From Luteimonas sp. MC1572 (GTDB lineage Bacteria > Pseudomonadota > Gammaproteobacteria > Xanthomonadales > Xanthomonadaceae), in contig NZ_CP067112.1 of the NCBI RefSeq assembly GCF_016615815.1, positions 744,001 through 808,000 of the forward strand: a stretch of 64,000 nucleotides of DNA, in the 5' to 3' direction. Shown piece by piece: positions 1 through 64,000 of the stretch. How positions within the stretch are numbered: position 1 is the first letter of the stretch; each line of letters begins with the position of its first letter. The translations under genes and the position numbers were made by a program. Below the pieces are notes generated by a model, which saw only the letters and a program-made list of their open reading frames with translations, made no database searches and was not told the DNA's origin.

Positions 1-2
1 CG

Positions 3-323
3 CGCCTGATCGCCGCGGCTACCGCGCGCGCGCTCCAGGCGGTGCCAGGAAGCTCGGGTCTGTATCACCTCACTGCCGTGGGGCGGACCAGCTGGCACGG
101 ATTCGCCGAGGCGATCGTGGCCGGCGCGTACGCCCGGGGCCTGCTGAAGGCCATGCCGCGCGTCACCGCGATCACCACCAGCGACTACCCGACGCCGGCC
201 CGCCGCCCTGCGTGGTCGTGCCTGGACACGGCCGCATTCAGCGCCGCGTTCGGCATCGCACTTCCGGACTGGAGGCACGCGCTTGACGCGGTTCTCGACG
301 AAATGGTGGCAAGCGCGTCCTGA
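3..323 (+). CDS. rmlD: dTDP-4-dehydrorhamnose reductase, C-terminal fragment (5' end outside the window)
   Basis: The frame is open from the window edge and ends at 323. The last ~106 residues resemble the C-terminus of RmlD/RfbD: a GLYHLTAVGRTSWHGFAEAI segment, which in the family binds sugar nucleotide, followed by the TTSDYPTPARRPAWS block typical of RmlD and its substrate-binding tail. The enzyme makes the last NADPH-dependent reduction in dTDP-L-rhamnose synthesis, for O-antigen or exopolysaccharide. Presumably it ends an rml cluster lying to the left. The internal GTG at 42 is not the true start. The catalytic half is not visible, so activity cannot be judged. Confidence 0.85.
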   Translation, partial: RLIAAATARALQAVPGSSGLYHLTAVGRTSWHGFAEAIVAGAYARGLLKAMPRVTAITTSDYPTPARRPAWSCLDTAAFSAAFGIALPDWRHALDAVLDEMVASAS

Positions 324-409
324 GTGCGGGACGATGTGTCGCGGTCGTGGGGAGCACGGCCGTCGCGGCGCCGGAGGCGTGCGCGGTCAACACCACAGGG
401 GACTGCACC

Positions 410-2398
410 ATGATCAGATTCGCCAGGGCCGCTTGCATCGCGGTCACGCTGATGGCCGCGTCGTCGCTGGCCGGGGCCACCACGCGCAGCGTCGACGTGG
501 ACGGCTTCATCAAGCGCGACGCCTTCACCCAGATCAAGATTTCGCCGACGGGCGAGTATTTCGCCGCCACCGTGCCGATGGCCGATCGCACCGCGCTCGT
601 AATCCTGCGCCGGAGCGACAATGCGCTGCTTGCCAGCGCCAACCTGGGCCGCAACAAGCACGTGGCGAACTTCTGGTGGGCCAGTGACGGCTACGTGCTG
701 TTCAGCGGCGCCGAGAAGATCGGCGAGCTCGACCGGCCGCAATCGACCGGCGACATCTATGCCACCAGCATCAACGGCAAGACCGATATCCTGGTCGGGC
801 AGAGCGTCGCGGTGATGGGCCTCGGCAGCAACATCAGGCCGAAGAAGATCGAGCGGGTCGCAGCGCACATGGTCGACACGCTGCGCGACAGCGAAACCGA
901 GGTTCTGGTCTCGGTGCAGCCGTTCACACAGGATCCCTTCACGCGCGTCGACAGGATGAACATCGTGACCGGGCGCCGCACCCCGGTGGCAAGGGCGCCG
1001 GTGCGCAATGCAAGCTTCCTGACCGACCACGCCGGTGAAGTGCGCGTGGCGAATGGCTTGCACACCGACAATGCCCGGCGCCTGTACCTGCGCAAGGGCA
1101 AGGGCGATGAGTGGACCCTGGTCAACGACGAGACGACCAGCAACCGCATCGACTGGCCGATCGGCTTCTCGAACGACAACCTCACCCTCTACCTGCAGTC
1201 CGAGCGCGACGACGGCCCGGATGTGATCGTCGCGTACGACGTCGCCAGCGGCGCGCGCAAGGAGGTGCTGCGCGACGACAACCGCGATCCGTCGTCGATC
1301 ATCTTCAGCATCACCAACGATGCGCCGGTCGGCGTGCTGTACGAGGACGGCAAGGCGCGTACCGCGTTCTTCGATCCGGCCTCGAGCGACGCCCGCCAGT
1401 ACCGCAGCCTGGAAGCCGCGTTCCCCGACCACTCGCCGCTGGTCACGTCGCAGACCAAGGACGGCAAGCTCACCCTGGTGCAGGTCTCCAGCGACCGCAA
1501 CCCGGGTGACTACTACCTCTTCGACACCGAGGGCAAGACCGCCGCGCACGTCCTGAGCCGTCGTGCCGGGGTCGACCCGGAGCAAATGGCCGAGGTGCGC
1601 CCGATCACGCTGAAGGCACGCGACGGGTTGGCGCTGACCGGCTACGTCAGCATCCCGCACGGCTCGACCGGCAAGGACCTGCCGATGGTGGTGATGCCGC
1701 ATGGTGGTCCGTACGGCATATACGAAAGCTGGTTCTTCGACACCGACACGCAGCTGCTGTCGGCCGCGGGCTACGCCGTCCTGCGCCTGAACTACCGGGG
1801 TTCGGGCAACCACGGCCGTAGTTTCCAGCAGGCCGGCGCGCGTGAATGGGGCGGCAAGATGCAGGACGACCTGACCGACGCCACCCGTTGGGTCGTGGCG
1901 CAGGGCATCGCCGACGGGAACCGCGTTTGCATCCACGGAGTCAGTTACGGTGGCTATGCCGCTCTGATGGGCGTGGCAAAGGAACCGTCGCTGTACAGGT
2001 GCGCTTCGGGCTACGTCGGTGTCTACGACCTGCCGCTGATGCAGGCCGCGGACGGCCGCGACAGCAAGCGGCTGGGCAACTGGTCGAAGGACTGGGTGGG
2101 CGATGATGCCGCGGCGCTGGCCGCGGCGTCGCCAAACCGCATCGCCGACCGCATCAAGGTGCCGGTGTTCCTGGCGGCGGGCGGCGAGGACGAGATCGCG
2201 CCGATCGAACACAGCCGCAGGATGGAAAAGGCGCTGGTGGCCGCAGGCGTTCCAGTGCAGACCCTGTATTACGCCACCGAGGGCCACGGCTTCTACGTCG
2301 AGGAGAATCGGCGCGAGTACTACACCCGGCTGCTCGCGTTCCTTGGCGCGCACCTGGGAGGTGCCACGGCAGGACCGTCATCGGCCGGGGCGAAGTAG
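410..2398 (+). CDS. S9 family peptidase (prolyl oligopeptidase type), secreted, tandem copy 1
   Basis: A 662-residue protein. The start at 410 is preferred over in-frame 347 because it follows an AGGGGAC ribosome site and begins a signal peptide (MIRFARAACIAVTLMAASSLAGA). Residues ~30-400 form a beta-propeller-like region. The C-terminal ~250 residues are an alpha/beta hydrolase with nucleophile Ser512 in GVSYGGY, Asp594 in GGEDE and His626 in EGHGFY, a complete triad. Expected role: periplasmic or extracellular cleavage of short peptides, as dipeptidyl or acylaminoacyl peptidase; exact specificity is not visible. The next gene is a close paralogue, and an OPT transporter and a third S9 peptidase follow. 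Confidence 0.9.
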   Translation: MIRFARAACIAVTLMAASSLAGATTRSVDVDGFIKRDAFTQIKISPTGEYFAATVPMADRTALVILRRSDNALLASANLGRNKHVANFWWASDGYVLFSGAEKIGELDRPQSTGDIYATSINGKTDILVGQSVAVMGLGSNIRPKKIERVAAHMVDTLRDSETEVLVSVQPFTQDPFTRVDRMNIVTGRRTPVARAPVRNASFLTDHAGEVRVANGLHTDNARRLYLRKGKGDEWTLVNDETTSNRIDWPIGFSNDNLTLYLQSERDDGPDVIVAYDVASGARKEVLRDDNRDPSSIIFSITNDAPVGVLYEDGKARTAFFDPASSDARQYRSLEAAFPDHSPLVTSQTKDGKLTLVQVSSDRNPGDYYLFDTEGKTAAHVLSRRAGVDPEQMAEVRPITLKARDGLALTGYVSIPHGSTGKDLPMVVMPHGGPYGIYESWFFDTDTQLLSAAGYAVLRLNYRGSGNHGRSFQQAGAREWGGKMQDDLTDATRWVVAQGIADGNRVCIHGVSYGGYAALMGVAKEPSLYRCASGYVGVYDLPLMQAADGRDSKRLGNWSKDWVGDDAAALAAASPNRIADRIKVPVFLAAGGEDEIAPIEHSRRMEKALVAAGVPVQTLYYATEGHGFYVEENRREYYTRLLAFLGAHLGGATAGPSSAGAK

Positions 2399-2414
2399 TC
2401 CGCGGAATCGGCTG

Positions 2415-2443
2415 ACGCCCGGCCGCGTGGAGCGGCCGGGCGT
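2415..2443. repeat. Intergenic hairpin between the two S9 peptidase genes
   Basis: A perfect 10-base inverted repeat (ACGCCCGGCC / GGCCGGGCGT) with a 9-base loop lies 17 bases after the first peptidase stop. There is no T-run, so it is not a canonical intrinsic terminator. It may stabilise the 3' end of the upstream message or weakly attenuate read-through. Confidence 0.45.
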
Positions 2444-2485
2444 ACGCATGGAAGCGCGCAAGATGAAAAAAAATCGGGGGAAACA

Positions 2486-4456
2486 ATGATTCGATTCGTG
2501 AAGACGGCCGTGGTTGCGGTCGCCCTGTTGTTCGTGTGCATGCCGGCGACGGCCGTCGACCTCGACGCCTTCGTCCGCACCGACGCGTTCCACCAGATCA
2601 AGATCTCCCCGACGGGTGAGTACCTGGCCGCGACGGTTCCGCTGGAAGACCGCACCGTGCTCGTGATCCTCCAGCGGTCCGACCACAAGCCCGTGGGCGG
2701 TGCGAACCTGGGCCGGAACAGGCATGTCGCCGGCTTCTGGTGGGCGACCGACGACCGCCTCGTGTTCAGCGGTTCGGAAAAGATCGGCGCACACGACGCG
2801 CCACGCCTCACCGGCGACCTGTACGCGGTGAGCGCGGATGGCAAGGGCGCGGAGATCCTGGTGGGCCAGAGTCTCCAGGTCAAGGAGACCGGCAGCAACA
2901 TCAAGCCCCGGAAGATGGAGCATGTCGCCGCGTTCCTCGTCGATCCGTTGCTGGACAATCCCAGGGAAGTGCTGATCTCGGTACAGAAGTTCACCGAGGA
3001 CCCGTTCACGACCGCCGAGCGCCTCGACATCTACAGCGGGCGGCGCGTGCGTGTGGCACTTGCCCCGGTGCCGCGCGGCACCTTCGTGGCCGACAAGGCG
3101 GGCCAGGTACGGGCCGTCATCGGGGCAGGTATCGACAATGTCTCCAAGCTCTACCTGCGCAGCGGCAGCGGCGATGAATGGAAGCTGCTCAACGACGAAG
3201 CCACCAGCCAGCGGATCGAGTTCCCGCTGGGATTCTCCGATGACGGCAGCAAACTGTTCCTGCAGGCGGAGCATCCGACCGGGCCGGACCGGATCGTCAG
3301 TTACGACGTTGCCACCGCGGAGCGCAAGACGCTCCTGGTGGACGACGTGCACGACCCGGAAGAGATCATCTACAGCATTGCCACGCACGAGCCGGTCGGC
3401 GCGCTTTACCTGGACGGCAAGCCGCGCACGGAATTCTTCGACGCCCAAAGCGCCGATGCGCGGCAGTACCGAGGCCTCGAAGCGGCGTTCCCGGGCGAGT
3501 CGCCGATCATCACCTCGAAGACCCGGGACGGCCGCTACACGCTTGTGCGCGTGGTGAGCGACCGGAACCCGGGTGACTACTTCCTGTTCGATACCGTAAA
3601 GAAGGACGCCGCGCGCATCATCAGCCGGCGCGAATGGCTGGATCCCGCCGCGATGGCCGAGTCCAGGCCGATCACGCTGGCCAGCCGGGATGGCCTGCGG
3701 CTCACGGGCTACGTGACGTTGCCGCCAGGTTCCGAAGGGAACGCGCTGCCGATGGTGGTGCTGCCGCATGGCGGTCCGTTCGGCATCCATGAAGAGTGGC
3801 AGTTCCACGACGGCAGCCAGTTGCTGGCCGCGGCGGGCTACGCGGTGCTGCGCATCAACTTCCGCGGTTCCGGCAACCACGGTCGCGCGTTTGAACAGGC
3901 CGGCGCGCGCGAGTGGGGCGGCAAGATGCAGGACGACCTCACCGACGCGACCCGCTGGGCTGTCCAGCAGGGCATTGCCGACCCCGCCCGCATCTGCATC
4001 TACGGCGCGAGCTACGGCGGCTATGCGGCACTCATGGGTGCGGCCAAGGAGCCTGACCTCTACAGATGCGCGGTGGGCTACATCGGCGTCTACGACCTGC
4101 CGATGATGCACGCGCGTGGCGACATGCAGCGGCGCGGTTCCGGCGAGACCTACCTGCGCGAATGGATAGGTGACCCGGAGTCGCTCGCGGCGGTCTCGCC
4201 GAGCCGCCTCGCCGACAGGATCAAGATCCCGGTGTTCCTTGCCGCCGGTGGCGAGGACGAGCGTGCGCCCATCGAACATTCCAGGCTGATGGAGCGTGCG
4301 CTGAAGCAAGCGGGCGTGCCGGTGGAAACGCTCTACTACAAGTCCGAAGGTCACGGGTTCTACGTCCAGGCGCATCGCCGGGAATTCTACGAGCGGCTGT
4401 TGGCGTTCCTCGACAGGCATATCGGCGAAGGCAGGGACGTGGCAACGGCGGAGTGA
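2486..4456 (+). CDS. S9 family peptidase (prolyl oligopeptidase type), secreted, tandem copy 2
   Basis: A 656-residue paralogue of the gene before it. The start at 2486 follows a strong GGGGGAA site and opens a signal peptide (MIRFVKTAVVAVALLFVCMPATA). The triad is Ser509 (GASYGGY), Asp591 (GGEDE) and His623 (EGHGFY). Long blocks are shared with copy 1, such as REWGGKMQDDLTDATRW and the FHQIKISPTGEY start of the mature chain, so the pair is a tandem duplication that has since diverged. Both triads are intact, so both are probably active; divergence is greatest in the propeller and the C-terminal tail. Likely role: hydrolysis of oligopeptides outside the cytoplasm, feeding the OPT transporter downstream. 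Confidence 0.9.
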   Translation: MIRFVKTAVVAVALLFVCMPATAVDLDAFVRTDAFHQIKISPTGEYLAATVPLEDRTVLVILQRSDHKPVGGANLGRNRHVAGFWWATDDRLVFSGSEKIGAHDAPRLTGDLYAVSADGKGAEILVGQSLQVKETGSNIKPRKMEHVAAFLVDPLLDNPREVLISVQKFTEDPFTTAERLDIYSGRRVRVALAPVPRGTFVADKAGQVRAVIGAGIDNVSKLYLRSGSGDEWKLLNDEATSQRIEFPLGFSDDGSKLFLQAEHPTGPDRIVSYDVATAERKTLLVDDVHDPEEIIYSIATHEPVGALYLDGKPRTEFFDAQSADARQYRGLEAAFPGESPIITSKTRDGRYTLVRVVSDRNPGDYFLFDTVKKDAARIISRREWLDPAAMAESRPITLASRDGLRLTGYVTLPPGSEGNALPMVVLPHGGPFGIHEEWQFHDGSQLLAAAGYAVLRINFRGSGNHGRAFEQAGAREWGGKMQDDLTDATRWAVQQGIADPARICIYGASYGGYAALMGAAKEPDLYRCAVGYIGVYDLPMMHARGDMQRRGSGETYLREWIGDPESLAAVSPSRLADRIKIPVFLAAGGEDERAPIEHSRLMERALKQAGVPVETLYYKSEGHGFYVQAHRREFYERLLAFLDRHIGEGRDVATAE

Positions 4457-4480
4457 CGCCGCTGGACGCCGCTGGACGCC
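4455..4480. repeat. Short 10-base tandem repeat after the second S9 gene
   Basis: The unit GCTGGACGCC occurs twice in direct succession at 4461-4480, with a partial unit (GACGCC) just before. It lies in the 76-base gap before the OPT transporter gene. It is probably a replication-slippage product; no function is evident. Confidence 0.5.
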
Positions 4481-4532
4481 GAACCGGTGCACCTAGTAGC
4501 GTGGCAGGACTTCGCATGGAGAATCCAGCCAG

Positions 4533-6500
4533 ATGGGCGAACACAAGCACGGGGCCGTCCCGCAGTTGACCTTCCGCGCGGTGCTTCTGGCGATCATCCT
4601 CGCCGTGGTGCTGTCGGCCGCCAACGCCTACCTGGGCCTGTTCGCGGGCCTGACCATCGCCACCGCGATCCCGGCGGCGGTGGTGTCGATGGGCGTGCTG
4701 CGCCTACTCGGTGGCGGCACGATCCTCGAGAACAACATAGTGCAGACCGGCGCCTCCGCCGGTTCGTCGATCGCGGCGGGCGTGATCTTCACCATTCCGG
4801 CGCTGATCATCCTCGGCTACTGGGACACGTTCGAGTACTGGTGGGTGCTGGCGATCGCCGGCCTCGGCGGCCTGCTCGGCGTGCTGTTCTCGGTGCCACT
4901 GCGGCGCACGATGATCGTCGAGGATCCACTGCCGTTCCCCGAGGGCAAGGCCGCGGCCGAGGTGCTCAAGGCCGGCGAGAACCCGGGGCCGGGGCTCAGG
5001 ATCCTCGCCATGGCCGCGGGCATCGGCGCCCTGGTCAAGGTCGCCGCCGAGAGCGGCATGCGCATGATCCCGGACAACGCGGTGGCGTCGGGCTTCATGG
5101 GCAAATACCTGGGCTACATGGGCACCAACCTGTCGCCGGCGCTGCTGGGCGTGGGCTACATCGTGGGCCTCAACATCGGCATCGTGGTGCTGTCGGGCGC
5201 GATCCTGTCCTGGAACATCGCGATCCCGATCTACCACGCGTTCTTCCTGGGCAGCGACCCGGTGCTGGCCGCGCAGCTCGCGGGCGCATCGGCGGCTGAC
5301 GCGGCCGGCGCCATCTGGTCGACCAAGATCCGCTACCTCGGCGTCGGCGCGATGCTGATCGGCGGCATCTGGACGCTGTTCTCGCTGCGCAAGTCGCTGC
5401 TGTCGGGCGTGAAGAGCGGCATCGCCGCCGCGCGCAAGGGCAGTGGCGAGGCGGTGGCCGAGACTGACCGCGACCTGCCGATGAAGTGGATGCTGATCGC
5501 GCTGCTCCTGTTCGTGATCCCGCTGCTGGTGCTGTACCAGGCCATCGTCGGCAACTGGTTCGTCAGCGTGCCGATGACGATCATCATGATCGTGGCCGGC
5601 TTCCTGTTCGTGTCGGTGTCGGCGTACCTGGCGGGCCTGGTGGGTTCGTCGAACAACCCGGTCTCGGGCATCACCATCGCCACCATCCTGTTCGCGGCGG
5701 CGGTGCTGGTGATCCTGCTTGGCCGCGACTCGCCGGTCGGCGCGGTGGCGGCGATCATGATCGGCGCCGTGGTGTGCTGCGCGGCGGCGGTCGGTGGCGA
5801 CAACCTGCAGGACCTCAAGGCCGGTTACATCGTCGGCGCGACGCCGTGGAAGCAGCAGCTGATGCTCGGCATCGGTGCGTTTTCCTGCGCGCTGATCATG
5901 GCGCCGGTGCTCAACCTGCTGGCGCAGGCCTACGGCATCGGCGCGCCCACTCCGGAGCAGCCGCAGTCGCTGGCCGCGCCGCAGGCCACGCTGATGGCCT
6001 CGGTGGCCAAGGGCATGTTCGGCGGCGAGCTGCCCTGGGACATGATCGCGATCGGCGCGGGCGTCGGCGCGGCGATCATCGCCTTCGACGAGTGGCTGAA
6101 GTCGCGCGCCTCGACCTTCCGCGTGCCGGTGCTGGCGGCAGCCATCGGCATCTACCTCCCGATCGAGCTGATGGTGCCGATCTTCCTCGGCGGCGTGCTG
6201 GCCTGGCTGGTGGAGAACAAGCACGGCGTGCATCCGCACGACGAGGCGGCGCGCGACAGGATCCACCGCCCGGGCACGCTGTTCGCCGCCGGCCTGATCA
6301 CCGGCGAGGCGCTGATGGGCATCGCCATCGCAGTGCCTATCGTGGTCACGGAGCGCGCGGACGTGCTGGCGGTGTCCGAGGCGCTGCACTTCAACCAGTG
6401 GGTGGGGCTGGCGGTGCTGGCGGTGGTGGCCTGGCTGCTCTACCGCAGCGGCGCCAGGCAGGACACCACGGCCGCGCCGGTGGAGCCCGGACCCGTCTGA
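4533..6500 (+). CDS. OPT family oligopeptide transporter
   Basis: A 655-residue, very hydrophobic inner-membrane protein with about 14-16 predicted transmembrane segments. Its N-terminus (ANAYLGLFAGLTIATAIPAA) and the following NNIVQTGASAGSSIAAGVIF block are typical of bacterial OPT/YSL-type transporters (the TIGR00733-like group). It probably imports oligopeptides or peptide-like metal chelates by proton symport. The two peptidases upstream and the third downstream, all on the same strand, support peptide use. The first ~30 residues form a short hydrophilic tail and the first membrane helix. It could carry a metal-siderophore complex instead; the substrate cannot be read from sequence. Confidence 0.88.
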   Translation: MGEHKHGAVPQLTFRAVLLAIILAVVLSAANAYLGLFAGLTIATAIPAAVVSMGVLRLLGGGTILENNIVQTGASAGSSIAAGVIFTIPALIILGYWDTFEYWWVLAIAGLGGLLGVLFSVPLRRTMIVEDPLPFPEGKAAAEVLKAGENPGPGLRILAMAAGIGALVKVAAESGMRMIPDNAVASGFMGKYLGYMGTNLSPALLGVGYIVGLNIGIVVLSGAILSWNIAIPIYHAFFLGSDPVLAAQLAGASAADAAGAIWSTKIRYLGVGAMLIGGIWTLFSLRKSLLSGVKSGIAAARKGSGEAVAETDRDLPMKWMLIALLLFVIPLLVLYQAIVGNWFVSVPMTIIMIVAGFLFVSVSAYLAGLVGSSNNPVSGITIATILFAAAVLVILLGRDSPVGAVAAIMIGAVVCCAAAVGGDNLQDLKAGYIVGATPWKQQLMLGIGAFSCALIMAPVLNLLAQAYGIGAPTPEQPQSLAAPQATLMASVAKGMFGGELPWDMIAIGAGVGAAIIAFDEWLKSRASTFRVPVLAAAIGIYLPIELMVPIFLGGVLAWLVENKHGVHPHDEAARDRIHRPGTLFAAGLITGEALMGIAIAVPIVVTERADVLAVSEALHFNQWVGLAVLAVVAWLLYRSGARQDTTAAPVEPGPV

Positions 6501-6618
6501 CTGGCACCGGCGGGTGCGCGCCAGGCCGCACGGGTGCGCGCGGCGTGCGACGTCCGGCCTTTGCGCCGGCCGCCGCCGCCGCCTACCATCGGGCCTTTCC
6601 GTTCCGGAGTCCCGATCC

Positions 6619-8682
6619 ATGCTGCGAACCGCCCTGTTGCCCCTGTGCCTGCTGGCCGCGTTGCCGGTGGTGGCCGACGCCCGCGGGCTCGAGGCTCGCG
6701 ACCTGGTCGCGCTCGATCGCGTGTCCTCGCCCACGCTGTCGCCCAACGGCACGCAGCTGGTGTTCGCGCAGCGTTCGGTCGACCTGGCCGCCAACACGTC
6801 GACCACGGCGCTGTACGCGCGCAATCTGGTGACGCGTGACAACGCGCCGCCGCGGCGGCTCACGCCCGAGGGCTGGAACGTCAATTCGCCGGGCTTCTCG
6901 CCGGATGGCGCCACCGTGTACTTCCTGAGCGCGAAGAACGGGTCGCAGCAGCTGTACGCGATCGGCCTGGACGGCGGCGCGCCGCGCCAGCTCACCGGTT
7001 TCGCGCTCGACGTCGGCACCTACCACGTGTCACCCGACGGCCGCCGCATCGCGTTCAGCGCCGACACCTTCGGCGACTGCGCGGCCGATTTCGCCTGCAC
7101 GCAGAAGCGCCTCGACGAGCGCAAGGCGGCCAAGACGTCCGGCGTGCTCTACGACCAGCTGTTCGTGCGCCACTGGGACACGTGGAACGACGGCCGCCGC
7201 AACCGCCTCTTCGTGGCCGACCTGCCGACCGGCAAGGCCGGCCCGGTCGCGACCGCGGTGGCCATCAGCGGCGCGCTCGATGGCGACGTCCCCGGCAAGC
7301 CGTTCGGCGGCGCCGAGGATTACAGCTGGGCGCCCGACGGCGGCAGCGTCGTGGCCAGCGTCAAGGTCGCGGGACGCGAGGAGCCGTGGACCACCAACTT
7401 CGACCTCTATCGCCTGGCCGTCGACGGCCAGGCGGCGCCGGTCAACCTCACCGCCGACAACCCCGCCTGGGATGCCGGCCCGGTGTTCAGCGCCGATGGC
7501 AAGACCCTGTTCTACCGCGCCATGAAGCGCCCGGGATTCGAGGCCGACCGCTACGCGCTGATGGCACTCGACCTGGCCAGCGGCGAACGCCGCGAGATCG
7601 CCCCCAACTGGGACCGCTCGCCGAGCCAGCTGGTGCCTTCCGCCGATGGCCGCACGCTCTACGTGGCCGCACAGGACACCGGCGACTACCCGCTGTTCCG
7701 CATCGACGTGGCCAGCGGCGACGTCGCGAAGCTGGTGGGCGATGGCACGGTGTCGTCGTTCGCTCTCGCCGGTGACACCTTGGCCATCGGCCGCAACACC
7801 ATCGCGACCGGCGACGTGATCTACACCACCACGCTGGATGCGCAGGCGCTGCGCGCCATCACGCCGACCGCGACCGAGCGCCTGCCGGGTGTCGACTTCG
7901 GCGCCTACGAGCAGTTCTCGTTCAAGGGCGCCAAGGGCGCGACCGTGCACGGCTACGTGGTCAAGCCGTGGAACTTCGAGGAAGGCAAGACCTATCCGGT
8001 CGCTTTCCTGATCCATGGCGGGCCGCAGGGCAGCTTCGGCAACGGCTGGAGCTACCGCTGGAACCCGCAGACCTATGCCGGCCAGGGCTATGCCGTGGTC
8101 ATGATCGACTTCCACGGGTCCACCGGCTACGGCCAGGCGTTCACCGATGCCATCAGCGGCGACTGGGGCGATGCGCCGCTGGTCGACCTGCAGAAGGGCT
8201 GGGCCGCGGCACAGAAGCAGTACGGCTTCCTCGACGGCGACAATGCCTGCGCGCTGGGCGCCAGCTACGGCGGCTACATGGTCAACTGGATCGCCAGCCA
8301 GTGGAACGCGCCGTGGAAGTGCCTGGTCAACCACAACGGCGTGTTCGACACCCGTTCGATGGGCCTGGTGACCGAGGAGCTGTGGTTCAGCGAGTGGGAG
8401 AACGGCGGCACCGTGTTCGAGAAGCCCGAGGCCTACGAGCGCTACAACCCCGCGCGGCACATCGACAAGTGGCGCGTGCCGATGCTGGTGGTGGCCGGCC
8501 AGAACGACTTCCGCGTGCCCCTCGACCAGAGTCTGTCGACGTTCACCGCCCTGCAGCGCCAGGGCATCGCGTCGCAGCTGCTGTACTTCCCGGACGAGAA
8601 CCACTGGGTGCTGAAGCCGCAGAACAGCGTGCTCTGGCACGACACCGTCAACGCCTGGCTCAAGCAGCACATCGGCGACTGA
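6619..8682 (+). CDS. S9 family peptidase (dipeptidyl aminopeptidase / acylaminoacyl peptidase)
   Basis: A 687-residue protein. The ATG at 6619 is chosen over the upstream in-frame start at 6514 because it begins a signal peptide (MLRTALLPLCLLAALPVVADA) and follows TTCCGGAGT. The N-terminal region contains WD40/TolB-like propeller repeats (SPNGTQLVF, SPDGATVYFLS, SPDGRRIAF). The C-terminal hydrolase has Ser549 in GASYGGY, Asp630 in AGQNDFRVP and His662 in DENHW. It belongs to a different S9 subgroup from the tandem pair upstream, closer to DPP/AAP-like enzymes (S9C). It is likely periplasmic or outer-membrane associated and takes part in peptide scavenging. Confidence 0.9.
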   Translation: MLRTALLPLCLLAALPVVADARGLEARDLVALDRVSSPTLSPNGTQLVFAQRSVDLAANTSTTALYARNLVTRDNAPPRRLTPEGWNVNSPGFSPDGATVYFLSAKNGSQQLYAIGLDGGAPRQLTGFALDVGTYHVSPDGRRIAFSADTFGDCAADFACTQKRLDERKAAKTSGVLYDQLFVRHWDTWNDGRRNRLFVADLPTGKAGPVATAVAISGALDGDVPGKPFGGAEDYSWAPDGGSVVASVKVAGREEPWTTNFDLYRLAVDGQAAPVNLTADNPAWDAGPVFSADGKTLFYRAMKRPGFEADRYALMALDLASGERREIAPNWDRSPSQLVPSADGRTLYVAAQDTGDYPLFRIDVASGDVAKLVGDGTVSSFALAGDTLAIGRNTIATGDVIYTTTLDAQALRAITPTATERLPGVDFGAYEQFSFKGAKGATVHGYVVKPWNFEEGKTYPVAFLIHGGPQGSFGNGWSYRWNPQTYAGQGYAVVMIDFHGSTGYGQAFTDAISGDWGDAPLVDLQKGWAAAQKQYGFLDGDNACALGASYGGYMVNWIASQWNAPWKCLVNHNGVFDTRSMGLVTEELWFSEWENGGTVFEKPEAYERYNPARHIDKWRVPMLVVAGQNDFRVPLDQSLSTFTALQRQGIASQLLYFPDENHWVLKPQNSVLWHDTVNAWLKQHIGD

Positions 8683-8695
8683 CCCACCTCATGCG

Positions 8696-8719
8696 CGCGG
8701 CCGGCATTCGCCGGCCGCG
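8696..8719. repeat. GC-rich hairpin after the third S9 peptidase
   Basis: A 10-base perfect stem (CGCGGCCGGC / GCCGGCCGCG) with a 4-base loop starts 14 bases after the peptidase stop. There is no T-run. It separates the peptide-use block from the DUF819 operon and may act in transcript end protection or Rho-assisted termination. Confidence 0.4.
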
Positions 8720-8749
8720 GACGCGCGTGCGCAACAGACCGAGGTACCG

Positions 8750-10009
8750 ATGGCGATGGACCCCTCTGCACCGGCGACGGCATTGATCAGCAACGACATC
8801 GTGCTGTTCGGACTGATCGCGGCAACCCTGGGCGCGGTGTTCTGGACCGCGTCGCGGGAAAGCGGACCCTGGAAGAAGTTCTACACCTACGTGCCGGCGC
8901 TGCTGCTGTGCTACTTCATCCCCGGCATCTACAACAGCGTGGGGCTGATCGACGGTGCCAACAGCAGCCTCTACAACCCGGTGGCGAGCCGCGTGCTGCT
9001 GCCGGCGGCGCTGGTGCTGCTGACCCTGACCATCGACCTGAAGGGCGTGCTGCGCCTGGGGCCGAAGCTGCTGGCGATGTACGCGGCGGCATCCGTCAGC
9101 GTCATGCTCGGTGCGTTCGCCGCATTCTGGTTGATGGGCGTGCTGCATCCGGAAACCGTCGCCGGCGACACCTGGGGCGGCATGGCCGCGCTCGCCGGCA
9201 GCTGGATCGGCGGCGGCGCGAACATGATGGCGATGAAGGAGGTGTTCGCGGTCGACGAGACCACGTTCGGCCAGTTCGTGGTCATCGACGTCGGCGTCGG
9301 CTACGTGTGGATGGCGGTGCTGATCTTCCTCGCCGGTCGCGCCAATGCAATCGACGCGCGCAGCGGTGCCGACACGGCTGCGATCGAGTCGCTCAAGACG
9401 CGGCTGGAGGACTACCAGAAGGAGCATGAGCGCGTCGCCAGCCTCTCCGACCTGATGATCATCGTCGGCGTCGCGTTCGGCGCGGTCGGCCTGTCGCATG
9501 CGATCGCGGGGCCCGCGTCGGCGTGGTTCGGCGCCAACGTGTCGTGGGCGCGCACGGCCAGCCTGCATGAGCCGTTCGTGTGGGTGGTGGTGCTGTCGAC
9601 GTTCATCGGCCTGGGCCTGAGCTTCACCCGCGCGCGCACGCTGGACGGCGCGGGGGCTTCGAAGATCGGCACGCTGTTCCTGTACTACCTGATCGCCTGC
9701 ATCGGCATGCAGATGGACATCCTCGCGCTCGCCGACCGGCCGTGGCTGTTCGCGCTCGGGCTGATCTGGATCCTGGTGCACATCGCGCTGCTGTGGGGGC
9801 TGGCGAAGCTGCTGCGGGTGCCGTTCTTCTACTTCGCGATGGGCTCGCAGAGCAACATCGGCGGCCCGGCTTCGGCGCCGGTGGTCGCCTCGGTGTTCCA
9901 TCCCTCGCTGGCCCCGGTCGGTGCGCTGCTGGGTGCGCTGGGCTATGCGACGGGAACCGTGCTGGCCTACATCGTCGGCATCACCCTGCGGGCGATGGCG
10001 GGCGCATGA
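8750..10009 (+). CDS. DUF819 family membrane protein (putative transporter)
   Basis: A 419-residue polytopic inner-membrane protein with about 10-12 hydrophobic segments. The layout fits the DUF819/YjcL family: FGLIAATLGAVFW at the start, an inner block GGMAALAGSWIGGGANMMAMKE, and SQSNIGGPASAPVVA near the C-terminus. The glycine-rich repeated halves resemble secondary transporters. A ~60-residue hydrophilic loop (about residues 200-235) separates the halves. The substrate is unknown. Its stop overlaps the next ATG (ATGA at 10006-10009), so it is translationally coupled to the glycosyltransferase, which suggests cotranscription but not necessarily shared function. Confidence 0.82.
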   Translation: MAMDPSAPATALISNDIVLFGLIAATLGAVFWTASRESGPWKKFYTYVPALLLCYFIPGIYNSVGLIDGANSSLYNPVASRVLLPAALVLLTLTIDLKGVLRLGPKLLAMYAAASVSVMLGAFAAFWLMGVLHPETVAGDTWGGMAALAGSWIGGGANMMAMKEVFAVDETTFGQFVVIDVGVGYVWMAVLIFLAGRANAIDARSGADTAAIESLKTRLEDYQKEHERVASLSDLMIIVGVAFGAVGLSHAIAGPASAWFGANVSWARTASLHEPFVWVVVLSTFIGLGLSFTRARTLDGAGASKIGTLFLYYLIACIGMQMDILALADRPWLFALGLIWILVHIALLWGLAKLLRVPFFYFAMGSQSNIGGPASAPVVASVFHPSLAPVGALLGALGYATGTVLAYIVGITLRAMAGA

Positions 10010-11208
10010 ACCACGGGCCGCTGCCGGACGTGGACGGCAGTTCGGCGGCCGCGGCGTCGCTGGAGCTCACCATCCTCATGCCCTGCCTCGACGAGGCGGA
10101 GACGCTCGCGGCGTGCATCCGCATGGCACGCGCGTACCTGTCCGGATCCGGCGTTCGCGGCGAGGTGCTGGTGGCGGACAACGGCAGCACCGACGGCTCG
10201 CAGCGGATCGCCGAGCGCGAAGGCGCGCGCGTGGTCGATGTGGCGCAGCGCGGCTATGGCGCGGCGCTTGCGGCCGGGATTGGCGCGGCGCGCGGGCGCT
10301 ACGTGGTGATGGGCGATGCCGACGCGTCGTACGATTTCTCGCGCCTGGATGCGTTCCTCGATGCGCTCCGCGCGGGCAGCGACCTGGTGATCGGCAATCG
10401 TTTCCGCGGCGGCATCGCGCCCGGTGCGATGCCGTTCCTGCACCGCTACCTGGGCAATCCCGTGCTCAGTTTCCTGGGAAGGCTGTTCTACGGCGTGCAG
10501 GTGCGCGACTTCCACTGCGGGCTGCGCGGCTTCAACCGCGACCGCATCGCCGCGCTCGGGCTGGTGGCGCCGGGGATGGAATTCGCGAGCGAGATGGTCG
10601 TCAAGGCATCGCTCGCCGGGTGTCGCATCAGCGAGGTGCCGACCACGCTGCGGCCCGACGGGCGTTCGCGGCCACCGCACCTGCGGACCTGGCGCGACGG
10701 CTGGCGGCACCTGCGCTTCCTGCTGGTGCACAGCCCGCGCTGGCTGTTCCTGCTGCCGGGTTCCGTGCTGGTGGCGGTGGGAGGCGCGGCAATGGCCGTC
10801 ATCGGCGTGCGCAGCGTGAGCATCGGCGCCTTGAACCTGGACGTGCACACCCTGTCCTACGCGGGCGCTGCCATCGTGCTCGGCGTGCAGATGCTGCTGT
10901 TTGCCGTGCTGACCACGTCCATGGGCATCCGCCACGGCTGGTTGCCGGCCGATGGCCGGGGCAGGGGGCTGCTGTCGGCGTTCACGCTCGAGCGCTGCCT
11001 GGTCGCCGCGGCGCTGATGTTCCTCGCCGGGATCGCGATGTCGCTCCATGCCGTCTACCTGTGGGCGGCGCGCGACTTCGGCGTGCTCGACCCGAGTGCC
11101 ACCATGCGCTGGGTGATCCCCTCGGTCACGCTGATGGGCGTGGGCGGCCAGGTCGGCCTGGCGGCGTTTTTCCTGGAGGCGCTGCGCCTGCCGGACGCGC
11201 CCAGGTGA
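10006..11208 (+). CDS. Family 2 glycosyltransferase with C-terminal membrane segments
   Basis: A 400-residue protein; the start at 10006 overlaps the upstream stop by four bases. Residues ~20-230 are a GT-A fold like DPM1/ArnC: LTILMPCLDE, the nucleotide-binding DNGSTDGS (Asp58) and a metal-binding DAD (Asp104, Asp106). The FHCGLRGFNRDRI block matches dolichol/polyprenyl-phosphate sugar transferases. Four hydrophobic helices follow (about residues 245-395), as in membrane-anchored members. Likely role: transfer of a sugar from a nucleotide donor to undecaprenyl phosphate on the cytoplasmic face, providing a donor for a GT-C enzyme such as the third gene of this operon. Confidence 0.85.
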   Translation: MNHGPLPDVDGSSAAAASLELTILMPCLDEAETLAACIRMARAYLSGSGVRGEVLVADNGSTDGSQRIAEREGARVVDVAQRGYGAALAAGIGAARGRYVVMGDADASYDFSRLDAFLDALRAGSDLVIGNRFRGGIAPGAMPFLHRYLGNPVLSFLGRLFYGVQVRDFHCGLRGFNRDRIAALGLVAPGMEFASEMVVKASLAGCRISEVPTTLRPDGRSRPPHLRTWRDGWRHLRFLLVHSPRWLFLLPGSVLVAVGGAAMAVIGVRSVSIGALNLDVHTLSYAGAAIVLGVQMLLFAVLTTSMGIRHGWLPADGRGRGLLSAFTLERCLVAAALMFLAGIAMSLHAVYLWAARDFGVLDPSATMRWVIPSVTLMGVGGQVGLAAFFLEALRLPDAPR

Positions 11209-11939
11209 GCCGCGAGCGGCGCATCGGCGCGCAGTACAACGCGGCGCGCGGTGGCGGGCTCACCGATCGCGTGTCCACCCACATGCGGCGCAAGATGTAC
11301 GCGCGTTTCATGGCCGCCGGCGTGGCGGACGATGACCGCATCCTCGACGTCGGCGTGACCAGCGACCGCGCACAGCTGGCGTCCAACTACCTGGAGGCGT
11401 GGCACCCGCGCAAGGACCTGATCACGGCGTGCGGGATCGACGACGCATCGTTCCTGGAAGATGTGTACCCGGGCATGACGTTCGTACGCGGCGACGGCAA
11501 GGACCTGCCGTTCCCCGATGCGAGCTTCGACTGGGTGCATTCGAGCGCGGTCCTGGAGCACGTCGGGTCGGCGCAGGAGCAGGCACGGTTCGTCGCCGAA
11601 CTGCACCGCGTCTCCAGGAAAGGAGTCTTCCTCACCACGCCCAACCGCTGGTTCCCCGTCGAGTTCCACACCGTGCTGCCGGTCGTGCACTGGCTGCCGA
11701 AGCCGTGGTTCCGCGCGCTGCTGCGGCGCCTCGGGCATCGCGAGCTGTCGCGCGAGGAGAACCTCAACCTGCTCGGCCGGCGTGAACTCGACGACGCCTG
11801 CGCGCAGGCGCGGCTGCCGGAGTGGCGGATCGACAGCGTGGCGCTCCTCGGATGGCCCAGCAACCTGCTGCTGGTCGCGCGACGGCCGCAGGCGACGCTG
11901 ATGGCTGCGCCGCGCGGAGACGCCGCGCATGCCGGCTAG
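11205..11939 (+). CDS. Class I SAM-dependent methyltransferase (Methyltransf_11 type)
   Basis: A 244-residue soluble protein with a GTG start at 11205 overlapping the glycosyltransferase stop (GTGA). It has motif I ILDVGVTSD (about residues 45-53; looser than the usual DxGxGxG), an acidic ACGIDD at strand beta-2, DLPFPDASFDWVHSSAVLEHV (motifs II and post-II) and KGVFLTTPNRW (motif III). These are typical of small-molecule or glycan methyltransferases. Its position between two glycosyltransferase-like genes suggests methylation of a sugar or lipid-linked intermediate. The substrate is unknown. The 3' end overlaps the next gene by 11 bases. Confidence 0.78.
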   Translation: MSRERRIGAQYNAARGGGLTDRVSTHMRRKMYARFMAAGVADDDRILDVGVTSDRAQLASNYLEAWHPRKDLITACGIDDASFLEDVYPGMTFVRGDGKDLPFPDASFDWVHSSAVLEHVGSAQEQARFVAELHRVSRKGVFLTTPNRWFPVEFHTVLPVVHWLPKPWFRALLRRLGHRELSREENLNLLGRRELDDACAQARLPEWRIDSVALLGWPSNLLLVARRPQATLMAAPRGDAAHAG

Positions 11940-13893
11940 GCCTGGCATCGACGCCTGGCAAGCGCGAGGCATCGCGGTCGCCCTCGCGCTGTCGTCGCTC
12001 CTGTTCATTGCCCTGGTCCACCACCTGCCGGTCTCGATCCTGGCTGGTGCCAGCTATGACGATGCGTGGTTCTGGCAGCGCGCGGAAGGCATCGCGGCCG
12101 GGCGGTGGCTCGGCGCATTCGACCACATGACCCTGATCAAGGGCTCCGGCTATCCGCTGTTCCTTGCCGCCAGCCACGTCCTCGGCCTGCCGGCGACGAC
12201 GATGCAGGCCGTGCTCTACGCCCTGGCCTGCCTGCTGCTGGGTGGAGCCGTGTACCGCATGAGCGGGCGACCGCTGCTGGCGATGCTGCTGGTGATCGCC
12301 CTGCAGTGGCATCCGGCGGCGCTGGGCTGGAACCGGGTGATCCGCGACAACATCGGCGGCGCGCAGATCCTGATCGCGCTCGCCTGCCTGCTGTACTTCC
12401 TGTACGCCCCGCGCGCCGGCAAGCGCGGATGGCGATGGGCGTTGCTTGCCGGGTTCGCGTTCGCATGGCTGTGGTCCACGCGCGAGGACGGGATCTGGGT
12501 GCTGCCGGGCGTCGCCCTGCTGCTGCTCGCGCATGCCGCGGCCGCCTGGCGCGAGCGGGCCGGCCGCCGGCGCCTCGGCGTGGGGCTGGCGCTCATGGCG
12601 CTGGCCTTCGCTGCCTGGCTGTCGCTGGTGGCCGGCGCCAACCTGGTCCAGTACGGCGTGTTCACAACGGTCGACACCCGGGCGACGTCGTACCGCGACG
12701 CGCTGTCGACGCTGCAGCGGGTGAGGGTCGGGCCCCCGGTCGCCCAGGTACCCGTGCCGGAACGCGTGAGGGAAGCGGTCTACGTCGCCAGTCCGGCGTT
12801 TGCCCGCCTGCGGCCCTATCTCGAAGACCCCGCGCAGCGCGGTGGCGACGCCTGCCGGCTTCCTCCGCATGCGTGCAGCGATTACAGCGGCGGCTGGTTC
12901 CTCTGGGCACTCCGCGCGGCTGCCGCGTCGATCGGCGAGTACCGTTCCGCGCCCGCCGCCGACGCCTATTTCCGGCAGGTCGCAGATGAAGTGGACGCGG
13001 CCTGCGACGACGGGCGGCTTGCGTGCACGAGCCGGCTCGCCGCCAGCATCCCGCCCGTGGACCAGGCGCAGTGGAGCACCCTGCCGGCCCGCGTCGCCAA
13101 GGCCACCACGCTGCTCACCTGGCAGGGGATCGGTGGCGGGCAGCCGCCAAGCGACACGGCGACCAGCGGAGTGCGCGCGATGTGGCGCTTTGTCGGAAGT
13201 CCGCCGGTGCGCGACCCGGCCGCCGCGCTGGGCGTGCAGGTGGTCGGCTGGTTCCACGACACCCGGCCGGGCTGGCTGGCGGTGCGCTGCGCCGGTGCGG
13301 ACGGGCGCGTCGAGGTCACGCGCCAGCCGAGCCCGGACATCGCCCTGCATTTCGGCGATCCAGCTGCGGGCATGAACCGCTTCAATGTCGTGCTCCCGAC
13401 CCTCGAGGGCTGCGCGTTCGAATCCACCACGGGTGGGGCTTCCGTCCCGCTCATGGCACTCGCCGCGCCGCCGAGGGCCGTGAACCTGGGTTCCGGCACG
13501 CTGAACATCGACACCGTGTTCGAGGGCATCCCACGCGCCGCGCGCGAGGATGCCTGGCCGCGCGCCGCCCGGCATGTCGTCTGGCGCGTGCACGAGTATG
13601 TCCTGCCGTGGCTGGCCATCGCCGGCCTGCTGGCATTCCTGTGGGCAACGTCGAGTGCGGTGCGCAGCAGGCGGGTGGCGCCTCTGTATCTGCTGGCGGC
13701 GGTCGCCTGGTGCCTGGTGGCCGCACGGGTGGGGCTGTTGGCGCTGGTGGACATGTCGGCCTTCGCCGCGATCCGCGTCGATTACCTGCAGCCGGCGTTC
13801 CCGCTGGCAGTGCTGGCGGCCATTGCCTCGCTTGCATCGCTGGGCGGGAACGGGCCCGCTCAGCAGCAGCGGAACCCGCCGCGCCCGCCATAG
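11929..13893 (+). CDS. Polytopic membrane protein, GT-C glycosyltransferase-like
   Basis: A 654-residue membrane protein, start at 11929 inside the end of the methyltransferase gene. An acidic [13 protein letters not shown] motif (Asp44, Asp45) lies in the first extracytoplasmic loop, where GT-C enzymes such as PMT and ArnT have their catalytic DD/DE pair. About nine hydrophobic helices follow (residues ~15-235), then a large periplasmic domain (~240-555), and three helices at the C-terminus. This suggests a lipid-linked sugar transferase using the product of the GT2 gene upstream. No specific family is recognised beyond that. Its last 34 bases overlap the convergent ybdD. Confidence 0.6.
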
Positions 13894-14084
13894 CGCGCAT
13901 CCTGGCGCTCTCGGAAGAACGTCGGATAGTCCATGACGTCGCGGTCCGGGTGCGTCTCCAGCATGTGGCGCACGTAGTTGTCGTAGTCCGGGATGCCGCA
14001 GCAGAGGCGCGCGGTCTGCACCAGCCTGCGCCACACACGCCGGTGCGTGGCGTAGTACTCGAGCGGGACCAGTGCGCCGGCCAT
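13860..14084 (-). CDS. ybdD: YbdD/YjiX family small protein
   Basis: A 74-residue cytoplasmic protein with the family core [22 protein letters not shown] and [16 protein letters not shown]; the E. coli counterparts, YbdD beside cstA and YjiX beside btsT, are of similar size (~65-67 residues). Its ATG shares one base with the cstA stop (TGATG at 14086-14082), so it is translationally coupled. The role is unknown, but fixed linkage to CstA-type transporters points to modulation of uptake. The 3' end overlaps the convergent membrane-protein gene by 34 bases, coding on both strands. Confidence 0.85.
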
Positions 14085-16159
14085 CAGAGCCACATCTTCT
14101 GCTGTTCGGGCGTCAGCGCGACATACGGCGTCTCGCGATCGGTGCGCACGTCGCTGCGTCGCGCCTTGCGGACCGCGCCGATCGAGTACACCAGGACCGC
14201 CACGACCACCAGCATGAACAGCACGGTGAGCCCGGCGTTGACGTAGTTGTTGATCATGATCTGCTGCATCCCGCCGAAGTCCTTGGACGGCGCGATCAGC
14301 TCGCCCGCCGCCAGCGCATCGCGGTACTTGTTGGCCTGGGCCATGAAGCCGACTGCAGGGGTGGGGTCGAAGATCTTGATCCAGCCGGCGGTCAGCGTGC
14401 ACAGCAGCAGCCACACGGTCGGCACGATCGACACCCACGCATAGCGGTCCTTCTTCATCTTGAACAGCACCACCGTGCACAGCATCAGCGCGATGCCGGC
14501 GAGCATCTGGTTGGCGATGCCGAAGAGCGGCCACAGCATGTTGATGCCGCCCAGCGGATCGTTCACGCCCTGGTAGAGGAAGTAGCCCCACAGCGCGACG
14601 CAGCCGGCGGTGGCGATGAGGTTCGGCCCCCACGATTCGGTCTTGCGCATCACCGGCACGAAGTTGCCCAGCAGGTCCTGCAGCATGAAGCGCCCGGCGC
14701 GCGTGCCGGCATCGACCGCGGTGAGGATGAAGAGCGCTTCGAACAGGATGGCGAAGTGGTACCAGAACGCCATCATGCCTTCGCCCGGGATCACCGCATG
14801 GAAGATCTGCGCGATGCCCACCGCCAGCGTCGGCGCACCGCCGGCGCGCGACAGGATCGAGTTCTCGCCGATGTCGGCGGCGGTCGCGACCAGTACGTCG
14901 GGCGTGACCACGAAGCCCCAGCTGGACACCATCTCCGCCACCGCCACCGGGTCCGTGCCGATGATCGCGGCCGGGCTGTTCATGGCGAAGTACACGCCGG
15001 GATCGATCACCGATGCCGCCACCATCGCCATGATCGCCACGAACGATTCCATCAGCATGCCGCCGTAGCCGATGTAGCGTGCGTGACCCTCGTTGGCGAG
15101 CAGCTTGGGCGTGGTGCCCGAGGCGATGAGAGCGTGGAAGCCCGACACCGCGCCGCAGGCGATGGTGATGAACAGGAACGGGAACATGCTGCCCTTCCAC
15201 ACCGGGCCGGTGCCGTCGGTGAACTGGGTCAGCGCCGGCATGCGCAGCTCCGGCATGACGATGAAGATGCCGATCGCCAAACCAAGGATCGTGCCGATCT
15301 TGAGGAACGTCGACAGGTAGTCGCGCGGCGCCAGCAGCAGCCACACCGGCAGCACAGCGGCCACGAAGCCGTAGCCGATCAGCATCCAGGTGATCTGCGT
15401 GCCGGTGAAGGTGAACGCGGGGCCCCATGTGGGGTGCGCGCCGACCTTGCCGCCCATCCAGATCGCGCCGACCAGCAGGATGATGCCCACCACCGAGATC
15501 TCGCCGATCTTTCCCGGGCGCACGTAGCGCATGTAGACGCCCATCATGATCGCGATCGGGATGGTGGCGATGACGGTGAACATGCCCCATGGGCTGCCTT
15601 CCAGCGCCTTCACCACGATCATCGCCAGCACCGCGAGGATGATGATCATGATCAGGAACGCACCGAACAGCGCGATGGTGCCCGGCACCTGGCCCATCTC
15701 CTCGCGCACCAGGTCGCCGAGCGAACGCGCGTCGCGGCGGCTGGATACCACCAGCACCATGAAGTCCTGCACCGCGCCGGCCAGCACCACGCCGGCGATC
15801 AGCCAGAGCGTGCCGGGCAGGTAGCCCATCTGCGCCGCCAGCACCGGCCCGACCAGCGGGCCCGCGCCTGCGATCGCGGCGAAGTGGTGACCGAACAGCA
15901 CGTGTTTGTTGGTCGGGACGAAGTCGAGGCCGTCGTTGCGGCGGATCGCAGGCGTCGCGCGCGTCGGGTCCAGTCCCAGCACCTTGTCGGCGATGTACAG
16001 CCCGTAGAAGCGGTAGGCAACCAGATAGATCGACACCGCCGCGACCACGATCCACAGCGCGTTGATCGGTTCGCCGCGGCGCAGGGCCACGGTGCCAAGG
16101 CAGAACGCGCCAAGCAGGGCGAGCGCCGCCCATGCCACCTTCCCGAGTCCACCTTTCAT
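14084..16159 (-). CDS. cstA: Carbon starvation protein A (CstA/BtsT family transporter)
   Basis: A 691-residue inner-membrane protein with about 16-18 helices. Diagnostic segments are [32 protein letters not shown] (residues ~84-115), [39 protein letters not shown] and [19 protein letters not shown]. Family members take up peptides (CstA) or pyruvate (BtsT) by proton symport, usually when carbon is scarce. It is followed at once by ybdD. It starts 123 bases downstream of corA on the same strand, with a possible promoter of its own in that gap. Confidence 0.95.
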
Positions 16160-16192
16160 GCGATTCCCCGTCTGTGTGCCGGCTCCGCCAAG

Positions 16193-16219
16193 GTTCTACC
16201 CATGGCCCGGCGCGGTCAA
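16193..16219 (-). promoter_or_regulatory. cstA: Possible sigma70-type promoter for cstA-ybdD
   Basis: On the minus strand TTGACC (16219-16214) is followed after 15 bases by TAGAAC (16198-16193), about 34 bases before the cstA ATG at 16159. The spacer is shorter than ideal, so the call is tentative. No CRP-like palindrome was recognised in the 123-base gap. Confidence 0.35.
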
Positions 16220-16282
16220 TCGCAGGTGCTGCAATGCGGGAAAATGCGGTCTAAGACTTTGGTCGCAGGCCGCAGGCCGTAT

Positions 16283-17281
16283 TCAGAGCCAGCGCACCTT
16301 GCGCAGGTACGCGTACAGCGCGGCCACCACCACGACCACCACGCCCACCAGCACCGGATAGCTCCAGCGGCCGGCGAGCTCCGGCATGTGCACGAAGTTC
16401 ATGCCGTACCAGCTGGCGATCAGGGTAGGCGCGGCCAGCAGCGCAGCCCAGCCGGCCAGGCGCTTCACCACCTCGCCCTGGGCAAGCGTCACCAGCGCCT
16501 GGTTGACGCTCAGCGCGGTGCCCAGCATGTCGCGCAGCATGTCGATGCTGTCGTTGATCCGCACCGAATGGTCCAGGACATCGCGCAGGTACAGGCGGAT
16601 CTCGTCGTGCAGCAGCAGGGTGTTGCTGCGCAGCAGCTGCGAAAGCACGTCCTGCATGGGCGTGAGCGCGACGCGCATGTAGGTCAGCTCGCGCTTGAGG
16701 TCGTACAGCCGGCGCACGATGCCGCGGTGGAACGTGTCGCGGAAGATGTCCTGCTCCAGCGCCAGCAGGGTGGCCTTGAACTCGTCCACGATCGGCACGT
16801 AGTCGTCGACGATGGCATCGAGCACCGCGTACAGCGCGAAGCCGGGCCCCAGCGCGAGCAGCCCCGGATTGCGCTCCACGCGCGCCCGGGCCGGGGCATA
16901 GGACACCGATGCGCCATGGCGCACCGTCACCAGGTAGCGCGCGCCCAGGAAGGCGTGGGTTTCGCCATAGCGGATGCGCTCGTCGACCACCTGCGCGGTG
17001 TTGGCGGCCACGAACAGCGAGTCGCCGTAGGCTTCGAGCTTCGGGCGCTGGTGGGCGTGGTGTGCGTCCTCGACCGCAAGCGCGTGCAGGTCGAATTCCT
17101 CCTGCAGCTTGGCCAGCACCGCCTCGTCCGGCTCGAACAACCCCACCCAGACAAAGCTCCCGTCGTCGACGCCGAGGACGTCGCTGATTTCGTCGAGGCT
17201 GATGTTGCGCCGCCGGCCTTCGCGGTCGTAGGCGGCGCAGTTGACGACGCAGGCGGGAAGGGGCGGGGCGGGGGCGGTCAT
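16283..17281 (-). CDS. corA: Magnesium/cobalt transporter CorA
   Basis: A 332-residue protein with the CorA layout: an N-terminal cytoplasmic domain (WVGLFEPDEAVLAKLQEEFDLHALAVEDA), a long helical stalk, and two C-terminal membrane helices. The signature Gly293-Met294-Asn295 ends the first helix and is followed by the periplasmic loop (FVHMPELAGRW) and the second helix. CorA forms a pentameric channel for Mg2+, and Co2+ and Ni2+ in some species. It begins 7 bases after the DUF4105 stop, so it is the last gene of a corC-DUF4105-corA operon. The pairing of CorA with CorC is functionally sensible. Confidence 0.94.
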   Translation of the reverse strand: MTAPAPPLPACVVNCAAYDREGRRRNISLDEISDVLGVDDGSFVWVGLFEPDEAVLAKLQEEFDLHALAVEDAHHAHQRPKLEAYGDSLFVAANTAQVVDERIRYGETHAFLGARYLVTVRHGASVSYAPARARVERNPGLLALGPGFALYAVLDAIVDDYVPIVDEFKATLLALEQDIFRDTFHRGIVRRLYDLKRELTYMRVALTPMQDVLSQLLRSNTLLLHDEIRLYLRDVLDHSVRINDSIDMLRDMLGTALSVNQALVTLAQGEVVKRLAGWAALLAAPTLIASWYGMNFVHMPELAGRWSYPVLVGVVVVVVAALYAYLRKVRWL

Positions 17282-17288
17282 GGCCGCA

Positions 17289-18491
17289 TCATGCGCCTGT
17301 TCGCCGCGGGCGCCAGAGCACCGCGGCCAGCGCCAGCTGCAGCGGCAGCATCAGCGCGATCCAGTGGCCGTTGCGCTGCGACTGCAGCGGCATCCACAGC
17401 AGGAACGGCGACAGCAGTACCAGGACGCCGATGCCCGCAAGCAGCACGCGGAACACCTTGCCGCCGTCACCGCCGCGGGCGATGCGCCAGGCGCCCGGCA
17501 GCAGCAACAGGCAAAGCGGATTGAACAGGATCAGGTTGTGGTTGGCCCACGCAAAGCGGTGCGCCGTGCCCAGCCAGAGGTACAGCATCAGCCCGCCGAG
17601 CAGCGCGCACGCCAGCCACGTCGCGATCGCCGCCCACGCCACGACGCCGGGGCGCCGGCGCTGCGACCAGGCGAGCGCCGCCAGCACCAGCCCGGCGACC
17701 AGCCACGGGATCCACGCCACCCGGCGCGGCTCGGGCTCGGGCGCGATGCGGTGCGGCAGCAGCGCCTCTTCGGACGCCACCAGCGGGCGGCCATCGGCAT
17801 GGCGCATGTCGCGCAGCGCGCTGGCCAGGCGCATCGGCACGAAGGCGTCTTCCCAGAGCGCGTTCGGGCGATCGGACGCCGGCCCGAGGCCGAGGTCGAA
17901 GCCCAGCGCCATCCACGCCGCGGGGCGCGCCAGGCGCACGGCTTCGCTGCGGAAGGTGTTGCCCTGCGAGCGGCCCTGCATCTGCCGGCGCAGCGCGCCG
18001 CCAAGGCTGGCGTCCAGCGCGTCGCGTACCCGCGTCGAGCAGTTGTCGGTGAAGTAGTCGTAGGCGTAGTGCGCGTTCTCGGGGCGCGCGTTGTCGGCGA
18101 GGCGGGCGGCGAGGGCGGTGGCCGCGGTGTTGTCGAGGTCGAGCCACTGGATCGACACGCCGCGTCCGACATCGCGGTAATAGGCGAGGTCGTCGGCGAG
18201 CGGCAGCGCGGCCAGCCGGTAGCGCATGTCGCCGCGCACGAACCGCGCCACGAAGTCCGGCTCGTCGGGGTCGAAGAAGCCGAAGTTGTAGGAGATCGGC
18301 GGCCCGGCTGCCGGGTCGTCGACCACGATCGCGTTGTGGCCGAAACGCTCGAAGAAGACTTCGCCAGGCTGCATGGTGGCCACGCCGATGCGTGGCGCCG
18401 CCACCGCAGTCGCACAGAAGGCACACAACAGCAGGAGCAGGACGAGCGCCAGCGACCAGCGGCGGCCGGGGTGCTGCGGGTTATTCGGCAT
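17289..18491 (-). CDS. DUF4105 (Lnb N-terminal-like) membrane protein
   Basis: A 400-residue protein. It has a signal or anchor helix (residues ~12-31), then a periplasmic DUF4105 domain (~35-205) with the family's FGHNAI (His52) and FTDNCSTRVRDAL (Cys151) blocks, a potential Cys/His catalytic pair, and then about five C-terminal helices (~258-395). The same architecture occurs in Lnb, the lipoprotein N-acyltransferase described in Bacteroides; that link is family knowledge, not shown here. It overlaps corC by 11 bases and precedes corA by 7. In E. coli the gene after corC (ybeX) is lnt, so this protein occupies lnt's place. Protease-like or acyltransferase activity are both possible. Confidence 0.75.
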   Translation of the reverse strand: MPNNPQHPGRRWSLALVLLLLLCAFCATAVAAPRIGVATMQPGEVFFERFGHNAIVVDDPAAGPPISYNFGFFDPDEPDFVARFVRGDMRYRLAALPLADDLAYYRDVGRGVSIQWLDLDNTAATALAARLADNARPENAHYAYDYFTDNCSTRVRDALDASLGGALRRQMQGRSQGNTFRSEAVRLARPAAWMALGFDLGLGPASDRPNALWEDAFVPMRLASALRDMRHADGRPLVASEEALLPHRIAPEPEPRRVAWIPWLVAGLVLAALAWSQRRRPGVVAWAAIATWLACALLGGLMLYLWLGTAHRFAWANHNLILFNPLCLLLLPGAWRIARGGDGGKVFRVLLAGIGVLVLLSPFLLWMPLQSQRNGHWIALMLPLQLALAAVLWRPRRTGA

Positions 18492-19347
18492 GGATCGCGA
18501 CGTGCAGGGCGTGCAGGCGGCGGGCGTCGGCGCTGGCGACGCGGAACGAGAAGCGGCCGAGCGTCAGCTCTTCGCCGGCTTCGGGCAGGTGGCCGATGGC
18601 CGCTGTGACCAGGCCGCCGACGGTGTCGTACTCGTCATCGTCGAAATCCGCGCCGAAGCGGCTGTTGAAATCGCTGATCGGGGTCAGCGCGTCGACCACG
18701 TACTGGCCATCGGCCTGTGCGGCGATCAGCGCCTCCGGGTCTTCTGCGTCGTCGTGCTCGTCGTCGATCTCGCCGACGATCTCCTCCAGTACGTCCTCGA
18801 TGGTCAACAACCCGGCCACGCCGCCGTACTCGTCGATCACGATCGCCATGTGGTTGCGCGACTGGCGGAACTCGCGCAGCAGCACGTTGAGCTTCTTGGA
18901 TTCGGGGATCAGCACCGCCGGGCGCAGCAGTTCGCGCACCGTGCCGGGGCCGTTGTCGGCAACCACGCCGCGCAGCAGGTCCTTGGCCAGCAGGATCCCG
19001 AGGATCTCGTCCTTGTCGTCGCCGTGCACCGGGAAGCGCGAGTGGCCGGATTCCACCACCTGCTTCAGCAGCTCCAGGAAGGGCGCCGCCACCGGCAGCG
19101 CGACCATCTGCGCACGCGACACCATCACGTCGCCGACGGTCATGTCGGACACGGAGATCGCGCCTTCCATCATCCGCAGGGTGTCGGATTCGATCAGGCC
19201 GTTGGCCTGCGCGTCGCGCAGCAACTCGACCAGGTCGTCGCGTGAACTGGGATCGCCGGAAATCGCCCAACTCAGGCGTTCCAGCCAGCTGCGCCGCCGC
19301 TCCGGGTGGTCCGGCGCGTGGCTTTGACTACTGTCGTCCTCGGACAT
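18481..19347 (-). CDS. corC: HlyC/CorC family protein (CBS-pair, YbeX-like)
   Basis: A 288-residue cytosolic protein without the DUF21 membrane domain, like E. coli CorC/YbeX. It has two CBS motifs (about residues 70-195; MVSRAQMVAL, FPVHGDDKDEILGILLAKDLL and VIDEYGGVAGLLTIEDVLEEIVGEI) and a C-terminal transporter-associated domain (FNSRFGADFDDDEYDTVGGLV to the end). It is linked to Mg2+/Co2+ homeostasis and, through its neighbours, to the ybeZ-ybeY ribosome-related cluster. It heads the corC-DUF4105-corA operon. Its usual upstream partner ybeY lies 770 bases away, beyond an oppositely oriented gene. Confidence 0.92.
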   Translation of the reverse strand: MSEDDSSQSHAPDHPERRRSWLERLSWAISGDPSSRDDLVELLRDAQANGLIESDTLRMMEGAISVSDMTVGDVMVSRAQMVALPVAAPFLELLKQVVESGHSRFPVHGDDKDEILGILLAKDLLRGVVADNGPGTVRELLRPAVLIPESKKLNVLLREFRQSRNHMAIVIDEYGGVAGLLTIEDVLEEIVGEIDDEHDDAEDPEALIAAQADGQYVVDALTPISDFNSRFGADFDDDEYDTVGGLVTAAIGHLPEAGEELTLGRFSFRVASADARRLHALHVAIHAE

Positions 19348-19453
19348 CTCGCTCGCATCGTCGCCCCGGGGGGAGGGGCGGCCACCGCAGTTTACCCCGT
19401 CCGGGGCGTGGCGGCCGCGAAGGCGCGTTGGCAGGGGAAAGCACCGATACGGG

Positions 19454-19476
19454 GCGTCACGCTTGGCTGGTGACGC
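19454..19476. repeat. Inverted repeat in the corC/secreted-protein divergent gap
   Basis: GCGTCAC (19454-19460) and GTGACGC (19470-19476) form a perfect 7-base inverted repeat with a 9-base spacer, and a related GGCGTCAGC follows at about 19482. It lies in the 240-base divergent region between corC (minus) and the secreted protein gene (plus). It could be an operator or just a hairpin; the rest of this gap shows no convincing promoter. Confidence 0.3.
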
Positions 19477-19587
19477 GGCGTGGCGTCAGCCGACGGCAGA
19501 TGCCAGGCGCGGTGCACATGCTGGACACGTCGCAGGACGCTACCGCGAGCCGCCCGCCGCAAGTGCCTCGAGCCAAGGAGAGCCCCT

Positions 19588-20091
19588 ATGCCACGCCCCA
19601 GCCTGCTCCGCGCCACCACATCCATCCTCGGCCTGCTCCTCTGCGCCGTCCTTTCACCTGCCAGGAGCGACCCCGGCCTGCGGCCGGGCAGTTATGTCGA
19701 GGTTTCGGCCTACCTGCAGAGCGATGACGCCTACGAGGCCTGGTTGATGCTTCGCCACCAGCTGTATCGCAATTTCGACGCCATCTGTGGCGACACGTTC
19801 TGCGAGGGCGACTTCAGCAACATCCAGTCGCTGCGCTATGTCTGCTCGGTGCACCGCGTCAGTGGCCGGATCGGCAGCTGCGCATGGAGTTTCGCCGCGA
19901 GCGAAGAGTCGGTGGCGCGACGCAGCGGCCGCATTTCCGCGCAGACCCCGGCGTGGCTGTGCCTGTCGCCGCTGGTGCCGGGCACGACCATCGAGGGATT
20001 GCTGGATGCACTGCAGGGCGATGAACCGCTGCATGCCGCCTTGCCGGGCAGCTCGCGGACGCTCTACGACGGGCTCATCGATTGCCTGTGA
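19588..20091 (+). CDS. Small secreted protein of unknown function
   Basis: A 167-residue protein; the ATG at 19588 follows AAGGAGA (19575-19581) and begins a signal peptide (MPRPSLLRATTSILGLLLCAVLSPARS), so the longer frame from 19480 is rejected. The mature ~140 residues contain seven cysteines (two in CGDTFC, then RYVC, GSC, WLC and the terminal DC, with the signal Cys excluded), which suggests disulfides in the periplasm or outside. No family was recognised. It stands alone on the plus strand between ybeY and corC, splitting a cluster that is contiguous in E. coli, so it looks like an insertion. Confidence 0.7.
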   Translation: MPRPSLLRATTSILGLLLCAVLSPARSDPGLRPGSYVEVSAYLQSDDAYEAWLMLRHQLYRNFDAICGDTFCEGDFSNIQSLRYVCSVHRVSGRIGSCAWSFAASEESVARRSGRISAQTPAWLCLSPLVPGTTIEGLLDALQGDEPLHAALPGSSRTLYDGLIDCL

Positions 20092-20118
20092 AGCGCGCGA
20101 GCCAGCTGGCGACTCCTG

Positions 20119-20607
20119 TCAGGCGTCGCGGTAAGGGTCGTCGATGCCCAGGCCGGCGAGGATCTCGCGCTCGAGCTTCTCCATGGCCTCGGCTTCGATC
20201 TCGTCGCCGTGGTCCCAGCCAAGCAGGTGCAGGGTGCCGTGGACGGTCAGGTGGGCGTAGTGGGCCACCAGCCGTTTGCCCTGTTCGCCGGCTTCACGTG
20301 CGACCACTGGAGCGCACAGCACCACGTCGCCGAGCAGCGGCATGCGCACGCCCTTGGGGAGCTTGATGCCTTCATCGAGTTCGGCGGGAAAGCTGAGCAC
20401 GTTGGTGGCGTAGTCGCGGCCGCGGTAATGGCGGTTCAGTGCGCGCCCCTCGGCTTCGTCGACAATCCGGACGGCGAGATCGGCCTCGAGGATGCGGCCG
20501 GCCAGCGCGGCGGCGACCCATTTCCGGAAGCTCACCGCGGCCGGCAGGCCCGCGCGCGGCAGCGCGTAGCCCACGGCGACATCAAGGCGGACTGGGCCTT
20601 TGGTCAC
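20119..20607 (-). CDS. ybeY: Endoribonuclease YbeY
   Basis: A 162-residue protein, at family length. The metal-binding motif is intact: [11 protein letters not shown] gives His123, His127 and His133. The family block [14 protein letters not shown] is at residues 61-74. YbeY acts in 16S rRNA 3' maturation and in ribosome quality control. Its ATG overlaps the phoH stop by four bases (20604-20607), so phoH and ybeY are translationally coupled as in other proteobacteria. The next partner, corC, is displaced by a plus-strand gene. Confidence 0.95.
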
Positions 20608-21647
20608 GGCGATGCCTCGCTTGCCGACGGGGCGGCATTGGCGTTGTCGGCATCGCGGCGTTCGTAGGCATTGACGATCCTGGCGACCAGCGGGTGGCGC
20701 ACCACGTCGCGGGATTCGAAGAACGTGAAGCTGACGCCGTCCACCTCATGCAGCACCTCGACCGCATCGCGCAGCCCGGACTTCATGTGCTTGGGCAGGT
20801 CGATCTGGCTCAGGTCGCCGGTGACCACCGCCGTGCTGCCGAAGCCCAGGCGCGTCAGGAACATCTTCATCTGCTCGATGGTGGTGTTCTGCGCCTCGTC
20901 CAGGATCACGTAGGCGTCGTTGAGCGTGCGCCCGCGCATGTAGGCCAGTGGCGCGATCTCGATGACGTTTTTTTCCAGCAGCTTCAGCACCTTCTCGACG
21001 CCCAGCATTTCGTACAGCGCGTCATACAGCGGCCGCAGGTAGGGGTCGACCTTCTGCGACAGGTCGCCGGGCAGGAAGCCGAGCTTCTCGCCGGCCTCGA
21101 CCGCGGGGCGCACCAGGATCAGCCGCTGCACGCGCGATTCGTTGAGCGCTTCCACGGCGCTGGCCACGGCCAGGAACGTCTTTCCCGTGCCGGCCGGGCC
21201 GACGCCGAAGTTGATGTCGTGGGTGGCGATCGCATGCAGGTATTTCTGCTGGTTGTCGCCGCGGCCACGGATGGTGCCGCGCTTGACGCGGATGGCCACG
21301 TCCTGGGGTACGAAGCCCGGTTCCGCCTGCCGCTGCCGCGCCACGCGGCGCGTGGCCTCGACATCATCGCGCGCGGCGCGCGACGCGCTGACCCGGAGGT
21401 GGATCGCCTGGCCGTCGAAGGTCTCGGTGGCGGCTTCCAGGTAGAGGTCGCGAAGCAGGCGCTCGGCTTCATCGACGCGCTCGGCGTCCGCCCCGCTGAC
21501 GCGGAAGATATTCCCGCGGTTTGCGATTTCCACGCCAAGCGCGAGCTCGACCTGGCGCAGGTGGCCATCAAAGGGGCCGCTGAGGTTGGCGAGGCGCTCG
21601 GTGTCGGCGGGCTCGAGCGTGAAGTCGCGCTGGTGTTGGTTCGACAT
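20604..21647 (-). CDS. phoH: PhoH family ATPase (YbeZ)
   Basis: A 347-residue protein. Residues ~1-110 form the N-terminal region seen in YbeZ, including the [17 protein letters not shown] segment. The P-loop GPAGTGKT is at residues 150-157 (Lys156), and Walker B is [11 protein letters not shown]. It ends with [16 protein letters not shown]. It is thought to work with YbeY in RNA metabolism, and in E. coli YbeZ binds YbeY. It is divergent from the TetR gene, with a 108-base gap that holds an AT-rich inverted repeat. Confidence 0.93.
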
Positions 21648-21705
21648 AGGTGGGCAAGGGTAGCGCGCTGCGGCAGCGCGCGTCCCTGCAGGCCGTTCAC
21701 ACCGC

Positions 21706-21727
21706 TTTAATTGATCATTGAATTAAA
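21706..21727. promoter_or_regulatory. AT-rich inverted repeat, likely TetR operator
   Basis: TTTAATT (21706-21712) and AATTAAA (21721-21727) are perfect 7-base arms around GATCATTG. In such GC-rich DNA an AT-only palindrome stands out. It lies 50 bases upstream of the TetR ATG and 59 bases upstream of phoH on the other strand, so it is well placed for autorepression of the export operon. Size and symmetry fit a TetR-dimer site. That the neighbouring TetR protein binds it is inference. Confidence 0.6.
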
Positions 21728-21755
21728 TATGCGCCTGTTACTCCGGAGGGCCGCG

Positions 21756-22415
21756 ATGGTTACGAAACGAGCGCCTGCACGCCGTGCGCGTGGACGCCCA
21801 ACTGCTGGCGCGGGCAGCAGCCGCGGCGACCTGCTCGATGCCGCCCTGTCGCGCTATGCACGGCAGGGGATCGCCGCGAGTTCGCTGCGTGACATCGCCG
21901 CCGATGCCGGCGTCACCCCGGCCTCGCTGCACTACTACTTCATCGATGCCGCAGGTTTGCGCGACGCGGTGCTGGCCGAACGCCTGCTGCCGGTGTTCGA
22001 AGAGGCGCAGGCGCTGCTCGTCCAGCGCGGGGAACCGGCACCGGGCAACATCTTCGTCGCCTTCGTCGAACGCATGTGCGAGCTCGTGGCGCGTCACGAC
22101 TGGCTGCCTGCGCTGTGGATCCGCGAGGTGGTCAGCGAAGGCGGCGGCCTGCGCGACTGGATGGGCACCCAGCTTGCGCCAGGACTCTCCCGTCTGTTGG
22201 CCGCGCGCATTGCCGAAGAGCAGGCGGCCGGTCGCCTGAACCCCGGGCTCGACCCGCGGCTGCTGATGGTGTCGCTGGTCGGGCTCACCCTGTTCCCCGC
22301 TGCCGGGCTGCCGATCTGGCGGCCGCTGCTGGACGCCGACGACCTCGGCATCGACGACATCCGCCGCCATGCGCTCGCATTGCTTGAGCGCGGCCTGGAG
22401 ACATCCCATGAATGA
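21756..22415 (+). CDS. TetR/AcrR family transcriptional regulator of an export operon
   Basis: A 219-residue protein; the ATG at 21756 has GGAGGG (21745-21750) six bases upstream, better than in-frame 21711 or 21729. The N-terminal helix-turn-helix lies at about residues 24-70 (DLLDAALSRYARQGIAASSL, DIAADAGVTPASLHYYF). The C-terminal ligand domain is unlike well-known members except for general resemblance to CecR/YbiH, which controls the comparable ybhGFSR exporter in E. coli. It overlaps the HlyD gene by 8 bases, so it is the first gene of the operon and probably autoregulates through the palindrome upstream. Confidence 0.85.
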   Translation: MVTKRAPARRARGRPTAGAGSSRGDLLDAALSRYARQGIAASSLRDIAADAGVTPASLHYYFIDAAGLRDAVLAERLLPVFEEAQALLVQRGEPAPGNIFVAFVERMCELVARHDWLPALWIREVVSEGGGLRDWMGTQLAPGLSRLLAARIAEEQAAGRLNPGLDPRLLMVSLVGLTLFPAAGLPIWRPLLDADDLGIDDIRRHALALLERGLETSHE

Positions 22416-23394
22416 CCGCTCCGGCACACGCGCTTGCCGGCTGCAGCTTCGCCCGCATATCGCGGCCCTGCTCCTGTTGCTGCTTGCCGCCTGCACCGCG
22501 GAACCCGACTACGCCCTCGGCACCCTCGAGTACGACCGCATCACGCTTCCCGCACCCGCGGCCGAGCGGATCGTCGACATCGCCGTGCGCGAGGGCGAGC
22601 GTGTCGAAGCCGGCGCCCGCATCCTGAGCCTTGAGCATGTGCGCGGAGACGCCGAGCTGGCGGCCGCGCGCGCGGAGGTGGCAAACCGGCGCGAAGCACT
22701 GGACGAGCTGCGCAACGGCGCGCGCGCGGAAACCCTCGACCAGGCGCGCGCCAACGTGGCCGCAGCGCAAGCGCAGGCGCGCGATGCCCGCGCCTATTTC
22801 CAGCGCCTTCGGCCGCTGGGCAGCCAGCAACTGGCGTCCGCGGCGGATGTCGATCGCGCACGCGCCGCATCCGGCAACGCCGAGGCGCAGGTGGCGGCAG
22901 CGCGGGCGGCACTGGCGGAGCTGCGCAACGGCGTGCGCCCCGAGCAGGTCGCGCAAGGCGAGGCGGCGCTCGTAGCGGCCGAGGCGAGGCTCCAGGCACA
23001 GGCATTCGCCACCGGCAGGCTGGACGTCGTCGCACCGCGTGCAGGCCGCGTCGACAGCCTTCCCTACCGCCTCGGTGACCAGGCGCCGGTGGGTGCGCCG
23101 CTCGCGGTGATGCTGGTTGGCGAGGCGCCGTTCGCCCGTGTGCATGTGCCCGAGCCGCTGCGCGCGGGCATCGAGGTCGGCGACCGCGCGACCGTGCTGG
23201 TCGGCGCGAACGGCGAACGCCGGCATGCGGGACGCGTTCGCATGATCCGCAACGAGCCCGCGTTCACCCCGTACTACGCGCTGGCCGGCGAGGACGCCGC
23301 GCGTCTCAGCTACCTGGCGGAAGTCGAGCTGGAGGACGCCGGCGACCTGCCCGCTGGCCTGCCGCTGCGCGTGGTGTTCGATGGCGGCCGTTGA
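22408..23394 (+). CDS. HlyD-family periplasmic adaptor lipoprotein
   Basis: A 328-residue protein starting at 22408 inside the end of the TetR gene. It has a lipoprotein signal, LLLLLLAAC, with acylated Cys29. A biotinyl-lipoyl-like half (ERIVDIAVREGERVEAGARILSLE) is followed by a long Ala/Arg-rich coiled coil with repeats of RNGAR/RNGVRPEQ (~residues 80-190), then the second lipoyl half and a beta-barrel domain. This is the membrane-fusion subunit of the ABC exporter that follows, comparable to YbhG. As a lipoprotein without downstream sorting signals visible, its final membrane is uncertain. Confidence 0.9.
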   Translation: MNDRSGTRACRLQLRPHIAALLLLLLAACTAEPDYALGTLEYDRITLPAPAAERIVDIAVREGERVEAGARILSLEHVRGDAELAAARAEVANRREALDELRNGARAETLDQARANVAAAQAQARDARAYFQRLRPLGSQQLASAADVDRARAASGNAEAQVAAARAALAELRNGVRPEQVAQGEAALVAAEARLQAQAFATGRLDVVAPRAGRVDSLPYRLGDQAPVGAPLAVMLVGEAPFARVHVPEPLRAGIEVGDRATVLVGANGERRHAGRVRMIRNEPAFTPYYALAGEDAARLSYLAEVELEDAGDLPAGLPLRVVFDGGR

Positions 23395-24373
23395 TCCACC
23401 ACAGCCGCCGTCGCCGTCGCCGACGGCAGGCGAGGGCGAGCCCGCGATCCGCGCGCGCGGCATGGTGAAGCGCTTCGGCGACCTCACTGCCGTCGACCAC
23501 GTCGACCTCACCGTGCCGCGCGCGCATGTGTACGGATTCCTCGGTCCGAACGGCTCCGGCAAGTCGACCACCATCCGCATGCTCTGCGGGCTGCTCACGC
23601 CGACGGCGGGCGTGATCGAGGTGCTCGGCCTGCGCATTCCCGATGAAGCCGACGCCCTGCGCCTGCGCATCGGCTACATGACCCAGAAGTTCTCCCTGTT
23701 CGAGGACCTGACGGTGCGCGAGAACCTGGAGTTCCTTGCCGCCGTCTACGGCCTGGACCGGCGCGCAACGCGCGCGCGCGTCGATGAGCTGGTCGAGCTC
23801 TATCATTTTGCAGGCCGCGAGAAGCAGCTCGCCGGCACCATGAGCGGCGGCCAGAAGCAGCGCCTGGCGCTGGCCGGCGCGGTGATCCACAAGCCCGAGC
23901 TGCTGTTCCTCGACGAACCCACCAGCGCGGTGGATCCGGAGTCGCGCCGCGATTTCTGGGAAAAGCTCTTCGAGCTCGCCGATGCCGGCACCACGCTGCT
24001 GGTCTCCACGCACTACATGGACGAGGCCGAACGCTGCCACCGCATCGCCATCCTCGACCAGGGTGTGCTGGTGGCCGACGGCGCCCCCGGCGAGCTGGCA
24101 GGCGACCTGCGCGGCCGCAGTGTGGAGGTGCGGGCCGCACGCCCGCGCCAGGCGCAGCGCGTGCTGGCGGCATTGCCGGGCGTGCTCAGCGTGGCGCAGA
24201 TCGGCAACAGCCTGCGCGTGCTGTCCGCACCGGGCGAGGATGCGGCCGACGCGATCGGCCGCGCGCTGCGTGGCGCCGGGCTGCAGGCCGACGTGGCTCC
24301 GGTCGGCTCCAATCTCGAGGACGTGTTCGTCGCCGCCACCCGCGGGCGCAGCGATCGTGAGGGGCGCGTATGA
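23381..24373 (+). CDS. ABC transporter ATP-binding protein (exporter)
   Basis: A 330-residue ATPase overlapping the adaptor gene by 14 bases. Walker A is GPNGSGKST (residues ~52-60), the Q-loop MTQKFSLF, the signature MSGGQKQRLALAG, Walker B LLFLDEPTSAVDP and the switch His in STHYMDEAERC. A ~75-residue C-terminal extension, common in ABC-2 ATPases of drug or polymer exporters, follows. There is a single nucleotide-binding domain, unlike the fused double-domain YbhF of E. coli, so it must dimerise. It works with the permease encoded next. Confidence 0.93.
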   Translation: MAAVDPPQPPSPSPTAGEGEPAIRARGMVKRFGDLTAVDHVDLTVPRAHVYGFLGPNGSGKSTTIRMLCGLLTPTAGVIEVLGLRIPDEADALRLRIGYMTQKFSLFEDLTVRENLEFLAAVYGLDRRATRARVDELVELYHFAGREKQLAGTMSGGQKQRLALAGAVIHKPELLFLDEPTSAVDPESRRDFWEKLFELADAGTTLLVSTHYMDEAERCHRIAILDQGVLVADGAPGELAGDLRGRSVEVRAARPRQAQRVLAALPGVLSVAQIGNSLRVLSAPGEDAADAIGRALRGAGLQADVAPVGSNLEDVFVAATRGRSDREGRV

Positions 24374-25467
24374 AGAACCTCCGCCGCATGTGGGCCGTGG
24401 CGCTGAAGGAGTTGAGGCAGATGCGCCGCGACCGCATCAGCGTGGTGATGATCGTGGCGATCCCGGTGGTCGACCTGCTGCTGTTCGGCTACGCGATCAA
24501 CTACAACCCGCGCAACCTGCATGCCGCCGTGGCGGACCAGGCGATGACTTCGACCTCGCGTGCGGCGGTGATGGACATGGCTGCCACCGGCATCATCGAC
24601 ATCCGCCGCGTGGCCGATACGCCGCAGGAGCTGATGGACATGTTGCGCCGCGGCCAGGCCGGCGTCGGCATCGTCATACCGCCGGATTACGAGCGCCGGC
24701 TCGCCGATGGCCGCCCCGCTGTGCAAGTCATGGTGGACGGCACCGACACCGTGGTGCAGGCGGCTGCCAACCAGCTCGCGCAGCTGCCGCTCGAGCTGCC
24801 TGGCGGCCAGCGCGCGGCGCCGCGCGCGCCGCAGATCGAAGTGGTGAGCTTCTACAACCCGGAGCGGCGTTCAGCGGTCAGCATCGTGCCGGGATTGATC
24901 GGCCTGATCCTCACCATGACCATGATGATGTTCACCGCGATGGCGGCGGTGCGCGAGCGCGAGCGCGGCAACATGGAGCTGTTGATCGCCACGCCGCTCA
25001 GCCGCAGCGCGCTGATGATCGGCAAGGTGTTGCCATACGCGGCGATCGGACTCATCCAGACAACGCTGATCCTGGTGCTGGGCTTCGAATTCTTCGACGT
25101 GCCGCTGCGCGGCACCCTGCTCGACGTCTATCTCGCGTCGATGCTGCTGGTGTTCGCAAACCTGTCGATGGGCCTGCTGATCTCCACGCATACGCGCACG
25201 CAGTTCCAGGCGATCCAAGTGGCCATGCTGGTGTTCCTGCCGTCGATCCTGATCTCGGGTTTCATGTTCCCGTTCGCGGGCATGCCCGAAGTGGTGCAGT
25301 GGGGCGCGGAGCTGCTGCCGATGACGCAGTTCCTGCGCCTGATCCGCGGCATCATGCTGCGCGGCGCGAGCCTCTGGGAGCTGTGGCCGGCGGTGCTGGC
25401 GCTGGTCGTGTTCACCACGGTGACCATGGCGCTGGCGATCGCGCGTTTCCGCAAGCGGCTCGATTGA
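24370..25467 (+). CDS. ABC-2 type permease
   Basis: A 365-residue protein with a first membrane helix (MIVAIPVVDLLLFGYAI), a ~150-residue periplasmic domain, and five C-terminal helices with the ABC-2 block PGLIGLILTMTMMMFTAMAAVRERERGNMELLIATPL. It overlaps the ATPase gene by four bases (ATGA). E. coli and many relatives encode two such permeases; only one is present here, so a homodimer is likely. The operon as a whole (TetR, adaptor, ATPase, permease) probably exports drugs or another toxic compound. Confidence 0.9.
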   Translation: MKNLRRMWAVALKELRQMRRDRISVVMIVAIPVVDLLLFGYAINYNPRNLHAAVADQAMTSTSRAAVMDMAATGIIDIRRVADTPQELMDMLRRGQAGVGIVIPPDYERRLADGRPAVQVMVDGTDTVVQAAANQLAQLPLELPGGQRAAPRAPQIEVVSFYNPERRSAVSIVPGLIGLILTMTMMMFTAMAAVRERERGNMELLIATPLSRSALMIGKVLPYAAIGLIQTTLILVLGFEFFDVPLRGTLLDVYLASMLLVFANLSMGLLISTHTRTQFQAIQVAMLVFLPSILISGFMFPFAGMPEVVQWGAELLPMTQFLRLIRGIMLRGASLWELWPAVLALVVFTTVTMALAIARFRKRLD

Positions 25468-25477
25468 GCGGCAGGAG

Positions 25478-25738
25478 CTATGCGCGCGGTGGGAACTGCG
25501 GCCTGGCGTCCGGTCGCGGGCGCCGGAGACCGCGCAGCACGATCCCCACGCCGAGGCAGGCCAGGAGCAGCGAGCCGCCGAGCCATGCCCAGCCCACCGC
25601 ACCGGCATCGCCGCCATCGCGGACCAGGTAGAGCCAGGCGCGCGCGAGGCCGAGCGCGGCCAGGCTGCAGAACCACAGGCCGAGCGGGTCGACGCGGCAC
25701 CTGCGCGCGGGGGCGGCCATGGGCGGCGGGCGCTCCAT
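25478..25738 (-). CDS. Small membrane protein of unknown function
   Basis: An 86-residue protein (or 80 from Met7) with two hydrophobic helices (about residues 19-38 and 48-68) separated by a glycine-rich loop, and Arg/Pro-rich ends. It starts 14 bases after the miaB stop on the same strand and ends 10 bases from the convergent permease stop. It is probably cotranscribed with miaB. No family was recognised, and because GC-rich DNA makes random open frames it could be spurious; the clear helix pattern argues for a real gene. Confidence 0.5.
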   Translation of the reverse strand: MERPPPMAAPARRCRVDPLGLWFCSLAALGLARAWLYLVRDGGDAGAVGWAWLGGSLLLACLGVGIVLRGLRRPRPDARPQFPPRA

Positions 25739-25752
25739 GCAGCGCGTCGCGG

Positions 25753-27183
25753 TCAGGCCGCGGCAGGCGCTTCGGCGGTGGCCACGCGCCCACGCAGCGA
25801 GTTGCTGAGCGCCTCGGTGATCACCACGTCGACGAACTGGCCCACCAGCCGCGGATGCCCGGCGAAATTCACCGGACGCATGTTCTCGGTCTTGCCGGTG
25901 AGTTCGTCGGCGTTCTTCCGCGACGGGCCGGTGACCAGCACTTTCTGCACGCTGCCCACCATCGCCTGCGAGATCCCGGCGGCGTGGTCATTGATGTGCG
26001 CCTGCAGGCGCGACAGGCGGGCATGTTTCTCCTCGCCCGTCACGGTGTCCTCGAGGTCGGCGGCCGGCGTGCCCGGGCGGCGCGAGTAGATGAAGGAGAA
26101 CGACTGGTCGAAACCGACGTCCTCGATCAGCTTCATGGTCTTCTCGAAGTCCGCTTCGGTCTCGCCCGGGAAGCCGACGATGAAGTCGGACGAGATCGAG
26201 ATGTCCGGCCGCACCGCGCGCAGCTTGCGGATCTTCTGCTTGAACTCGAGCGCGGTGTAGCCACGCTTCATTGCCGAGAGGATCCGGTCCGAGCCCGACT
26301 GCACCGGCAGGTGCAGGTAGTTCGCGAGCTGCGGAACGTCGCGGTAGGCCTCGACCAGCGAGTCGGAGAACTCGAGCGGATGCGAGGTGGTGAAGCGGAT
26401 GCGGTCGATGCCGTCGATTTCGGCGATCGTGCGGATCAGCAGCCCGAGGTCCGCGAACTGCGGCTCGCCCGCAGCCGCGCCGTCATCCCCTTCGGCAGGC
26501 GCCATCGGCCCACGGTAGGCGTTGACGTTCTGGCCCAGCAGGTTGACCTCGCGCACGCCCTGCGCGGCGAGCTGCATGACCTCGACCAGGACGTCCTCGA
26601 ACGGCCGGCTGACCTCCTCGCCGCGGGTGTAGGGCACCACGCAGAACGAGCAGTACTTGCTGCAGCCTTCCATGATCGACACGAAGGCGCTGGGTCCTTC
26701 GGCGCGTGGCTCGGGCAGGCGGTCGAACTTCTCGATCTCGGGGAAGCTGATGTCGACCTGTGGCAGGCCGCTCTCGCGGCGGCCGCGGATCAGGTCCGGC
26801 AAGCGGTGCAGGGTCTGCGGGCCGAAGACCAGATCGACGTGCGGCGCGCGCTTCACGATCGCCGCGCCTTCCTGGCTGGCGACGCATCCGCCGACACCGA
26901 TCAGCACCGGGCGGTCGCCGTGCTTGAGCCGCTTCCAGCGACCCAGCTGGCTGAACACTTTTTCCTGCGCTTTTTCGCGGATCGAGCAGGTATTGACCAG
27001 GATCACGTCGGCTTCGTCCACATTTGTGGTGAGCTCCAGGCCGTCCGACGCGGCCAGTACGTCGGCCATGCGGGCCGAGTCGTACTCGTTCATCTGGCAG
27101 CCGTGGGTCTCGATGAAGAGCTTGCCGGCCAGGCGAGGGCTGTCTTCGGTCGTGGCGGCGGGCGGGGGTGGGGACTGGGTCAT
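25753..27183 (-). CDS. miaB: tRNA-2-methylthio-N6-isopentenyladenosine37 synthase MiaB
   Basis: A 476-residue protein. The start at 27183 ([12 protein letters not shown]) is preferred to the frame's earlier start at 27435, since the segment before it has no homology features and lies in the divergent promoter area. The UPF0004 domain has cluster cysteines Cys29, Cys66 and Cys100. The radical-SAM motif is [10 protein letters not shown] (Cys174, Cys178, Cys181). A TRAM domain ends the protein (about residues 400-465). It thiomethylates A37 of tRNAs reading UNN codons. In E. coli it precedes ybeZ-ybeY-ybeX; here the exporter operon separates it from phoH. Confidence 0.95.
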
Positions 27184-27416
27184 GGCGTGTCCGGGGCGCG
27201 GCGATGAGTCCGGGCCGGAGGGGGCGGGGGGGCGGCAAAGTGTAGCGCCGGCGTCCGGAGCGCGCGCGCGGGCGCGTTTGCTGTTACGTCGACGCAAATG
27301 GCGCCGGCGGGGCCGCGCGGGCTTCGCGGAGCGCGGATCCTCGCCGGCCGTCACGTTCCGGGCCCTTGGCAAGCCCACCTGAAGGTAGGAGACTGCGACG
27401 CGATGGAGGGGCAGGG

Positions 27417-28361
27417 ATGAAGCACGTCGGGGCAATCTTGGGTCTTGCCTGCCTCTTGGCGGCAGCGCCTGCCGTGGCCGGCACGATCTATCGCTGCGAC
27501 GTGGGCGACGGCGTGCAGAGCTACGTCAGCAAGCGCATCCAGGGCGCCGCCTGCACGGTGGCCACGACCTACAGCGGCAGCCGCCCGAGCCGTCCCTCAT
27601 CTCCCAGCAAGCCCTCGCAGGTGTCCGCGGCAGTGGGTGGCGTGACCGCCTCCACCGTTGTCGAAGGGTCGCCGGTGTCCTTGAATGCCAATGCGCCCGC
27701 GACCTTCATGGGTGGATCAGGCGCCGCCGCCGCTCCAGTCATGATCAGCGCGCCTGCGGCCCCGGCCGCCAGCAGCAGCCAGCGGCGCCTGGTGCAGGGG
27801 GAGGTGTACTCCTACGTGCAGGACGGCGTGCGCCATTACACCAGTCGCAGGCCCAAGGGCAGCACCGGTGCCACCGCGCTGCGCACGATCCGCTACAGCT
27901 TCTTCGAGACCTGCTACGCCTGCGGTTCCCCGGGCGTCAACTTCGGCACGCTGCGCCTCAACACCCAGGCCTTCGACGCGGAAATCAAGGCCGCAGCCAG
28001 CGAGTTCGGGGTCGAGGTCGCCATCATCCGCGCGATCATGCATGCCGAATCCGCCTTCAATCCCAATGCGCTGTCGCGGGTCGGGGCGCAGGGGCTGATG
28101 CAGCTGATGCCGGCCACGGCGCAGCGCTTCGGCGTGGTCAATGCATTCGATCCCCAGCAGAACATCCGCGGCGGCGTGCAGTACCTCTCGTGGCTGCTCA
28201 AGCGTTTCAAGGGTGACCTGACCCTTGCCGCGGCCGGATACAACGCCGGCGAGGGCGCGGTGGATCGCCACAAGGGCGTGCCGCCCTACAACGAGACGCG
28301 CCGCTACGTCGAACGCGTCGCGGTGCTGGCCGACCGCTATCGCGGCCACGCGGCCAACTGA
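27417..28361 (+). CDS. Lytic transglycosylase (SLT domain) with DUF4124-like N-terminus
   Basis: A 314-residue protein; the ATG at 27417 follows GGAGGGGCAGGG and starts a signal peptide ([21 protein letters not shown]). Residues ~22-45 ([17 protein letters not shown]) resemble a DUF4124 cap, followed by a Ser/Pro-rich linker. The goose-lysozyme-like SLT domain (~195-310) has catalytic Glu211 in HAESAFNP, then [15 protein letters not shown] and [16 protein letters not shown]. It cleaves peptidoglycan glycan strands in the periplasm for growth or for assembly of envelope machines. It is divergent from miaB and is followed by petABC. Confidence 0.93.
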
Positions 28362-28505
28362 TTCCGGGTTTCGCCGTCGCCGGCGTTGTCCCCTGAATCG
28401 GCGTTCCGCTACACTTCACTGTCTTTGTGGCCGGCGTTCCCTTCGTGGAGCGTCGTGCAGTGGCAGCCAATTGATCAGCGACCAGACGGTTTTTCGGAGT
28501 GGCGG

Positions 28506-29141
28506 ATGGGCAATGAAGGGGTTCTGGATCCTGTCGAGGGGGGCTCGGTCGATCACGGCCGTCGCCGCTTCCTGACAGCCACCACTGCAGTGGTCGGCGC
28601 CGTGGGCGCGGGCGTCACCGCGGTTCCGTTCATCAAGTCGTGGTTTCCCAGCGCGCGAGCCCAGCTCGCCGGCGCGCCGGTGACCGCCGACATCAGTGCG
28701 CTCGCCGAGGGCCAGCGCCTGATCCTGGAGTGGCGCGGGCAGCCCATCTGGATCGTCAAGCGCTCGCAGGCCATCCTCGCCGCGCTGCCGACCCTTGATG
28801 ACCAGCTGCGCGACCCGCAGTCGGAGAACGTGGAACAGCAGCCGGAGTACATCCGCGCGGCCAATCCCGAGCTGCGCTCGCTCAAGCCGGAGATCTCCGT
28901 GCTCGTGGGCCTGTGTACCCACCTTGGCTGCTCGCCGGAAATGGTCGCCGAGATCCGCCCCGCGCCGTTCGACGCCAACTGGAAGGGCGGCTACTTCTGT
29001 CCCTGCCACAAGTCGAAGTTCGACATGGCCGGCCGCGTGTACCAGGGCGTCCCGGCGCCGACCAACCTCGTGGTGCCGCCGCACCATTTCACCGATGACA
29101 ACACCATCGTCATCGGTGTCGACCCGCAGGGGGCCGCGTAA
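28506..29141 (+). CDS. petA: Ubiquinol-cytochrome c reductase Rieske iron-sulfur subunit
   Basis: A 211-residue protein; the ATG at 28506 follows TCGGAGT. A twin-arginine signal anchor (GRRRFLTATTAVVG) puts it at the periplasmic side of the inner membrane. The 2Fe-2S site is complete: Cys137 and His139 in CTHLGC, Cys165 and His168 in CPCH, with Cys142 and Cys167 as the disulfide. It carries electrons from ubiquinol to cytochrome c1. It is the first gene of petABC, with petB starting 3 bases after its stop. Confidence 0.97.
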   Translation: MGNEGVLDPVEGGSVDHGRRRFLTATTAVVGAVGAGVTAVPFIKSWFPSARAQLAGAPVTADISALAEGQRLILEWRGQPIWIVKRSQAILAALPTLDDQLRDPQSENVEQQPEYIRAANPELRSLKPEISVLVGLCTHLGCSPEMVAEIRPAPFDANWKGGYFCPCHKSKFDMAGRVYQGVPAPTNLVVPPHHFTDDNTIVIGVDPQGAA

Positions 29142-29144
29142 GCC

Positions 29145-30404
29145 ATGTCGAACGTGATCACGCGCACCGCCAACAACGTGATGGACTGGGTCAACGAGCG
29201 CGCGCCCGGCATGATGCCGATGTACCGCAAGCACATGACCGAGTACTACGCGCCGAAGAACTTCAACTTCTGGTACTACATGGGCTCGCTGGCCATGCTG
29301 GTGCTGGTCAACCAGATCGTCACCGGCATCTTCCTGACGATGCACTACAAGCCGTCCGCCGCCGAGGCCTTCTCGTCGGTGGAATACATCATGCGCGACG
29401 TGGAGTGGGGCTGGCTGATCCGCTACATGCACTCCACCGGCGCATCGCTGTTCTTCATCGTGGTCTACCTGCACATGTTCCGCGGGCTGATGTACGGCAG
29501 CTACCAGAAGCCGCGCGAGCTGGTGTGGATCCTCGGCATGCTGATCTACCTGGTGCTGATGGCCGAAGCCTTCCTCGGCTACGTGCTGCCATGGGGCCAG
29601 ATGTCGTTCTGGGGCGCCAAGGTGATCATCTCGCTGTTCGGCGCGGTGCCCGTCATCGGCACCGGGCTGACCGAGTGGATCATGGGCGACTACCTGCCCT
29701 CGGATGCCACGCTCAACCGTTTCTTCGCCCTGCACGTGATCGCCCTGCCGCTGGTGCTGCTGTTGTTGGTGGTGCTGCACCTGGGCGCGCTGCACGAGGT
29801 CGGGTCCAACAACCCCGACGGCGTCGACATCAAGAAGGGACCCAAGGGCAACCGCTGGGATCCCAACAAGCCGGCCGACGGCATCCCGTTCCACCCGTAC
29901 TACACGGTGAAGGACCTGGTGGGCGTGGGCTTCTTCCTGATGATCGCCGCCTTCATCATCTTCTTCGCCCCGGCGTTCGGCGGCTGGTTCCTCGAGCATG
30001 ACAACTTCACCGAGGCGAACCGCCTGGTGACGCCCGCGCACATCAAGCCGGTCTGGTACTACACGCCGTACTACGCGATGTTGCGCGTGGTGCCGCACAA
30101 GCTTTCCGGCGTGCTGGTGATGTTCGGTGCGATCGCCATCCTGTTCCTGGTGCCGTGGCTCGACCGCTGCAAGGTCAAGTCGTACCGCTACCGCGGGCTG
30201 ATGTCGAAGGTCCTGCTCGGCCTGTTCGCGATCAGCTTCGTGTGGCTCGGCAAGATCGGCGCCGGTCCCGGCACCGACCCGGTGGAAACCATCATCGGCC
30301 GCGTGCTGACCTTCTTCTACTTCGCTTTCTTCATCACCATGCCGCTGTGGACCAAGATCGACAGCACCAGGCCGGTTCCGGAACGGGTGACGACGCATGA
30401 CTAA
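29145..30404 (+). CDS. petB: Cytochrome b of the bc1 complex
   Basis: A 419-residue membrane protein with eight expected helices. Heme-ligand helices are visible: RYMHSTGASLFFIVVYLHMFRG (two His, helix 2) and FFALHVIALPLVLLLLVVLHLGALHE (two His, helix 4). The Qo-site motif is KPVWYYTPYYAMLR, with PVWY in place of mitochondrial PEWY, as in many gammaproteobacteria. It oxidises ubiquinol and pumps charge across the inner membrane. It overlaps petC by 8 bases. Confidence 0.97.
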   Translation: MSNVITRTANNVMDWVNERAPGMMPMYRKHMTEYYAPKNFNFWYYMGSLAMLVLVNQIVTGIFLTMHYKPSAAEAFSSVEYIMRDVEWGWLIRYMHSTGASLFFIVVYLHMFRGLMYGSYQKPRELVWILGMLIYLVLMAEAFLGYVLPWGQMSFWGAKVIISLFGAVPVIGTGLTEWIMGDYLPSDATLNRFFALHVIALPLVLLLLVVLHLGALHEVGSNNPDGVDIKKGPKGNRWDPNKPADGIPFHPYYTVKDLVGVGFFLMIAAFIIFFAPAFGGWFLEHDNFTEANRLVTPAHIKPVWYYTPYYAMLRVVPHKLSGVLVMFGAIAILFLVPWLDRCKVKSYRYRGLMSKVLLGLFAISFVWLGKIGAGPGTDPVETIIGRVLTFFYFAFFITMPLWTKIDSTRPVPERVTTHD

Positions 30405-31152
30405 GCCGATTGCCACCCTGCTCGGGCGCGCCGCCGCGTTCGCGGGCGCCATGTTGCTGTCGTTCTCCGCGCTGGCCGCCAGCGGTGGCCCGGTGCAGCA
30501 GGCAGGTACCGACCTGGGCGACCAGGGTTCTCTGCAGCGCGGCGCCAAGCTGTACATGAACTATTGCTCCGCGTGCCACTCGCTGAAGTACATGCGCTAC
30601 TCGCGCATGGCCGAGGACCTCGGACTGACCGAGGAAGAGGTGATGGAAAACCTCAACTTCACCGGCGCCAAGTTCGGCGAGCAGATCCTGACCGCCATGC
30701 CGGCCGCGCAAGCCGGCGGCTGGTTCGGCACCGCGCCGCCCGACCTCAGCGTGATTTCGCGCGTGCGCGGCAGCGACTGGATCTACAGCTACCTGAAGTC
30801 GTTCTACATCGACGAGTCGCGTCCGCTGGGCTGGAACAACACGGTCTTCCCGAACGCGTCCATGCCCAACGTGCTGTGGGAGCTGCAGGGCATCCAGCGC
30901 CCCATCCACGGCGATCGCGACGCGGCCACCGGCGAGCCCACCATTGCCAGCCTGGAGGTGTCCACCCCGGGCAGCCAGGATGGCGTGGCGTTCAACCAGA
31001 CCGTGCGCGATATCACCGCTTTCCTCGAGTACGCCGGCGAGCCCGCCGCCCTCAAGCGCCAGAGCATCGGTGTATGGGTGATGCTGTTCCTTGCGCTGCT
31101 CACGTTCCTCGCCTGGTTGCTGAAGAAGGAATACTGGCGGGACGTGCACTGA
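30397..31152 (+). CDS. petC: Cytochrome c1 of the bc1 complex
   Basis: A 251-residue protein with a signal peptide (residues ~1-28, ending SALAAS). The heme c motif is CSACH at residues 57-61. The axial Met is probably in the FPNASMPN segment. A C-terminal helix (WVMLFLALLTFLAWLLKKEYW) anchors it in the inner membrane. It takes electrons from the Rieske protein and passes them to soluble or membrane cytochrome c. It is the last gene of petABC, 82 bases before sspA, an order typical of this group. Confidence 0.96.
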   Translation: MTKPIATLLGRAAAFAGAMLLSFSALAASGGPVQQAGTDLGDQGSLQRGAKLYMNYCSACHSLKYMRYSRMAEDLGLTEEEVMENLNFTGAKFGEQILTAMPAAQAGGWFGTAPPDLSVISRVRGSDWIYSYLKSFYIDESRPLGWNNTVFPNASMPNVLWELQGIQRPIHGDRDAATGEPTIASLEVSTPGSQDGVAFNQTVRDITAFLEYAGEPAALKRQSIGVWVMLFLALLTFLAWLLKKEYWRDVH

Positions 31153-31234
31153 CGGGAAGGAAACCGGGCGACCGCCTGCGAGGGGCAGGCGGCGTCGTTG
31201 CGGCCGGCGGAATCCGGTCGCGGGAGAAGATCCG

Positions 31235-31873
31235 ATGATGGCTGCGAGTCCGCGCATGCGTAACGCCCTGACGCTGTTTTCTTCCGCCGACGACGTCCTG
31301 TGCCACCGTGTCCGCCTGGTGATGGCGGCCAAGGGCGTGGCCTACGACCTGATCATGGTCGATCCGCAGAGTCCTCCCGAGGACCTGCTGGACCTCAACC
31401 CCTACCACTCGGTCCCGACCCTGGTCGAGCGCGACCTCGTGCTGTACGCCTCCAGCGTGGTCACCGAGTATCTCGATGAACGGTATCCGCACCCGCCGCT
31501 GATGCCGGTGGATCCGCTTTCGCGAGCCCGGCTCCGCCTGGCGATGCTGCGCATCGAGCACGACTGGGTCCCCCAGGTGCAGGCCATCCAGGTGGGAAGC
31601 AAGGCGCAGGCCGATGCCGCCCGCAAGCGCCTGAAAGAGCTGGTGACCGCGTCCGTGCCGTTGTTCCAGGCCAGCAAGTTCTTCCTCAACCCGGAGATGA
31701 GCCTCGCCGACTGCGCGATGGCGCCGATCATCTGGCGGTTGCAGGCGCTGGACATCCCGCTGCCCAAGGATGGCAAGGCGATCGAGGATTACGGCAACCG
31801 CATCTTCCGCAACCCGGGTTTCGCGCGCAGCCTCACGCCGCAGGAACGCCACCTGCGCGACCTGCCGACCTGA
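31235..31873 (+). CDS. sspA: Stringent starvation protein A (GST-fold RNA polymerase-associated protein)
   Basis: A 212-residue protein (211 if the ATG at 31238 is used; GGGAGAAG at 31222-31229 is better spaced for that one). It has a thioredoxin-like GST N-domain (LFSSADDVLCHRVRLVMAAKGVAYDL, NPYHSVPTLVERDLVLYASSVVTEYLDERYPHPPLMP) and a helical C-domain with FFLNPEMSLADCAMAPIIWRL. SspA binds RNA polymerase and sigma70 in stationary phase or stress. The position petC-sspA-sspB is conserved in beta- and gammaproteobacteria. Confidence 0.94.
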   Translation: MMAASPRMRNALTLFSSADDVLCHRVRLVMAAKGVAYDLIMVDPQSPPEDLLDLNPYHSVPTLVERDLVLYASSVVTEYLDERYPHPPLMPVDPLSRARLRLAMLRIEHDWVPQVQAIQVGSKAQADAARKRLKELVTASVPLFQASKFFLNPEMSLADCAMAPIIWRLQALDIPLPKDGKAIEDYGNRIFRNPGFARSLTPQERHLRDLPT

Positions 31874-31889
31874 GGTCGATGGCGCGCGG

Positions 31890-31895
31890 TAAACT
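31890..31895 (+). promoter_or_regulatory. sspB: -10 hexamer for a probably leaderless sspB transcript
   Basis: TAAACT ends six bases before the sspB ATG at 31902, and no Shine-Dalgarno sequence precedes that ATG. Spacing predicts transcription starting at the A of the start codon. There is no obvious TTGACA at -35. The gene may also be read from the sspA promoter. Confidence 0.45.
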
Positions 31896-31901
31896 GCGCG
31901 C

Positions 31902-32381
31902 ATGAGTAACGACGCACCCGTGATGACCAGCCACCGCCCGTACCTGCTGCGGGCGCTCTACGAATGGATCGCCGACAACGGCATGACGCCGCATCTGCTG
32001 GTCGATGCCATGCAGGCGGGCGTGCGCGTACCCGCGCACACCGTCAAGGAAGGTCGGGTGGTGCTCAATGTCGCCGATCGGGCGGTGTCGCGCCTGGAGA
32101 TGGACAACGACGCAGTGCGTTTCACCGCGCGCTTCGGAGGCGTGAGCCATCCGGTCCTGGTGCCGATTTCCGCAATCCTGGCCATCTACGCGCGCGAGAC
32201 CGGGCAGGGGATGGCACTACCCGAGGATGTCGCCGGCACCCCGCCGGCCGACGACGCGGACGACAACGGCCTCGGCGCGAGTGACCAGGGCGACACCTCC
32301 GACGATGACCCCGACGGACGTCCACCGTCCGATGGCGGAAGTGCGCCACCGCGGCGCGGCCACCTGCGCGTGGTGAAGTAG
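31902..32381 (+). CDS. sspB: ClpXP protease specificity-enhancing factor SspB
   Basis: A 159-residue protein. Residues ~5-110 form the SspB fold (RPYLLRALYEWIADNGMTPHLLVDA, RVVLNVADRAV, FTARFGGVSHPVLVPISAILAIYARE). An acidic, low-complexity linker follows (~115-148, rich in Asp and Gly). The C-terminal RRGHLRVVK is the ClpX-docking tail with its LRVVK motif. It tethers ssrA-tagged substrates to ClpXP. It follows sspA by 28 bases and seems to have its own -10 element. Confidence 0.96.
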   Translation: MSNDAPVMTSHRPYLLRALYEWIADNGMTPHLLVDAMQAGVRVPAHTVKEGRVVLNVADRAVSRLEMDNDAVRFTARFGGVSHPVLVPISAILAIYARETGQGMALPEDVAGTPPADDADDNGLGASDQGDTSDDDPDGRPPSDGGSAPPRRGHLRVVK

Positions 32382-32419
32382 CCGCGCCAGTCGCGGGCGG
32401 AGCGCTCGGCCGGCGCAGA

Positions 32420-32752
32420 TCAGTCCATCTGCTGCAGGGTTTCCACGACCGCGCGGCTCGGTCCGGTGAACGCCACCAGGCGTTCGCCGTGGAATACCAT
32501 CCGGCCGCGATTGCGGTCGCTGCCCTCGTGGGAGTATTCGAAGCGGAACGTCCGCTCCAGGCCCAGTCGTCCGTCATCGCGCCTGCGCAGGCGCAGGCCG
32601 ATGGCATGGACGGTCTGGTCGAGCAGTTGCACGCCGGCGGCGTGGCAGGCGTTGCGGCCGACGTCGATGGCGCGCTCGCTGGCGGCGCGGCCGGCATTCC
32701 ACCACGCATAGGCGAACGCGCCGGCTATCATTAGCAGGATCAGGCTGGGCAT
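32420..32752 (-). CDS. DUF3301 family membrane-anchored protein
   Basis: A 110-residue protein; start 32752 (MPSLILLMIAGAFAYAWW) is chosen because the longer frame from 32980 would run through the neighbour's promoter. One N-terminal helix (~residues 2-18) is followed by the DUF3301 core: NACHAAGVQLLDQTVHAIGLRLRRRDDGRLGLERTFRFEYS and a GRMVFHGERLVAF strand. The family is common in gammaproteobacteria and has no known function. It is convergent with sspB and divergent from the FHA gene. Confidence 0.8.
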   Translation of the reverse strand: MPSLILLMIAGAFAYAWWNAGRAASERAIDVGRNACHAAGVQLLDQTVHAIGLRLRRRDDGRLGLERTFRFEYSHEGSDRNRGRMVFHGERLVAFTGPSRAVVETLQQMD

Positions 32753-32832
32753 AGCTTCGCAATCTGGGGCAAGCCCTTGCTTTGAGCAAGCCTTTGCGTG
32801 GGCTTCACGCATGACGCCGCAGTTTGCGCCCC

Positions 32833-33339
32833 ATGAATACCATCCGCCGAGTCGACATGTCCCCCACCTCCTTGGCGATCGCAACCGGCGATGGCGACTC
32901 CACGCTTGCCACTGTGGTGCGACCGGCACTGCCACGCTTCGTGCTGCGCGGCGTCGGGGGCGCGGGCTTCGGCCGCACATTCGCGCTGGTAGGCCCGACC
33001 GTGCTGGGGCGCGCGCCCGATTGCGGAATCCACCTCGATCACCCGGGTGTGTCGCGGCAGCACGTGCGGCTGACGCCGACCAGTGAAGGACTGCTGGTGG
33101 AGGACCTCGGTTCCACCAATGGCTGGCTGCTCAACGAGGTGGTTCAGCAGCGCGCCTGGGCACGTCATGGCGACGAGCTCGGCTTCGACGTGCTGCGCTT
33201 CCGCGTGGTCGCGCCGGGGGCGGTTGGCGCACAGCCGGCTCCGTTGCGCAAAACGCCCTCAAAGACTTCGGCATGGCCGTGGATGGCCGTGTTCGCCGTG
33301 CTGGGCGCGGTGGCGGCGCTGGTGTTGCTCCTGCGCTAG
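32833..33339 (+). CDS. FHA-domain protein with C-terminal membrane anchor
   Basis: A 168-residue protein; 32833 or 32857 could be the start, neither with a clear ribosome site. Residues ~40-125 form a forkhead-associated domain with the phosphothreonine-binding GRAPDCGIHLDHPGVSRQHVRL and DLGSTNGWLLN. A Pro/Ser/Thr linker and one C-terminal helix (MAVFAVLGAVAALVLLLR) follow, so the FHA domain faces the cytoplasm from a tail anchor. It may read Ser/Thr phosphorylation at the membrane; no kinase gene is nearby. Its TAG stop shares the palindrome CTAG with the nadC stop. Confidence 0.82.
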   Translation: MNTIRRVDMSPTSLAIATGDGDSTLATVVRPALPRFVLRGVGGAGFGRTFALVGPTVLGRAPDCGIHLDHPGVSRQHVRLTPTSEGLLVEDLGSTNGWLLNEVVQQRAWARHGDELGFDVLRFRVVAPGAVGAQPAPLRKTPSKTSAWPWMAVFAVLGAVAALVLLLR

Positions 33340-34196
33340 GCGGGGGGCGGCCCGAGCTTCAGCGAAAGGTCGACCGCGCGTACGTGCTTGGTCAGGCCAC
33401 CGATCGAGATGCAGTCGACGCCGTCCTCGGCGATCGCGCGCAGCGCAGCCAGGTCAACGCCGCCTGATACTTCCAGCGGGATCCGGCCGGCCGTGATCCG
33501 CACCGCCTCGCGGCGGGTGGCGGCGTCAAAATCGTCGATCAGGATGCGGTCGCAGCCCGCGGCCAGCGCGTCAGCCAGTTCGGCAAGCGTCTCGACCTCG
33601 ACGATCAATGGCAACTGTGGCTGGCTTGCGCGCGCGACGGCGATGGCCGCGGCGATCGAGCCGGCCGCACGCACGTGGTTTTCCTTCAGCATCACCGCGT
33701 CGTACAGCCCCATGCGGTGGTTCTCGCCGCCGCCCACACGCACGGCGTACTTCTGCGCCAGGCGAAGGCCCGGCAGCGTCTTGCGGGTGTCGAGGATGCG
33801 CGCGCGCGTGCCGCGCACGGCCTCCACGTGTGCGGCGACCGTGGTCGCTGTGCCGCCGAGGGTCTGCAGGAAATTGAGCGAACTGCGTTCGGCACTGACC
33901 AGTGCGCGCGTCCGACCGGCAAGCGTGGCGAGCACCGTGCCGGCGCGGACATGGTCGCCTTCGGCCACGCGCCAGTCGATGGCGACGCCGGGATCGAGCG
34001 CGCGATGGCAGGCGTCGAACCACGGCCGCCCGCAAACCACGGCGTCCTCCTTGCACAGCAGGTAGGCGACTTCGGGTGCGTCGGGCAGCAGGGCGGCGGT
34101 GACGTCGCCGGCACCGATGTCCTCGGCGAGCGCGCGTGCGACGTCGGCCGCGACCACGTCGGCCGGCGGCGGATCGAAGCGCACGCCAGCACTCAT
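33336..34196 (-). CDS. nadC: Nicotinate-nucleotide pyrophosphorylase (quinolinate phosphoribosyltransferase)
   Basis: A 286-residue enzyme at family length. Motifs include LNFLQTLGGTAT, the phosphate-binding LDTRKTLPGLR with RxGGGxNHR (RVGGGENHRMGL), IVEVETL and the barrel end EVSGGVDLAALRAIAEDGVDCISIGGLT. It converts quinolinate and PRPP to nicotinate mononucleotide in de novo NAD synthesis. Its start overlaps the stop of the Trm112-like gene by four bases. It converges on the FHA gene, sharing a CTAG stop palindrome. Confidence 0.96.
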   Translation of the reverse strand: MSAGVRFDPPPADVVAADVARALAEDIGAGDVTAALLPDAPEVAYLLCKEDAVVCGRPWFDACHRALDPGVAIDWRVAEGDHVRAGTVLATLAGRTRALVSAERSSLNFLQTLGGTATTVAAHVEAVRGTRARILDTRKTLPGLRLAQKYAVRVGGGENHRMGLYDAVMLKENHVRAAGSIAAAIAVARASQPQLPLIVEVETLAELADALAAGCDRILIDDFDAATRREAVRITAGRIPLEVSGGVDLAALRAIAEDGVDCISIGGLTKHVRAVDLSLKLGPPPA

Positions 34197-34462
34197 GCCT
34201 TCGGGAAATCCGCAGCCTGGGCGGTGGCGATGGCCTCCTCGACCAGCAGCACCGGAATGCCGTCGTCGATGCGGTACACCGTGCGGCGGTCGCGCGTGAC
34301 CAGGGCCTCGCGCAACGGCTCGGCCTGCGGCGACTGGTCGCCGCGCAGCAGCGCGCGGGCGGCGATGGCGCGGTTCAGGGACTCCAGGCCTGCCGGCTCC
34401 AGCAGCGCCAGCGACTGGCGCGTGGCGGGGCAGACCAGGATGTCGAGCAGCTTGCGATCCAT
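34193..34462 (-). CDS. Trm112 family small protein (YcaR-like, zinc site lost)
   Basis: An 89-residue protein; start 34462 (MDRKLLDILVCPATRQSL) is set by homology. The family start LLDILVCP and end YRIDDGIPVLLVEEA are clear. Ordinary bacterial members have ~60 residues and often a CPxCxxxL/C zinc knuckle; here only one Cys (Cys11) remains, the CxxC is CPAT, and about 30 extra residues (~25-60) replace the second Cys region. It is coupled to nadC by an ATGA overlap. Possible roles by family: partner of a methyltransferase or chaperone; unproven here. Confidence 0.8.
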   Translation of the reverse strand: MDRKLLDILVCPATRQSLALLEPAGLESLNRAIAARALLRGDQSPQAEPLREALVTRDRRTVYRIDDGIPVLLVEEAIATAQAADFPKA

Positions 34463-34489
34463 GGCGATACGTCTCGGCGTGGGCCCGCT

Positions 34490-34495
34490 AGAATA
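34490..34495 (+). promoter_or_regulatory. purE: -10 element (TAGAAT) of purEK
   Basis: TAGAAT occurs 23 bases before the purE ATG, divergent from the Trm112-nadC pair. A GGGGGAC ribosome site lies between. It resembles the TAGAAT used before tRNA-Val in the same window. No TTGACA-like -35 is clear. Confidence 0.45.
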
Positions 34496-34518
34496 CGTCT
34501 TTGCCACGGGGGACGGCC

Positions 34519-35025
34519 ATGACCGCCATCCACACCTCGCCCGTCGTGGGCATCGTGATGGGTTCGCGTTCCGACTGGGACACGATGCAGCACGCCGCGC
34601 AGCGGCTCGAAGCACTGGGCGTCGCCCACGAGGTCCGCGTGGTGTCCGCGCACCGCACCCCGGACGTGCTGTTCGAATACGCCGCCAGCGCGCGCGCGCG
34701 CGGCCTGAAGGCGATCATCGCCGGGGCCGGCGGCGCCGCACACCTGCCCGGCATGCTGGCGTCCAAGACGCCGGTACCCGTGCTGGGCGTTCCGGTGCAG
34801 TCGAAGGCGCTCAACGGCATGGATTCGCTGCTGTCGATCGTGCAGATGCCGGCGGGAATTCCGGTGGCGACGTTTGCCATCGGCAACGCCGGTGCCGCCA
34901 ACGCCGCGCTGTTCGCGGCGGCGATGCTGGCAGCGGCCGGAGATACCGCTGTGGCGGCGGCGCTCGACGCGTTCCGCCAGCGCCAGACCGACGACGTCGC
35001 GTCCAACGACGACCCGCGGCAATGA
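34519..35025 (+). CDS. purE: N5-carboxyaminoimidazole ribonucleotide mutase PurE
   Basis: A 168-residue protein; the ATG at 34519 follows GGGGGAC. It shows the class I PurE core: [34 protein letters not shown] and [27 protein letters not shown]. It moves the carboxyl group of N5-CAIR to make CAIR in purine synthesis. It is an octamer in the cytoplasm. purK follows after 34 bases, giving the usual purEK operon. Confidence 0.97.
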
Positions 35026-35059
35026 GCGCCCGACGCCACGGCGCCGCGCGGCCGGCGCG

Positions 35060-36202
35060 ATGACCACCGTCGGCATCCTCGGCGGCGGGCAGCTGGCGCG
35101 GATGATGGCGCTGGCCGGCGCGCCGCTGGGCCTGCGCTTTTCCGTGATGGACACCAGCGCCGACGCCTGCGCTGGGCAGTTCGCGCCGCTGGTGGTCGGC
35201 GACTACCGCGACCAGGCCGCGCTCGCGGAGTTCGCCGCGCGCATCGATGTCGCCACCTTCGATTTCGAGAACATTCCCGCAGCCTCGGCGCAGTGGCTGA
35301 GCGAGCGCGTGCCGATGTTCCCCAATCCGCGCGCGCTCGGCACCAGCCAGGACCGCTTGGCGGAAAAGACCCTGTTCCGCGCGCTGGACATCCCGGTGCC
35401 CGCCTTCGTGGCTGTCGCGACCCGCGACGAGCTTGACGCCGCCATCGCGACCGTCGGCGCGCCCTGCATCCTGAAGACCCGGCGCCTCGGCTATGACGGC
35501 AAGGGCCAGTACCGGATGCGCGCCGCCAGCGATGCCGACGCGGCCTGGCAGGTGCTCGGTGCGCAGGCGACCAGCGTGGGCCTGATCCTCGAGGCCTTCG
35601 TGCCGTTCGAACGCGAGCTCAGCGTGGTCGCCGTGCGCGGCCGCGACGGCACTTTCGCGACCTGGCCACTCACCGAGAACTGGCACGTCGACGGCGTGCT
35701 TTCGGCAAGCCTGGCGCCCGCGTCGGTAGCGCCGGCGATCGAGGCGTTGGCCGTCGCGCATGCCCGCGCACTGGCGGAAGCGCTCGACTACGTGGGTGTG
35801 TTCGCGCTGGAACTGTTCTGCCGCGACGGCGTGCTGCTGGCCAACGAGCTGGCGCCGCGTGTGCACAACTCCGGCCACTGGACCATCGAAGGCGCGGAGA
35901 CCTCGCAGTTCGCCAACCACCTGCGTGCCGTGCTCGGGCTGCCGCTCGGCGCGACCCGCGCGCTGGGGCAGGCCTGCATGCTCAACTGGGTCGGCGAGAT
36001 GCCGCCTTGCGAGGCCGTGCTGGCCGAAGCCGGCGGCCATTGGCACGACTACGGCAAGCAGGCACGCCCGGGGCGAAAGGTCGGGCATGCAACCCTGCGC
36101 TCCGATGACACGGAAGACCTCGCCCAGGCGCTCATCCGCGTAGGCGCGGCGCTCGGTCGCGAAACCCAGGTGGCGCCGGTGGTCGCGCGCCTCCTTACTT
36201 GA
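35060..36202 (+). CDS. purK: N5-carboxyaminoimidazole ribonucleotide synthase PurK
   Basis: A 380-residue ATP-grasp enzyme; start 35060 (MTTVGILGGGQLARMMALAG). It has the N-terminal nucleotide-like fold, the ATP-grasp segment ILKTRRLGYDGKGQYRM, and ELFCRDGVLLANELAPRVHNSGHWTIEGAETSQFANHLRAVLGLPLG, the most conserved PurK block. It carboxylates AIR with bicarbonate and ATP, upstream of PurE. The 3' end overlaps the convergent SOD-like gene by eight bases. Confidence 0.97.
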   Translation: MTTVGILGGGQLARMMALAGAPLGLRFSVMDTSADACAGQFAPLVVGDYRDQAALAEFAARIDVATFDFENIPAASAQWLSERVPMFPNPRALGTSQDRLAEKTLFRALDIPVPAFVAVATRDELDAAIATVGAPCILKTRRLGYDGKGQYRMRAASDADAAWQVLGAQATSVGLILEAFVPFERELSVVAVRGRDGTFATWPLTENWHVDGVLSASLAPASVAPAIEALAVAHARALAEALDYVGVFALELFCRDGVLLANELAPRVHNSGHWTIEGAETSQFANHLRAVLGLPLGATRALGQACMLNWVGEMPPCEAVLAEAGGHWHDYGKQARPGRKVGHATLRSDDTEDLAQALIRVGAALGRETQVAPVVARLLT

Positions 36203-36782
36203 GGTTCGACGCCGCGAAACCCCAATCCGCCACGTTCCAGAACGCTTCGATGTACTTGCCGCGGGCGTCGCGGTAGTCGAGGTAATAGGCGTGTTCCCAG
36301 AGGCTCAAGGCGAGCAGCGGGCGGTCGTCACCGGTGATCGGCGAGGCGGTGTTGGCAGTCTGCACCAGCGCCAGCTTGCCGTCCGGTCGCTGCACCAGCC
36401 ACAGCCAGCCCGAGCCGAATGTGGAAGTCGCAAGCGCTGCGAAGCGCTCGCGGAAGCGGGCCACGTCGCCGAAACGCAGTTGGATGGCGTCGGCCAGCGC
36501 GCCGCGCGGCTCGCCGCCGCCACCGGCCGCGGCCGGTTTCATGCAGCGCCACTGGAATGCGAGGTTCCAGGCCTGTGCGGCATGCTGTTGCAGACGGCCC
36601 TGCGCCCCGCGCACGATCTCCTCGAGCGTGGCTTCGGCCATGCCAGCCGCGGGTGCCAGCGAGTTCACCGCATCGACGTGCGCGCGGTGGTGGCGACCAT
36701 GGTGGTGGTCCAGCGTTTCGCCCGAGATATGCGGCTCGAGCGCGGTGCGGTCGAAGGGCAGGGCGGCGAGTTCGATGGGCAT
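36195..36782 (-). CDS. Fe/Mn superoxide dismutase homologue lacking two metal ligands (probable pseudoenzyme)
   Basis: A 195-residue protein that aligns end to end with SodB: PIELAALPFDRTALEPHIS at the start, FGSGWLWLVQRPDGKLALV in the middle and WEHAYYLDYRDARGKYIEAFWNV near the end. Compared with E. coli FeSOD numbering, His26 and His160 (WEHAYY) are kept, but Tyr34 is His (HHRAHV), ligand His73 is Leu (WNLAF in place of WNHTF) and ligand Asp156 is Ser (LSLWEH in place of VDVWEH). The codons were checked on the minus strand. With half the metal site gone, dismutase activity is unlikely; a structural, regulatory or altered metal role is possible. The reading frame is intact and the fold residues kept, so it is not simply decaying. 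Divergent from grxD. Confidence 0.85.
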   Translation of the reverse strand: MPIELAALPFDRTALEPHISGETLDHHHGRHHRAHVDAVNSLAPAAGMAEATLEEIVRGAQGRLQQHAAQAWNLAFQWRCMKPAAAGGGGEPRGALADAIQLRFGDVARFRERFAALATSTFGSGWLWLVQRPDGKLALVQTANTASPITGDDRPLLALSLWEHAYYLDYRDARGKYIEAFWNVADWGFAASNLK

Positions 36783-36787
36783 GGCCT

Positions 36788-36794
36788 TACAATA
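36788..36794. promoter_or_regulatory. Face-to-face -10 elements between the SOD homologue and grxD
   Basis: On the minus strand TATTGT (36794-36789) ends six bases before the SOD-homologue ATG at 36782, the spacing of a leaderless start. On the plus strand TACAAT (36788-36793) overlaps it almost fully and lies 62 bases before the grxD ATG. The same seven bases could therefore serve both directions, making the two genes compete or be switched together. No clear -35 is seen on either side. Confidence 0.4.
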
Positions 36795-36855
36795 CCGCGA
36801 TCACAGTCCCCCGCATGCGGGCCCGCGCGGCCTGCAGCGCATTGCCGGAGCCACC

Positions 36856-37182
36856 ATGGCGATCATTGAACGCATCCAGGCCGAAATCGACGGCCACCCC
36901 ATCGTGCTCTTCATGAAGGGCACCCCGCAGTTTCCGATGTGCGGGTTTTCCAGCCGCACGGTGGGCGCCCTGCGCGCAGCCGGTGCGGACATGGCGGCGC
37001 TGCACACGGTCAATGTGCTGGAAGAGCCGGAGATCCGCGCCAACCTGCCTCGCTTCTCCAACTGGCCGACCTTCCCGCAGCTGTTCATCCACGGCGAGCT
37101 GATCGGCGGCTGCGACATCACGCTCGAACTGCACGAGTCCGGCGAGCTGGCACGCATGGTCGCGGAAACGCAGAAGGCGTGA
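36856..37182 (+). CDS. grxD: Monothiol glutaredoxin (CGFS type)
   Basis: A 108-residue protein with the active-site CGFS at residues 29-32 (Cys29), preceded by LFMKGTPQFPM. Glutathione-binding positions are seen in NWPTFPQLFIHGELIGGCDI. CGFS glutaredoxins carry a glutathione-ligated 2Fe-2S cluster and serve iron-sulfur transfer and iron regulation. Its stop overlaps the GTG of the SDR gene by four bases (GTGA), so they are coupled. Divergent from the SOD homologue. Confidence 0.96.
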   Translation: MAIIERIQAEIDGHPIVLFMKGTPQFPMCGFSSRTVGALRAAGADMAALHTVNVLEEPEIRANLPRFSNWPTFPQLFIHGELIGGCDITLELHESGELARMVAETQKA

Positions 37183-37931
37183 GCGCACACGCGGCCGACG
37201 ACGGGGCGCCCGCCGCGCTGGCTGGCCGCGTGGTGCTGGTCACCGGCGCCGCCGGTGGGCTTGGCGCGGCCGCCGCGCACGCCTGCGCGCGCGCGGGCGC
37301 GAGCGTGGTGCTGCTGGGCCGCAAGGTGCCGAAGCTCAACCGCGTGTACGACGCCATCGCCAATGACCCGGCCGGGCTTCCGGAACCTGTGAATTACCCC
37401 TTCGACCTTGCCGGGGCGGGCTTAGAGGACCACGCGGAACTGGCCGCGCGCATCCAGGCCCAGCTCGGCCGACTCGATGGCGTGCTGCACTGCGCCGCCG
37501 ACTTCGCCGGCCTGACCCCGCTCGAACACACCGACCCGGCGGCATTCGCGCGCGCCCTGCACGTCGACCTCACCGCGCGCTGGTGGCTCACCCAGGCCTG
37601 CCTGCCGATGCTGCGCCAGGCGTCCGACAGCGCCGTGGTGTTCGTGGTCGACGATGCCGCGCCCGACGCGGCCTATCGCGGCGCCTATGGCATCGCCCAG
37701 CAGGCCCAGCTTGCGTTGCTGGCCACGCTGCACGCCGAGCTGGCGACTTCACCGGTGCGGGTCTCCGCCCTGCGCCCGGGCCCGATGCGCACTCCGCTGC
37801 GCGCGCGGGCCTACGTCGAGGACCAGGACCTGCGGGCGCGCGATCCGGCGCGTTACGCCGACGCCTGCGTGCACCTGCTCGCGCCCGCGGGCGTCGCGCA
37901 TCGCGGCCAGGTCTGGGCGCCGACGCCATGA
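37179..37931 (+). CDS. SDR-family protein (YciK-like) without the catalytic Ser and Lys
   Basis: A 250-residue Rossmann protein starting with GTG at 37179, coupled to grxD. The dinucleotide motif TGAAGGLG is intact (residues ~22-29), and the HCAAD variant of NNAG follows near residue 107. The active-site region reads VVFVVDDAAPDAAYRGAYGIAQQ: Tyr170 is present, but the Lys four residues later is Gln174, and the Ser expected in the SSS strand is absent (VVDDA). NAD(P) may still bind, yet classical oxidoreductase chemistry is doubtful. It ends with an ATGA overlap into marC. Confidence 0.85.
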   Translation: MSAHAADDGAPAALAGRVVLVTGAAGGLGAAAAHACARAGASVVLLGRKVPKLNRVYDAIANDPAGLPEPVNYPFDLAGAGLEDHAELAARIQAQLGRLDGVLHCAADFAGLTPLEHTDPAAFARALHVDLTARWWLTQACLPMLRQASDSAVVFVVDDAAPDAAYRGAYGIAQQAQLALLATLHAELATSPVRVSALRPGPMRTPLRARAYVEDQDLRARDPARYADACVHLLAPAGVAHRGQVWAPTP

Positions 37932-38527
37932 CCATCGCCTCTGCGGCGCTGCTGCTGTTCCTGATCCTCGACCCGCTGGGCAACATCCCGGTGTTCCTGA
38001 GCATGCTGCGGACGCTCCCGCCGCACCGCCAGCGGGTGGTGCTGGCGCGCGAGCTTCTGATCGCGCTGGCGGTGCTGATGATGTTCCTGTGGGGCGGCAA
38101 GTACGCGTTGGAACTGATGCACCTGCGCCAGGAGTCGGTGTCGATCGCTGGCGGCATCGTGCTGTTCCTGATCGGCCTGCGGATGATCTTCCCGCCGCCG
38201 GAAGGACTGATGGGGGAGCTGCCGGGCGGCGAGCCGTTCATCGTGCCGATGGCGATCCCCCTGGTCGCCGGCCCCTCGGGCATGGCGGCGGTGATGCTGA
38301 TGGGCACCCGGGAACCCGATCGCCTTGGCGAATGGAGCCTGGCGTTGTTCCTTGCATGGGCGGCAACGGCAGCGATCCTGTTTTCGGCCACCTATCTCTA
38401 CAAATTGCTGGGGATCCGTGCCCTGATCGCGGTCGAGCGCCTGATGGGCATGCTGCTGGTGGCGATCTCGGTGCAGATGCTGCTGGACGGTGTGGGCAGC
38501 TACCTGGCCAGCCTGCCGGGCGGCTGA
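37928..38527 (+). CDS. MarC family inner-membrane protein
   Basis: A 199-residue protein with six hydrophobic helices. The family features are FLILDPLGNIPVFLSML near the start, SIAGGIVLFLIGLRMIF, and PMAIPLVAGPSGMAAVML, then a final helix. It is MarC/YhgN-like; members include a proposed amino-acid or NAAT-type exporter, but function is generally unknown. It is translationally coupled to the SDR gene, forming grxD-SDR-marC. Confidence 0.9.
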   Translation: MTIASAALLLFLILDPLGNIPVFLSMLRTLPPHRQRVVLARELLIALAVLMMFLWGGKYALELMHLRQESVSIAGGIVLFLIGLRMIFPPPEGLMGELPGGEPFIVPMAIPLVAGPSGMAAVMLMGTREPDRLGEWSLALFLAWAATAAILFSATYLYKLLGIRALIAVERLMGMLLVAISVQMLLDGVGSYLASLPGG

Positions 38528-38612
38528 GCCTCACGTTCGCTCAATCACTTGCGGGCCAAGGCTAAGTCATTGCTTGAGCTGGAAACTTGTGCTCCGGCCG
38601 CGCCGGGCGAAA

Positions 38613-38646
38613 GCGTCATATGACTGTCATCACGGCCAGCTAACGT
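38613..38646 (+). promoter_or_regulatory. Pho-box-like element and -10 of the Oar-type receptor gene
   Basis: Two 7-base direct repeats, GCGTCAT (38613-38619) and CTGTCAT (38624-38630), are separated by ATGA, giving the 11-base period of PhoB boxes (consensus CTGTCAT, four AT-rich bases, CTGTCAc/t). A TAACGT -10 lies 10 bases further on (38641-38646), the spacing used when the Pho box replaces the -35. GTCATATGAC (38615-38624) is also palindromic, and a further GTCAT is at 38566-38570. Control by phosphate starvation is inference. Confidence 0.55.
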
Positions 38647-38769
38647 GTTAATCTGTTGTTAACCCGTGGGCCGCCGCAGCGGCCCTCGGCGTGTGGGGAC
38701 CCTCTACATCTTTCGCCTGCCGTGCCCGGTCTACGGGCCGAAATTTCCTTGCCTACCAAGAGTCCAGCC

Positions 38770-41700
38770 ATGACCCGTCGCAATGCCTTCCGTGTGTCGA
38801 AACTGTCGCTCGGCCTGATCGCCGTGCTTGCCGCTGCACCTGTCTTCGCACAGAGCACGTCCGCCGGTGTCGGCGGCCTGGTCACCAGCAGCGACGGCCA
38901 GCCGGTGGTCGGTGCCGAAGTGGTCATCACGCATATCGAATCGGGCACCGTGAGCCGTGCCACCACGGATGCCAGCGGCCGCTACAACGCGCGCGGCCTG
39001 CGCGTCGGTGGTCCGTACGAGGTCACGATCACCAAGGCGGGCGCCGGCACCAAGACGGAAGACAACGTCTACCTGGCGCTGAACCAGATCGGCACGGTGA
39101 ACGCAGCGCTCACCGGCGACGTCACCACGCTCGGCACCGTGACCGCGATCGGCGTCGGCTCGGAAGTGTTCAGCGCCTCGAAAATGGGCTCGGGCACCTC
39201 GGTCAGCCAGCAGCAGATCAAGGCCCTTCCGTCGGCGAGCGGCAACATCCAGGACTACATCCGCCTGGATCCGCGCATCGCGTTCACCGACCGCGCCTCG
39301 GGCAGCATCACCGCGGGCGGCATGAACCCGCGCTTCAACAAGATCACCATCGACGGCGTGTCGGCCAGCGACACCTTCGGCCTGGAAGGCAACAACATGC
39401 CGACCCAGCGCCAGCCGGTGTCGATGGAAGCCATCGAAGCCCTCGACATCAACCTGTCGAGCTACGACGTGAGCCTGTCCGGCGCCGCCGGCGCGAACAT
39501 CAACGCCGTCACCAAGTCGGGCACCAACGATTTCCGCGGCTCGGTGTACGGCTACTACCGCGACGGCGACTGGTTCGGCGAGCACCCGCTCACCGGTGCC
39601 GAGTTCTCCGAGTTCTCCGAAGAATCCACCTTCGGCGCGACGTTCGGCGGCCCGCTGGTCAAGGACACGCTCTTCTTCTTCGTGAACTACGAGAAGTCCC
39701 AGCGCGGCAAGCCGAGCCCGGATCTCGCCAACAACCCGGTCATGCGTACCGACGGCGACTTCGACGCCGACGACCTGGCCGAAGTGCAGCGCATCGCGCG
39801 CGACATCTGGGGCTTCGAGCCGGGCGGCACCACCGGCAACGGTGACACCGAGCTCGAGGAATATGCGATCAAGCTCGACTGGAACATCAACGAAAACCAC
39901 CGTGCCAACGTCCGCTACAGCAAGCTGGAGCAGAGCAAGGTGCGGCCCGAGGGCTCGAGTTCCACCGCGCTGGCCCTGAGCTCGAACTGGTTCACCCACA
40001 ACAAGACCGTCGAGAGCGTCGTCGGCCAGGTGTTCAGCGACTGGAGCGACACCTTCTCGACCGAGTTCAAGGTCTCGCACCGCGACTATTCGGCGATCCG
40101 CGTCACGCCGACCACGGCACCCGCCATCCAGGTCTATTTCGAGGACGGCAACCCGAGCAACTTCCCGACCGCGGGCGACTTCATCCGCCTGGGCACCGAG
40201 CGCAGCTCGATGGGCAACGCGCTGCTCACCAACACCTGGGATTACTCCGGCGCGGCCACCTGGACGGTGGGCGACCACGACATCCGGTTCGGCGGCGAGT
40301 ACAGCGACAACGAGATCTACAACTACTTCCTGCAGGATTCGTGGGGCAACTACAGCTTCTACCTGCCGTCGCGCAACGCCGCCGGCGTGCGTGACTACGG
40401 CGCGCTTATCCGTGGCGAGTATTTCGATTACGACCTCCAGTACCAGACCGCCCCGGGCTCGGTGCCGGCGCAGTACAGCAACCGCAACATCGGTCTGTTC
40501 CTGCAGGACACCTGGTACGTGAACCACAACCTCACGCTGACCCTTGGCGTGCGTGCGGACAAGCCGTCGGCCAGCCCGCAGCCGGCCTTCAATCAGGTGT
40601 TCGCCGGCCCGCAGACGATCGATCCCGTCACCGGTCGCTGGACCGGCGGCTTCGGGCTCGACAACTCGCGCACCTACAACGGCGACTTCATCGTCCAGCC
40701 GCGCTTCGGCTTCAACTACACCTTCGACAGCGACCGCCCGACACAGATGCGCGGTGGCGTGGGCCTGTTCCAGGGTGACGCGCCGCAGGTGTGGGTGAGC
40801 AACGCCTACCAGAGCACCGGCCTGAACTACATCGCCTATTCGAACTACCGCAATTGCGCCTACACGGGCCCGGCGCCCTCGGGCCCGAACGCCACGTGCC
40901 TGACGTCGCCGTTCAACCCCGATGGCCTGAATCCGACCATCCCGCCGTCGGCCAGCGCCAACCGCAACATCAATGTCATCGATCCCGACTTCGAGCTGCC
41001 GTCGGTGTGGAAGGCGAACCTGGCGATCGACCACGAACTGCCGTGGGGCGGCCTTGTGGCGTCGGCGGAACTGCTGGTCAGCAGCGTCAAGAACGGCCTG
41101 TTCTACCGCAGCCTGAACGTGGGTCCGGGCTTCACCGGCCCGGACGGCCGTACGCTGTACTGGAACCCGAACAGCGTGCGCCCGTTCGGCAACACCGCCA
41201 ACCCGACTGCGGCCAACCCGGCCAACCCGGCGCGCTACAACAACAACAGCTTCTTCGGTGATGCCTTCCTCCTCGAGAACACCGACGAGGGCCGTGGCCA
41301 GCAGTTCACCGTGTCGCTGGCCAAGCCGTTCGGCGAGGAAAGCGACTGGTCGTGGAGCCTGGGCTATACCTACACGAATGCCGAGGAAGTGGGCGCGCTG
41401 ACCAGCTCGACCGCCAGTTCCGGCTTTGGCGGCCAGTACGGCTTCAACATCAATGAGCCCTCGGCGACCACCGCGCGCTACGAGATCAAGGACCGCTTCA
41501 GCGGCTCGCTCAACTGGAGCCATGCGTTCTTCGGCGACTACAAGACGCAGGTCGGCATGTTCTACGAGGGCCGCAGCGGTCGCCCGTACAGCTACATCTT
41601 CGCGGGCGACGCCAACGGCGACAACCGCACGTTCAACGACCTGTTCTACGTGCCGTCGGGCCCGGGCGACGTCAAGTTCGGCGCGCTTTCCACGACCGGC

Positions 41701-42135
41701 GTCTTCACCGCGAATCCCGCCATGGAGGCTGCGTTCTGGTCGTGGCTCGGTGCGCAGGACGGCCTGCAGGCTTACAGCGGCACCTATGCGCCGGAGAACG
41801 GTTTCCGCGCTGGCTGGGTGAATACGTTCGACGTGCGCTTCAGCCAGGAACTGCCGGGCTTCTTCAAGGGCCACAAGTCGCAGCTGTGGGTCGACGTGCA
41901 GAACATCGGCAACCTGATCAATGACGACTGGGGGCACATCGTCGACTACGGCTTCAACGGCAACGTCGCCGCCGCCACCCTGGTCGGCATCCACGAAGGC
42001 AAGTACGTCTACGGCTACCGCAGCGGCACGGAGTTCGGCCAGGCTTCGGCGCTTGCCGTCCCGACCGATGCGGACTCGCAGACGAACGGCATCTCGCAGT
42101 GGTCGGTCACCGTGGGTCTGAGGTACGACTTCTGA
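38770..42135 (+). CDS. Oar-like TonB-dependent outer-membrane receptor
   Basis: An 1121-residue protein; the ATG at 38770 starts a signal peptide (MTRRNAFRVSKLSLGLIAVLAAAPVFA). A carboxypeptidase-regulatory-like beta-sandwich follows (~30-110; GGLVTSSDGQPVVGAEVVITH, TTDASGRYNARGL), then the plug (~150-260; SGNIQDYIRLDPRI, GGMNPRFNKITIDGV) and a 22-strand barrel ending in WSVTVGLRYDF, with a C-terminal Phe. This is the Oar type, linked in other bacteria to outer-membrane vesicles, secretion of proteases and nutrient uptake. A Pho-box-like promoter lies upstream and a terminator hairpin downstream, so it is a single-gene unit. The ligand is unknown. Confidence 0.92.
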   Translation: MTRRNAFRVSKLSLGLIAVLAAAPVFAQSTSAGVGGLVTSSDGQPVVGAEVVITHIESGTVSRATTDASGRYNARGLRVGGPYEVTITKAGAGTKTEDNVYLALNQIGTVNAALTGDVTTLGTVTAIGVGSEVFSASKMGSGTSVSQQQIKALPSASGNIQDYIRLDPRIAFTDRASGSITAGGMNPRFNKITIDGVSASDTFGLEGNNMPTQRQPVSMEAIEALDINLSSYDVSLSGAAGANINAVTKSGTNDFRGSVYGYYRDGDWFGEHPLTGAEFSEFSEESTFGATFGGPLVKDTLFFFVNYEKSQRGKPSPDLANNPVMRTDGDFDADDLAEVQRIARDIWGFEPGGTTGNGDTELEEYAIKLDWNINENHRANVRYSKLEQSKVRPEGSSSTALALSSNWFTHNKTVESVVGQVFSDWSDTFSTEFKVSHRDYSAIRVTPTTAPAIQVYFEDGNPSNFPTAGDFIRLGTERSSMGNALLTNTWDYSGAATWTVGDHDIRFGGEYSDNEIYNYFLQDSWGNYSFYLPSRNAAGVRDYGALIRGEYFDYDLQYQTAPGSVPAQYSNRNIGLFLQDTWYVNHNLTLTLGVRADKPSASPQPAFNQVFAGPQTIDPVTGRWTGGFGLDNSRTYNGDFIVQPRFGFNYTFDSDRPTQMRGGVGLFQGDAPQVWVSNAYQSTGLNYIAYSNYRNCAYTGPAPSGPNATCLTSPFNPDGLNPTIPPSASANRNINVIDPDFELPSVWKANLAIDHELPWGGLVASAELLVSSVKNGLFYRSLNVGPGFTGPDGRTLYWNPNSVRPFGNTANPTAANPANPARYNNNSFFGDAFLLENTDEGRGQQFTVSLAKPFGEESDWSWSLGYTYTNAEEVGALTSSTASSGFGGQYGFNINEPSATTARYEIKDRFSGSLNWSHAFFGDYKTQVGMFYEGRSGRPYSYIFAGDANGDNRTFNDLFYVPSGPGDVKFGALSTTGVFTANPAMEAAFWSWLGAQDGLQAYSGTYAPENGFRAGWVNTFDVRFSQELPGFFKGHKSQLWVDVQNIGNLINDDWGHIVDYGFNGNVAAATLVGIHEGKYVYGYRSGTEFGQASALAVPTDADSQTNGISQWSVTVGLRYDF

Positions 42136-42162
42136 TCCAGCGACACCACGCGTGACATTCGG

Positions 42163-42188
42163 AACGGCCGGGCTTGCCCCGGCCGTTT
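42163..42188 (+). terminator. Terminator after the Oar-like receptor
   Basis: A 10-base perfect stem (AACGGCCGGG / CCCGGCCGTT) with a 5-base loop begins 28 bases after the stop, followed by a short TTT. It fits a rho-independent terminator, although the T-run is short. Confidence 0.65.
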
Positions 42189-42260
42189 CCGTTTGCGCCA
42201 TCGCCTGCGCTAGAGTCTTCGCCCTGAACGACGACGACAACAATAAGAAAGAGAGGTCCC

Positions 42261-43649
42261 ATGAATGACACCTTGAAGCCCGAGAGCATCCTTCCCACCG
42301 TCGATGCGCGCATCTACCCGCGTGGCGGCCTCGACGTGCTCTCGCGCGAGGAAGTCGCACGCCTGAAGGACGCCTCCGCCGGCGGCCTGCACGACCTGCT
42401 GCGGCGCTGCGCGCTTGCCGTGCTGACCAGCGGCAGCGCGTCGGACGACCCGCGCGCCGCCCAGGAGATGTACCCCGACTTCGACATCCAGGTGGCGCAG
42501 CAGGACCGCGGCGTGCGCATTGAACTGAGCAACGCCCCGGCCATGGCCTTCGTGGACGGCGAGATCATCCGCGGCGTGGCCGAACTGCTGTTCGCCACCG
42601 TGCGCGACCTGGCCTACATGTCGATCGAGCTCGGCCCCGAGTACGCCAAGGACCTGGAATCGTCGGCCGGCATCACCGATGCCGTGTTCGGCCTGCTGCG
42701 CAACGCGCGCCTGCTGTATCCCACCGATCCCAACCTGGTCGTGTGTTGGGGCGGCCACTCCATCGGACGCGACGAATACGAGTACACCAAGCTGGTCGGC
42801 TACGAGCTCGGCCTGCGCGGCCTCGATATCTGCACCGGTTGCGGCCCCGGCGCCATGAAGGGCCCGATGAAGGGCGCCAATATCGCGCATGCCAAGCAGC
42901 GCCAGCGCCGCCCGCGCTACATCGGCATCACCGAGCCTGGCATCATCGCCGCCGAATCGCCCAACCCGATCGTCAACAACCTGGTGATCATGCCGGACAT
43001 CGAGAAGCGCCTCGAAGCGTTCGTGCGCATCGGCCACGGCATCATCGTGTTCCCGGGTGGCGTGGGCACCGCCGAAGAGATCCTCTACCTGCTCGGCCTG
43101 CTGTTGCGCGAAGAGAACATGGAGCTGCCGTTCCCGCTGATCCTCACCGGCCCGGTCGCCGCCGCGCCGTACTTCGAGCAGATCGACCGCTTCATCCGCC
43201 TCACCCTCGGCGACGCCGCCACCGAGCGCTACGAGATCATCATCGGCGACCCGCAGACCGTCGCGCGGCGCATGGTCGAAGGCGTCAAGCGCGTGCGCAG
43301 CTCGCGCATCGCGCACAAGGATTCGTTCTACTTCAACTGGGGCCTGGAGGTGCCGCTGCCGTTCCAGCAGCCGTTCGTGCCGACGCATGAGGCCATGGCG
43401 GGGCTGGACCTGCACCACGGCCGCAAGCCGCACGAGCTGGCCGCTGACCTGCGCCGGGCGTTCTCGGGCATCGTCGCCGGGAACGTGAAGGAAGACGGCA
43501 TGCGGCGGATTGAGGCGTTCGGGCCGTTCCAGATCCACGGCGACAAGGACATGATGGAGTCGCTGGATGCGTTGCTGCGGGCGTTCGTGGAGCAGCGGCG
43601 GATGAAGATCAGCGGGGAGTACCGGCCTTGTTATGAGGTGGTGACGTGA
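42261..43649 (+). CDS. ppnN: Nucleotide 5'-monophosphate nucleosidase PpnN (YgdH)
   Basis: A 462-residue protein of the LOG/TIGR00725-like superfamily, matching PpnN over its whole length. An N-terminal helical domain (PRGGLDVLSREEVARLK) is followed by the Rossmann core with CWGGHSIGRDEYEYTK, TGCGPGAMKGPMKGA and the nucleotide-binding PGGVGTAEEILYLLG, and the C-terminal PpnN-specific domain. It cleaves (deoxy)ribonucleotide monophosphates to base and ribose 5-phosphate, and in E. coli it is stimulated by (p)ppGpp. A TAGAGT at 42211-42216 is a possible -10. There is a 190-base gap before the pilin operon. Confidence 0.95.
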   Translation: MNDTLKPESILPTVDARIYPRGGLDVLSREEVARLKDASAGGLHDLLRRCALAVLTSGSASDDPRAAQEMYPDFDIQVAQQDRGVRIELSNAPAMAFVDGEIIRGVAELLFATVRDLAYMSIELGPEYAKDLESSAGITDAVFGLLRNARLLYPTDPNLVVCWGGHSIGRDEYEYTKLVGYELGLRGLDICTGCGPGAMKGPMKGANIAHAKQRQRRPRYIGITEPGIIAAESPNPIVNNLVIMPDIEKRLEAFVRIGHGIIVFPGGVGTAEEILYLLGLLLREENMELPFPLILTGPVAAAPYFEQIDRFIRLTLGDAATERYEIIIGDPQTVARRMVEGVKRVRSSRIAHKDSFYFNWGLEVPLPFQQPFVPTHEAMAGLDLHHGRKPHELAADLRRAFSGIVAGNVKEDGMRRIEAFGPFQIHGDKDMMESLDALLRAFVEQRRMKISGEYRPCYEVVT

Positions 43650-43839
43650 GGGGCTGCGTCGACCGCTCAAAGCAGGCGTGACGGACCTCACGCAATGGCA
43701 TCGACAGATTTGCGCGGTTGGTCCCGCGGGTCCATCCCGCCGGACGCTCATGTCCGTGATCTGACCGTTGGTCCGCCGGGCGCTTGCGCCAGCGGGGGGG
43801 CGCAGTAGGCTGGCACCTTCCGGGGAGGATGGGTCGATC

Positions 43840-44376
43840 ATGCGCGCCAGGGGCTTCACGCTCGTCGAGTTGTTGGTCACGATCGCGATCCTCGCGATCC
43901 TCATCGCCATCGCGTTTCCAAGCTTCCAGGGCTCCCTGCGCACCAATCGCGTGGCGGGGACGAACAACGAACTGCTGGCAAGTCTGTCGCTGGTCCGCTC
44001 GGAGGCGATTCGCAGCGTGCGCGGGGGCGGCATCTGCGCAAGCTCGCAGGGGACGGAATGCGATGGCACGTGGAGCAATGGCTGGATCGTCTGGCAAGAC
44101 GTGGAGGGCGGAACGCCGGCCACGTTTGACGAAGGAACCGACGTCATCGTGCGCCACGTCAATGCGCGCGAAGGGGTCGACGTCGCCCTGGTCGACATCG
44201 GCGGAGTGGCGGTGACTGGCGTCGGGTTCGATACGCGAGGCCGGCCGATTGCCGCCGCCATGCCACTTGCCTGGACGCTGACCCCCGGCAGTTGCCCAAC
44301 CGGCAGCGAGTTCGTGCGAAGCATCCAGATGACCGTTGTCGGGCAGACCAAGACGCTGAAGGGAGCATGCCCATGA
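43840..44376 (+). CDS. fimT: Type IV minor pilin FimT/GspH-like
   Basis: A 178-residue prepilin; the ATG at 43840 follows GGGGAGGA. The prepilin peptidase site is Gly5-Phe6 (MRARGFTLVELL), with Glu at +5 (Glu10) and a long hydrophobic helix. The C-terminal domain has cysteines in GICASS, TECDGTW, GSCP and GACP. It is first of fimT-pilV-pilW-pilX-pilY1-pilE, the minor pilins that prime the type IV pilus and hold PilY1 at the tip. The stop overlaps the pilV start. Confidence 0.88.
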   Translation: MRARGFTLVELLVTIAILAILIAIAFPSFQGSLRTNRVAGTNNELLASLSLVRSEAIRSVRGGGICASSQGTECDGTWSNGWIVWQDVEGGTPATFDEGTDVIVRHVNAREGVDVALVDIGGVAVTGVGFDTRGRPIAAAMPLAWTLTPGSCPTGSEFVRSIQMTVVGQTKTLKGACP

Positions 44377-44849
44377 GGCACATCGGCCACATCCGCCGTG
44401 CGGGACAGCAGTCGCAAGGCGGCTTCTCGCTGATCGAGGTCCTGATAGCGCTCGTCATCCTGGCAATCGGGTTGCTGGGCCTTGCATTGCTGCAGACGAT
44501 GAATCTGCGCTACACGAAGAGTGCGGAGCAGCGCACCAAGGCGGTCAACCTTGCCAGCGCCATTCTGGACACCATGCGGACCAATCGAAGCGAGGTGGCG
44601 GCCTACGTCGTCGATGACGCCGATTTCGCCGATGTCGACCCCGTTGGCGGCTGCAGTCGCGATGCGGCACTTGACGCCGCAAGCAATATCGCGCGCTGGA
44701 TGTGCGAAGTGAAGGAGGCGCTCGGGCCGGAGGCCACCGGTGCGATCGTGGTGGCCGGATCGACGGTACGGGTGCAGTTGCGTTGGTCCGAAGACAACCT
44801 TCCACTGCTGGCCGATGGTGCGGAGATCACGCTGGAGACGGTGCTATGA
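44373..44849 (+). CDS. pilV: Type IV pilus minor pilin PilV
   Basis: A 158-residue prepilin whose ATG at 44373 overlaps the fimT stop (ATGA). The leader is 17 residues, with cleavage between Gly17 and Phe18 (GGFSLIEVLIALVIL) and Glu22 at +5. The next blocks, LLGLALLQTMNLRYTKSAEQRTKAVNLASAILDTMRTNR, are typical of PilV. It joins the priming complex at the inner membrane. The 3' end overlaps pilW by four bases. Confidence 0.9.
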   Translation: MRHIGHIRRAGQQSQGGFSLIEVLIALVILAIGLLGLALLQTMNLRYTKSAEQRTKAVNLASAILDTMRTNRSEVAAYVVDDADFADVDPVGGCSRDAALDAASNIARWMCEVKEALGPEATGAIVVAGSTVRVQLRWSEDNLPLLADGAEITLETVL

Positions 44850-46081
44850 ACTGGAAGCGTCCCCAGGCGGGCGTCACGCTGATCGAACTTCTCATCGCTC
44901 TCGCGATCGGCTCGCTGTTGATCCTGGGCCTGGTACAGGTATTCGCGGCTTCGCGTACCGCCTACCAGCTGTCAACCGGCCTGGCACGCGCGCAGGAAAA
45001 CGGGCGGTTCGCCCTCGACCTACTGCAGCGCGACGTGCGCATGGCGGGGCACTCGGGGTGTGTGAACGATCAGGCGCGCTTCCTGCCCGAGAACATCACG
45101 CCCTCCCGCCCGGCACTGGTCTCCACCTTCCTGACGGCGGCCAACCAGGCTTCCGGCAACTACGCGCAACCGGGCTTGCACGGGGCTCTTCGCTTCGACA
45201 AGGCGATCGAAGCGTACGAAGCCGTCGGGACCGCCACCGGCGATACCCTTGTGCTTCCCGCGACGTTCACCGCGGCGCTCACGTCGGGCGAGTGGTCGCC
45301 GGCGTTGCCTGCGCAGCTGTTCACTGACCTCAATCGGCCGGTGCCGGGCAGCGACATCCTGATCCTGCGGAATTTCTCGCCCACGGGTGCGCAGGTCACG
45401 TCGTTCACCGCCGGAGACCCCGCGACGATCCTCTTCGAGGCCGCGCACTCCGTGCGCCTTTCCGAGGGCGTGGCCGAGCCGCACCTGCTTGCCTTGGCGG
45501 ACTGCATGGGCGCGGCGGTGTTCAAGGCCGACTACGTCACGTTGGGCGCCGGGAGCATGACGGTTGCCAGCGGCGCGGGCAACGTAACGCCGTTGGGCAC
45601 GCTTCCGCTGGCGGCCGGGCAGGCGATGCTCTATCGCGCGGACAGCCTCGTGTACTACGTGGGCCTCAACGCCCAAGACGTTCCGGCCATGTACCGCCTG
45701 CGCTACCTGATGACTGCCGCAGGTGCGGTCCAGGCCGTGAACGAGGAACTGGTGGAAGGCATCGAATCCATCCAGCTCCGGTTTGGCCAGGACAGCTTCA
45801 CCGGGGCGGGTGAGCGGCCGTCCGGGAATATTGGCCAGAGCGCGGTCGCGGACGAACTGGTCGGCGCGAACTGGGAAGACGCCTGGCGCCGCGTCGGCCT
45901 GGTACAGCTCGGACTCATTGCGAGGAGTTCGGAGCCTGCCGCCGCAGGGCAGCGCGACGTTTCGGCCGTCACGCCGCCGCTCTCCGCGCTGGGCGTTACC
46001 GTCACCGCGCCATCCGACACCTTCTATCGCACGGTTTACGAAGATTCGATTGCGCTTCGCAATCGACTGTTCGGCAACTGA
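44846..46081 (+). CDS. pilW: Type IV pilus minor pilin PilW
   Basis: A 411-residue prepilin with a short leader, MNWKRPQAG, cut before Val10 (GVTLIELLIALAIG; Glu14 at +5). The segment ASRTAYQLSTGLARAQENGRFALDLLQRDVRMAGHSGC is characteristic of PilW. The C-terminal domain is large, as usual for this subunit. The ATG overlaps the pilV stop, and pilX follows after 14 bases. Confidence 0.92.
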   Translation: MNWKRPQAGVTLIELLIALAIGSLLILGLVQVFAASRTAYQLSTGLARAQENGRFALDLLQRDVRMAGHSGCVNDQARFLPENITPSRPALVSTFLTAANQASGNYAQPGLHGALRFDKAIEAYEAVGTATGDTLVLPATFTAALTSGEWSPALPAQLFTDLNRPVPGSDILILRNFSPTGAQVTSFTAGDPATILFEAAHSVRLSEGVAEPHLLALADCMGAAVFKADYVTLGAGSMTVASGAGNVTPLGTLPLAAGQAMLYRADSLVYYVGLNAQDVPAMYRLRYLMTAAGAVQAVNEELVEGIESIQLRFGQDSFTGAGERPSGNIGQSAVADELVGANWEDAWRRVGLVQLGLIARSSEPAAAGQRDVSAVTPPLSALGVTVTAPSDTFYRTVYEDSIALRNRLFGN

Positions 46082-46095
46082 CTGGAAAACAAGCC

Positions 46096-46554
46096 ATGCC
46101 ACGATCCCATCCAGCCAAGCAGTCAGGCGCCGTGCTCTACGTCGCGCTGATCATGCTCATCCTCCTCACGTTGATCGGCATTGTCGCGATGCAGGTCGCG
46201 GGTCAGCAGGAGCGCATGGCATCCAACTATCAGGCGACCAACATGGCATTCCAGAATGCCGAGGGTGCGGCGCGCGAGCAGGAATCGGGCCTGAAGTCGG
46301 ACGTGCTCGCACAGCTGTTGCCACCCACCAACGTCCCGCCCACGGATTGCACGACGGCGCATGACGCCGCCAGCTGGAGTTCGGCCTCCCCGTATGTGCG
46401 GCGTCTGGACCTCTGTTTCTCCTGGGGTGGGATGGATTACCCCAGCGACGAGGCAGAGCGCACCGACCAGATCTACCAGGTCACCGCATTCGCAAAAGAT
46501 CGCGCGGTGTTCTCCAGCTCCGAGTCCGTGGTCGACACGGTGTTCATCCCATGA
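46096..46554 (+). CDS. pilX: Type IV pilus minor pilin PilX
   Basis: A 152-residue prepilin-like protein: KQSGAVLYVALIMLILLTLIGIVAMQVAGQQERMASNY. Cleavage after Gly11 would leave Ala12 at +1, and no Glu is present at +5, as expected of the tip class related to GspK. The block ATNMAFQNAEGAAREQE follows the helix. The stop overlaps the pilY1 start (ATGA). It probably sits at the pilus tip next to PilY1. Confidence 0.88.
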   Translation: MPRSHPAKQSGAVLYVALIMLILLTLIGIVAMQVAGQQERMASNYQATNMAFQNAEGAAREQESGLKSDVLAQLLPPTNVPPTDCTTAHDAASWSSASPYVRRLDLCFSWGGMDYPSDEAERTDQIYQVTAFAKDRAVFSSSESVVDTVFIP

Positions 46555-49500
46555 ACGGCGTCAACGGGAGTCAAGGCATGAATCGCAGGACCAAGATCCG
46601 GCTCGGTACCGTAGGTGCAGTCGCGGCTGCGGCCATTGTCGCCACGGTCGCGGTGAAGTCAGATCCCGTGTTCTTCGCAGGCGATACGCCCGTGCCGGCG
46701 CAATCGCCGCTGTACATGCGCGATGCCGTGCCTCCGCTCAACATGCTGGTGATGGGCAAGGACCACAAGATCTATTACGAGGCGTACAACGACGCGTCCG
46801 ACCTCAACGGCGATGGTGTGCTGGATGTCGGTTATCGGGGTTGGGAGCTCAAGAGCCCGGCGCCGACTGATGGGGCCTCGCCCTACAAGATCGATTACTT
46901 CGGCTACTTCGACTCGTTCCTTTGTTACTCGTGGAATGGAAACGAGTTCGTGCCGCAAGGCGATCGGACGACCACCAAGACCTGTACCGGGTTGTGGAGT
47001 GGCGACTTCCTGAACTACGCGACGATGTCGCGCATGGACACGCTGCGGCGCGTGCTCTACGGCGGCTTCCGCGCGACCGATACATCCGATCGCACGGTTC
47101 TGCAGGGCGCGTTCTTCCCCCAGGACGCGCATAGCTGGGGCAAGGAGTACTTCAGCATTGCCCGCGACGGTTACGACATCCGCAACTACACGCCGCTGTC
47201 GCTGCCGGAGAACGACCGCTACCACCTGTTTGCCGTGACGACCCGTTCGGGCAACCTCGCCACGTTCCCCGCCTACCAGGCGCCCATGTTCCGCGTCCTG
47301 CGCAATACAACGGCGCGCGTGTGGAACTGGGTGGCCATGGAAGGTCCTGTCGCGGGTGACCACTGCTTCCAGCAGGGGACATCGTGCACCGGCGGCGGAA
47401 CCACGACGCCGTTCCCGGGCCATCCGAACGATCGCGCCGAGTTCAATCAACGCGTCACCGACTGGGCGCTTCCAGCGAACCAGCTTTACGCGGATACGCC
47501 CACGACCGTCGAGTGCACCGCCAATTGCGGTGGCACCCAGGTGGACAACTTCCTTACGGTCATCGCAGGCCAGTTCCGTGTTGCGACCGACGGCAGCCGC
47601 GCCACCCGTACCTTTCAATTCGCCGCAGTCGGCGATGATGCAGTGGACTTCCGGATCACGCAGACCAACGGAACCTCCATCACAAACGGGGAGGTTGGCT
47701 GGTACGGTGGCCATGGCGCTTGCACGCCGCCCAACAATGGCAACGGTAGCGGCTGTGAGAATGACCACGCGTCCGGCAACGTCGTCCTGAACACCGGCGG
47801 CAACTATTCAATTAGTTTCCGGCATGAAGAGGGAGACGGCGACGCCAGCTATGTCCTGCGCTATCGCGTGCAGAACACGAACAACAACAATTGGGGCGCC
47901 TGGCAGACGATCCCGGCATCGGGTGGCAACAACGTCACGGGTTTACATGGTCTGAGCAGGCGCGTCTATTCCCTCGTCCGGACGACCGGTGGTGCGTCGT
48001 TCGATACCGATCGCTATGTCCGCGTGCAGGCGTGCCCGGCCGATGTGCGGCATCGCGACACATCGTGCAAGACCTATCCAAGCGGCAGCTTCAAGCCTGT
48101 TGGGATCCTGCACGACTACGGCGAGGGGCAGAAGATGTACTTCGGCCTGATTACCGGAACGCAGCGGAACAACCTGCAGGGCGGCGTGCTGCGCCGCAAC
48201 GTCGAGAACTTCGCCGACGAGGTGAACTCCCTGACTGGCGTCTTCAATACCGACGTGGAGGGAGTGGTGCGCAATATCGACCGCCTGCGCATGATCGGTG
48301 GCGCATATAACGGTGGCGGTGACAACATCTCGGCCAGAAAGAACTGGAACTGGGCAAACAGCGAAGGTGGGCTGGGGGGCAATTGCGTATCGCAGGGCGA
48401 CCGCATGGTCGGCAACGGCGAGTGCCGGATGTGGGGTAACCCGATCGCCGAGATGATGTTCGAAGCAGTGCGCTACTTCGCCGGCGCCACTGGCGGTACG
48501 TCTACTTTCACGACCGGCGGAAGCACGGAAGGTCAGGCCGAAGACACGCGTCTTGGTCTGTCGAGTCCGACATGGCGCGACCCATATCGTGGCGCACCTG
48601 CCGGTGGTGGCTATCCGGCGTGCTCGCGCCCGGTGATGACGGTGATCAGCGACATCAACCCGAGCTATGACGGTGATCTGCCGGGAAGCGCGTTCGCCAA
48701 CGTCGCAGCAGATCCCTCATTGCCCGGTTTCAATGCTGCAACCATCGGCCAGACGATCTGGAACGAGGAGATTGGTGGCACCCGTAGCGTATTCATTGGC
48801 GAAGTGAATGGCGTCACGGATGGTGCGCCGACAGCCAAGGTCGCCTCGAGCTTCGGCAACATCCGCGGCTTGGCACCGGAAGAGCCCACCAAGGGCGGCA
48901 CGTACTATGCCGCGTCCGTGGCGCGGCATGGCGCGAGGACCGCGCTGAACTCGCGTGCCGATTATCCATACCTCACCACGTATTCGGTCGCCTTGGCTTC
49001 GCCGCTTCCGCGGATGGAGATTCCGATCGGTGACCGCGTCGTTGAATTGCTGCCGTTCGCCAAGACGGTGAGTGGCACCTTCGGCGGTGCCGCGCGCAAG
49101 CCGGTGAACACCATCGTCGACTTCTTCGTCCAGGAGATGGTGAATTTCCCGGGCGGGGCGAGCAACGCCAATATCAACGGCGGGCGTCCGTACGCGGTGT
49201 TCCGCATCAACTACGAAGACGTCGAGCAGGGCAACGACCACGACATGGACGCGATCGTGCGCTACACGATCACTGCCAATGCGAACCAGTCCGTGACCGT
49301 GGCTCTGGCGTCCGAATACGCAGCCGGCTCGGCGAACCAGAACATCGGCTACGTGATCTCCGGTACCACGCGCGACGGCGTTTACCTGGAAGTGCGCGAC
49401 ACCGACAGCGCGCAGAACACCTCGGTCTACGAGTTGAACACGCCTGCAAACGTCTGGGCGGGCGGTTGCATCGGCGTCACAGGCTCGGCGCCATGCAATG

Positions 49501-51875
49501 CGGGCCTGACACTCAATTCAACTCGTACCTTCACTGTCGGCACGGCGGGCGTGGGTGACAAGCTCAATGATCCGCTGTGGTATGCCGCGAAGTACGGCAC
49601 GCCCGCCGGCATCAATCCCGACGAAGACGGTGATGGCGAGCCCGACAATTACTTCCTCGTGACCAATCCACTCACCATGCGTGAGCAGTTGGCCAAGGCA
49701 TTCGACAGCGCGGCTTCACTGGATCTCGAACTGGGCAGCCAGAGCATCAGTGGAGCGCGCGTCGGTGGCGGCGGTGCGTCGTTCACCCTGCAGCCGAGCT
49801 TCAAGCGCGAGCGCAACGGCAAGGACTGGGTCGGAGACCTGGCTGCCATCGGCGTCAACGCCGACGGAACGCTTGGCGACGCCATCTGGAATGCGGCTGC
49901 CGGTATTCCCGGGCATGCTTCGCGCGACATCTTCACGATCCACACGATGGGCAGCGGCACCTCCACGACGGTCGGGAAGTCCGCGTTCACCGATGTCGGT
50001 TTGCCTGGCGACAGCGACGCGAAGCTCAGGCTGCTGGGCATCAATCCGCCGCAGGTCGCCTCGCGGTACGGTGGCAACTACACGCCGCTGCAGTTCATCG
50101 AGTACCTGCGCGGCAACCAGCAGTTGGAGGCCGGAAGCGGTGGCACGCTGCGCAGGCGCAGTTCGGTCCTGGGCAGCATCATCAACTCTGAACCCGTGAT
50201 CGGGTCCCCGCGTTCGAACTTCGGCTACGCGATGTACAGCAACTCGATGTTTAATGGCTATGGAACGTTCCTGACCCAGAAGCGCGCCACGGAGAACACC
50301 TTCGTCTATGTAGGCGCCAATGACGGCATGCTGCATGCGTTCAACGGCAACACGCAGCCGTGCACTGGAGACATCACCAAGACTTGTGCCGCATCCGGGG
50401 CGGGCTCCGAAGTCTTCGCTTTCATACCCAATGGCGTGCTGGGCAAGCTCGGTGAACTGCCACTTCCGGACGATCTTTTTGACCATCGCTACCATGTGGA
50501 TGGGCAGATCGCGATAAGCGATGCCAAGCAGGGAACCACCTGGAAGACAGTTCTCGCAGCTACCACCGGGGCGGGCGGGCGTTCGATCTTCGCGCTGGAC
50601 GTGACCGATCCAAATGGCTTCTCGGCGTCAGACGTGCTCTGGGAGCGCAACAGCAGCATCGATAGCGACATTGGGTACCTCCAAGGACGGCCACTGGTCG
50701 TGCCGCTCCAGAATGGTCGCTGGGGCGTGTTGTTCGGGAATGGGTACGGCGGCAATACAAGTGACCCTGCGCTATACGTCCTCGACGCCTTCACTGGTGC
50801 AGTGATCAGCAAGATCACGGCGAACGACGGTCATCGGGCCTCGATCGTCAACACCGTGTCGGACTGGATCTGCACTACCACGGGCCTGACGTGTGCGCTC
50901 AAGATCGACCCGTTCAACGGTCTTGGCCAGATCACGGCGATCGACAAGAACGGTGACGGGCGGATCGACGCGGTTTATGGCGGAGACCTGCAGGGCAACC
51001 TCTGGAAGTTCGACCTCTCCGATGCCGATGCGAGCAACTGGGGCGTCGCTTACGCCGGCGCGCCATTGTTCACCGCGGAGGTGGCTGGAGAGCGTCAGCC
51101 GGTCACGGGCGGCATCCGCGTGTCGGCGGGGCCGGGCTCGGGTGTGATGGTGTTCTTCGGCACGGGTCGCTACCAGTACCAGCAGGACAATACCGTCGTC
51201 ACCAATCCCCAGCTGCAATCGCTCTACGGCATCTTCGACAACCTGGACGCCGCCATTCCGTCGCAGACCAACGTCGGTGGGCGAGGGTCGCTGGCAAGGC
51301 AGGTTGTGTCGGGACAGCTGACCACGGATGCCGGCCAGGTCGTGCGGAACATCACGCGCAACGTCGTCAACTATTACGGGCCGGGCGCGCGTCGTGGCTG
51401 GTACATGGATCTCGCGGTGGAAACCGGTGGCCCCACCAGTCCCGTGTTGAATGCGGTAGGCGAGCGGTTCATCGCGACTCCGCGCATCCAGAGCGGGCGC
51501 GTCTTCTTCACCACGTACACGCCGCTGGAGGACAGCTGCAGCCCGGGCGGTCTGAACTTCGTCTACGGTCTGGACCTGCTGTCCGGGGCTGGTGCCCTGT
51601 CCGATGTCCGCGTGACTGAAGGCGGTGCTCCGGTTTGCACGGGAGGCCAATGTGGCGCGGTCGCCATCGGGTCGCAGGGCGCAAGCGGAACCCCGGCGGC
51701 GCAGCCGCCTGTCATGGGCACCGGCGTCGTGGCGATCAATCCAGTCACGCTGGTCGACCCGACCTGCGTAGGCGCGAGCTGCGCCTCGTTCGAGCAATGC
51801 GAAGTTGTGATCTACCCGGGCGGGTTCGTATTGCCGAGGCCGTGTGGTCGCCAATCCTGGAGGCAGCTGAAATGA
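46551..51875 (+). CDS. pilY1: Type IV pilus tip adhesin PilY1
   Basis: A 1774-residue protein (1765 if Met at 46578, behind GGGAG, is the start), with a signal region ending near VKSDPVFFA. It is much longer than P. aeruginosa PilY1. The N-terminal half has no vWA MIDAS motif that I can see: the family place reads PPLNMLVMGKDHKIYYEAYND. Inserted beta-rich domains are seen at ~345-475 and ~880-990. The C-terminal ~450 residues (~1130-1580) are the PilC/PilY1 beta-propeller with the Ca2+ loop DKNGDGRID at 1465-1473. Two more EF-like loops are DLNGDGVLD (84-92) and DEDGDGEPD (1024-1032). It acts in pilus extension, adhesion and surface sensing. The stop overlaps pilE. Confidence 0.93.
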   Translation: MNGVNGSQGMNRRTKIRLGTVGAVAAAAIVATVAVKSDPVFFAGDTPVPAQSPLYMRDAVPPLNMLVMGKDHKIYYEAYNDASDLNGDGVLDVGYRGWELKSPAPTDGASPYKIDYFGYFDSFLCYSWNGNEFVPQGDRTTTKTCTGLWSGDFLNYATMSRMDTLRRVLYGGFRATDTSDRTVLQGAFFPQDAHSWGKEYFSIARDGYDIRNYTPLSLPENDRYHLFAVTTRSGNLATFPAYQAPMFRVLRNTTARVWNWVAMEGPVAGDHCFQQGTSCTGGGTTTPFPGHPNDRAEFNQRVTDWALPANQLYADTPTTVECTANCGGTQVDNFLTVIAGQFRVATDGSRATRTFQFAAVGDDAVDFRITQTNGTSITNGEVGWYGGHGACTPPNNGNGSGCENDHASGNVVLNTGGNYSISFRHEEGDGDASYVLRYRVQNTNNNNWGAWQTIPASGGNNVTGLHGLSRRVYSLVRTTGGASFDTDRYVRVQACPADVRHRDTSCKTYPSGSFKPVGILHDYGEGQKMYFGLITGTQRNNLQGGVLRRNVENFADEVNSLTGVFNTDVEGVVRNIDRLRMIGGAYNGGGDNISARKNWNWANSEGGLGGNCVSQGDRMVGNGECRMWGNPIAEMMFEAVRYFAGATGGTSTFTTGGSTEGQAEDTRLGLSSPTWRDPYRGAPAGGGYPACSRPVMTVISDINPSYDGDLPGSAFANVAADPSLPGFNAATIGQTIWNEEIGGTRSVFIGEVNGVTDGAPTAKVASSFGNIRGLAPEEPTKGGTYYAASVARHGARTALNSRADYPYLTTYSVALASPLPRMEIPIGDRVVELLPFAKTVSGTFGGAARKPVNTIVDFFVQEMVNFPGGASNANINGGRPYAVFRINYEDVEQGNDHDMDAIVRYTITANANQSVTVALASEYAAGSANQNIGYVISGTTRDGVYLEVRDTDSAQNTSVYELNTPANVWAGGCIGVTGSAPCNAGLTLNSTRTFTVGTAGVGDKLNDPLWYAAKYGTPAGINPDEDGDGEPDNYFLVTNPLTMREQLAKAFDSAASLDLELGSQSISGARVGGGGASFTLQPSFKRERNGKDWVGDLAAIGVNADGTLGDAIWNAAAGIPGHASRDIFTIHTMGSGTSTTVGKSAFTDVGLPGDSDAKLRLLGINPPQVASRYGGNYTPLQFIEYLRGNQQLEAGSGGTLRRRSSVLGSIINSEPVIGSPRSNFGYAMYSNSMFNGYGTFLTQKRATENTFVYVGANDGMLHAFNGNTQPCTGDITKTCAASGAGSEVFAFIPNGVLGKLGELPLPDDLFDHRYHVDGQIAISDAKQGTTWKTVLAATTGAGGRSIFALDVTDPNGFSASDVLWERNSSIDSDIGYLQGRPLVVPLQNGRWGVLFGNGYGGNTSDPALYVLDAFTGAVISKITANDGHRASIVNTVSDWICTTTGLTCALKIDPFNGLGQITAIDKNGDGRIDAVYGGDLQGNLWKFDLSDADASNWGVAYAGAPLFTAEVAGERQPVTGGIRVSAGPGSGVMVFFGTGRYQYQQDNTVVTNPQLQSLYGIFDNLDAAIPSQTNVGGRGSLARQVVSGQLTTDAGQVVRNITRNVVNYYGPGARRGWYMDLAVETGGPTSPVLNAVGERFIATPRIQSGRVFFTTYTPLEDSCSPGGLNFVYGLDLLSGAGALSDVRVTEGGAPVCTGGQCGAVAIGSQGASGTPAAQPPVMGTGVVAINPVTLVDPTCVGASCASFEQCEVVIYPGGFVLPRPCGRQSWRQLK

Positions 51876-52333
51876 GTTCGCATACGTGCCTGACGAGGCC
51901 TGGACGCCTCACGCGCTCGCAGCTGGGCGGGTTCACCCTGATCGAACTGATGGTTGTGGTGGCGGTCGTCGCCATCCTGGTTTCCATCGCGCTGCCGTCC
52001 TACCAGGAGTCAGTGCGGAAGGGGCGCCGTGGACAGGCGAAAGCAGATCTCGTGGATGTGGCGCAACAAGCCGAGCGTTATCGCACGGTCAACAGTACGT
52101 ATGGGGGCTTTACGCTCATCACTACAAACTCCCCCGCGACAGGCACCGCGTCCTATGTGCTGGGCCTGAACGTGCCTGAAGGTGGCGCCACCTTCACGGC
52201 GACCGCAACCCCGGTGGCAGGCACCGCGCAAGCCACTGATCGGTGCGGCGTCCTCACGATCAACCAGGCCGGCTCGAGATGGCACACCACGGGAAATGAC
52301 ACCGAGTGCGGGTTTGGGTTGACGGGCCCCTGA
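51872..52333 (+). CDS. pilE: Type IV pilus minor pilin PilE
   Basis: A 153-residue prepilin; the ATG at 51872 overlaps the pilY1 stop. The leader is cleaved after Gly20 (GGFTLIELMVVVAVVAILVSIALPSYQESVRKGRRGQAKADL), with Glu25 at +5. The C-terminal D-region is bounded by Cys in DRCGVL and ECGFGL, as in PilE minor pilins. It is last in the operon, and a strong terminator follows at once. Confidence 0.92.
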   Translation: MSSHTCLTRPGRLTRSQLGGFTLIELMVVVAVVAILVSIALPSYQESVRKGRRGQAKADLVDVAQQAERYRTVNSTYGGFTLITTNSPATGTASYVLGLNVPEGGATFTATATPVAGTAQATDRCGVLTINQAGSRWHTTGNDTECGFGLTGP

Positions 52334-52334
52334 T

Positions 52335-52365
52335 AGACGCGCGCCTACGAGGCGCGCGTCTTTTT
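52335..52365 (+). terminator. Strong rho-independent terminator of the pilin operon
   Basis: A 12-base perfect stem (AGACGCGCGCCT / AGGCGCGCGTCT) with a 3-base loop begins two bases after the pilE stop and runs into TTTTT (52361-52365). It is the clearest terminator in the window. The TAG stop of the convergent SemiSWEET-like gene (52347-52345) lies at the loop end of the stem. Confidence 0.92.
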
Positions 52366-52626
52366 ACCCTGGTGGCTTCGCCGCCACCAGAGGCTCGCCT
52401 GCCCGCCAAGTGCGGTCGCAAGAATGCAGCTGTTGGTCACGATGAACACCAGGTTGTCCACCATTACGCTGTAGACGATGAATCCGATCGACGCCGCGCT
52501 CTGGCCGATGAACAACCAGCGCGATACCCCGCGTGCATCCGGGTCGCGCATCTGCGCGGCGATCTGCCGAATCAGGGTGGCCAGCAGGATCGCCGATGCC
52601 GCCCAGCCCACGATGTCGGGTGACAT
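52345..52626 (-). CDS. SemiSWEET/PQ-loop-like small transporter
   Basis: A 93-residue protein; start 52626 (MSPDIVGWAASAILLATLIRQ). Three helices in the pattern of a bacterial SemiSWEET: GWAASAILLATLIRQIAAQ, VSRWLFIGQSAASIGFIVYSVMV and NLVFIVTNSCILATALGGQ. Two subunits would form a sugar-permeable pore. The PQ motif of the first helix is RQ, so it is a divergent member. The Lys/Arg-rich C-terminal tail ends within the pilin-operon terminator. It is 52 bases downstream of ubiB on the same strand. Confidence 0.7.
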   Translation of the reverse strand: MSPDIVGWAASAILLATLIRQIAAQMRDPDARGVSRWLFIGQSAASIGFIVYSVMVDNLVFIVTNSCILATALGGQASLWWRRSHQGKKTRAS

Positions 52627-52678
52627 CAATCCGCTCCCTCTGCAGAGCCGGGTGCCGACGGACCGGTTGCCGCATCGC

Positions 52679-54370
52679 TCACGTACGGGGCCCTCGCTCA
52701 CCGCGATCCTGCGACCTGTGATCACTGAACAACGCACTGGCCACGATGCCCAGCCCCAGCGCCGACGCGAGCAGGAACATCCCCATCGCGATCGCGGGAT
52801 AGCCGAACAACCGCGGCCCCACCACATCGCCACGCATCAACGTGGCACTCGCCATGATCAGCGCGGCGACGATCACACCGGTGGCGACGCGGTTGGCGAT
52901 CTTCTGCAGGTTCTCGGTCAGCCGCGACTCCTGCAATCCCGTCAACCGCACCTGCATCTTGTTCTCGGCGAGCAGTGACAGCAGGGTCGACACGCGCCTT
53001 GGGGCGTCCTGCAGCAGTGCCTGCATCTCCATGGCCTCGCTGGCCAGGCTCGCCGGCGAGAACGACTTGCGCAGGCGCTCGCGCAGCATCTGCTGCAGGT
53101 GGCCTTCGACCACCTGGCGCATGTCCAGCTGGGGGTCCAGCGCGCGGCACACGCCTTCCAGATGCAGCAGGGTCTTGCCGAGATGTTGCAGTTCCGGCGG
53201 CGTGCGCAGGCCGCAGTCGGCACCGATGCGTGCCAGCTCCAGCATCAGCCAGCCTTCGGTCATGGTCTTGGAGCCGTGCGCTGCATAGCGCGCCACCAGC
53301 TGGCCGATCTCGCGGACGTAGCGGTCCTCGTCGAAATCCTCGAGGCGCACGCCCAGCGCGATGGATTCCTCGGCCACTTCCTCGCCACTGCCGTCGACCG
53401 CGGAGAACAGCAGCTTCAGCAGGCGGGCGCGCTGCTTTGGCGGCACGTGGGCGACCATGCCGAGGTCGAAGATCGCGAGGCGCTGGTCGTCGGTGACCAG
53501 CATGTTGCCGGGGTGCGGGTCGGCGTGGATCTCGCCGTGCACGAAGGTCTGGTCGAGGTAGCCGCGCACCAGGGCATCGGCCAGGGGCTGGTAGTCGTGC
53601 TCGGTGCGGCGCAGTCCACCGAGCGCGGTAACCTTGGTGCCGCGCACCAGATCCATGGTCAGCACGCGGCCGGTGGTCAGGTTCCAGATCGGCTGGGGCA
53701 CCAGCAACAACGGGTAGGCCTCGAAATGCTTGCCGAAGCGTTCCAGGTTGTCGGCTTCGATCCGGTAGTCGAGCTCGGCCAGCAGGGTCTTGCGGAACTC
53801 GCGCACCCAGTCGGCGAAATGCAGGCGGCGCCCTATGCGCGTCACGAAGTCGGCCCGCGCCGCGATGCCGGCGAGGATGTCCAGGTCGCGGCGGATCTCG
53901 GCCTCCACGTCCGGGCGCTGCACCTTGACCGCCACCTCGCGGCCGTCGTTCATCACCGCGCGGTGCACCTGCGCGATCGATGCGTTGCCCAGTGGCTGTT
54001 CGTCGAACTCAGCGAACAGCTTGCCCAGGCGTACGCCGAGCTCCGCTTCCACCACGCCGCGCACGGCATCGAACGGGATCGGGCTCACCTCGTCCTGCAT
54101 CCGCTCCAGCGCGGGCAGGTAGGCGGGCAGCACCATGTCGGGACGCGTGGACAGTGCCTGGCCGAGTTTGATGAAGGTGGGACCAAGCGCTTCGAGGTCG
54201 CGGACAAATGTTTCCGGACCGGTGTCGCCGTCGGCATCCACGGCCGGGTCGGGGGCGGTCGGCGATGGATCGGCATCGGCGCTGGCGAATATGCCGGCGC
54301 GACGGTACTTCATCAGAAAGCCGAGGATGCGCGCGCTGCGCGCGAGGCTGCCGCTCGAGGGGTCGTTCAT
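52679..54370 (-). CDS. ubiB: UbiB/ABC1 (AarF) family atypical kinase
   Basis: A 563-residue protein; the ATG at 54370 (MNDPSSGSLARS) is preferred to the longer frame from 54493. Diagnostic motifs are KxGQ (Lys68-Leu-Gly-Gln71 in TFIKLGQALSTRPD), the Ala-rich loop LGNASIAQVHRA, VAVKVQRP, HADPHPGNMLV and IFDLGM. Two C-terminal helices (~505-550) anchor it. UbiB-type proteins assist coenzyme Q synthesis through ATPase activity; ABC1 paralogues with other roles exist. There is no ubiE or ubiJ nearby, so paralogue identity is open. TAGCGT ends seven bases before the ATG. Confidence 0.85.
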   Translation of the reverse strand: MNDPSSGSLARSARILGFLMKYRRAGIFASADADPSPTAPDPAVDADGDTGPETFVRDLEALGPTFIKLGQALSTRPDMVLPAYLPALERMQDEVSPIPFDAVRGVVEAELGVRLGKLFAEFDEQPLGNASIAQVHRAVMNDGREVAVKVQRPDVEAEIRRDLDILAGIAARADFVTRIGRRLHFADWVREFRKTLLAELDYRIEADNLERFGKHFEAYPLLLVPQPIWNLTTGRVLTMDLVRGTKVTALGGLRRTEHDYQPLADALVRGYLDQTFVHGEIHADPHPGNMLVTDDQRLAIFDLGMVAHVPPKQRARLLKLLFSAVDGSGEEVAEESIALGVRLEDFDEDRYVREIGQLVARYAAHGSKTMTEGWLMLELARIGADCGLRTPPELQHLGKTLLHLEGVCRALDPQLDMRQVVEGHLQQMLRERLRKSFSPASLASEAMEMQALLQDAPRRVSTLLSLLAENKMQVRLTGLQESRLTENLQKIANRVATGVIVAALIMASATLMRGDVVGPRLFGYPAIAMGMFLLASALGLGIVASALFSDHRSQDRGERGPRT

Positions 54371-54589
54371 GGGCGCTACGCTAGCGTCCGCTGCGTCAAG
54401 GCAACGCTCACGCGCGTGCGCGGGTCGCGACGATGCGCAGGGCGCCATGGCCGCGCGCGGGGTGTGCCTGAATAGACACTGCCCCGGCGACATCGCCGGT
54501 TCTTTTCACATCGGGCGCATCTCCGCAGTCCTAGCGTTTCGCGGGCAAGTCCCGTCGAAGTCCACCATTCAACGCTGAGGATCGAGAAA

Positions 54590-55105
54590 ATGGCTGTCAA
54601 GACACTCGAAGACCTGTTCGTGCATGCGCTCTCCGACATGTACAACGCCGAGAAGCAGTTGACCAAGGCTTTGCCCAAGATGGCGAAGGCCGCCGCGAAT
54701 CCGAAGCTCGCGGATGCGTTCACGACGCATCTCGGCGAGACGGAAGGGCAGATCGAACGCATCGACCGCGTCGTCGAGCTGCTGGAAATCAAGCTCAAGC
54801 GCATCAAGTGCGCCGCCATGGAAGGCCTGGTCGAGGAAGGCAAGGAGGCGATCGACGAGGTGGGAGAGGGCCCGGTGCGCGATGCCGCGCTCATCAACGC
54901 CGCGCAGAAGGTCGAGCACTACGAGATCGCGAGTTACGGCACGCTGTGTGCGCTCGGCAAGCAGCTGGGCTACGCGGACGCGGTGAAGCTGCTGCACGAA
55001 ACCCTGGCCGAGGAAAAAGCCACGGACGAGAAACTCAGCATGCTTGCCGAGGGCGAGACCAACCGCGACGCTGGCCGGGTGCCGGCGAAGAAGGCCGGCA
55101 ATTAG
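54590..55105 (+). CDS. DUF892 ferritin-like protein (YciE/YciF family)
   Basis: A 171-residue helical protein. The start KTLEDLFVHALSDMYNAEKQLTKALPKMAKAA and the HYEIASYGTLCALGKQLG block match the YciE/YciF group, a di-iron four-helix-bundle family; candidate ligands are Glu and His in YNAEKQ, HLGETEGQ, VEHYEIASY and ETLAEEKATDEKL. Members are usually induced by osmotic or general stress, and the function is not settled. Preceded by a 219-base gap divergent from ubiB; the sequence AGGATCGAG precedes the ATG. Confidence 0.92.
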   Translation: MAVKTLEDLFVHALSDMYNAEKQLTKALPKMAKAAANPKLADAFTTHLGETEGQIERIDRVVELLEIKLKRIKCAAMEGLVEEGKEAIDEVGEGPVRDAALINAAQKVEHYEIASYGTLCALGKQLGYADAVKLLHETLAEEKATDEKLSMLAEGETNRDAGRVPAKKAGN

Positions 55106-55254
55106 TCGCCGCCTGCGTCGGCATGCTCGCCCACCATGCAGGCAGGACTGCCCCCGTGCAGCCCTGCCTGCCGCGGAACGCTCGGAGCCCGCGGAGCAGC
55201 ACTGCGACGCGATCAGCATGCTCGACTGCGCGCGTGCCCAAGGCGCAGCGCGCC

Positions 55255-56052
55255 TCACCCCGTCGCCGCGATCTCGACCCACGTCGGTGCATGGTCGCTT
55301 GCCTTGTCCTGCAGCCGCACCCAGCGATCCACGCCGGCACCTTTCAGGCGCTTGGCGAGCACCGGGTTAAGCAGCAGGTGGTCGATGCGCAGCCCGCGGT
55401 CGCGCTCGGCGTGCTGGCGGAAATAATCCCAGAACGTGTAGATCCTCTGCTCGCCATGCACGTGCCGCAGGCTGTCCGTCCAGCCCTGTTCGAGCAGGCC
55501 GAAGTACGCCTCGCGCGTTTCGGGCTGGATCAGCGCGTCCTTGCGCCAGGCCTTGTCGTCGTAGACGTCGTCGTCGGTCGGGATCACGTTGAAGTCGCCG
55601 ATGATCGCGACCGGATGCGGAAGACCGACCATGGTCCGCGCGTGCCGGGCGAGCCGTGCCATCCATTCCAGCTTGTAGTCGAACTTCGGGCCGGGCTGAG
55701 GATTGCCGTTGGGCAGGTAGATGCACGCCACCACGATGCCGTGGACCGCCGCTTCGATGTAGCGGCTCTGCGCGTCGGCGGGGTCGCCCGGCAGGCCGCG
55801 GCGGCTCTCCACCGGCACCGTGTCCCGTCCGAGCAGGGCCACGCCGTTCCAGGAGCGCTGACCCTGCCAGATCGCGCCGTATCCGGCCTTCTCCAGCGCA
55901 TCCACGGGAAAGGTCTCGTCCAGCGCCTTCAATTCCTGCAGCGCCACCACGTCGGGCTTTTCCTGCTCGAGCCACGCGAGCAGCTGAGGCAGGCGGGTGG
56001 CGATGCCGTTGACATTGAACGTGGCCAGCTTCAGGGTCTTGCCGCGCGGCAT
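55255..56052 (-). CDS. xth: Exodeoxyribonuclease III
   Basis: A 265-residue enzyme of the AP-endonuclease family. Active-site residues are visible: Glu40 (VALQELK), Tyr112 (CIYLPNGN), Asp153 and Asn155 (GDFNVIP), and Asp253/His254 (SDHAPTW). It cleaves at abasic sites and removes 3' nucleotides in base excision repair. Substrate-binding IYTFWDYFRQHAERDRGLRIDHLL is intact. It is alone on the minus strand, convergent with the DUF892 gene across 150 bases. The 182 bases between its start and the tRNA-Asn gene show no further gene. Confidence 0.95.
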   Translation of the reverse strand: MPRGKTLKLATFNVNGIATRLPQLLAWLEQEKPDVVALQELKALDETFPVDALEKAGYGAIWQGQRSWNGVALLGRDTVPVESRRGLPGDPADAQSRYIEAAVHGIVVACIYLPNGNPQPGPKFDYKLEWMARLARHARTMVGLPHPVAIIGDFNVIPTDDDVYDDKAWRKDALIQPETREAYFGLLEQGWTDSLRHVHGEQRIYTFWDYFRQHAERDRGLRIDHLLLNPVLAKRLKGAGVDRWVRLQDKASDHAPTWVEIAATG

Positions 56053-56234
56053 GTTGCCTCCCTCGGTTCGGCGTCCGGTCGCACCGCCGCGCGCACACGG
56101 TCAGGGTGGTGTGGACACCTTGGGAGCAGGGGCATCGCAGGGAAGTGAAGCATCCGCCGCAGCGGGCGGACAGGGGCTGGAGTGGACTCAGCCAGAACAC
56201 TGCGGACGATGGTCCGCGCATGCAACAGAAAGAA

Positions 56235-56311
56235 TGGCGCCCGAAGTTGGACTCGAACCAACGACCCCCTGATTAACAGTCAAGTGCTCTAACCGGCTGA
56301 GCTATTCGGGC
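56235..56311 (-). tRNA. tRNA-Asn (anticodon GTT)
   Basis: The reverse strand folds into a full 77-base cloverleaf with CCA encoded: acceptor GCCCGAA / TTCGGGC, D-stem GCTC/GAGC, anticodon arm CTTGA-CTGTTAA-TCAGG with GTT in the loop, and T-arm GTTGG-TTCGAGT-CCAAC. The CCA is at 56237-56235. It reads AAC and AAU. A promoter immediately upstream is clear. Confidence 0.97.
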
Positions 56312-56321
56312 GGGGACCGGT

Positions 56322-56349
56322 ATTTTAGAGCGTAACTGGCCGCGGTCAA
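56322..56349 (-). promoter_or_regulatory. Promoter of tRNA-Asn
   Basis: On the minus strand TTGACC (56349-56344), a 16-base spacer, and TAAAAT (56327-56322), ending 10 bases before the mature tRNA 5' end. It is the best sigma70-type promoter in the window. It sits between the lone fimT-like stop (56360) and the tRNA. Confidence 0.75.
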
Positions 56350-56359
56350 GGAGAACGGC

Positions 56360-56887
56360 TCACGGGCACGCGGTTTCGCGTGTCGGGCGCTCCGCGCGCA
56401 CCCGCCCGAGCCGGTTCACGACCACCTTGCCGCGCAATTGGCCGCGTACGCAGGCGTTCACGCTCAGGTTGCTGTGCGCGCTCATGCCGCTGGCCTGGTA
56501 GCGCAGGAACGGGCGGGTGGAGGCAAGCCGCAGGCGGTCCGCCCCGCCTGCAGGCGCATCCGTGGCGCGCAGCAGGTCGCCGTCGGCATCGGGCCGGCGG
56601 TTGCCGTCCGGGTCGCGGAACACCAGCCATCCCGTGCTCCAGTCGTGGTCGCCGCGGCAGCCGGCATTTGCCGCGCCCGGGCACACCACCACCTGTTCGC
56701 GGCGCAGGATCGCGCTGTTGCGCGCCATCGCCATGTCGGCCGACAGCAGGTGCAGGCTCGCCGAAACGCGATGCCGCTCCAGCGTGCCGTTGAACGAGGG
56801 CAGGCCGAGGGTGAGAGTGACGGCGGCGACGGCCACCACCACCATTGCCTCGATCAGGGTGAAGCCGACCGCGTCGTGCCTTGCCAT
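56360..56887 (-). CDS. Lone FimT/GspH-like pseudopilin
   Basis: A 175-residue prepilin. The ATG at 56887 is fixed by a perfect AAGGAGG (56900-56894) six bases upstream, so the frame's earlier start at 56911 is rejected. The leader is MARHDAVG, cut before Phe9 ([25 protein letters not shown]; Glu13 at +5). The C-terminal GspH/FimT domain has cysteines in [16 protein letters not shown] and ETACP. It is not next to other pilin genes. It may be a DNA-binding FimT of the competence pilus (a role known for this family in Legionella and Xanthomonadaceae) distinct from the operon copy at 43840. Confidence 0.88.
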
Positions 56888-57061
56888 GCCCAGCCTCCTT
56901 GCCGGTATCACGGGCGAACCACGCTAGGCGATGGCGTCCGTCGGGTCAGTCGCCCGGGGACCCGGCGCAGGGTAGGCGGGGAGGGCCGGTGCCGGTCGGC
57001 GAGCGACCGGCGCATCTGTCAGCCAACCGCCGGCCTTCGCAGGGCGTTTGACGCCCGCGCC

Positions 57062-57067
57062 TACAAT
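57062..57067 (+). promoter_or_regulatory. uvrB: -10 hexamer for a probably leaderless uvrB transcript
   Basis: TACAAT ends six bases before the uvrB ATG at 57074. No ribosome site precedes that ATG. The spacing predicts transcription starting at the A of ATG. No LexA-type palindrome was recognised in the 186-base gap. Confidence 0.5.
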
Positions 57068-57073
57068 GGCGCG

Positions 57074-59116
57074 ATGAAATCCGCCACCCATACGCCGTTC
57101 CAGCTCGTCTCGCCCTACCAGCCCGCCGGCGACCAGCCGCAGGCCATCAAGCGGCTCATCGACGGCTTCGAGGCCGGCCTGGCCCGGCAGACGCTGCTCG
57201 GTGTGACCGGCTCCGGCAAGACCTACACCATCGCCAACGTGGTCGAGGCGGTGCAGAAGCCGACCATCGTCATGGCGCCCAACAAGACGCTGGCGGCGCA
57301 GCTCTACGGCGAGTTCAAGTCGTTCTTCCCGCATAACGCGGTCGAGTACTTCGTCAGCTATTACGACTACTACCAGCCCGAGGCGTACATCCCGTCGTCC
57401 GACACGTTCATCGACAAGGACAGCGCGATGAACGAGCACATCGAACAGATGAGGCTGTCGGCGACCAAGGCGCTGCTCTCGCGGCCGGATGCGCTGATCG
57501 TGGCGACGGTGTCGGCGATCTATGGCCTCGGCGACCCGGAGGATTACCTGAAGCTGCGCCTGATCCTGGCGCGCGGCGAGCGCATCGAGCAGCGCCAGCT
57601 GATCCGCCAGCTCACCGAGCTGCAGTACACCCGCAACGACACCGAGCTGCGCCGCGGCACCTACCGCGTGCGCGGCGAGGTGATCGACGTGCACCCGGCC
57701 GAGTCGGAGCTTGAAGCCCTGCGCATCGAACTGTTCGACGGCGAGGTCGAGAACCTCAGCCTGTTCGACCCGCTCACCGGCGAAGTGCAGCGCAAGGTGC
57801 CGCGCTTCACCGTGTATCCCAAGACGCATTACGCCAGCACGCGCGAGAGCGTCCTCACCGCGGTGGAGACCATCAAGGTCGAGCTGCGCGAGCGACTGGA
57901 GCAGCTGTACGCGGAGAACAAGCTGGTCGAGGCGCAGCGCCTGCAGCAGCGCACCCAGTTCGACCTGGAGATGATGGCCGAGGTCGGCTACTGCAACGGC
58001 ATCGAGAACTATTCGCGGCACATGACCCGGCGCGAGCCAGGCGCGCCGCCGCCCACGCTGTTCGACTACCTGCCGCCCGATGCGCTGCTGGTGGTGGACG
58101 AATCGCACGTCACCGTGCCGCAGATCGGCGGCATGTACCGCGGCGACCGCGCGCGCAAGGAAACGCTGGTGGAGTTCGGCTTCCGGCTGCCGTCGGCGCT
58201 CGACAACCGGCCGCTGCGCTTCGAGGAGTGGGAGGCGCGCGCGCCGCGGATGATCTTCGTGTCCGCCACGCCGGGCAAGTACGAGTACGAGCATTGCGAA
58301 GGCGAGATGGTGGAGCTGGTGGTGCGCCCCACGGGGCTCATCGATCCGGAAGTCGAGATCCGCCCGGTGGCCACCCAGGTCGACGATGTGCTCGGCGAGA
58401 TCCACGCGCGCGTGGCCATGGGCGACCGGGTGCTGATCACCACGCTCACCAAGCGCATGGCCGAGAACCTCACCGAGTACCTGTCCGAGCACGATGTGCG
58501 CGTGCGCTACCTGCACTCCGACATCGACACGGTTGAGCGAGTCGAGATCATCCGCGACCTGCGCCTGGGCAAGTTCGACGTGCTGGTGGGCATCAACCTG
58601 CTGCGTGAGGGCCTGGACATGCCCGAGGTGTCGCTGGTGGCGATCCTCGATGCCGACAAGGAGGGCTTCCTGCGCTCGACCGGTTCGCTGATCCAGACCA
58701 TCGGCCGCGCCGCCCGCAACCTGCGCGGCAAGGCGATCCTGTATGCCGACCGCGTCACCGACTCGATGAAGCGCGCGATCGACGAGACCGACCGCCGCCG
58801 CGCCAAGCAGGTCGAATACAACCTGGAACACGGCATCACCCCGCGTTCGGTGGCGCGCCCGGTGATGGACATCATGGAAGGCGCCCGCAGCGAGCAGGCC
58901 GAATCCAAGGCCGGCCGGGGTGGTCGCGGCAAGGTGCGCGCGGTGGCCGAGCGGCCCGAGGACTACGCCAGCCTGGGCCCGGCCAAGGCCGCCGCCCGGC
59001 TCAAGGCGCTGGAGCAGCAGATGTACCAGCATGCCCGCGACCTCGAGTTCGAGGCCGCCGCCGGGGTGCGCGACGAGATCCATCGCCTCAAGGAGGCGAT
59101 GCTCGCATTCCGCTAG
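57074..59116 (+). CDS. uvrB: UvrABC excision nuclease subunit B
   Basis: A 680-residue helicase-like protein at family length; start 57074 ([12 protein letters not shown]). P-loop GVTGSGKT at residues 43-50 (Lys49), the DNA-clamping beta-hairpin region [18 protein letters not shown], the Walker-B-type [11 protein letters not shown], helicase motif V/VI segments ([26 protein letters not shown]) and the UVR domain at the end ([28 protein letters not shown]). It verifies damage in nucleotide excision repair with UvrA and UvrC. It stands alone, with tRNA-Val 43 bases downstream. Confidence 0.98.
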
Positions 59117-59118
59117 GC

Positions 59119-59147
59119 TTGCCGCCGCCGCAGGCAGCCGCTAGAAT
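59119..59147 (+). promoter_or_regulatory. Promoter of tRNA-Val
   Basis: TTGCCG (59119-59124), a 17-base spacer, and TAGAAT (59142-59147), 12 bases before the tRNA 5' end. It starts two bases after the uvrB stop. Confidence 0.65.
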
Positions 59148-59159
59148 TCGCCTCCCTTC

Positions 59160-59234
59160 GGGCGGTTAGCTCAGTGGTAGAGCATTACCTTGACATGGTA
59201 GGGGTCGGGGGTTCGAAACCCTCACCGCCCACCA
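59160..59234 (+). tRNA. tRNA-Val (anticodon GAC)
   Basis: A 75-base cloverleaf with CCA encoded: acceptor GGGCGGT / ACCGCCC, D-stem GCTC/GAGC, anticodon arm TTACC-TTGACAT-GGTAG with GAC in the loop, T-arm GGGGG-TTCGAAA-CCCTC. It reads GUC and GUU. A hairpin with T-run follows at 59276. tRNA genes of this kind are common integration sites, but no integrase or direct repeat is seen here. Confidence 0.96.
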
Positions 59235-59275
59235 CTCAAGTCCCTGATTTCACGGACTTCAGTGGCGAAGGAACG

Positions 59276-59301
59276 AAACCCGGCCCGCGTGCCGGGTTTT
59301 T
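59276..59301 (+). terminator. Terminator after tRNA-Val
   Basis: A 9-base stem (AAACCCGGC / GCCGGGTTT) with a 6-base loop ends in TTTTT (59297-59301), 42 bases after the tRNA. A second small inverted repeat (AAGTCC at 59238-59243 with GGACTT at 59254-59259) precedes it. It may also serve the convergent LigT-like gene from the other side. Confidence 0.8.
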
Positions 59302-59326
59302 CGTGTCCGCGGCAGGCCGGCGCAGC

Positions 59327-59866
59327 TCAGGATGCCGGGCCGCGCGGCGCGGTCGGTAGTACCTCGGACCTGCGCACCTCATCGGCGCCGACCTCGCGCA
59401 CGAAGCACGCACGCCAGGTGGCCAGGTCCGGCAGCCCGATGCCGGCGGGGTCCCCCGCGACATACAGCGTGACGTGCGGAATGCCGCAGTCCAGCGGCAG
59501 GCGGGTTGCCTGCGCCAGCCGGTGGCGGAACGCGGCGAAAGCCGGCATCTGCAGGTGCTCGATTACCGCCCAGGCCTGCAGCGGGCCGTCCCACTCGTCC
59601 TTGGTCTTGTGCACCAGCGCGAAGCGGCGGGTGGCGATGTGCTGCCAGTCGAGCGCGGCGAAGGCGTCAGCGACTGCGGCGGCATCGAGTCGCTCGAGCA
59701 CGGCGGTGGCGGTGGCGCGGTTGAGCAGGGTGACGTGCAGCTCGTGCTTCTGCTCCAGCACCAGGCCGTCGAGCCTCAGCCGCTGCGGCATGTCCGCGGG
59801 GAGGAGCTCGCGCTTTTCGAGCGGCAGCAGCAGCGCGCCTTCAGCATTGAAGCCAGGCCAGTGCAT
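59327..59866 (-). CDS. 2H phosphoesterase, LigT/ThpR-like (2'-5' RNA ligase family)
   Basis: A 179-residue protein from Met at 59866, which has GGAGG ten bases upstream; a start at 59896 would add ten residues. The two HxT motifs that define the family are present: His44-Val-Thr46 (HELHVTLLNRA) and His131-Val-Thr133 (GIPHVTLYVAG). These form the cyclic phosphodiesterase site. The middle (~70-115) differs from E. coli ThpR. Likely a phosphodiesterase or ligase acting on RNA ends or nucleotide derivatives; the substrate is open. Convergent with tRNA-Val and divergent from virD4. Confidence 0.75.
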   Translation of the reverse strand: MHWPGFNAEGALLLPLEKRELLPADMPQRLRLDGLVLEQKHELHVTLLNRATATAVLERLDAAAVADAFAALDWQHIATRRFALVHKTKDEWDGPLQAWAVIEHLQMPAFAAFRHRLAQATRLPLDCGIPHVTLYVAGDPAGIGLPDLATWRACFVREVGADEVRRSEVLPTAPRGPAS

Positions 59867-59996
59867 CGTCACCGAACCTCCAGGCTGGGCCAGCATCCCG
59901 AGCTTACGCTAAGCTCGGACGCGCCCGGGACGGGCACGTGGCAGGGCGGCAAAAGCCGCGCTGCGGCCGGGATGCGGATCACCAGGGAAGGTGGAC

Positions 59997-61685
59997 ATGG
60001 ACAGGACCAGGGGCGCGTTGGCGCTTTCGTGCGTGGGCTTCGCGCTTGTCGCGGGGCTGTGGCTGTCGGGGTGGCTGGTGCTGAGGCTGCTCGGTCTCGG
60101 TGATCTCAGCGCAGGCCTCGACACCTGGCCGGCCTACCTGCGCGCCATCGACATCCCCGCACTCGCGCCATTCGCAGGCCGCATACGCCTGGCCGGCGCA
60201 TTGGGGCTGGGTCTCCCGCTGCTGGCCTCCACGGTGCCGGTCTTCCTGTTGTTGCGGCCGTCGCGGCGCGCGATGCACGGCAAGGCGCGCTTCGCCAACG
60301 TTGTCGACCTGCTGCGGCACGGCCTGTTCACGTCGTCCGGCGAAGGCATCGTCGTTGGACGTTACCGCGGGCGCCTGCTGCGCCTGGCCGGCCAGCAGTC
60401 GGTGGTGCTGGCCGCGCCGACGCGCTCGGGCAAGGGTGTCGGGGTGGTGGTGCCCAACCTGCTGGACTACCGCGGTTCGGTGGTGGTGCTGGACATCAAG
60501 CAGGAGAACTTCCAGCTCACCAGCGGCTGGCGCGCGGCGCAGGGGCAGCAGGTGTTCCTGTTCAATCCGTTTGCCGAGGACCGGCGCACGCATCGCTGGA
60601 ACCCGCTGGCCTATGTGTCCACCGAGCCGCTGCAGCGTGTCTCCGACCTGCAGGGCATCGCCGCCATGCTGTACCCGGATGCCGGCGCCGAGCAGAAGTT
60701 CTGGACAAGCCAGGCACGCAACGCGTTCATGGCCTTTGCGCTGTTCCTGTTCGACAACTACGAAGCGCAGGCGCGCGAGGGCTTCCCGCCGGAATACCAC
60801 GTGTTTCCCACCATCGGCAGGCTGTTCCGCCTGTCGTCGGCGGAGGGAAAACCGGCGCGCGCGCACGTGCAGGACCTGGCGGACCGGCCGTTCCTCGGCG
60901 AGCACGCGCGCCGCGCCTTCGGCAACCTGCTGTCGCAGGCCGAGGAGACGTTCGCGTCGATCCTCGGCAGCTTCCGAGAGCCGCTCAATGCGTGGATCGA
61001 TCCGGCGCTGGACGCGGCCACCAGCGGCAACGACTTCATCCTCGACGACGTGCGCCGCCGGCCGATGACCATCTATGTCGGCATCCAGCCCAACCGGCTG
61101 GCGGAGGGCAGGGCGATCCTCAACCTGTTCTTCAGCCAGCTGATCAACCTCAATACACGCGTGCTGCCGAAGGACGACTCCAGCCTGCGCCAGCAGTGCC
61201 TGCTGCTGATGGACGAGTTCACCGCCATCGGCCGCATCGACATCATCGCCAGCGCCATGGCCTACATGGCCGGCTACAACCTGCGCCTGCTGCCGGTGAT
61301 CCAGAGCATGGCGCAGCTCGATGCCACCTACGGCAAGGACGTCGCGCGCGCCATCCTCACCAACCACGCCATGCAGGTGGTGTTCGCGCCGCGCGAGCAG
61401 CACGACGCCAACGACTACTCGGAAATGCTGGGCTACACCACGGTGCGCCGCCGCAACCTCACCCGTGGGCGGAGCCGTGCGGAGGTGTCGCGCAGCGAGT
61501 CGGAGGAGCGCCGCGCGCTGATGCTGCCGCAGGAGCTCAAGGCGATGGGCGCACAGCGCGAGATCCTGCTCTACGAGGGGCTGCCGCACCCGGTGCGCTG
61601 CCGCAAGATCCGCTACTTCGCCGAGCGCCGCTACCGCGCGCGGCTGCTGCCGGCGGCCGACGTGCCGCGGCTCCCGGACAGCTGA
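59997..61685 (+). CDS. virD4: Type IV secretion coupling protein VirD4/TraG
   Basis: A 562-residue protein; the ATG at 59997 follows AGGGAAGG, better than the GTG at 59991. Two N-terminal helices (~9-35 and ~60-85) are followed by the ATPase: Walker A APTRSGKGVG (Lys146) and Walker B LLLMDEFTAIG (Asp406, Glu407). The C-terminal block is HAMQVVFAPREQHDANDYSEMLGYTTV. It recruits substrates to a type IV secretion channel and powers transfer. Close relatives in Xanthomonadaceae belong to the bacteria-killing X-T4SS. No virB genes, relaxase or effector with a recognisable C-terminal signal is seen in this window. Confidence 0.93.
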   Translation: MDRTRGALALSCVGFALVAGLWLSGWLVLRLLGLGDLSAGLDTWPAYLRAIDIPALAPFAGRIRLAGALGLGLPLLASTVPVFLLLRPSRRAMHGKARFANVVDLLRHGLFTSSGEGIVVGRYRGRLLRLAGQQSVVLAAPTRSGKGVGVVVPNLLDYRGSVVVLDIKQENFQLTSGWRAAQGQQVFLFNPFAEDRRTHRWNPLAYVSTEPLQRVSDLQGIAAMLYPDAGAEQKFWTSQARNAFMAFALFLFDNYEAQAREGFPPEYHVFPTIGRLFRLSSAEGKPARAHVQDLADRPFLGEHARRAFGNLLSQAEETFASILGSFREPLNAWIDPALDAATSGNDFILDDVRRRPMTIYVGIQPNRLAEGRAILNLFFSQLINLNTRVLPKDDSSLRQQCLLLMDEFTAIGRIDIIASAMAYMAGYNLRLLPVIQSMAQLDATYGKDVARAILTNHAMQVVFAPREQHDANDYSEMLGYTTVRRRNLTRGRSRAEVSRSESEERRALMLPQELKAMGAQREILLYEGLPHPVRCRKIRYFAERRYRARLLPAADVPRLPDS

Positions 61686-61778
61686 CGACGCGGTGAACGC
61701 CGGGCGGGAGACGACCCGCGGTGCGCGGCCGGGAGCGTATCGTACGCGGTGGAGTCCCCCGCCCGATGAGGTGATCCG

Positions 61779-62087
61779 ATGAAATCCACAGTGATGGCCG
61801 GTGCGCTCATGGCCATGGCGTTCGCGTCCGCACCGATGCTGGTCCACGCCCAGGACGAGCCCGAAGAGGCCAGCCAGTCCCGCGCCAAGCCGAAGAAGAG
61901 CGACGACCGGTTCTGCATCCAGGAAACCGGTTCGCGCATCGTCGCGGCGCGCAATGCGCGCTCGAAGTCCGACGAGAAGGAGTGCGTGGCGGCCGGTGGT
62001 CGCGTCTACACCCGCGAGGACATCGACCGCACCGGCTCGGTCGACATCAAGGACGCCTTGCGCAAGCTCGATCCGTCGATCCGCTGA
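61779..62087 (+). CDS. Small periplasmic protein of unknown function
   Basis: A 102-residue protein; the ATG at 61779 follows GAGGTGAT. The signal peptide is MKSTVMAGALMAMAFASAPMLVHAQ. The mature ~77 residues are charged, with two cysteines (RFCIQETGSR and KECVAAGGRVYTREDI) that could form one disulfide. It ends in a possible helical tail (VDIKDALRKLDPSIR). No family was recognised. It follows virD4 after 93 bases, so cotranscription is possible but unproven. A hairpin follows its stop. Confidence 0.7.
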   Translation: MKSTVMAGALMAMAFASAPMLVHAQDEPEEASQSRAKPKKSDDRFCIQETGSRIVAARNARSKSDEKECVAAGGRVYTREDIDRTGSVDIKDALRKLDPSIR

Positions 62088-62108
62088 CGGTTACCCTGCC
62101 CGACAACG

Positions 62109-62133
62109 ACGCCCGGCCACGTGCCGGGCGTTT
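62109..62133 (+). terminator. Hairpin terminator after the small periplasmic protein
   Basis: A 9-base stem (ACGCCCGGC / GCCGGGCGT) with a 5-base loop that contains most of a CACGTG palindrome, then TTT. It lies between the small periplasmic gene and hutU. Short T-run, so termination may be partial. Confidence 0.55.
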
Positions 62134-62180
62134 CCGTTTGCGGCCATAATCCGGCGCATTCCACGCAGCACGGGCACACC

Positions 62181-63845
<1,665 letters not shown>

Positions 63846-63942
63846 CAGTTTCCGCTGCGACCGCTGTCGGCGCTTCACGGCCGCGTACCCGTCGCGATGC
63901 AATGATCCGCGTCCCGCCTCCCGGGGCGCCACGGAGTCACGC

Positions 63943-64000
63943 ATGCTCCCAGCTTGGCGCGTTCTCGGCCAATGGCTGCGGCTGCGCCGTCGGCTCGGTC
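63943..64000 (+). CDS. Start of a further gene, cut by the window edge
   Basis: An ATG at 63943 follows CACGGAGTC, a fair ribosome site, and opens a frame of 19 residues to the edge (MLPAWRVLGQWLRLRRRLG). The start is amphipathic and Arg-rich. The product cannot be named. It lies downstream of hutU on the same strand. Confidence 0.4.
   Translation, partial: MLPAWRVLGQWLRLRRRLG

Follow-up and report, generated by a model that had tools for sequence, protein, structure and literature searches.

The window analysed here is a stretch of 64,000 nucleotides from Luteimonas sp. MC1572. It encodes a homologue of the iron superoxide dismutase SodB, whose gene meets the convergent purK in a tail-to-tail overlap of 8 bp (36195-36202) and has the glutaredoxin gene grxD as its divergent neighbour on the other side (Table 1). 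By descent, the protein is an Fe/Mn superoxide dismutase (SodFM): both Pfam SOD domains are present at full length and above cut-off (PF00081, 69.4 bits; PF02777, 117 bits), and it matches E. coli SodB (PDB 1isa) with 210 bits. Its score with the NCBIfam equivalog for superoxide dismutase [Fe] (NF007832) is 229.9 bits, below the cut-off of 348. Residues are numbered as in E. coli SodB, by alignment to 1isa and to the E. coli SodB sequence.

Active Fe/Mn-SODs are recognised by four metal ligands (His26, His73, Asp156 and His160) and by the gate residue Tyr34 together with Gln69. The window protein has Leu73 and Ser156 in the first set and His34, with Gln69 present, in the second. The original prediction had reported these three replacements in an intact frame, with His26, Gln69 and His160 kept, and reading back the codons, the frame and the start bears this out; His30, Trp122 and Glu159 are also kept. 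An AlphaFold2 model (66 aligned sequences; mean pLDDT 95.6, pTM 0.92), helical in its first half and mixed in its second, suggests compatibility with the SOD fold rather than proof of it, as its alignment holds many normal SODs.

Table 1. Features of the sodB locus in the window. Residue numbers are those of E. coli SodB; counts refer to the 45 altered Luteimonas genes that were aligned.
Feature	Position	Strand	State or evidence
purK, convergent neighbour	35060..36202	plus	overlaps sodB 3' end
altered sodB (Fe-SOD homologue)	36195..36782	minus	195 aa, ATG start, frame intact
His160, metal ligand position, kept	36291..36293	minus	CAC; His in 45/45
ligand Asp156 to Ser	36303..36305	minus	AGC; Asp in 0/45
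Tyr76 to Gln	36552..36554	minus	codon read-back
ligand His73 to Leu	36561..36563	minus	CTC; His in 0/45
Gln69, second sphere, kept	36573..36575	minus	CAG; Gln in 45/45
gate Tyr34 to His	36678..36680	minus	CAC; Tyr in 0/45
His26, metal ligand position, kept	36702..36704	minus	CAC; His in 43/45
intergenic region common to sodB and divergent grxD	36783..36855		73 bp; sequence read
TATTGT (TACAAT on the plus strand), putative -10	36789-36794	minus	6 nt from sodB start
grxD, ordinary Grx4-family monothiol glutaredoxin, ancestral neighbour	36856..37182	plus	profile and loci comparison

Ligand loss across Luteimonas

We searched 52 Luteimonas genomes and found the gene, with an open frame, in 49. Scored at eight sites (26, 30, 34, 69, 73, 122, 156 and 160), it is canonical in two of them (L011, L018) and altered in the other 47. 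The alignment with SODs of related genomes proposed with the original prediction thus finds the same losses in the relatives, and this excludes sequencing error as the source of the substitutions. Among the matches listed, records titled Luteimonas comprise eight altered genes and one canonical one (L. cucumeris, L144), and the L. mephitis entries are canonical (P0049, P0050).

The original prediction read the gene as a pseudoenzyme with a retained function, and part of the survey counts against this reading: two genomes (G002, G043) have a Mn-type SOD and no full-length gene of the SodB kind, and two altered genes (L050, L051) are strongly eroded. These two were set aside as too eroded to align safely at the eight sites, leaving 45 altered genes. 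The frames of L050 and L051 are open, but both lack His160 and a large part of the C-terminal motif, and they may be genes in the course of being lost. In one further genome (G035, 470 contigs), the search found no match.

Among the 45 genes, position 73 is occupied by Asn (15), Thr (12), Leu (7), Glu (5), Asp (4), Gln (1) or Cys (1), and position 156 by Ser (25), Cys (19) or Asn (1). His26 is replaced by Gln in L009 and L010, and seven Trp are kept in all 45.

A second SOD, for which the original prediction had suggested a search, is present in the window's own genome (3.02 Mb, one contig): a canonical Mn-type gene with its ligands intact at C1:651915-652496, which is the only other Fe/Mn-SOD there. 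Cu/Zn-SOD gave two matches in this genome. All 47 altered Luteimonas genomes have a Mn-type match, and the ligands are intact in all 12 Luteimonas Mn-type genes read. At loci L053-L056 and L058, four genomes (G045, G029, G001, G009) have a further Mn-type SOD, and one (G032) has a short stretch resembling a fragment of one. The open frames around two distant SOD-like matches (L052, L057; 29-37% identity) run to about 400 codons; these matches read YEH where the WEH motif would stand and represent a different family member.

The neighbour-gene tree nests the canonical L018 with the altered L030 and L032 (support 99). The masked SodB tree unites the altered genes in a single clade at 91, and in it the grouping of L018 with L030 and L032 has a p-AU of 0.09. 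A single loss in Luteimonas is not rejected (p-AU 0.68). Since one loss fits, we do not claim several within the genus; our claim is limited to one ligand loss there, plus one or more in the Stenotrophomonas group.

Altered SodB and the second SOD in the family

The family sample comprised 198 genomes, nine of them Luteimonas; three of the 189 others had no match, leaving 186. A single Fe/Mn-SOD is present in 133 of these, including three genomes (G076, G107, G190) whose second match, at E 1e-11 to 1e-13, was too weak to count. One of the 133 has the Mn-type gene only (G080, 87% complete) and two have an incomplete SodB that is intact where readable (G237, G189). In the remaining 130, SodB is canonical at all eight sites. 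A second strong match is present in 53 genomes, where SodB is altered in 27 and canonical in 26; that it stays canonical in 26 despite the second SOD counts against the pseudoenzyme reading.

The 27 altered genomes span seven genus codes (g18, 8; g7, 8; g11, 7; g2, g19, g53 and g29, 1 each). The g7 pattern, Tyr34 to Leu with Gln69 to Glu, is shared by entries from X. albilineans and X. bonasiae. In E. coli Fe-SOD, the change of Gln69 to Glu stabilises Fe(II) and abolishes dismutation. The g18 pattern, His30 to Cys or Tyr and Tyr34 to Glu or Asp, is the one published for Xanthomonas citri. The Cys/Glu pattern is described as general in Xanthomonas in the available part of that report (PMC6322740), and the X. 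albilineans-type SodB with Leu34 and Glu69 (L097-L120 in g7; P0229, P0231, P0237, P0238) departs from it.

The neighbour-gene tree (115 rows) requires at least nine changes of the altered state and at least three of ligand loss. The association between the presence of a Mn-SOD and an altered SodB is not significant by independent pairs, with two contrasts on supported branches, which again counts against the pseudoenzyme reading. We thus do not present the Mn-SOD as a tested cause of the alteration: the direction fits, but the test corrected for kinship is not significant.

Selection on the altered gene

Compared with L004, its nearest relative (93% identity), the window gene has a dN of 0.037, a dS of 0.42 and a dN/dS of 0.09, the last being like the values of grxD (0.08) and purK (0.10) for the same pair. 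In a neutral simulation at dS 0.42 (70% GC, 500 runs), identity was 43% on average and 54% at most, against 93.3% observed, and the frame stayed free of stops in 6.6% of the runs. The low dN/dS and the simulation exclude a neutral pseudogene in the window lineage. Among the other pairs of the window's clade that were listed, dN/dS is 0.14-0.26 for sodB versus 0.02-0.15 for grxD; the faster evolution of sodB than of grxD, in this clade as elsewhere, counts against the pseudoenzyme reading.

NG86 estimates reach saturation between distant pairs (medians of 0.45 for altered and 0.27 for canonical genes), and we therefore used close pairs and maximum likelihood estimates of omega. Under the codon model, omega is 0.124 for altered Luteimonas sodB (45 genes), 0.096 for canonical sodB (45 genes drawn from 143), 0.065 for grxD (45) and 0.101 for purK (26). 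Among the altered Luteimonas clades, it is 0.105 in that of the window (8 genes), 0.080 (16) and 0.107 (12) in two others, and 0.180 in the most eroded one, clade D (7). This last value is a point against the pseudoenzyme reading, as is the slight excess of the altered genes over the canonical ones. Altered sodB is under real constraint, though this falls a little short of that on grxD and is at its lowest in the most eroded clade. Outside Luteimonas, omega is 0.095 in g18 (8), 0.186 in g7 (7) and 0.096 in the canonical genes of g29 (7).

The leader of sodB

We found no Shine-Dalgarno-like word before the window sodB (scored at -16 to -4, with AAGG among the accepted words). Such a word precedes sodB in all 26 sole-SOD loci, in 70 of the 71 canonical loci that were retrieved by name and in both canonical Luteimonas genes, against 7/45 altered Luteimonas genes and 0/8 in the window's clade. 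Canonical sodB of other two-SOD genera has it in 4/7 cases. Elsewhere, the counts are 0/8 in g18, 0/1 for L124, 0/3 in g2, g19 and g53 together, 3/8 in g11, 7/7 in the altered genes of g7 (L119 left out) and 0/7 in g29 with canonical sites. Several loci of the Stenotrophomonas group (L099, L102, L105, L110-L113) combine canonical sites with the lack of the word, as if translation had been lowered before the sites changed.

The word is present before grxD in the same Luteimonas loci (45/45) and in others (29/30), and before the Luteimonas Mn-SOD (7/7). The control with purK gave 2/24 and 5/20; because purK mostly has no such word, a gene that lacks it need not be silent. In shuffled leaders it occurs at a rate of 0.06-0.17 per gene. 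Fisher values for the loss are 1e-13 and below, ignoring kinship.

The distance from the motif ATTGTA to the ATG is 5-6 nt in all eight genes of the window's clade (L003-L010). It is 20-54 nt in 31 of the 37 other altered Luteimonas genes, with the motif not found in six, and 25-53 nt in 11 of 30 canonical genes, with the motif not found in 19. The leader has shrunk in the window's clade, which brings TATTGTA this close to the ATG. Such a short leader would suit a leaderless message that has base pairs in common with the grxD promoter.

A replacement set probably reached twice

One gene of the Stenotrophomonas group (L124, g29), whose kin include S. tumulicola, has Gln26, Cys34, Leu73, Gln76 and Asn156, and the Luteimonas gene L010 has Gln26, His34, Leu73, Gln76 and Asn156. 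The former is 65% identical to a gene of its own genus (L102) and 49% identical to L010. Because it groups with its own genus in the neighbour-gene tree and in a quick SodB tree (fork at 81), the set Gln26/Leu73/Gln76/Asn156 most likely arose twice, independently in the two genes. The change from buried charged ligands to neutral residues is as would be expected if the fold must stand free of metal.

Of the 120 proteins listed around L124, the ligands, the gate and Gln69 are all kept in 75; one or more ligands are missing from 29, and the other 16 are altered at Tyr34, His30 or Gln69 only. Single steps are also found there, i.e., Asp156 to Asn or Ser only, His73 to Leu only, and His26 to Asp only. 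An obligatory pairing of Asn156 with Gln26 was considered, as all 12 proteins with Asn156 in P0001-P0128 have Gln26, and rejected, since P0129-P0240 include proteins that combine Asn156 with His26 (eight) or Leu26 (two).

A probable pseudoenzyme and its alternatives

In this bacterium and in most of the relatives studied, some of the metal-holding parts of the protein are lost, yet selection preserves it, and SodB here thus probably does something other than remove superoxide. We favour, with moderate confidence, reading sodB as a vertically inherited, translationally down-shifted and catalytically dead pseudoenzyme that would be kept for a non-dismutase role. As in pseudoenzymes, conserved catalytic residues are gone (in Luteimonas, Tyr34, His73 and Asp156 from all 45 genes, while Gln69, His160 and the seven Trp stay in every one) and the coding sequence is kept by selection. 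The reading is further favoured by the low dN/dS and omega with the neutral simulation, the Mn-type SOD in the window's own genome and the Mn-type match in every altered genome of the genus, the loss of the Shine-Dalgarno word compared with sole-SOD loci and grxD, the canonical state of SodB in all single-SOD genomes scored, the independent replacement set of L124 and L010, and the confident model of an SOD fold. The original prediction of a pseudoenzyme with a retained function is in this sense upheld, through the genus-wide losses and the purifying selection.

The course of events may have been as follows. The Mn-type SOD, which is present, would supply cytosolic dismutation. The sodB ribosome-binding word was lost, presumably lowering the amount of protein made. 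Tyr34, His73 and Asp156 gave way to residues able to pack without metal, in an order that the sister genera suggest. Purifying selection kept the fold, together with the aromatic core, Gln69, His160 and, in most genes, His26, plausibly for a non-dismutase job, most likely as a scaffold, free of metal or binding it through two His, that contacts another molecule. Our best guess is a non-catalytic binding role.

The main rival is that the gene is on its way out, being redundant beside the MnSOD and eroding slowly under weak residual constraint with no positive function. We consider this rather unlikely. It would account for the mostly lost ribosome-binding word, the gene's absence from G002 and G043, the erosion of L050 and L051 and the higher omega of clade D. 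It would also fit the marginal role of SodB in S. maltophilia, where the available part of the report describes little effect of deleting a canonical sodB (PMC6479884), a point against the pseudoenzyme reading. Slow loss agrees poorly with a dN/dS in the window pair like that of purK and grxD, with open frames in 49 of 52 genomes, with omega of 0.080-0.107 in three altered clades, and with the rarity of stop-free frames under neutral drift at the divergence of that pair.

Less probable still is a re-tooled metalloprotein, with another metal, new ligands and other chemistry; binding of another metal was an alternative in the original prediction. The retention of His26 in 43 and of His160 in all 45 genes is in its favour, and so is the set His26/Asp-or-Glu73/Cys156/His160 found in nine genes (L030, L032, L043-L049), where Asp or Glu at position 73 comes with Cys156 in 9/9 cases (hypergeometric 1e-4, ignoring kinship). 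These nine genes fall in two groups, however, and are hence not independent; the window protein, with Leu73 and Ser156, is left with two of the four ligands, and L009 and L010 have Gln26. A new site made of His34 and His66 was rejected as not general, being found in 25/45 Luteimonas genes only. A re-tooled site is possible in the nine relatives, and less so in the window.

The original prediction also suggested iron or redox sensing with the divergent CGFS glutaredoxin, which we consider very unlikely. The two genes adjoin in 49/49 Luteimonas loci (in L011, the contig ends within grxD), but also in all 68 further SodB loci whose flanks were read, some of them canonical, so that the pairing is not specific to altered genes and predates the ligand loss. 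Since the arrangement is family-wide and inherited, adjacency gives the sensing idea no weight. The glutaredoxin itself is an ordinary member of the Grx4 family (TIGR00365, 134.1 bits, cut-off 117.1), and the window SodB has a single Cys. A cluster bound by SodB itself, as the original prediction had also considered, is unlikely if it is of the Fe-S type, as there are too few Cys, with none in 15/45 Luteimonas genes. Finally, a dismutase still active despite the substitutions is scarcely credible: the fold and two ligand positions remain, but the gate Tyr and half of the four first-shell ligands have been lost, and the four ligands are called universally conserved in the available part of a published paper (PMC10172142).

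More broadly, we tentatively suggest, as a possibility we rather doubt, that SodB is converted time and again within the Lysobacteraceae into a defined scaffold or signalling protein free of metal, with translation lowered first and the same set (Gln26, Leu73, Gln76, Asn156) then attained separately by Luteimonas and by the Stenotrophomonas group. If so, an old second function of SodB would have been kept and dismutation dropped.

Comparison with known systems

Our literature search of open-licence papers found no earlier report of ligand loss in these bacteria. The rule of universal ligands is broken by nearly the whole genus, in a protein that selection nevertheless maintains, and genes that carry the name superoxide dismutase in such bacteria may not encode enzymes. 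The sister genera show apparent earlier stages, i.e., canonical genes without the ribosome-binding word, the gate lost, one ligand lost and several lost. The suggested second, non-dismutase function of SodB becomes testable in proteins presumably unable to dismutate. Second-sphere tuning is treated in the accessible part of a further paper (PMC13008324).

Among the closest likenesses is Xac3 (XAC2677) of Xanthomonas citri, which is also a SodB-type protein of the same family beside a Mn-SOD, has lost the gate Tyr and has been proposed to be inactive or of unknown function. In the available part of that report, the Xanthomonas SodB is judged highly likely inactive with its ligands intact, through a change specific to Xanthomonas (PMC6322740). 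Xac3 differs in having all four ligands (with Cys for His30 and Glu for Tyr34), whereas the window protein has lost His73 and Asp156. In S. maltophilia, SodB is likewise made marginal by Mn-SODs, and the authors suggest unidentified other functions; unlike here, the ligands are reported there as conserved, as far as the available text goes (PMC6479884), while 29/120 listed related proteins of the Stenotrophomonas group have lost ligands. With canonical SodFM2 proteins such as E. coli SodB, the window protein shares the fold, the length, Gln69 and the core, but not two of the four ligands or the gate Tyr. The SOD fold is also used by PAP4 and PAP9 of the chloroplast RNA polymerase, which are parts of a larger machine and appear among the matches of the window SodB. 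The yeast mitoribosomal proteins mS42 and mS43, of SOD origin, are likewise parts of a larger machine. Unlike the window protein, PAP4/PAP9 and mS42/mS43 are eukaryotic and have known partners.
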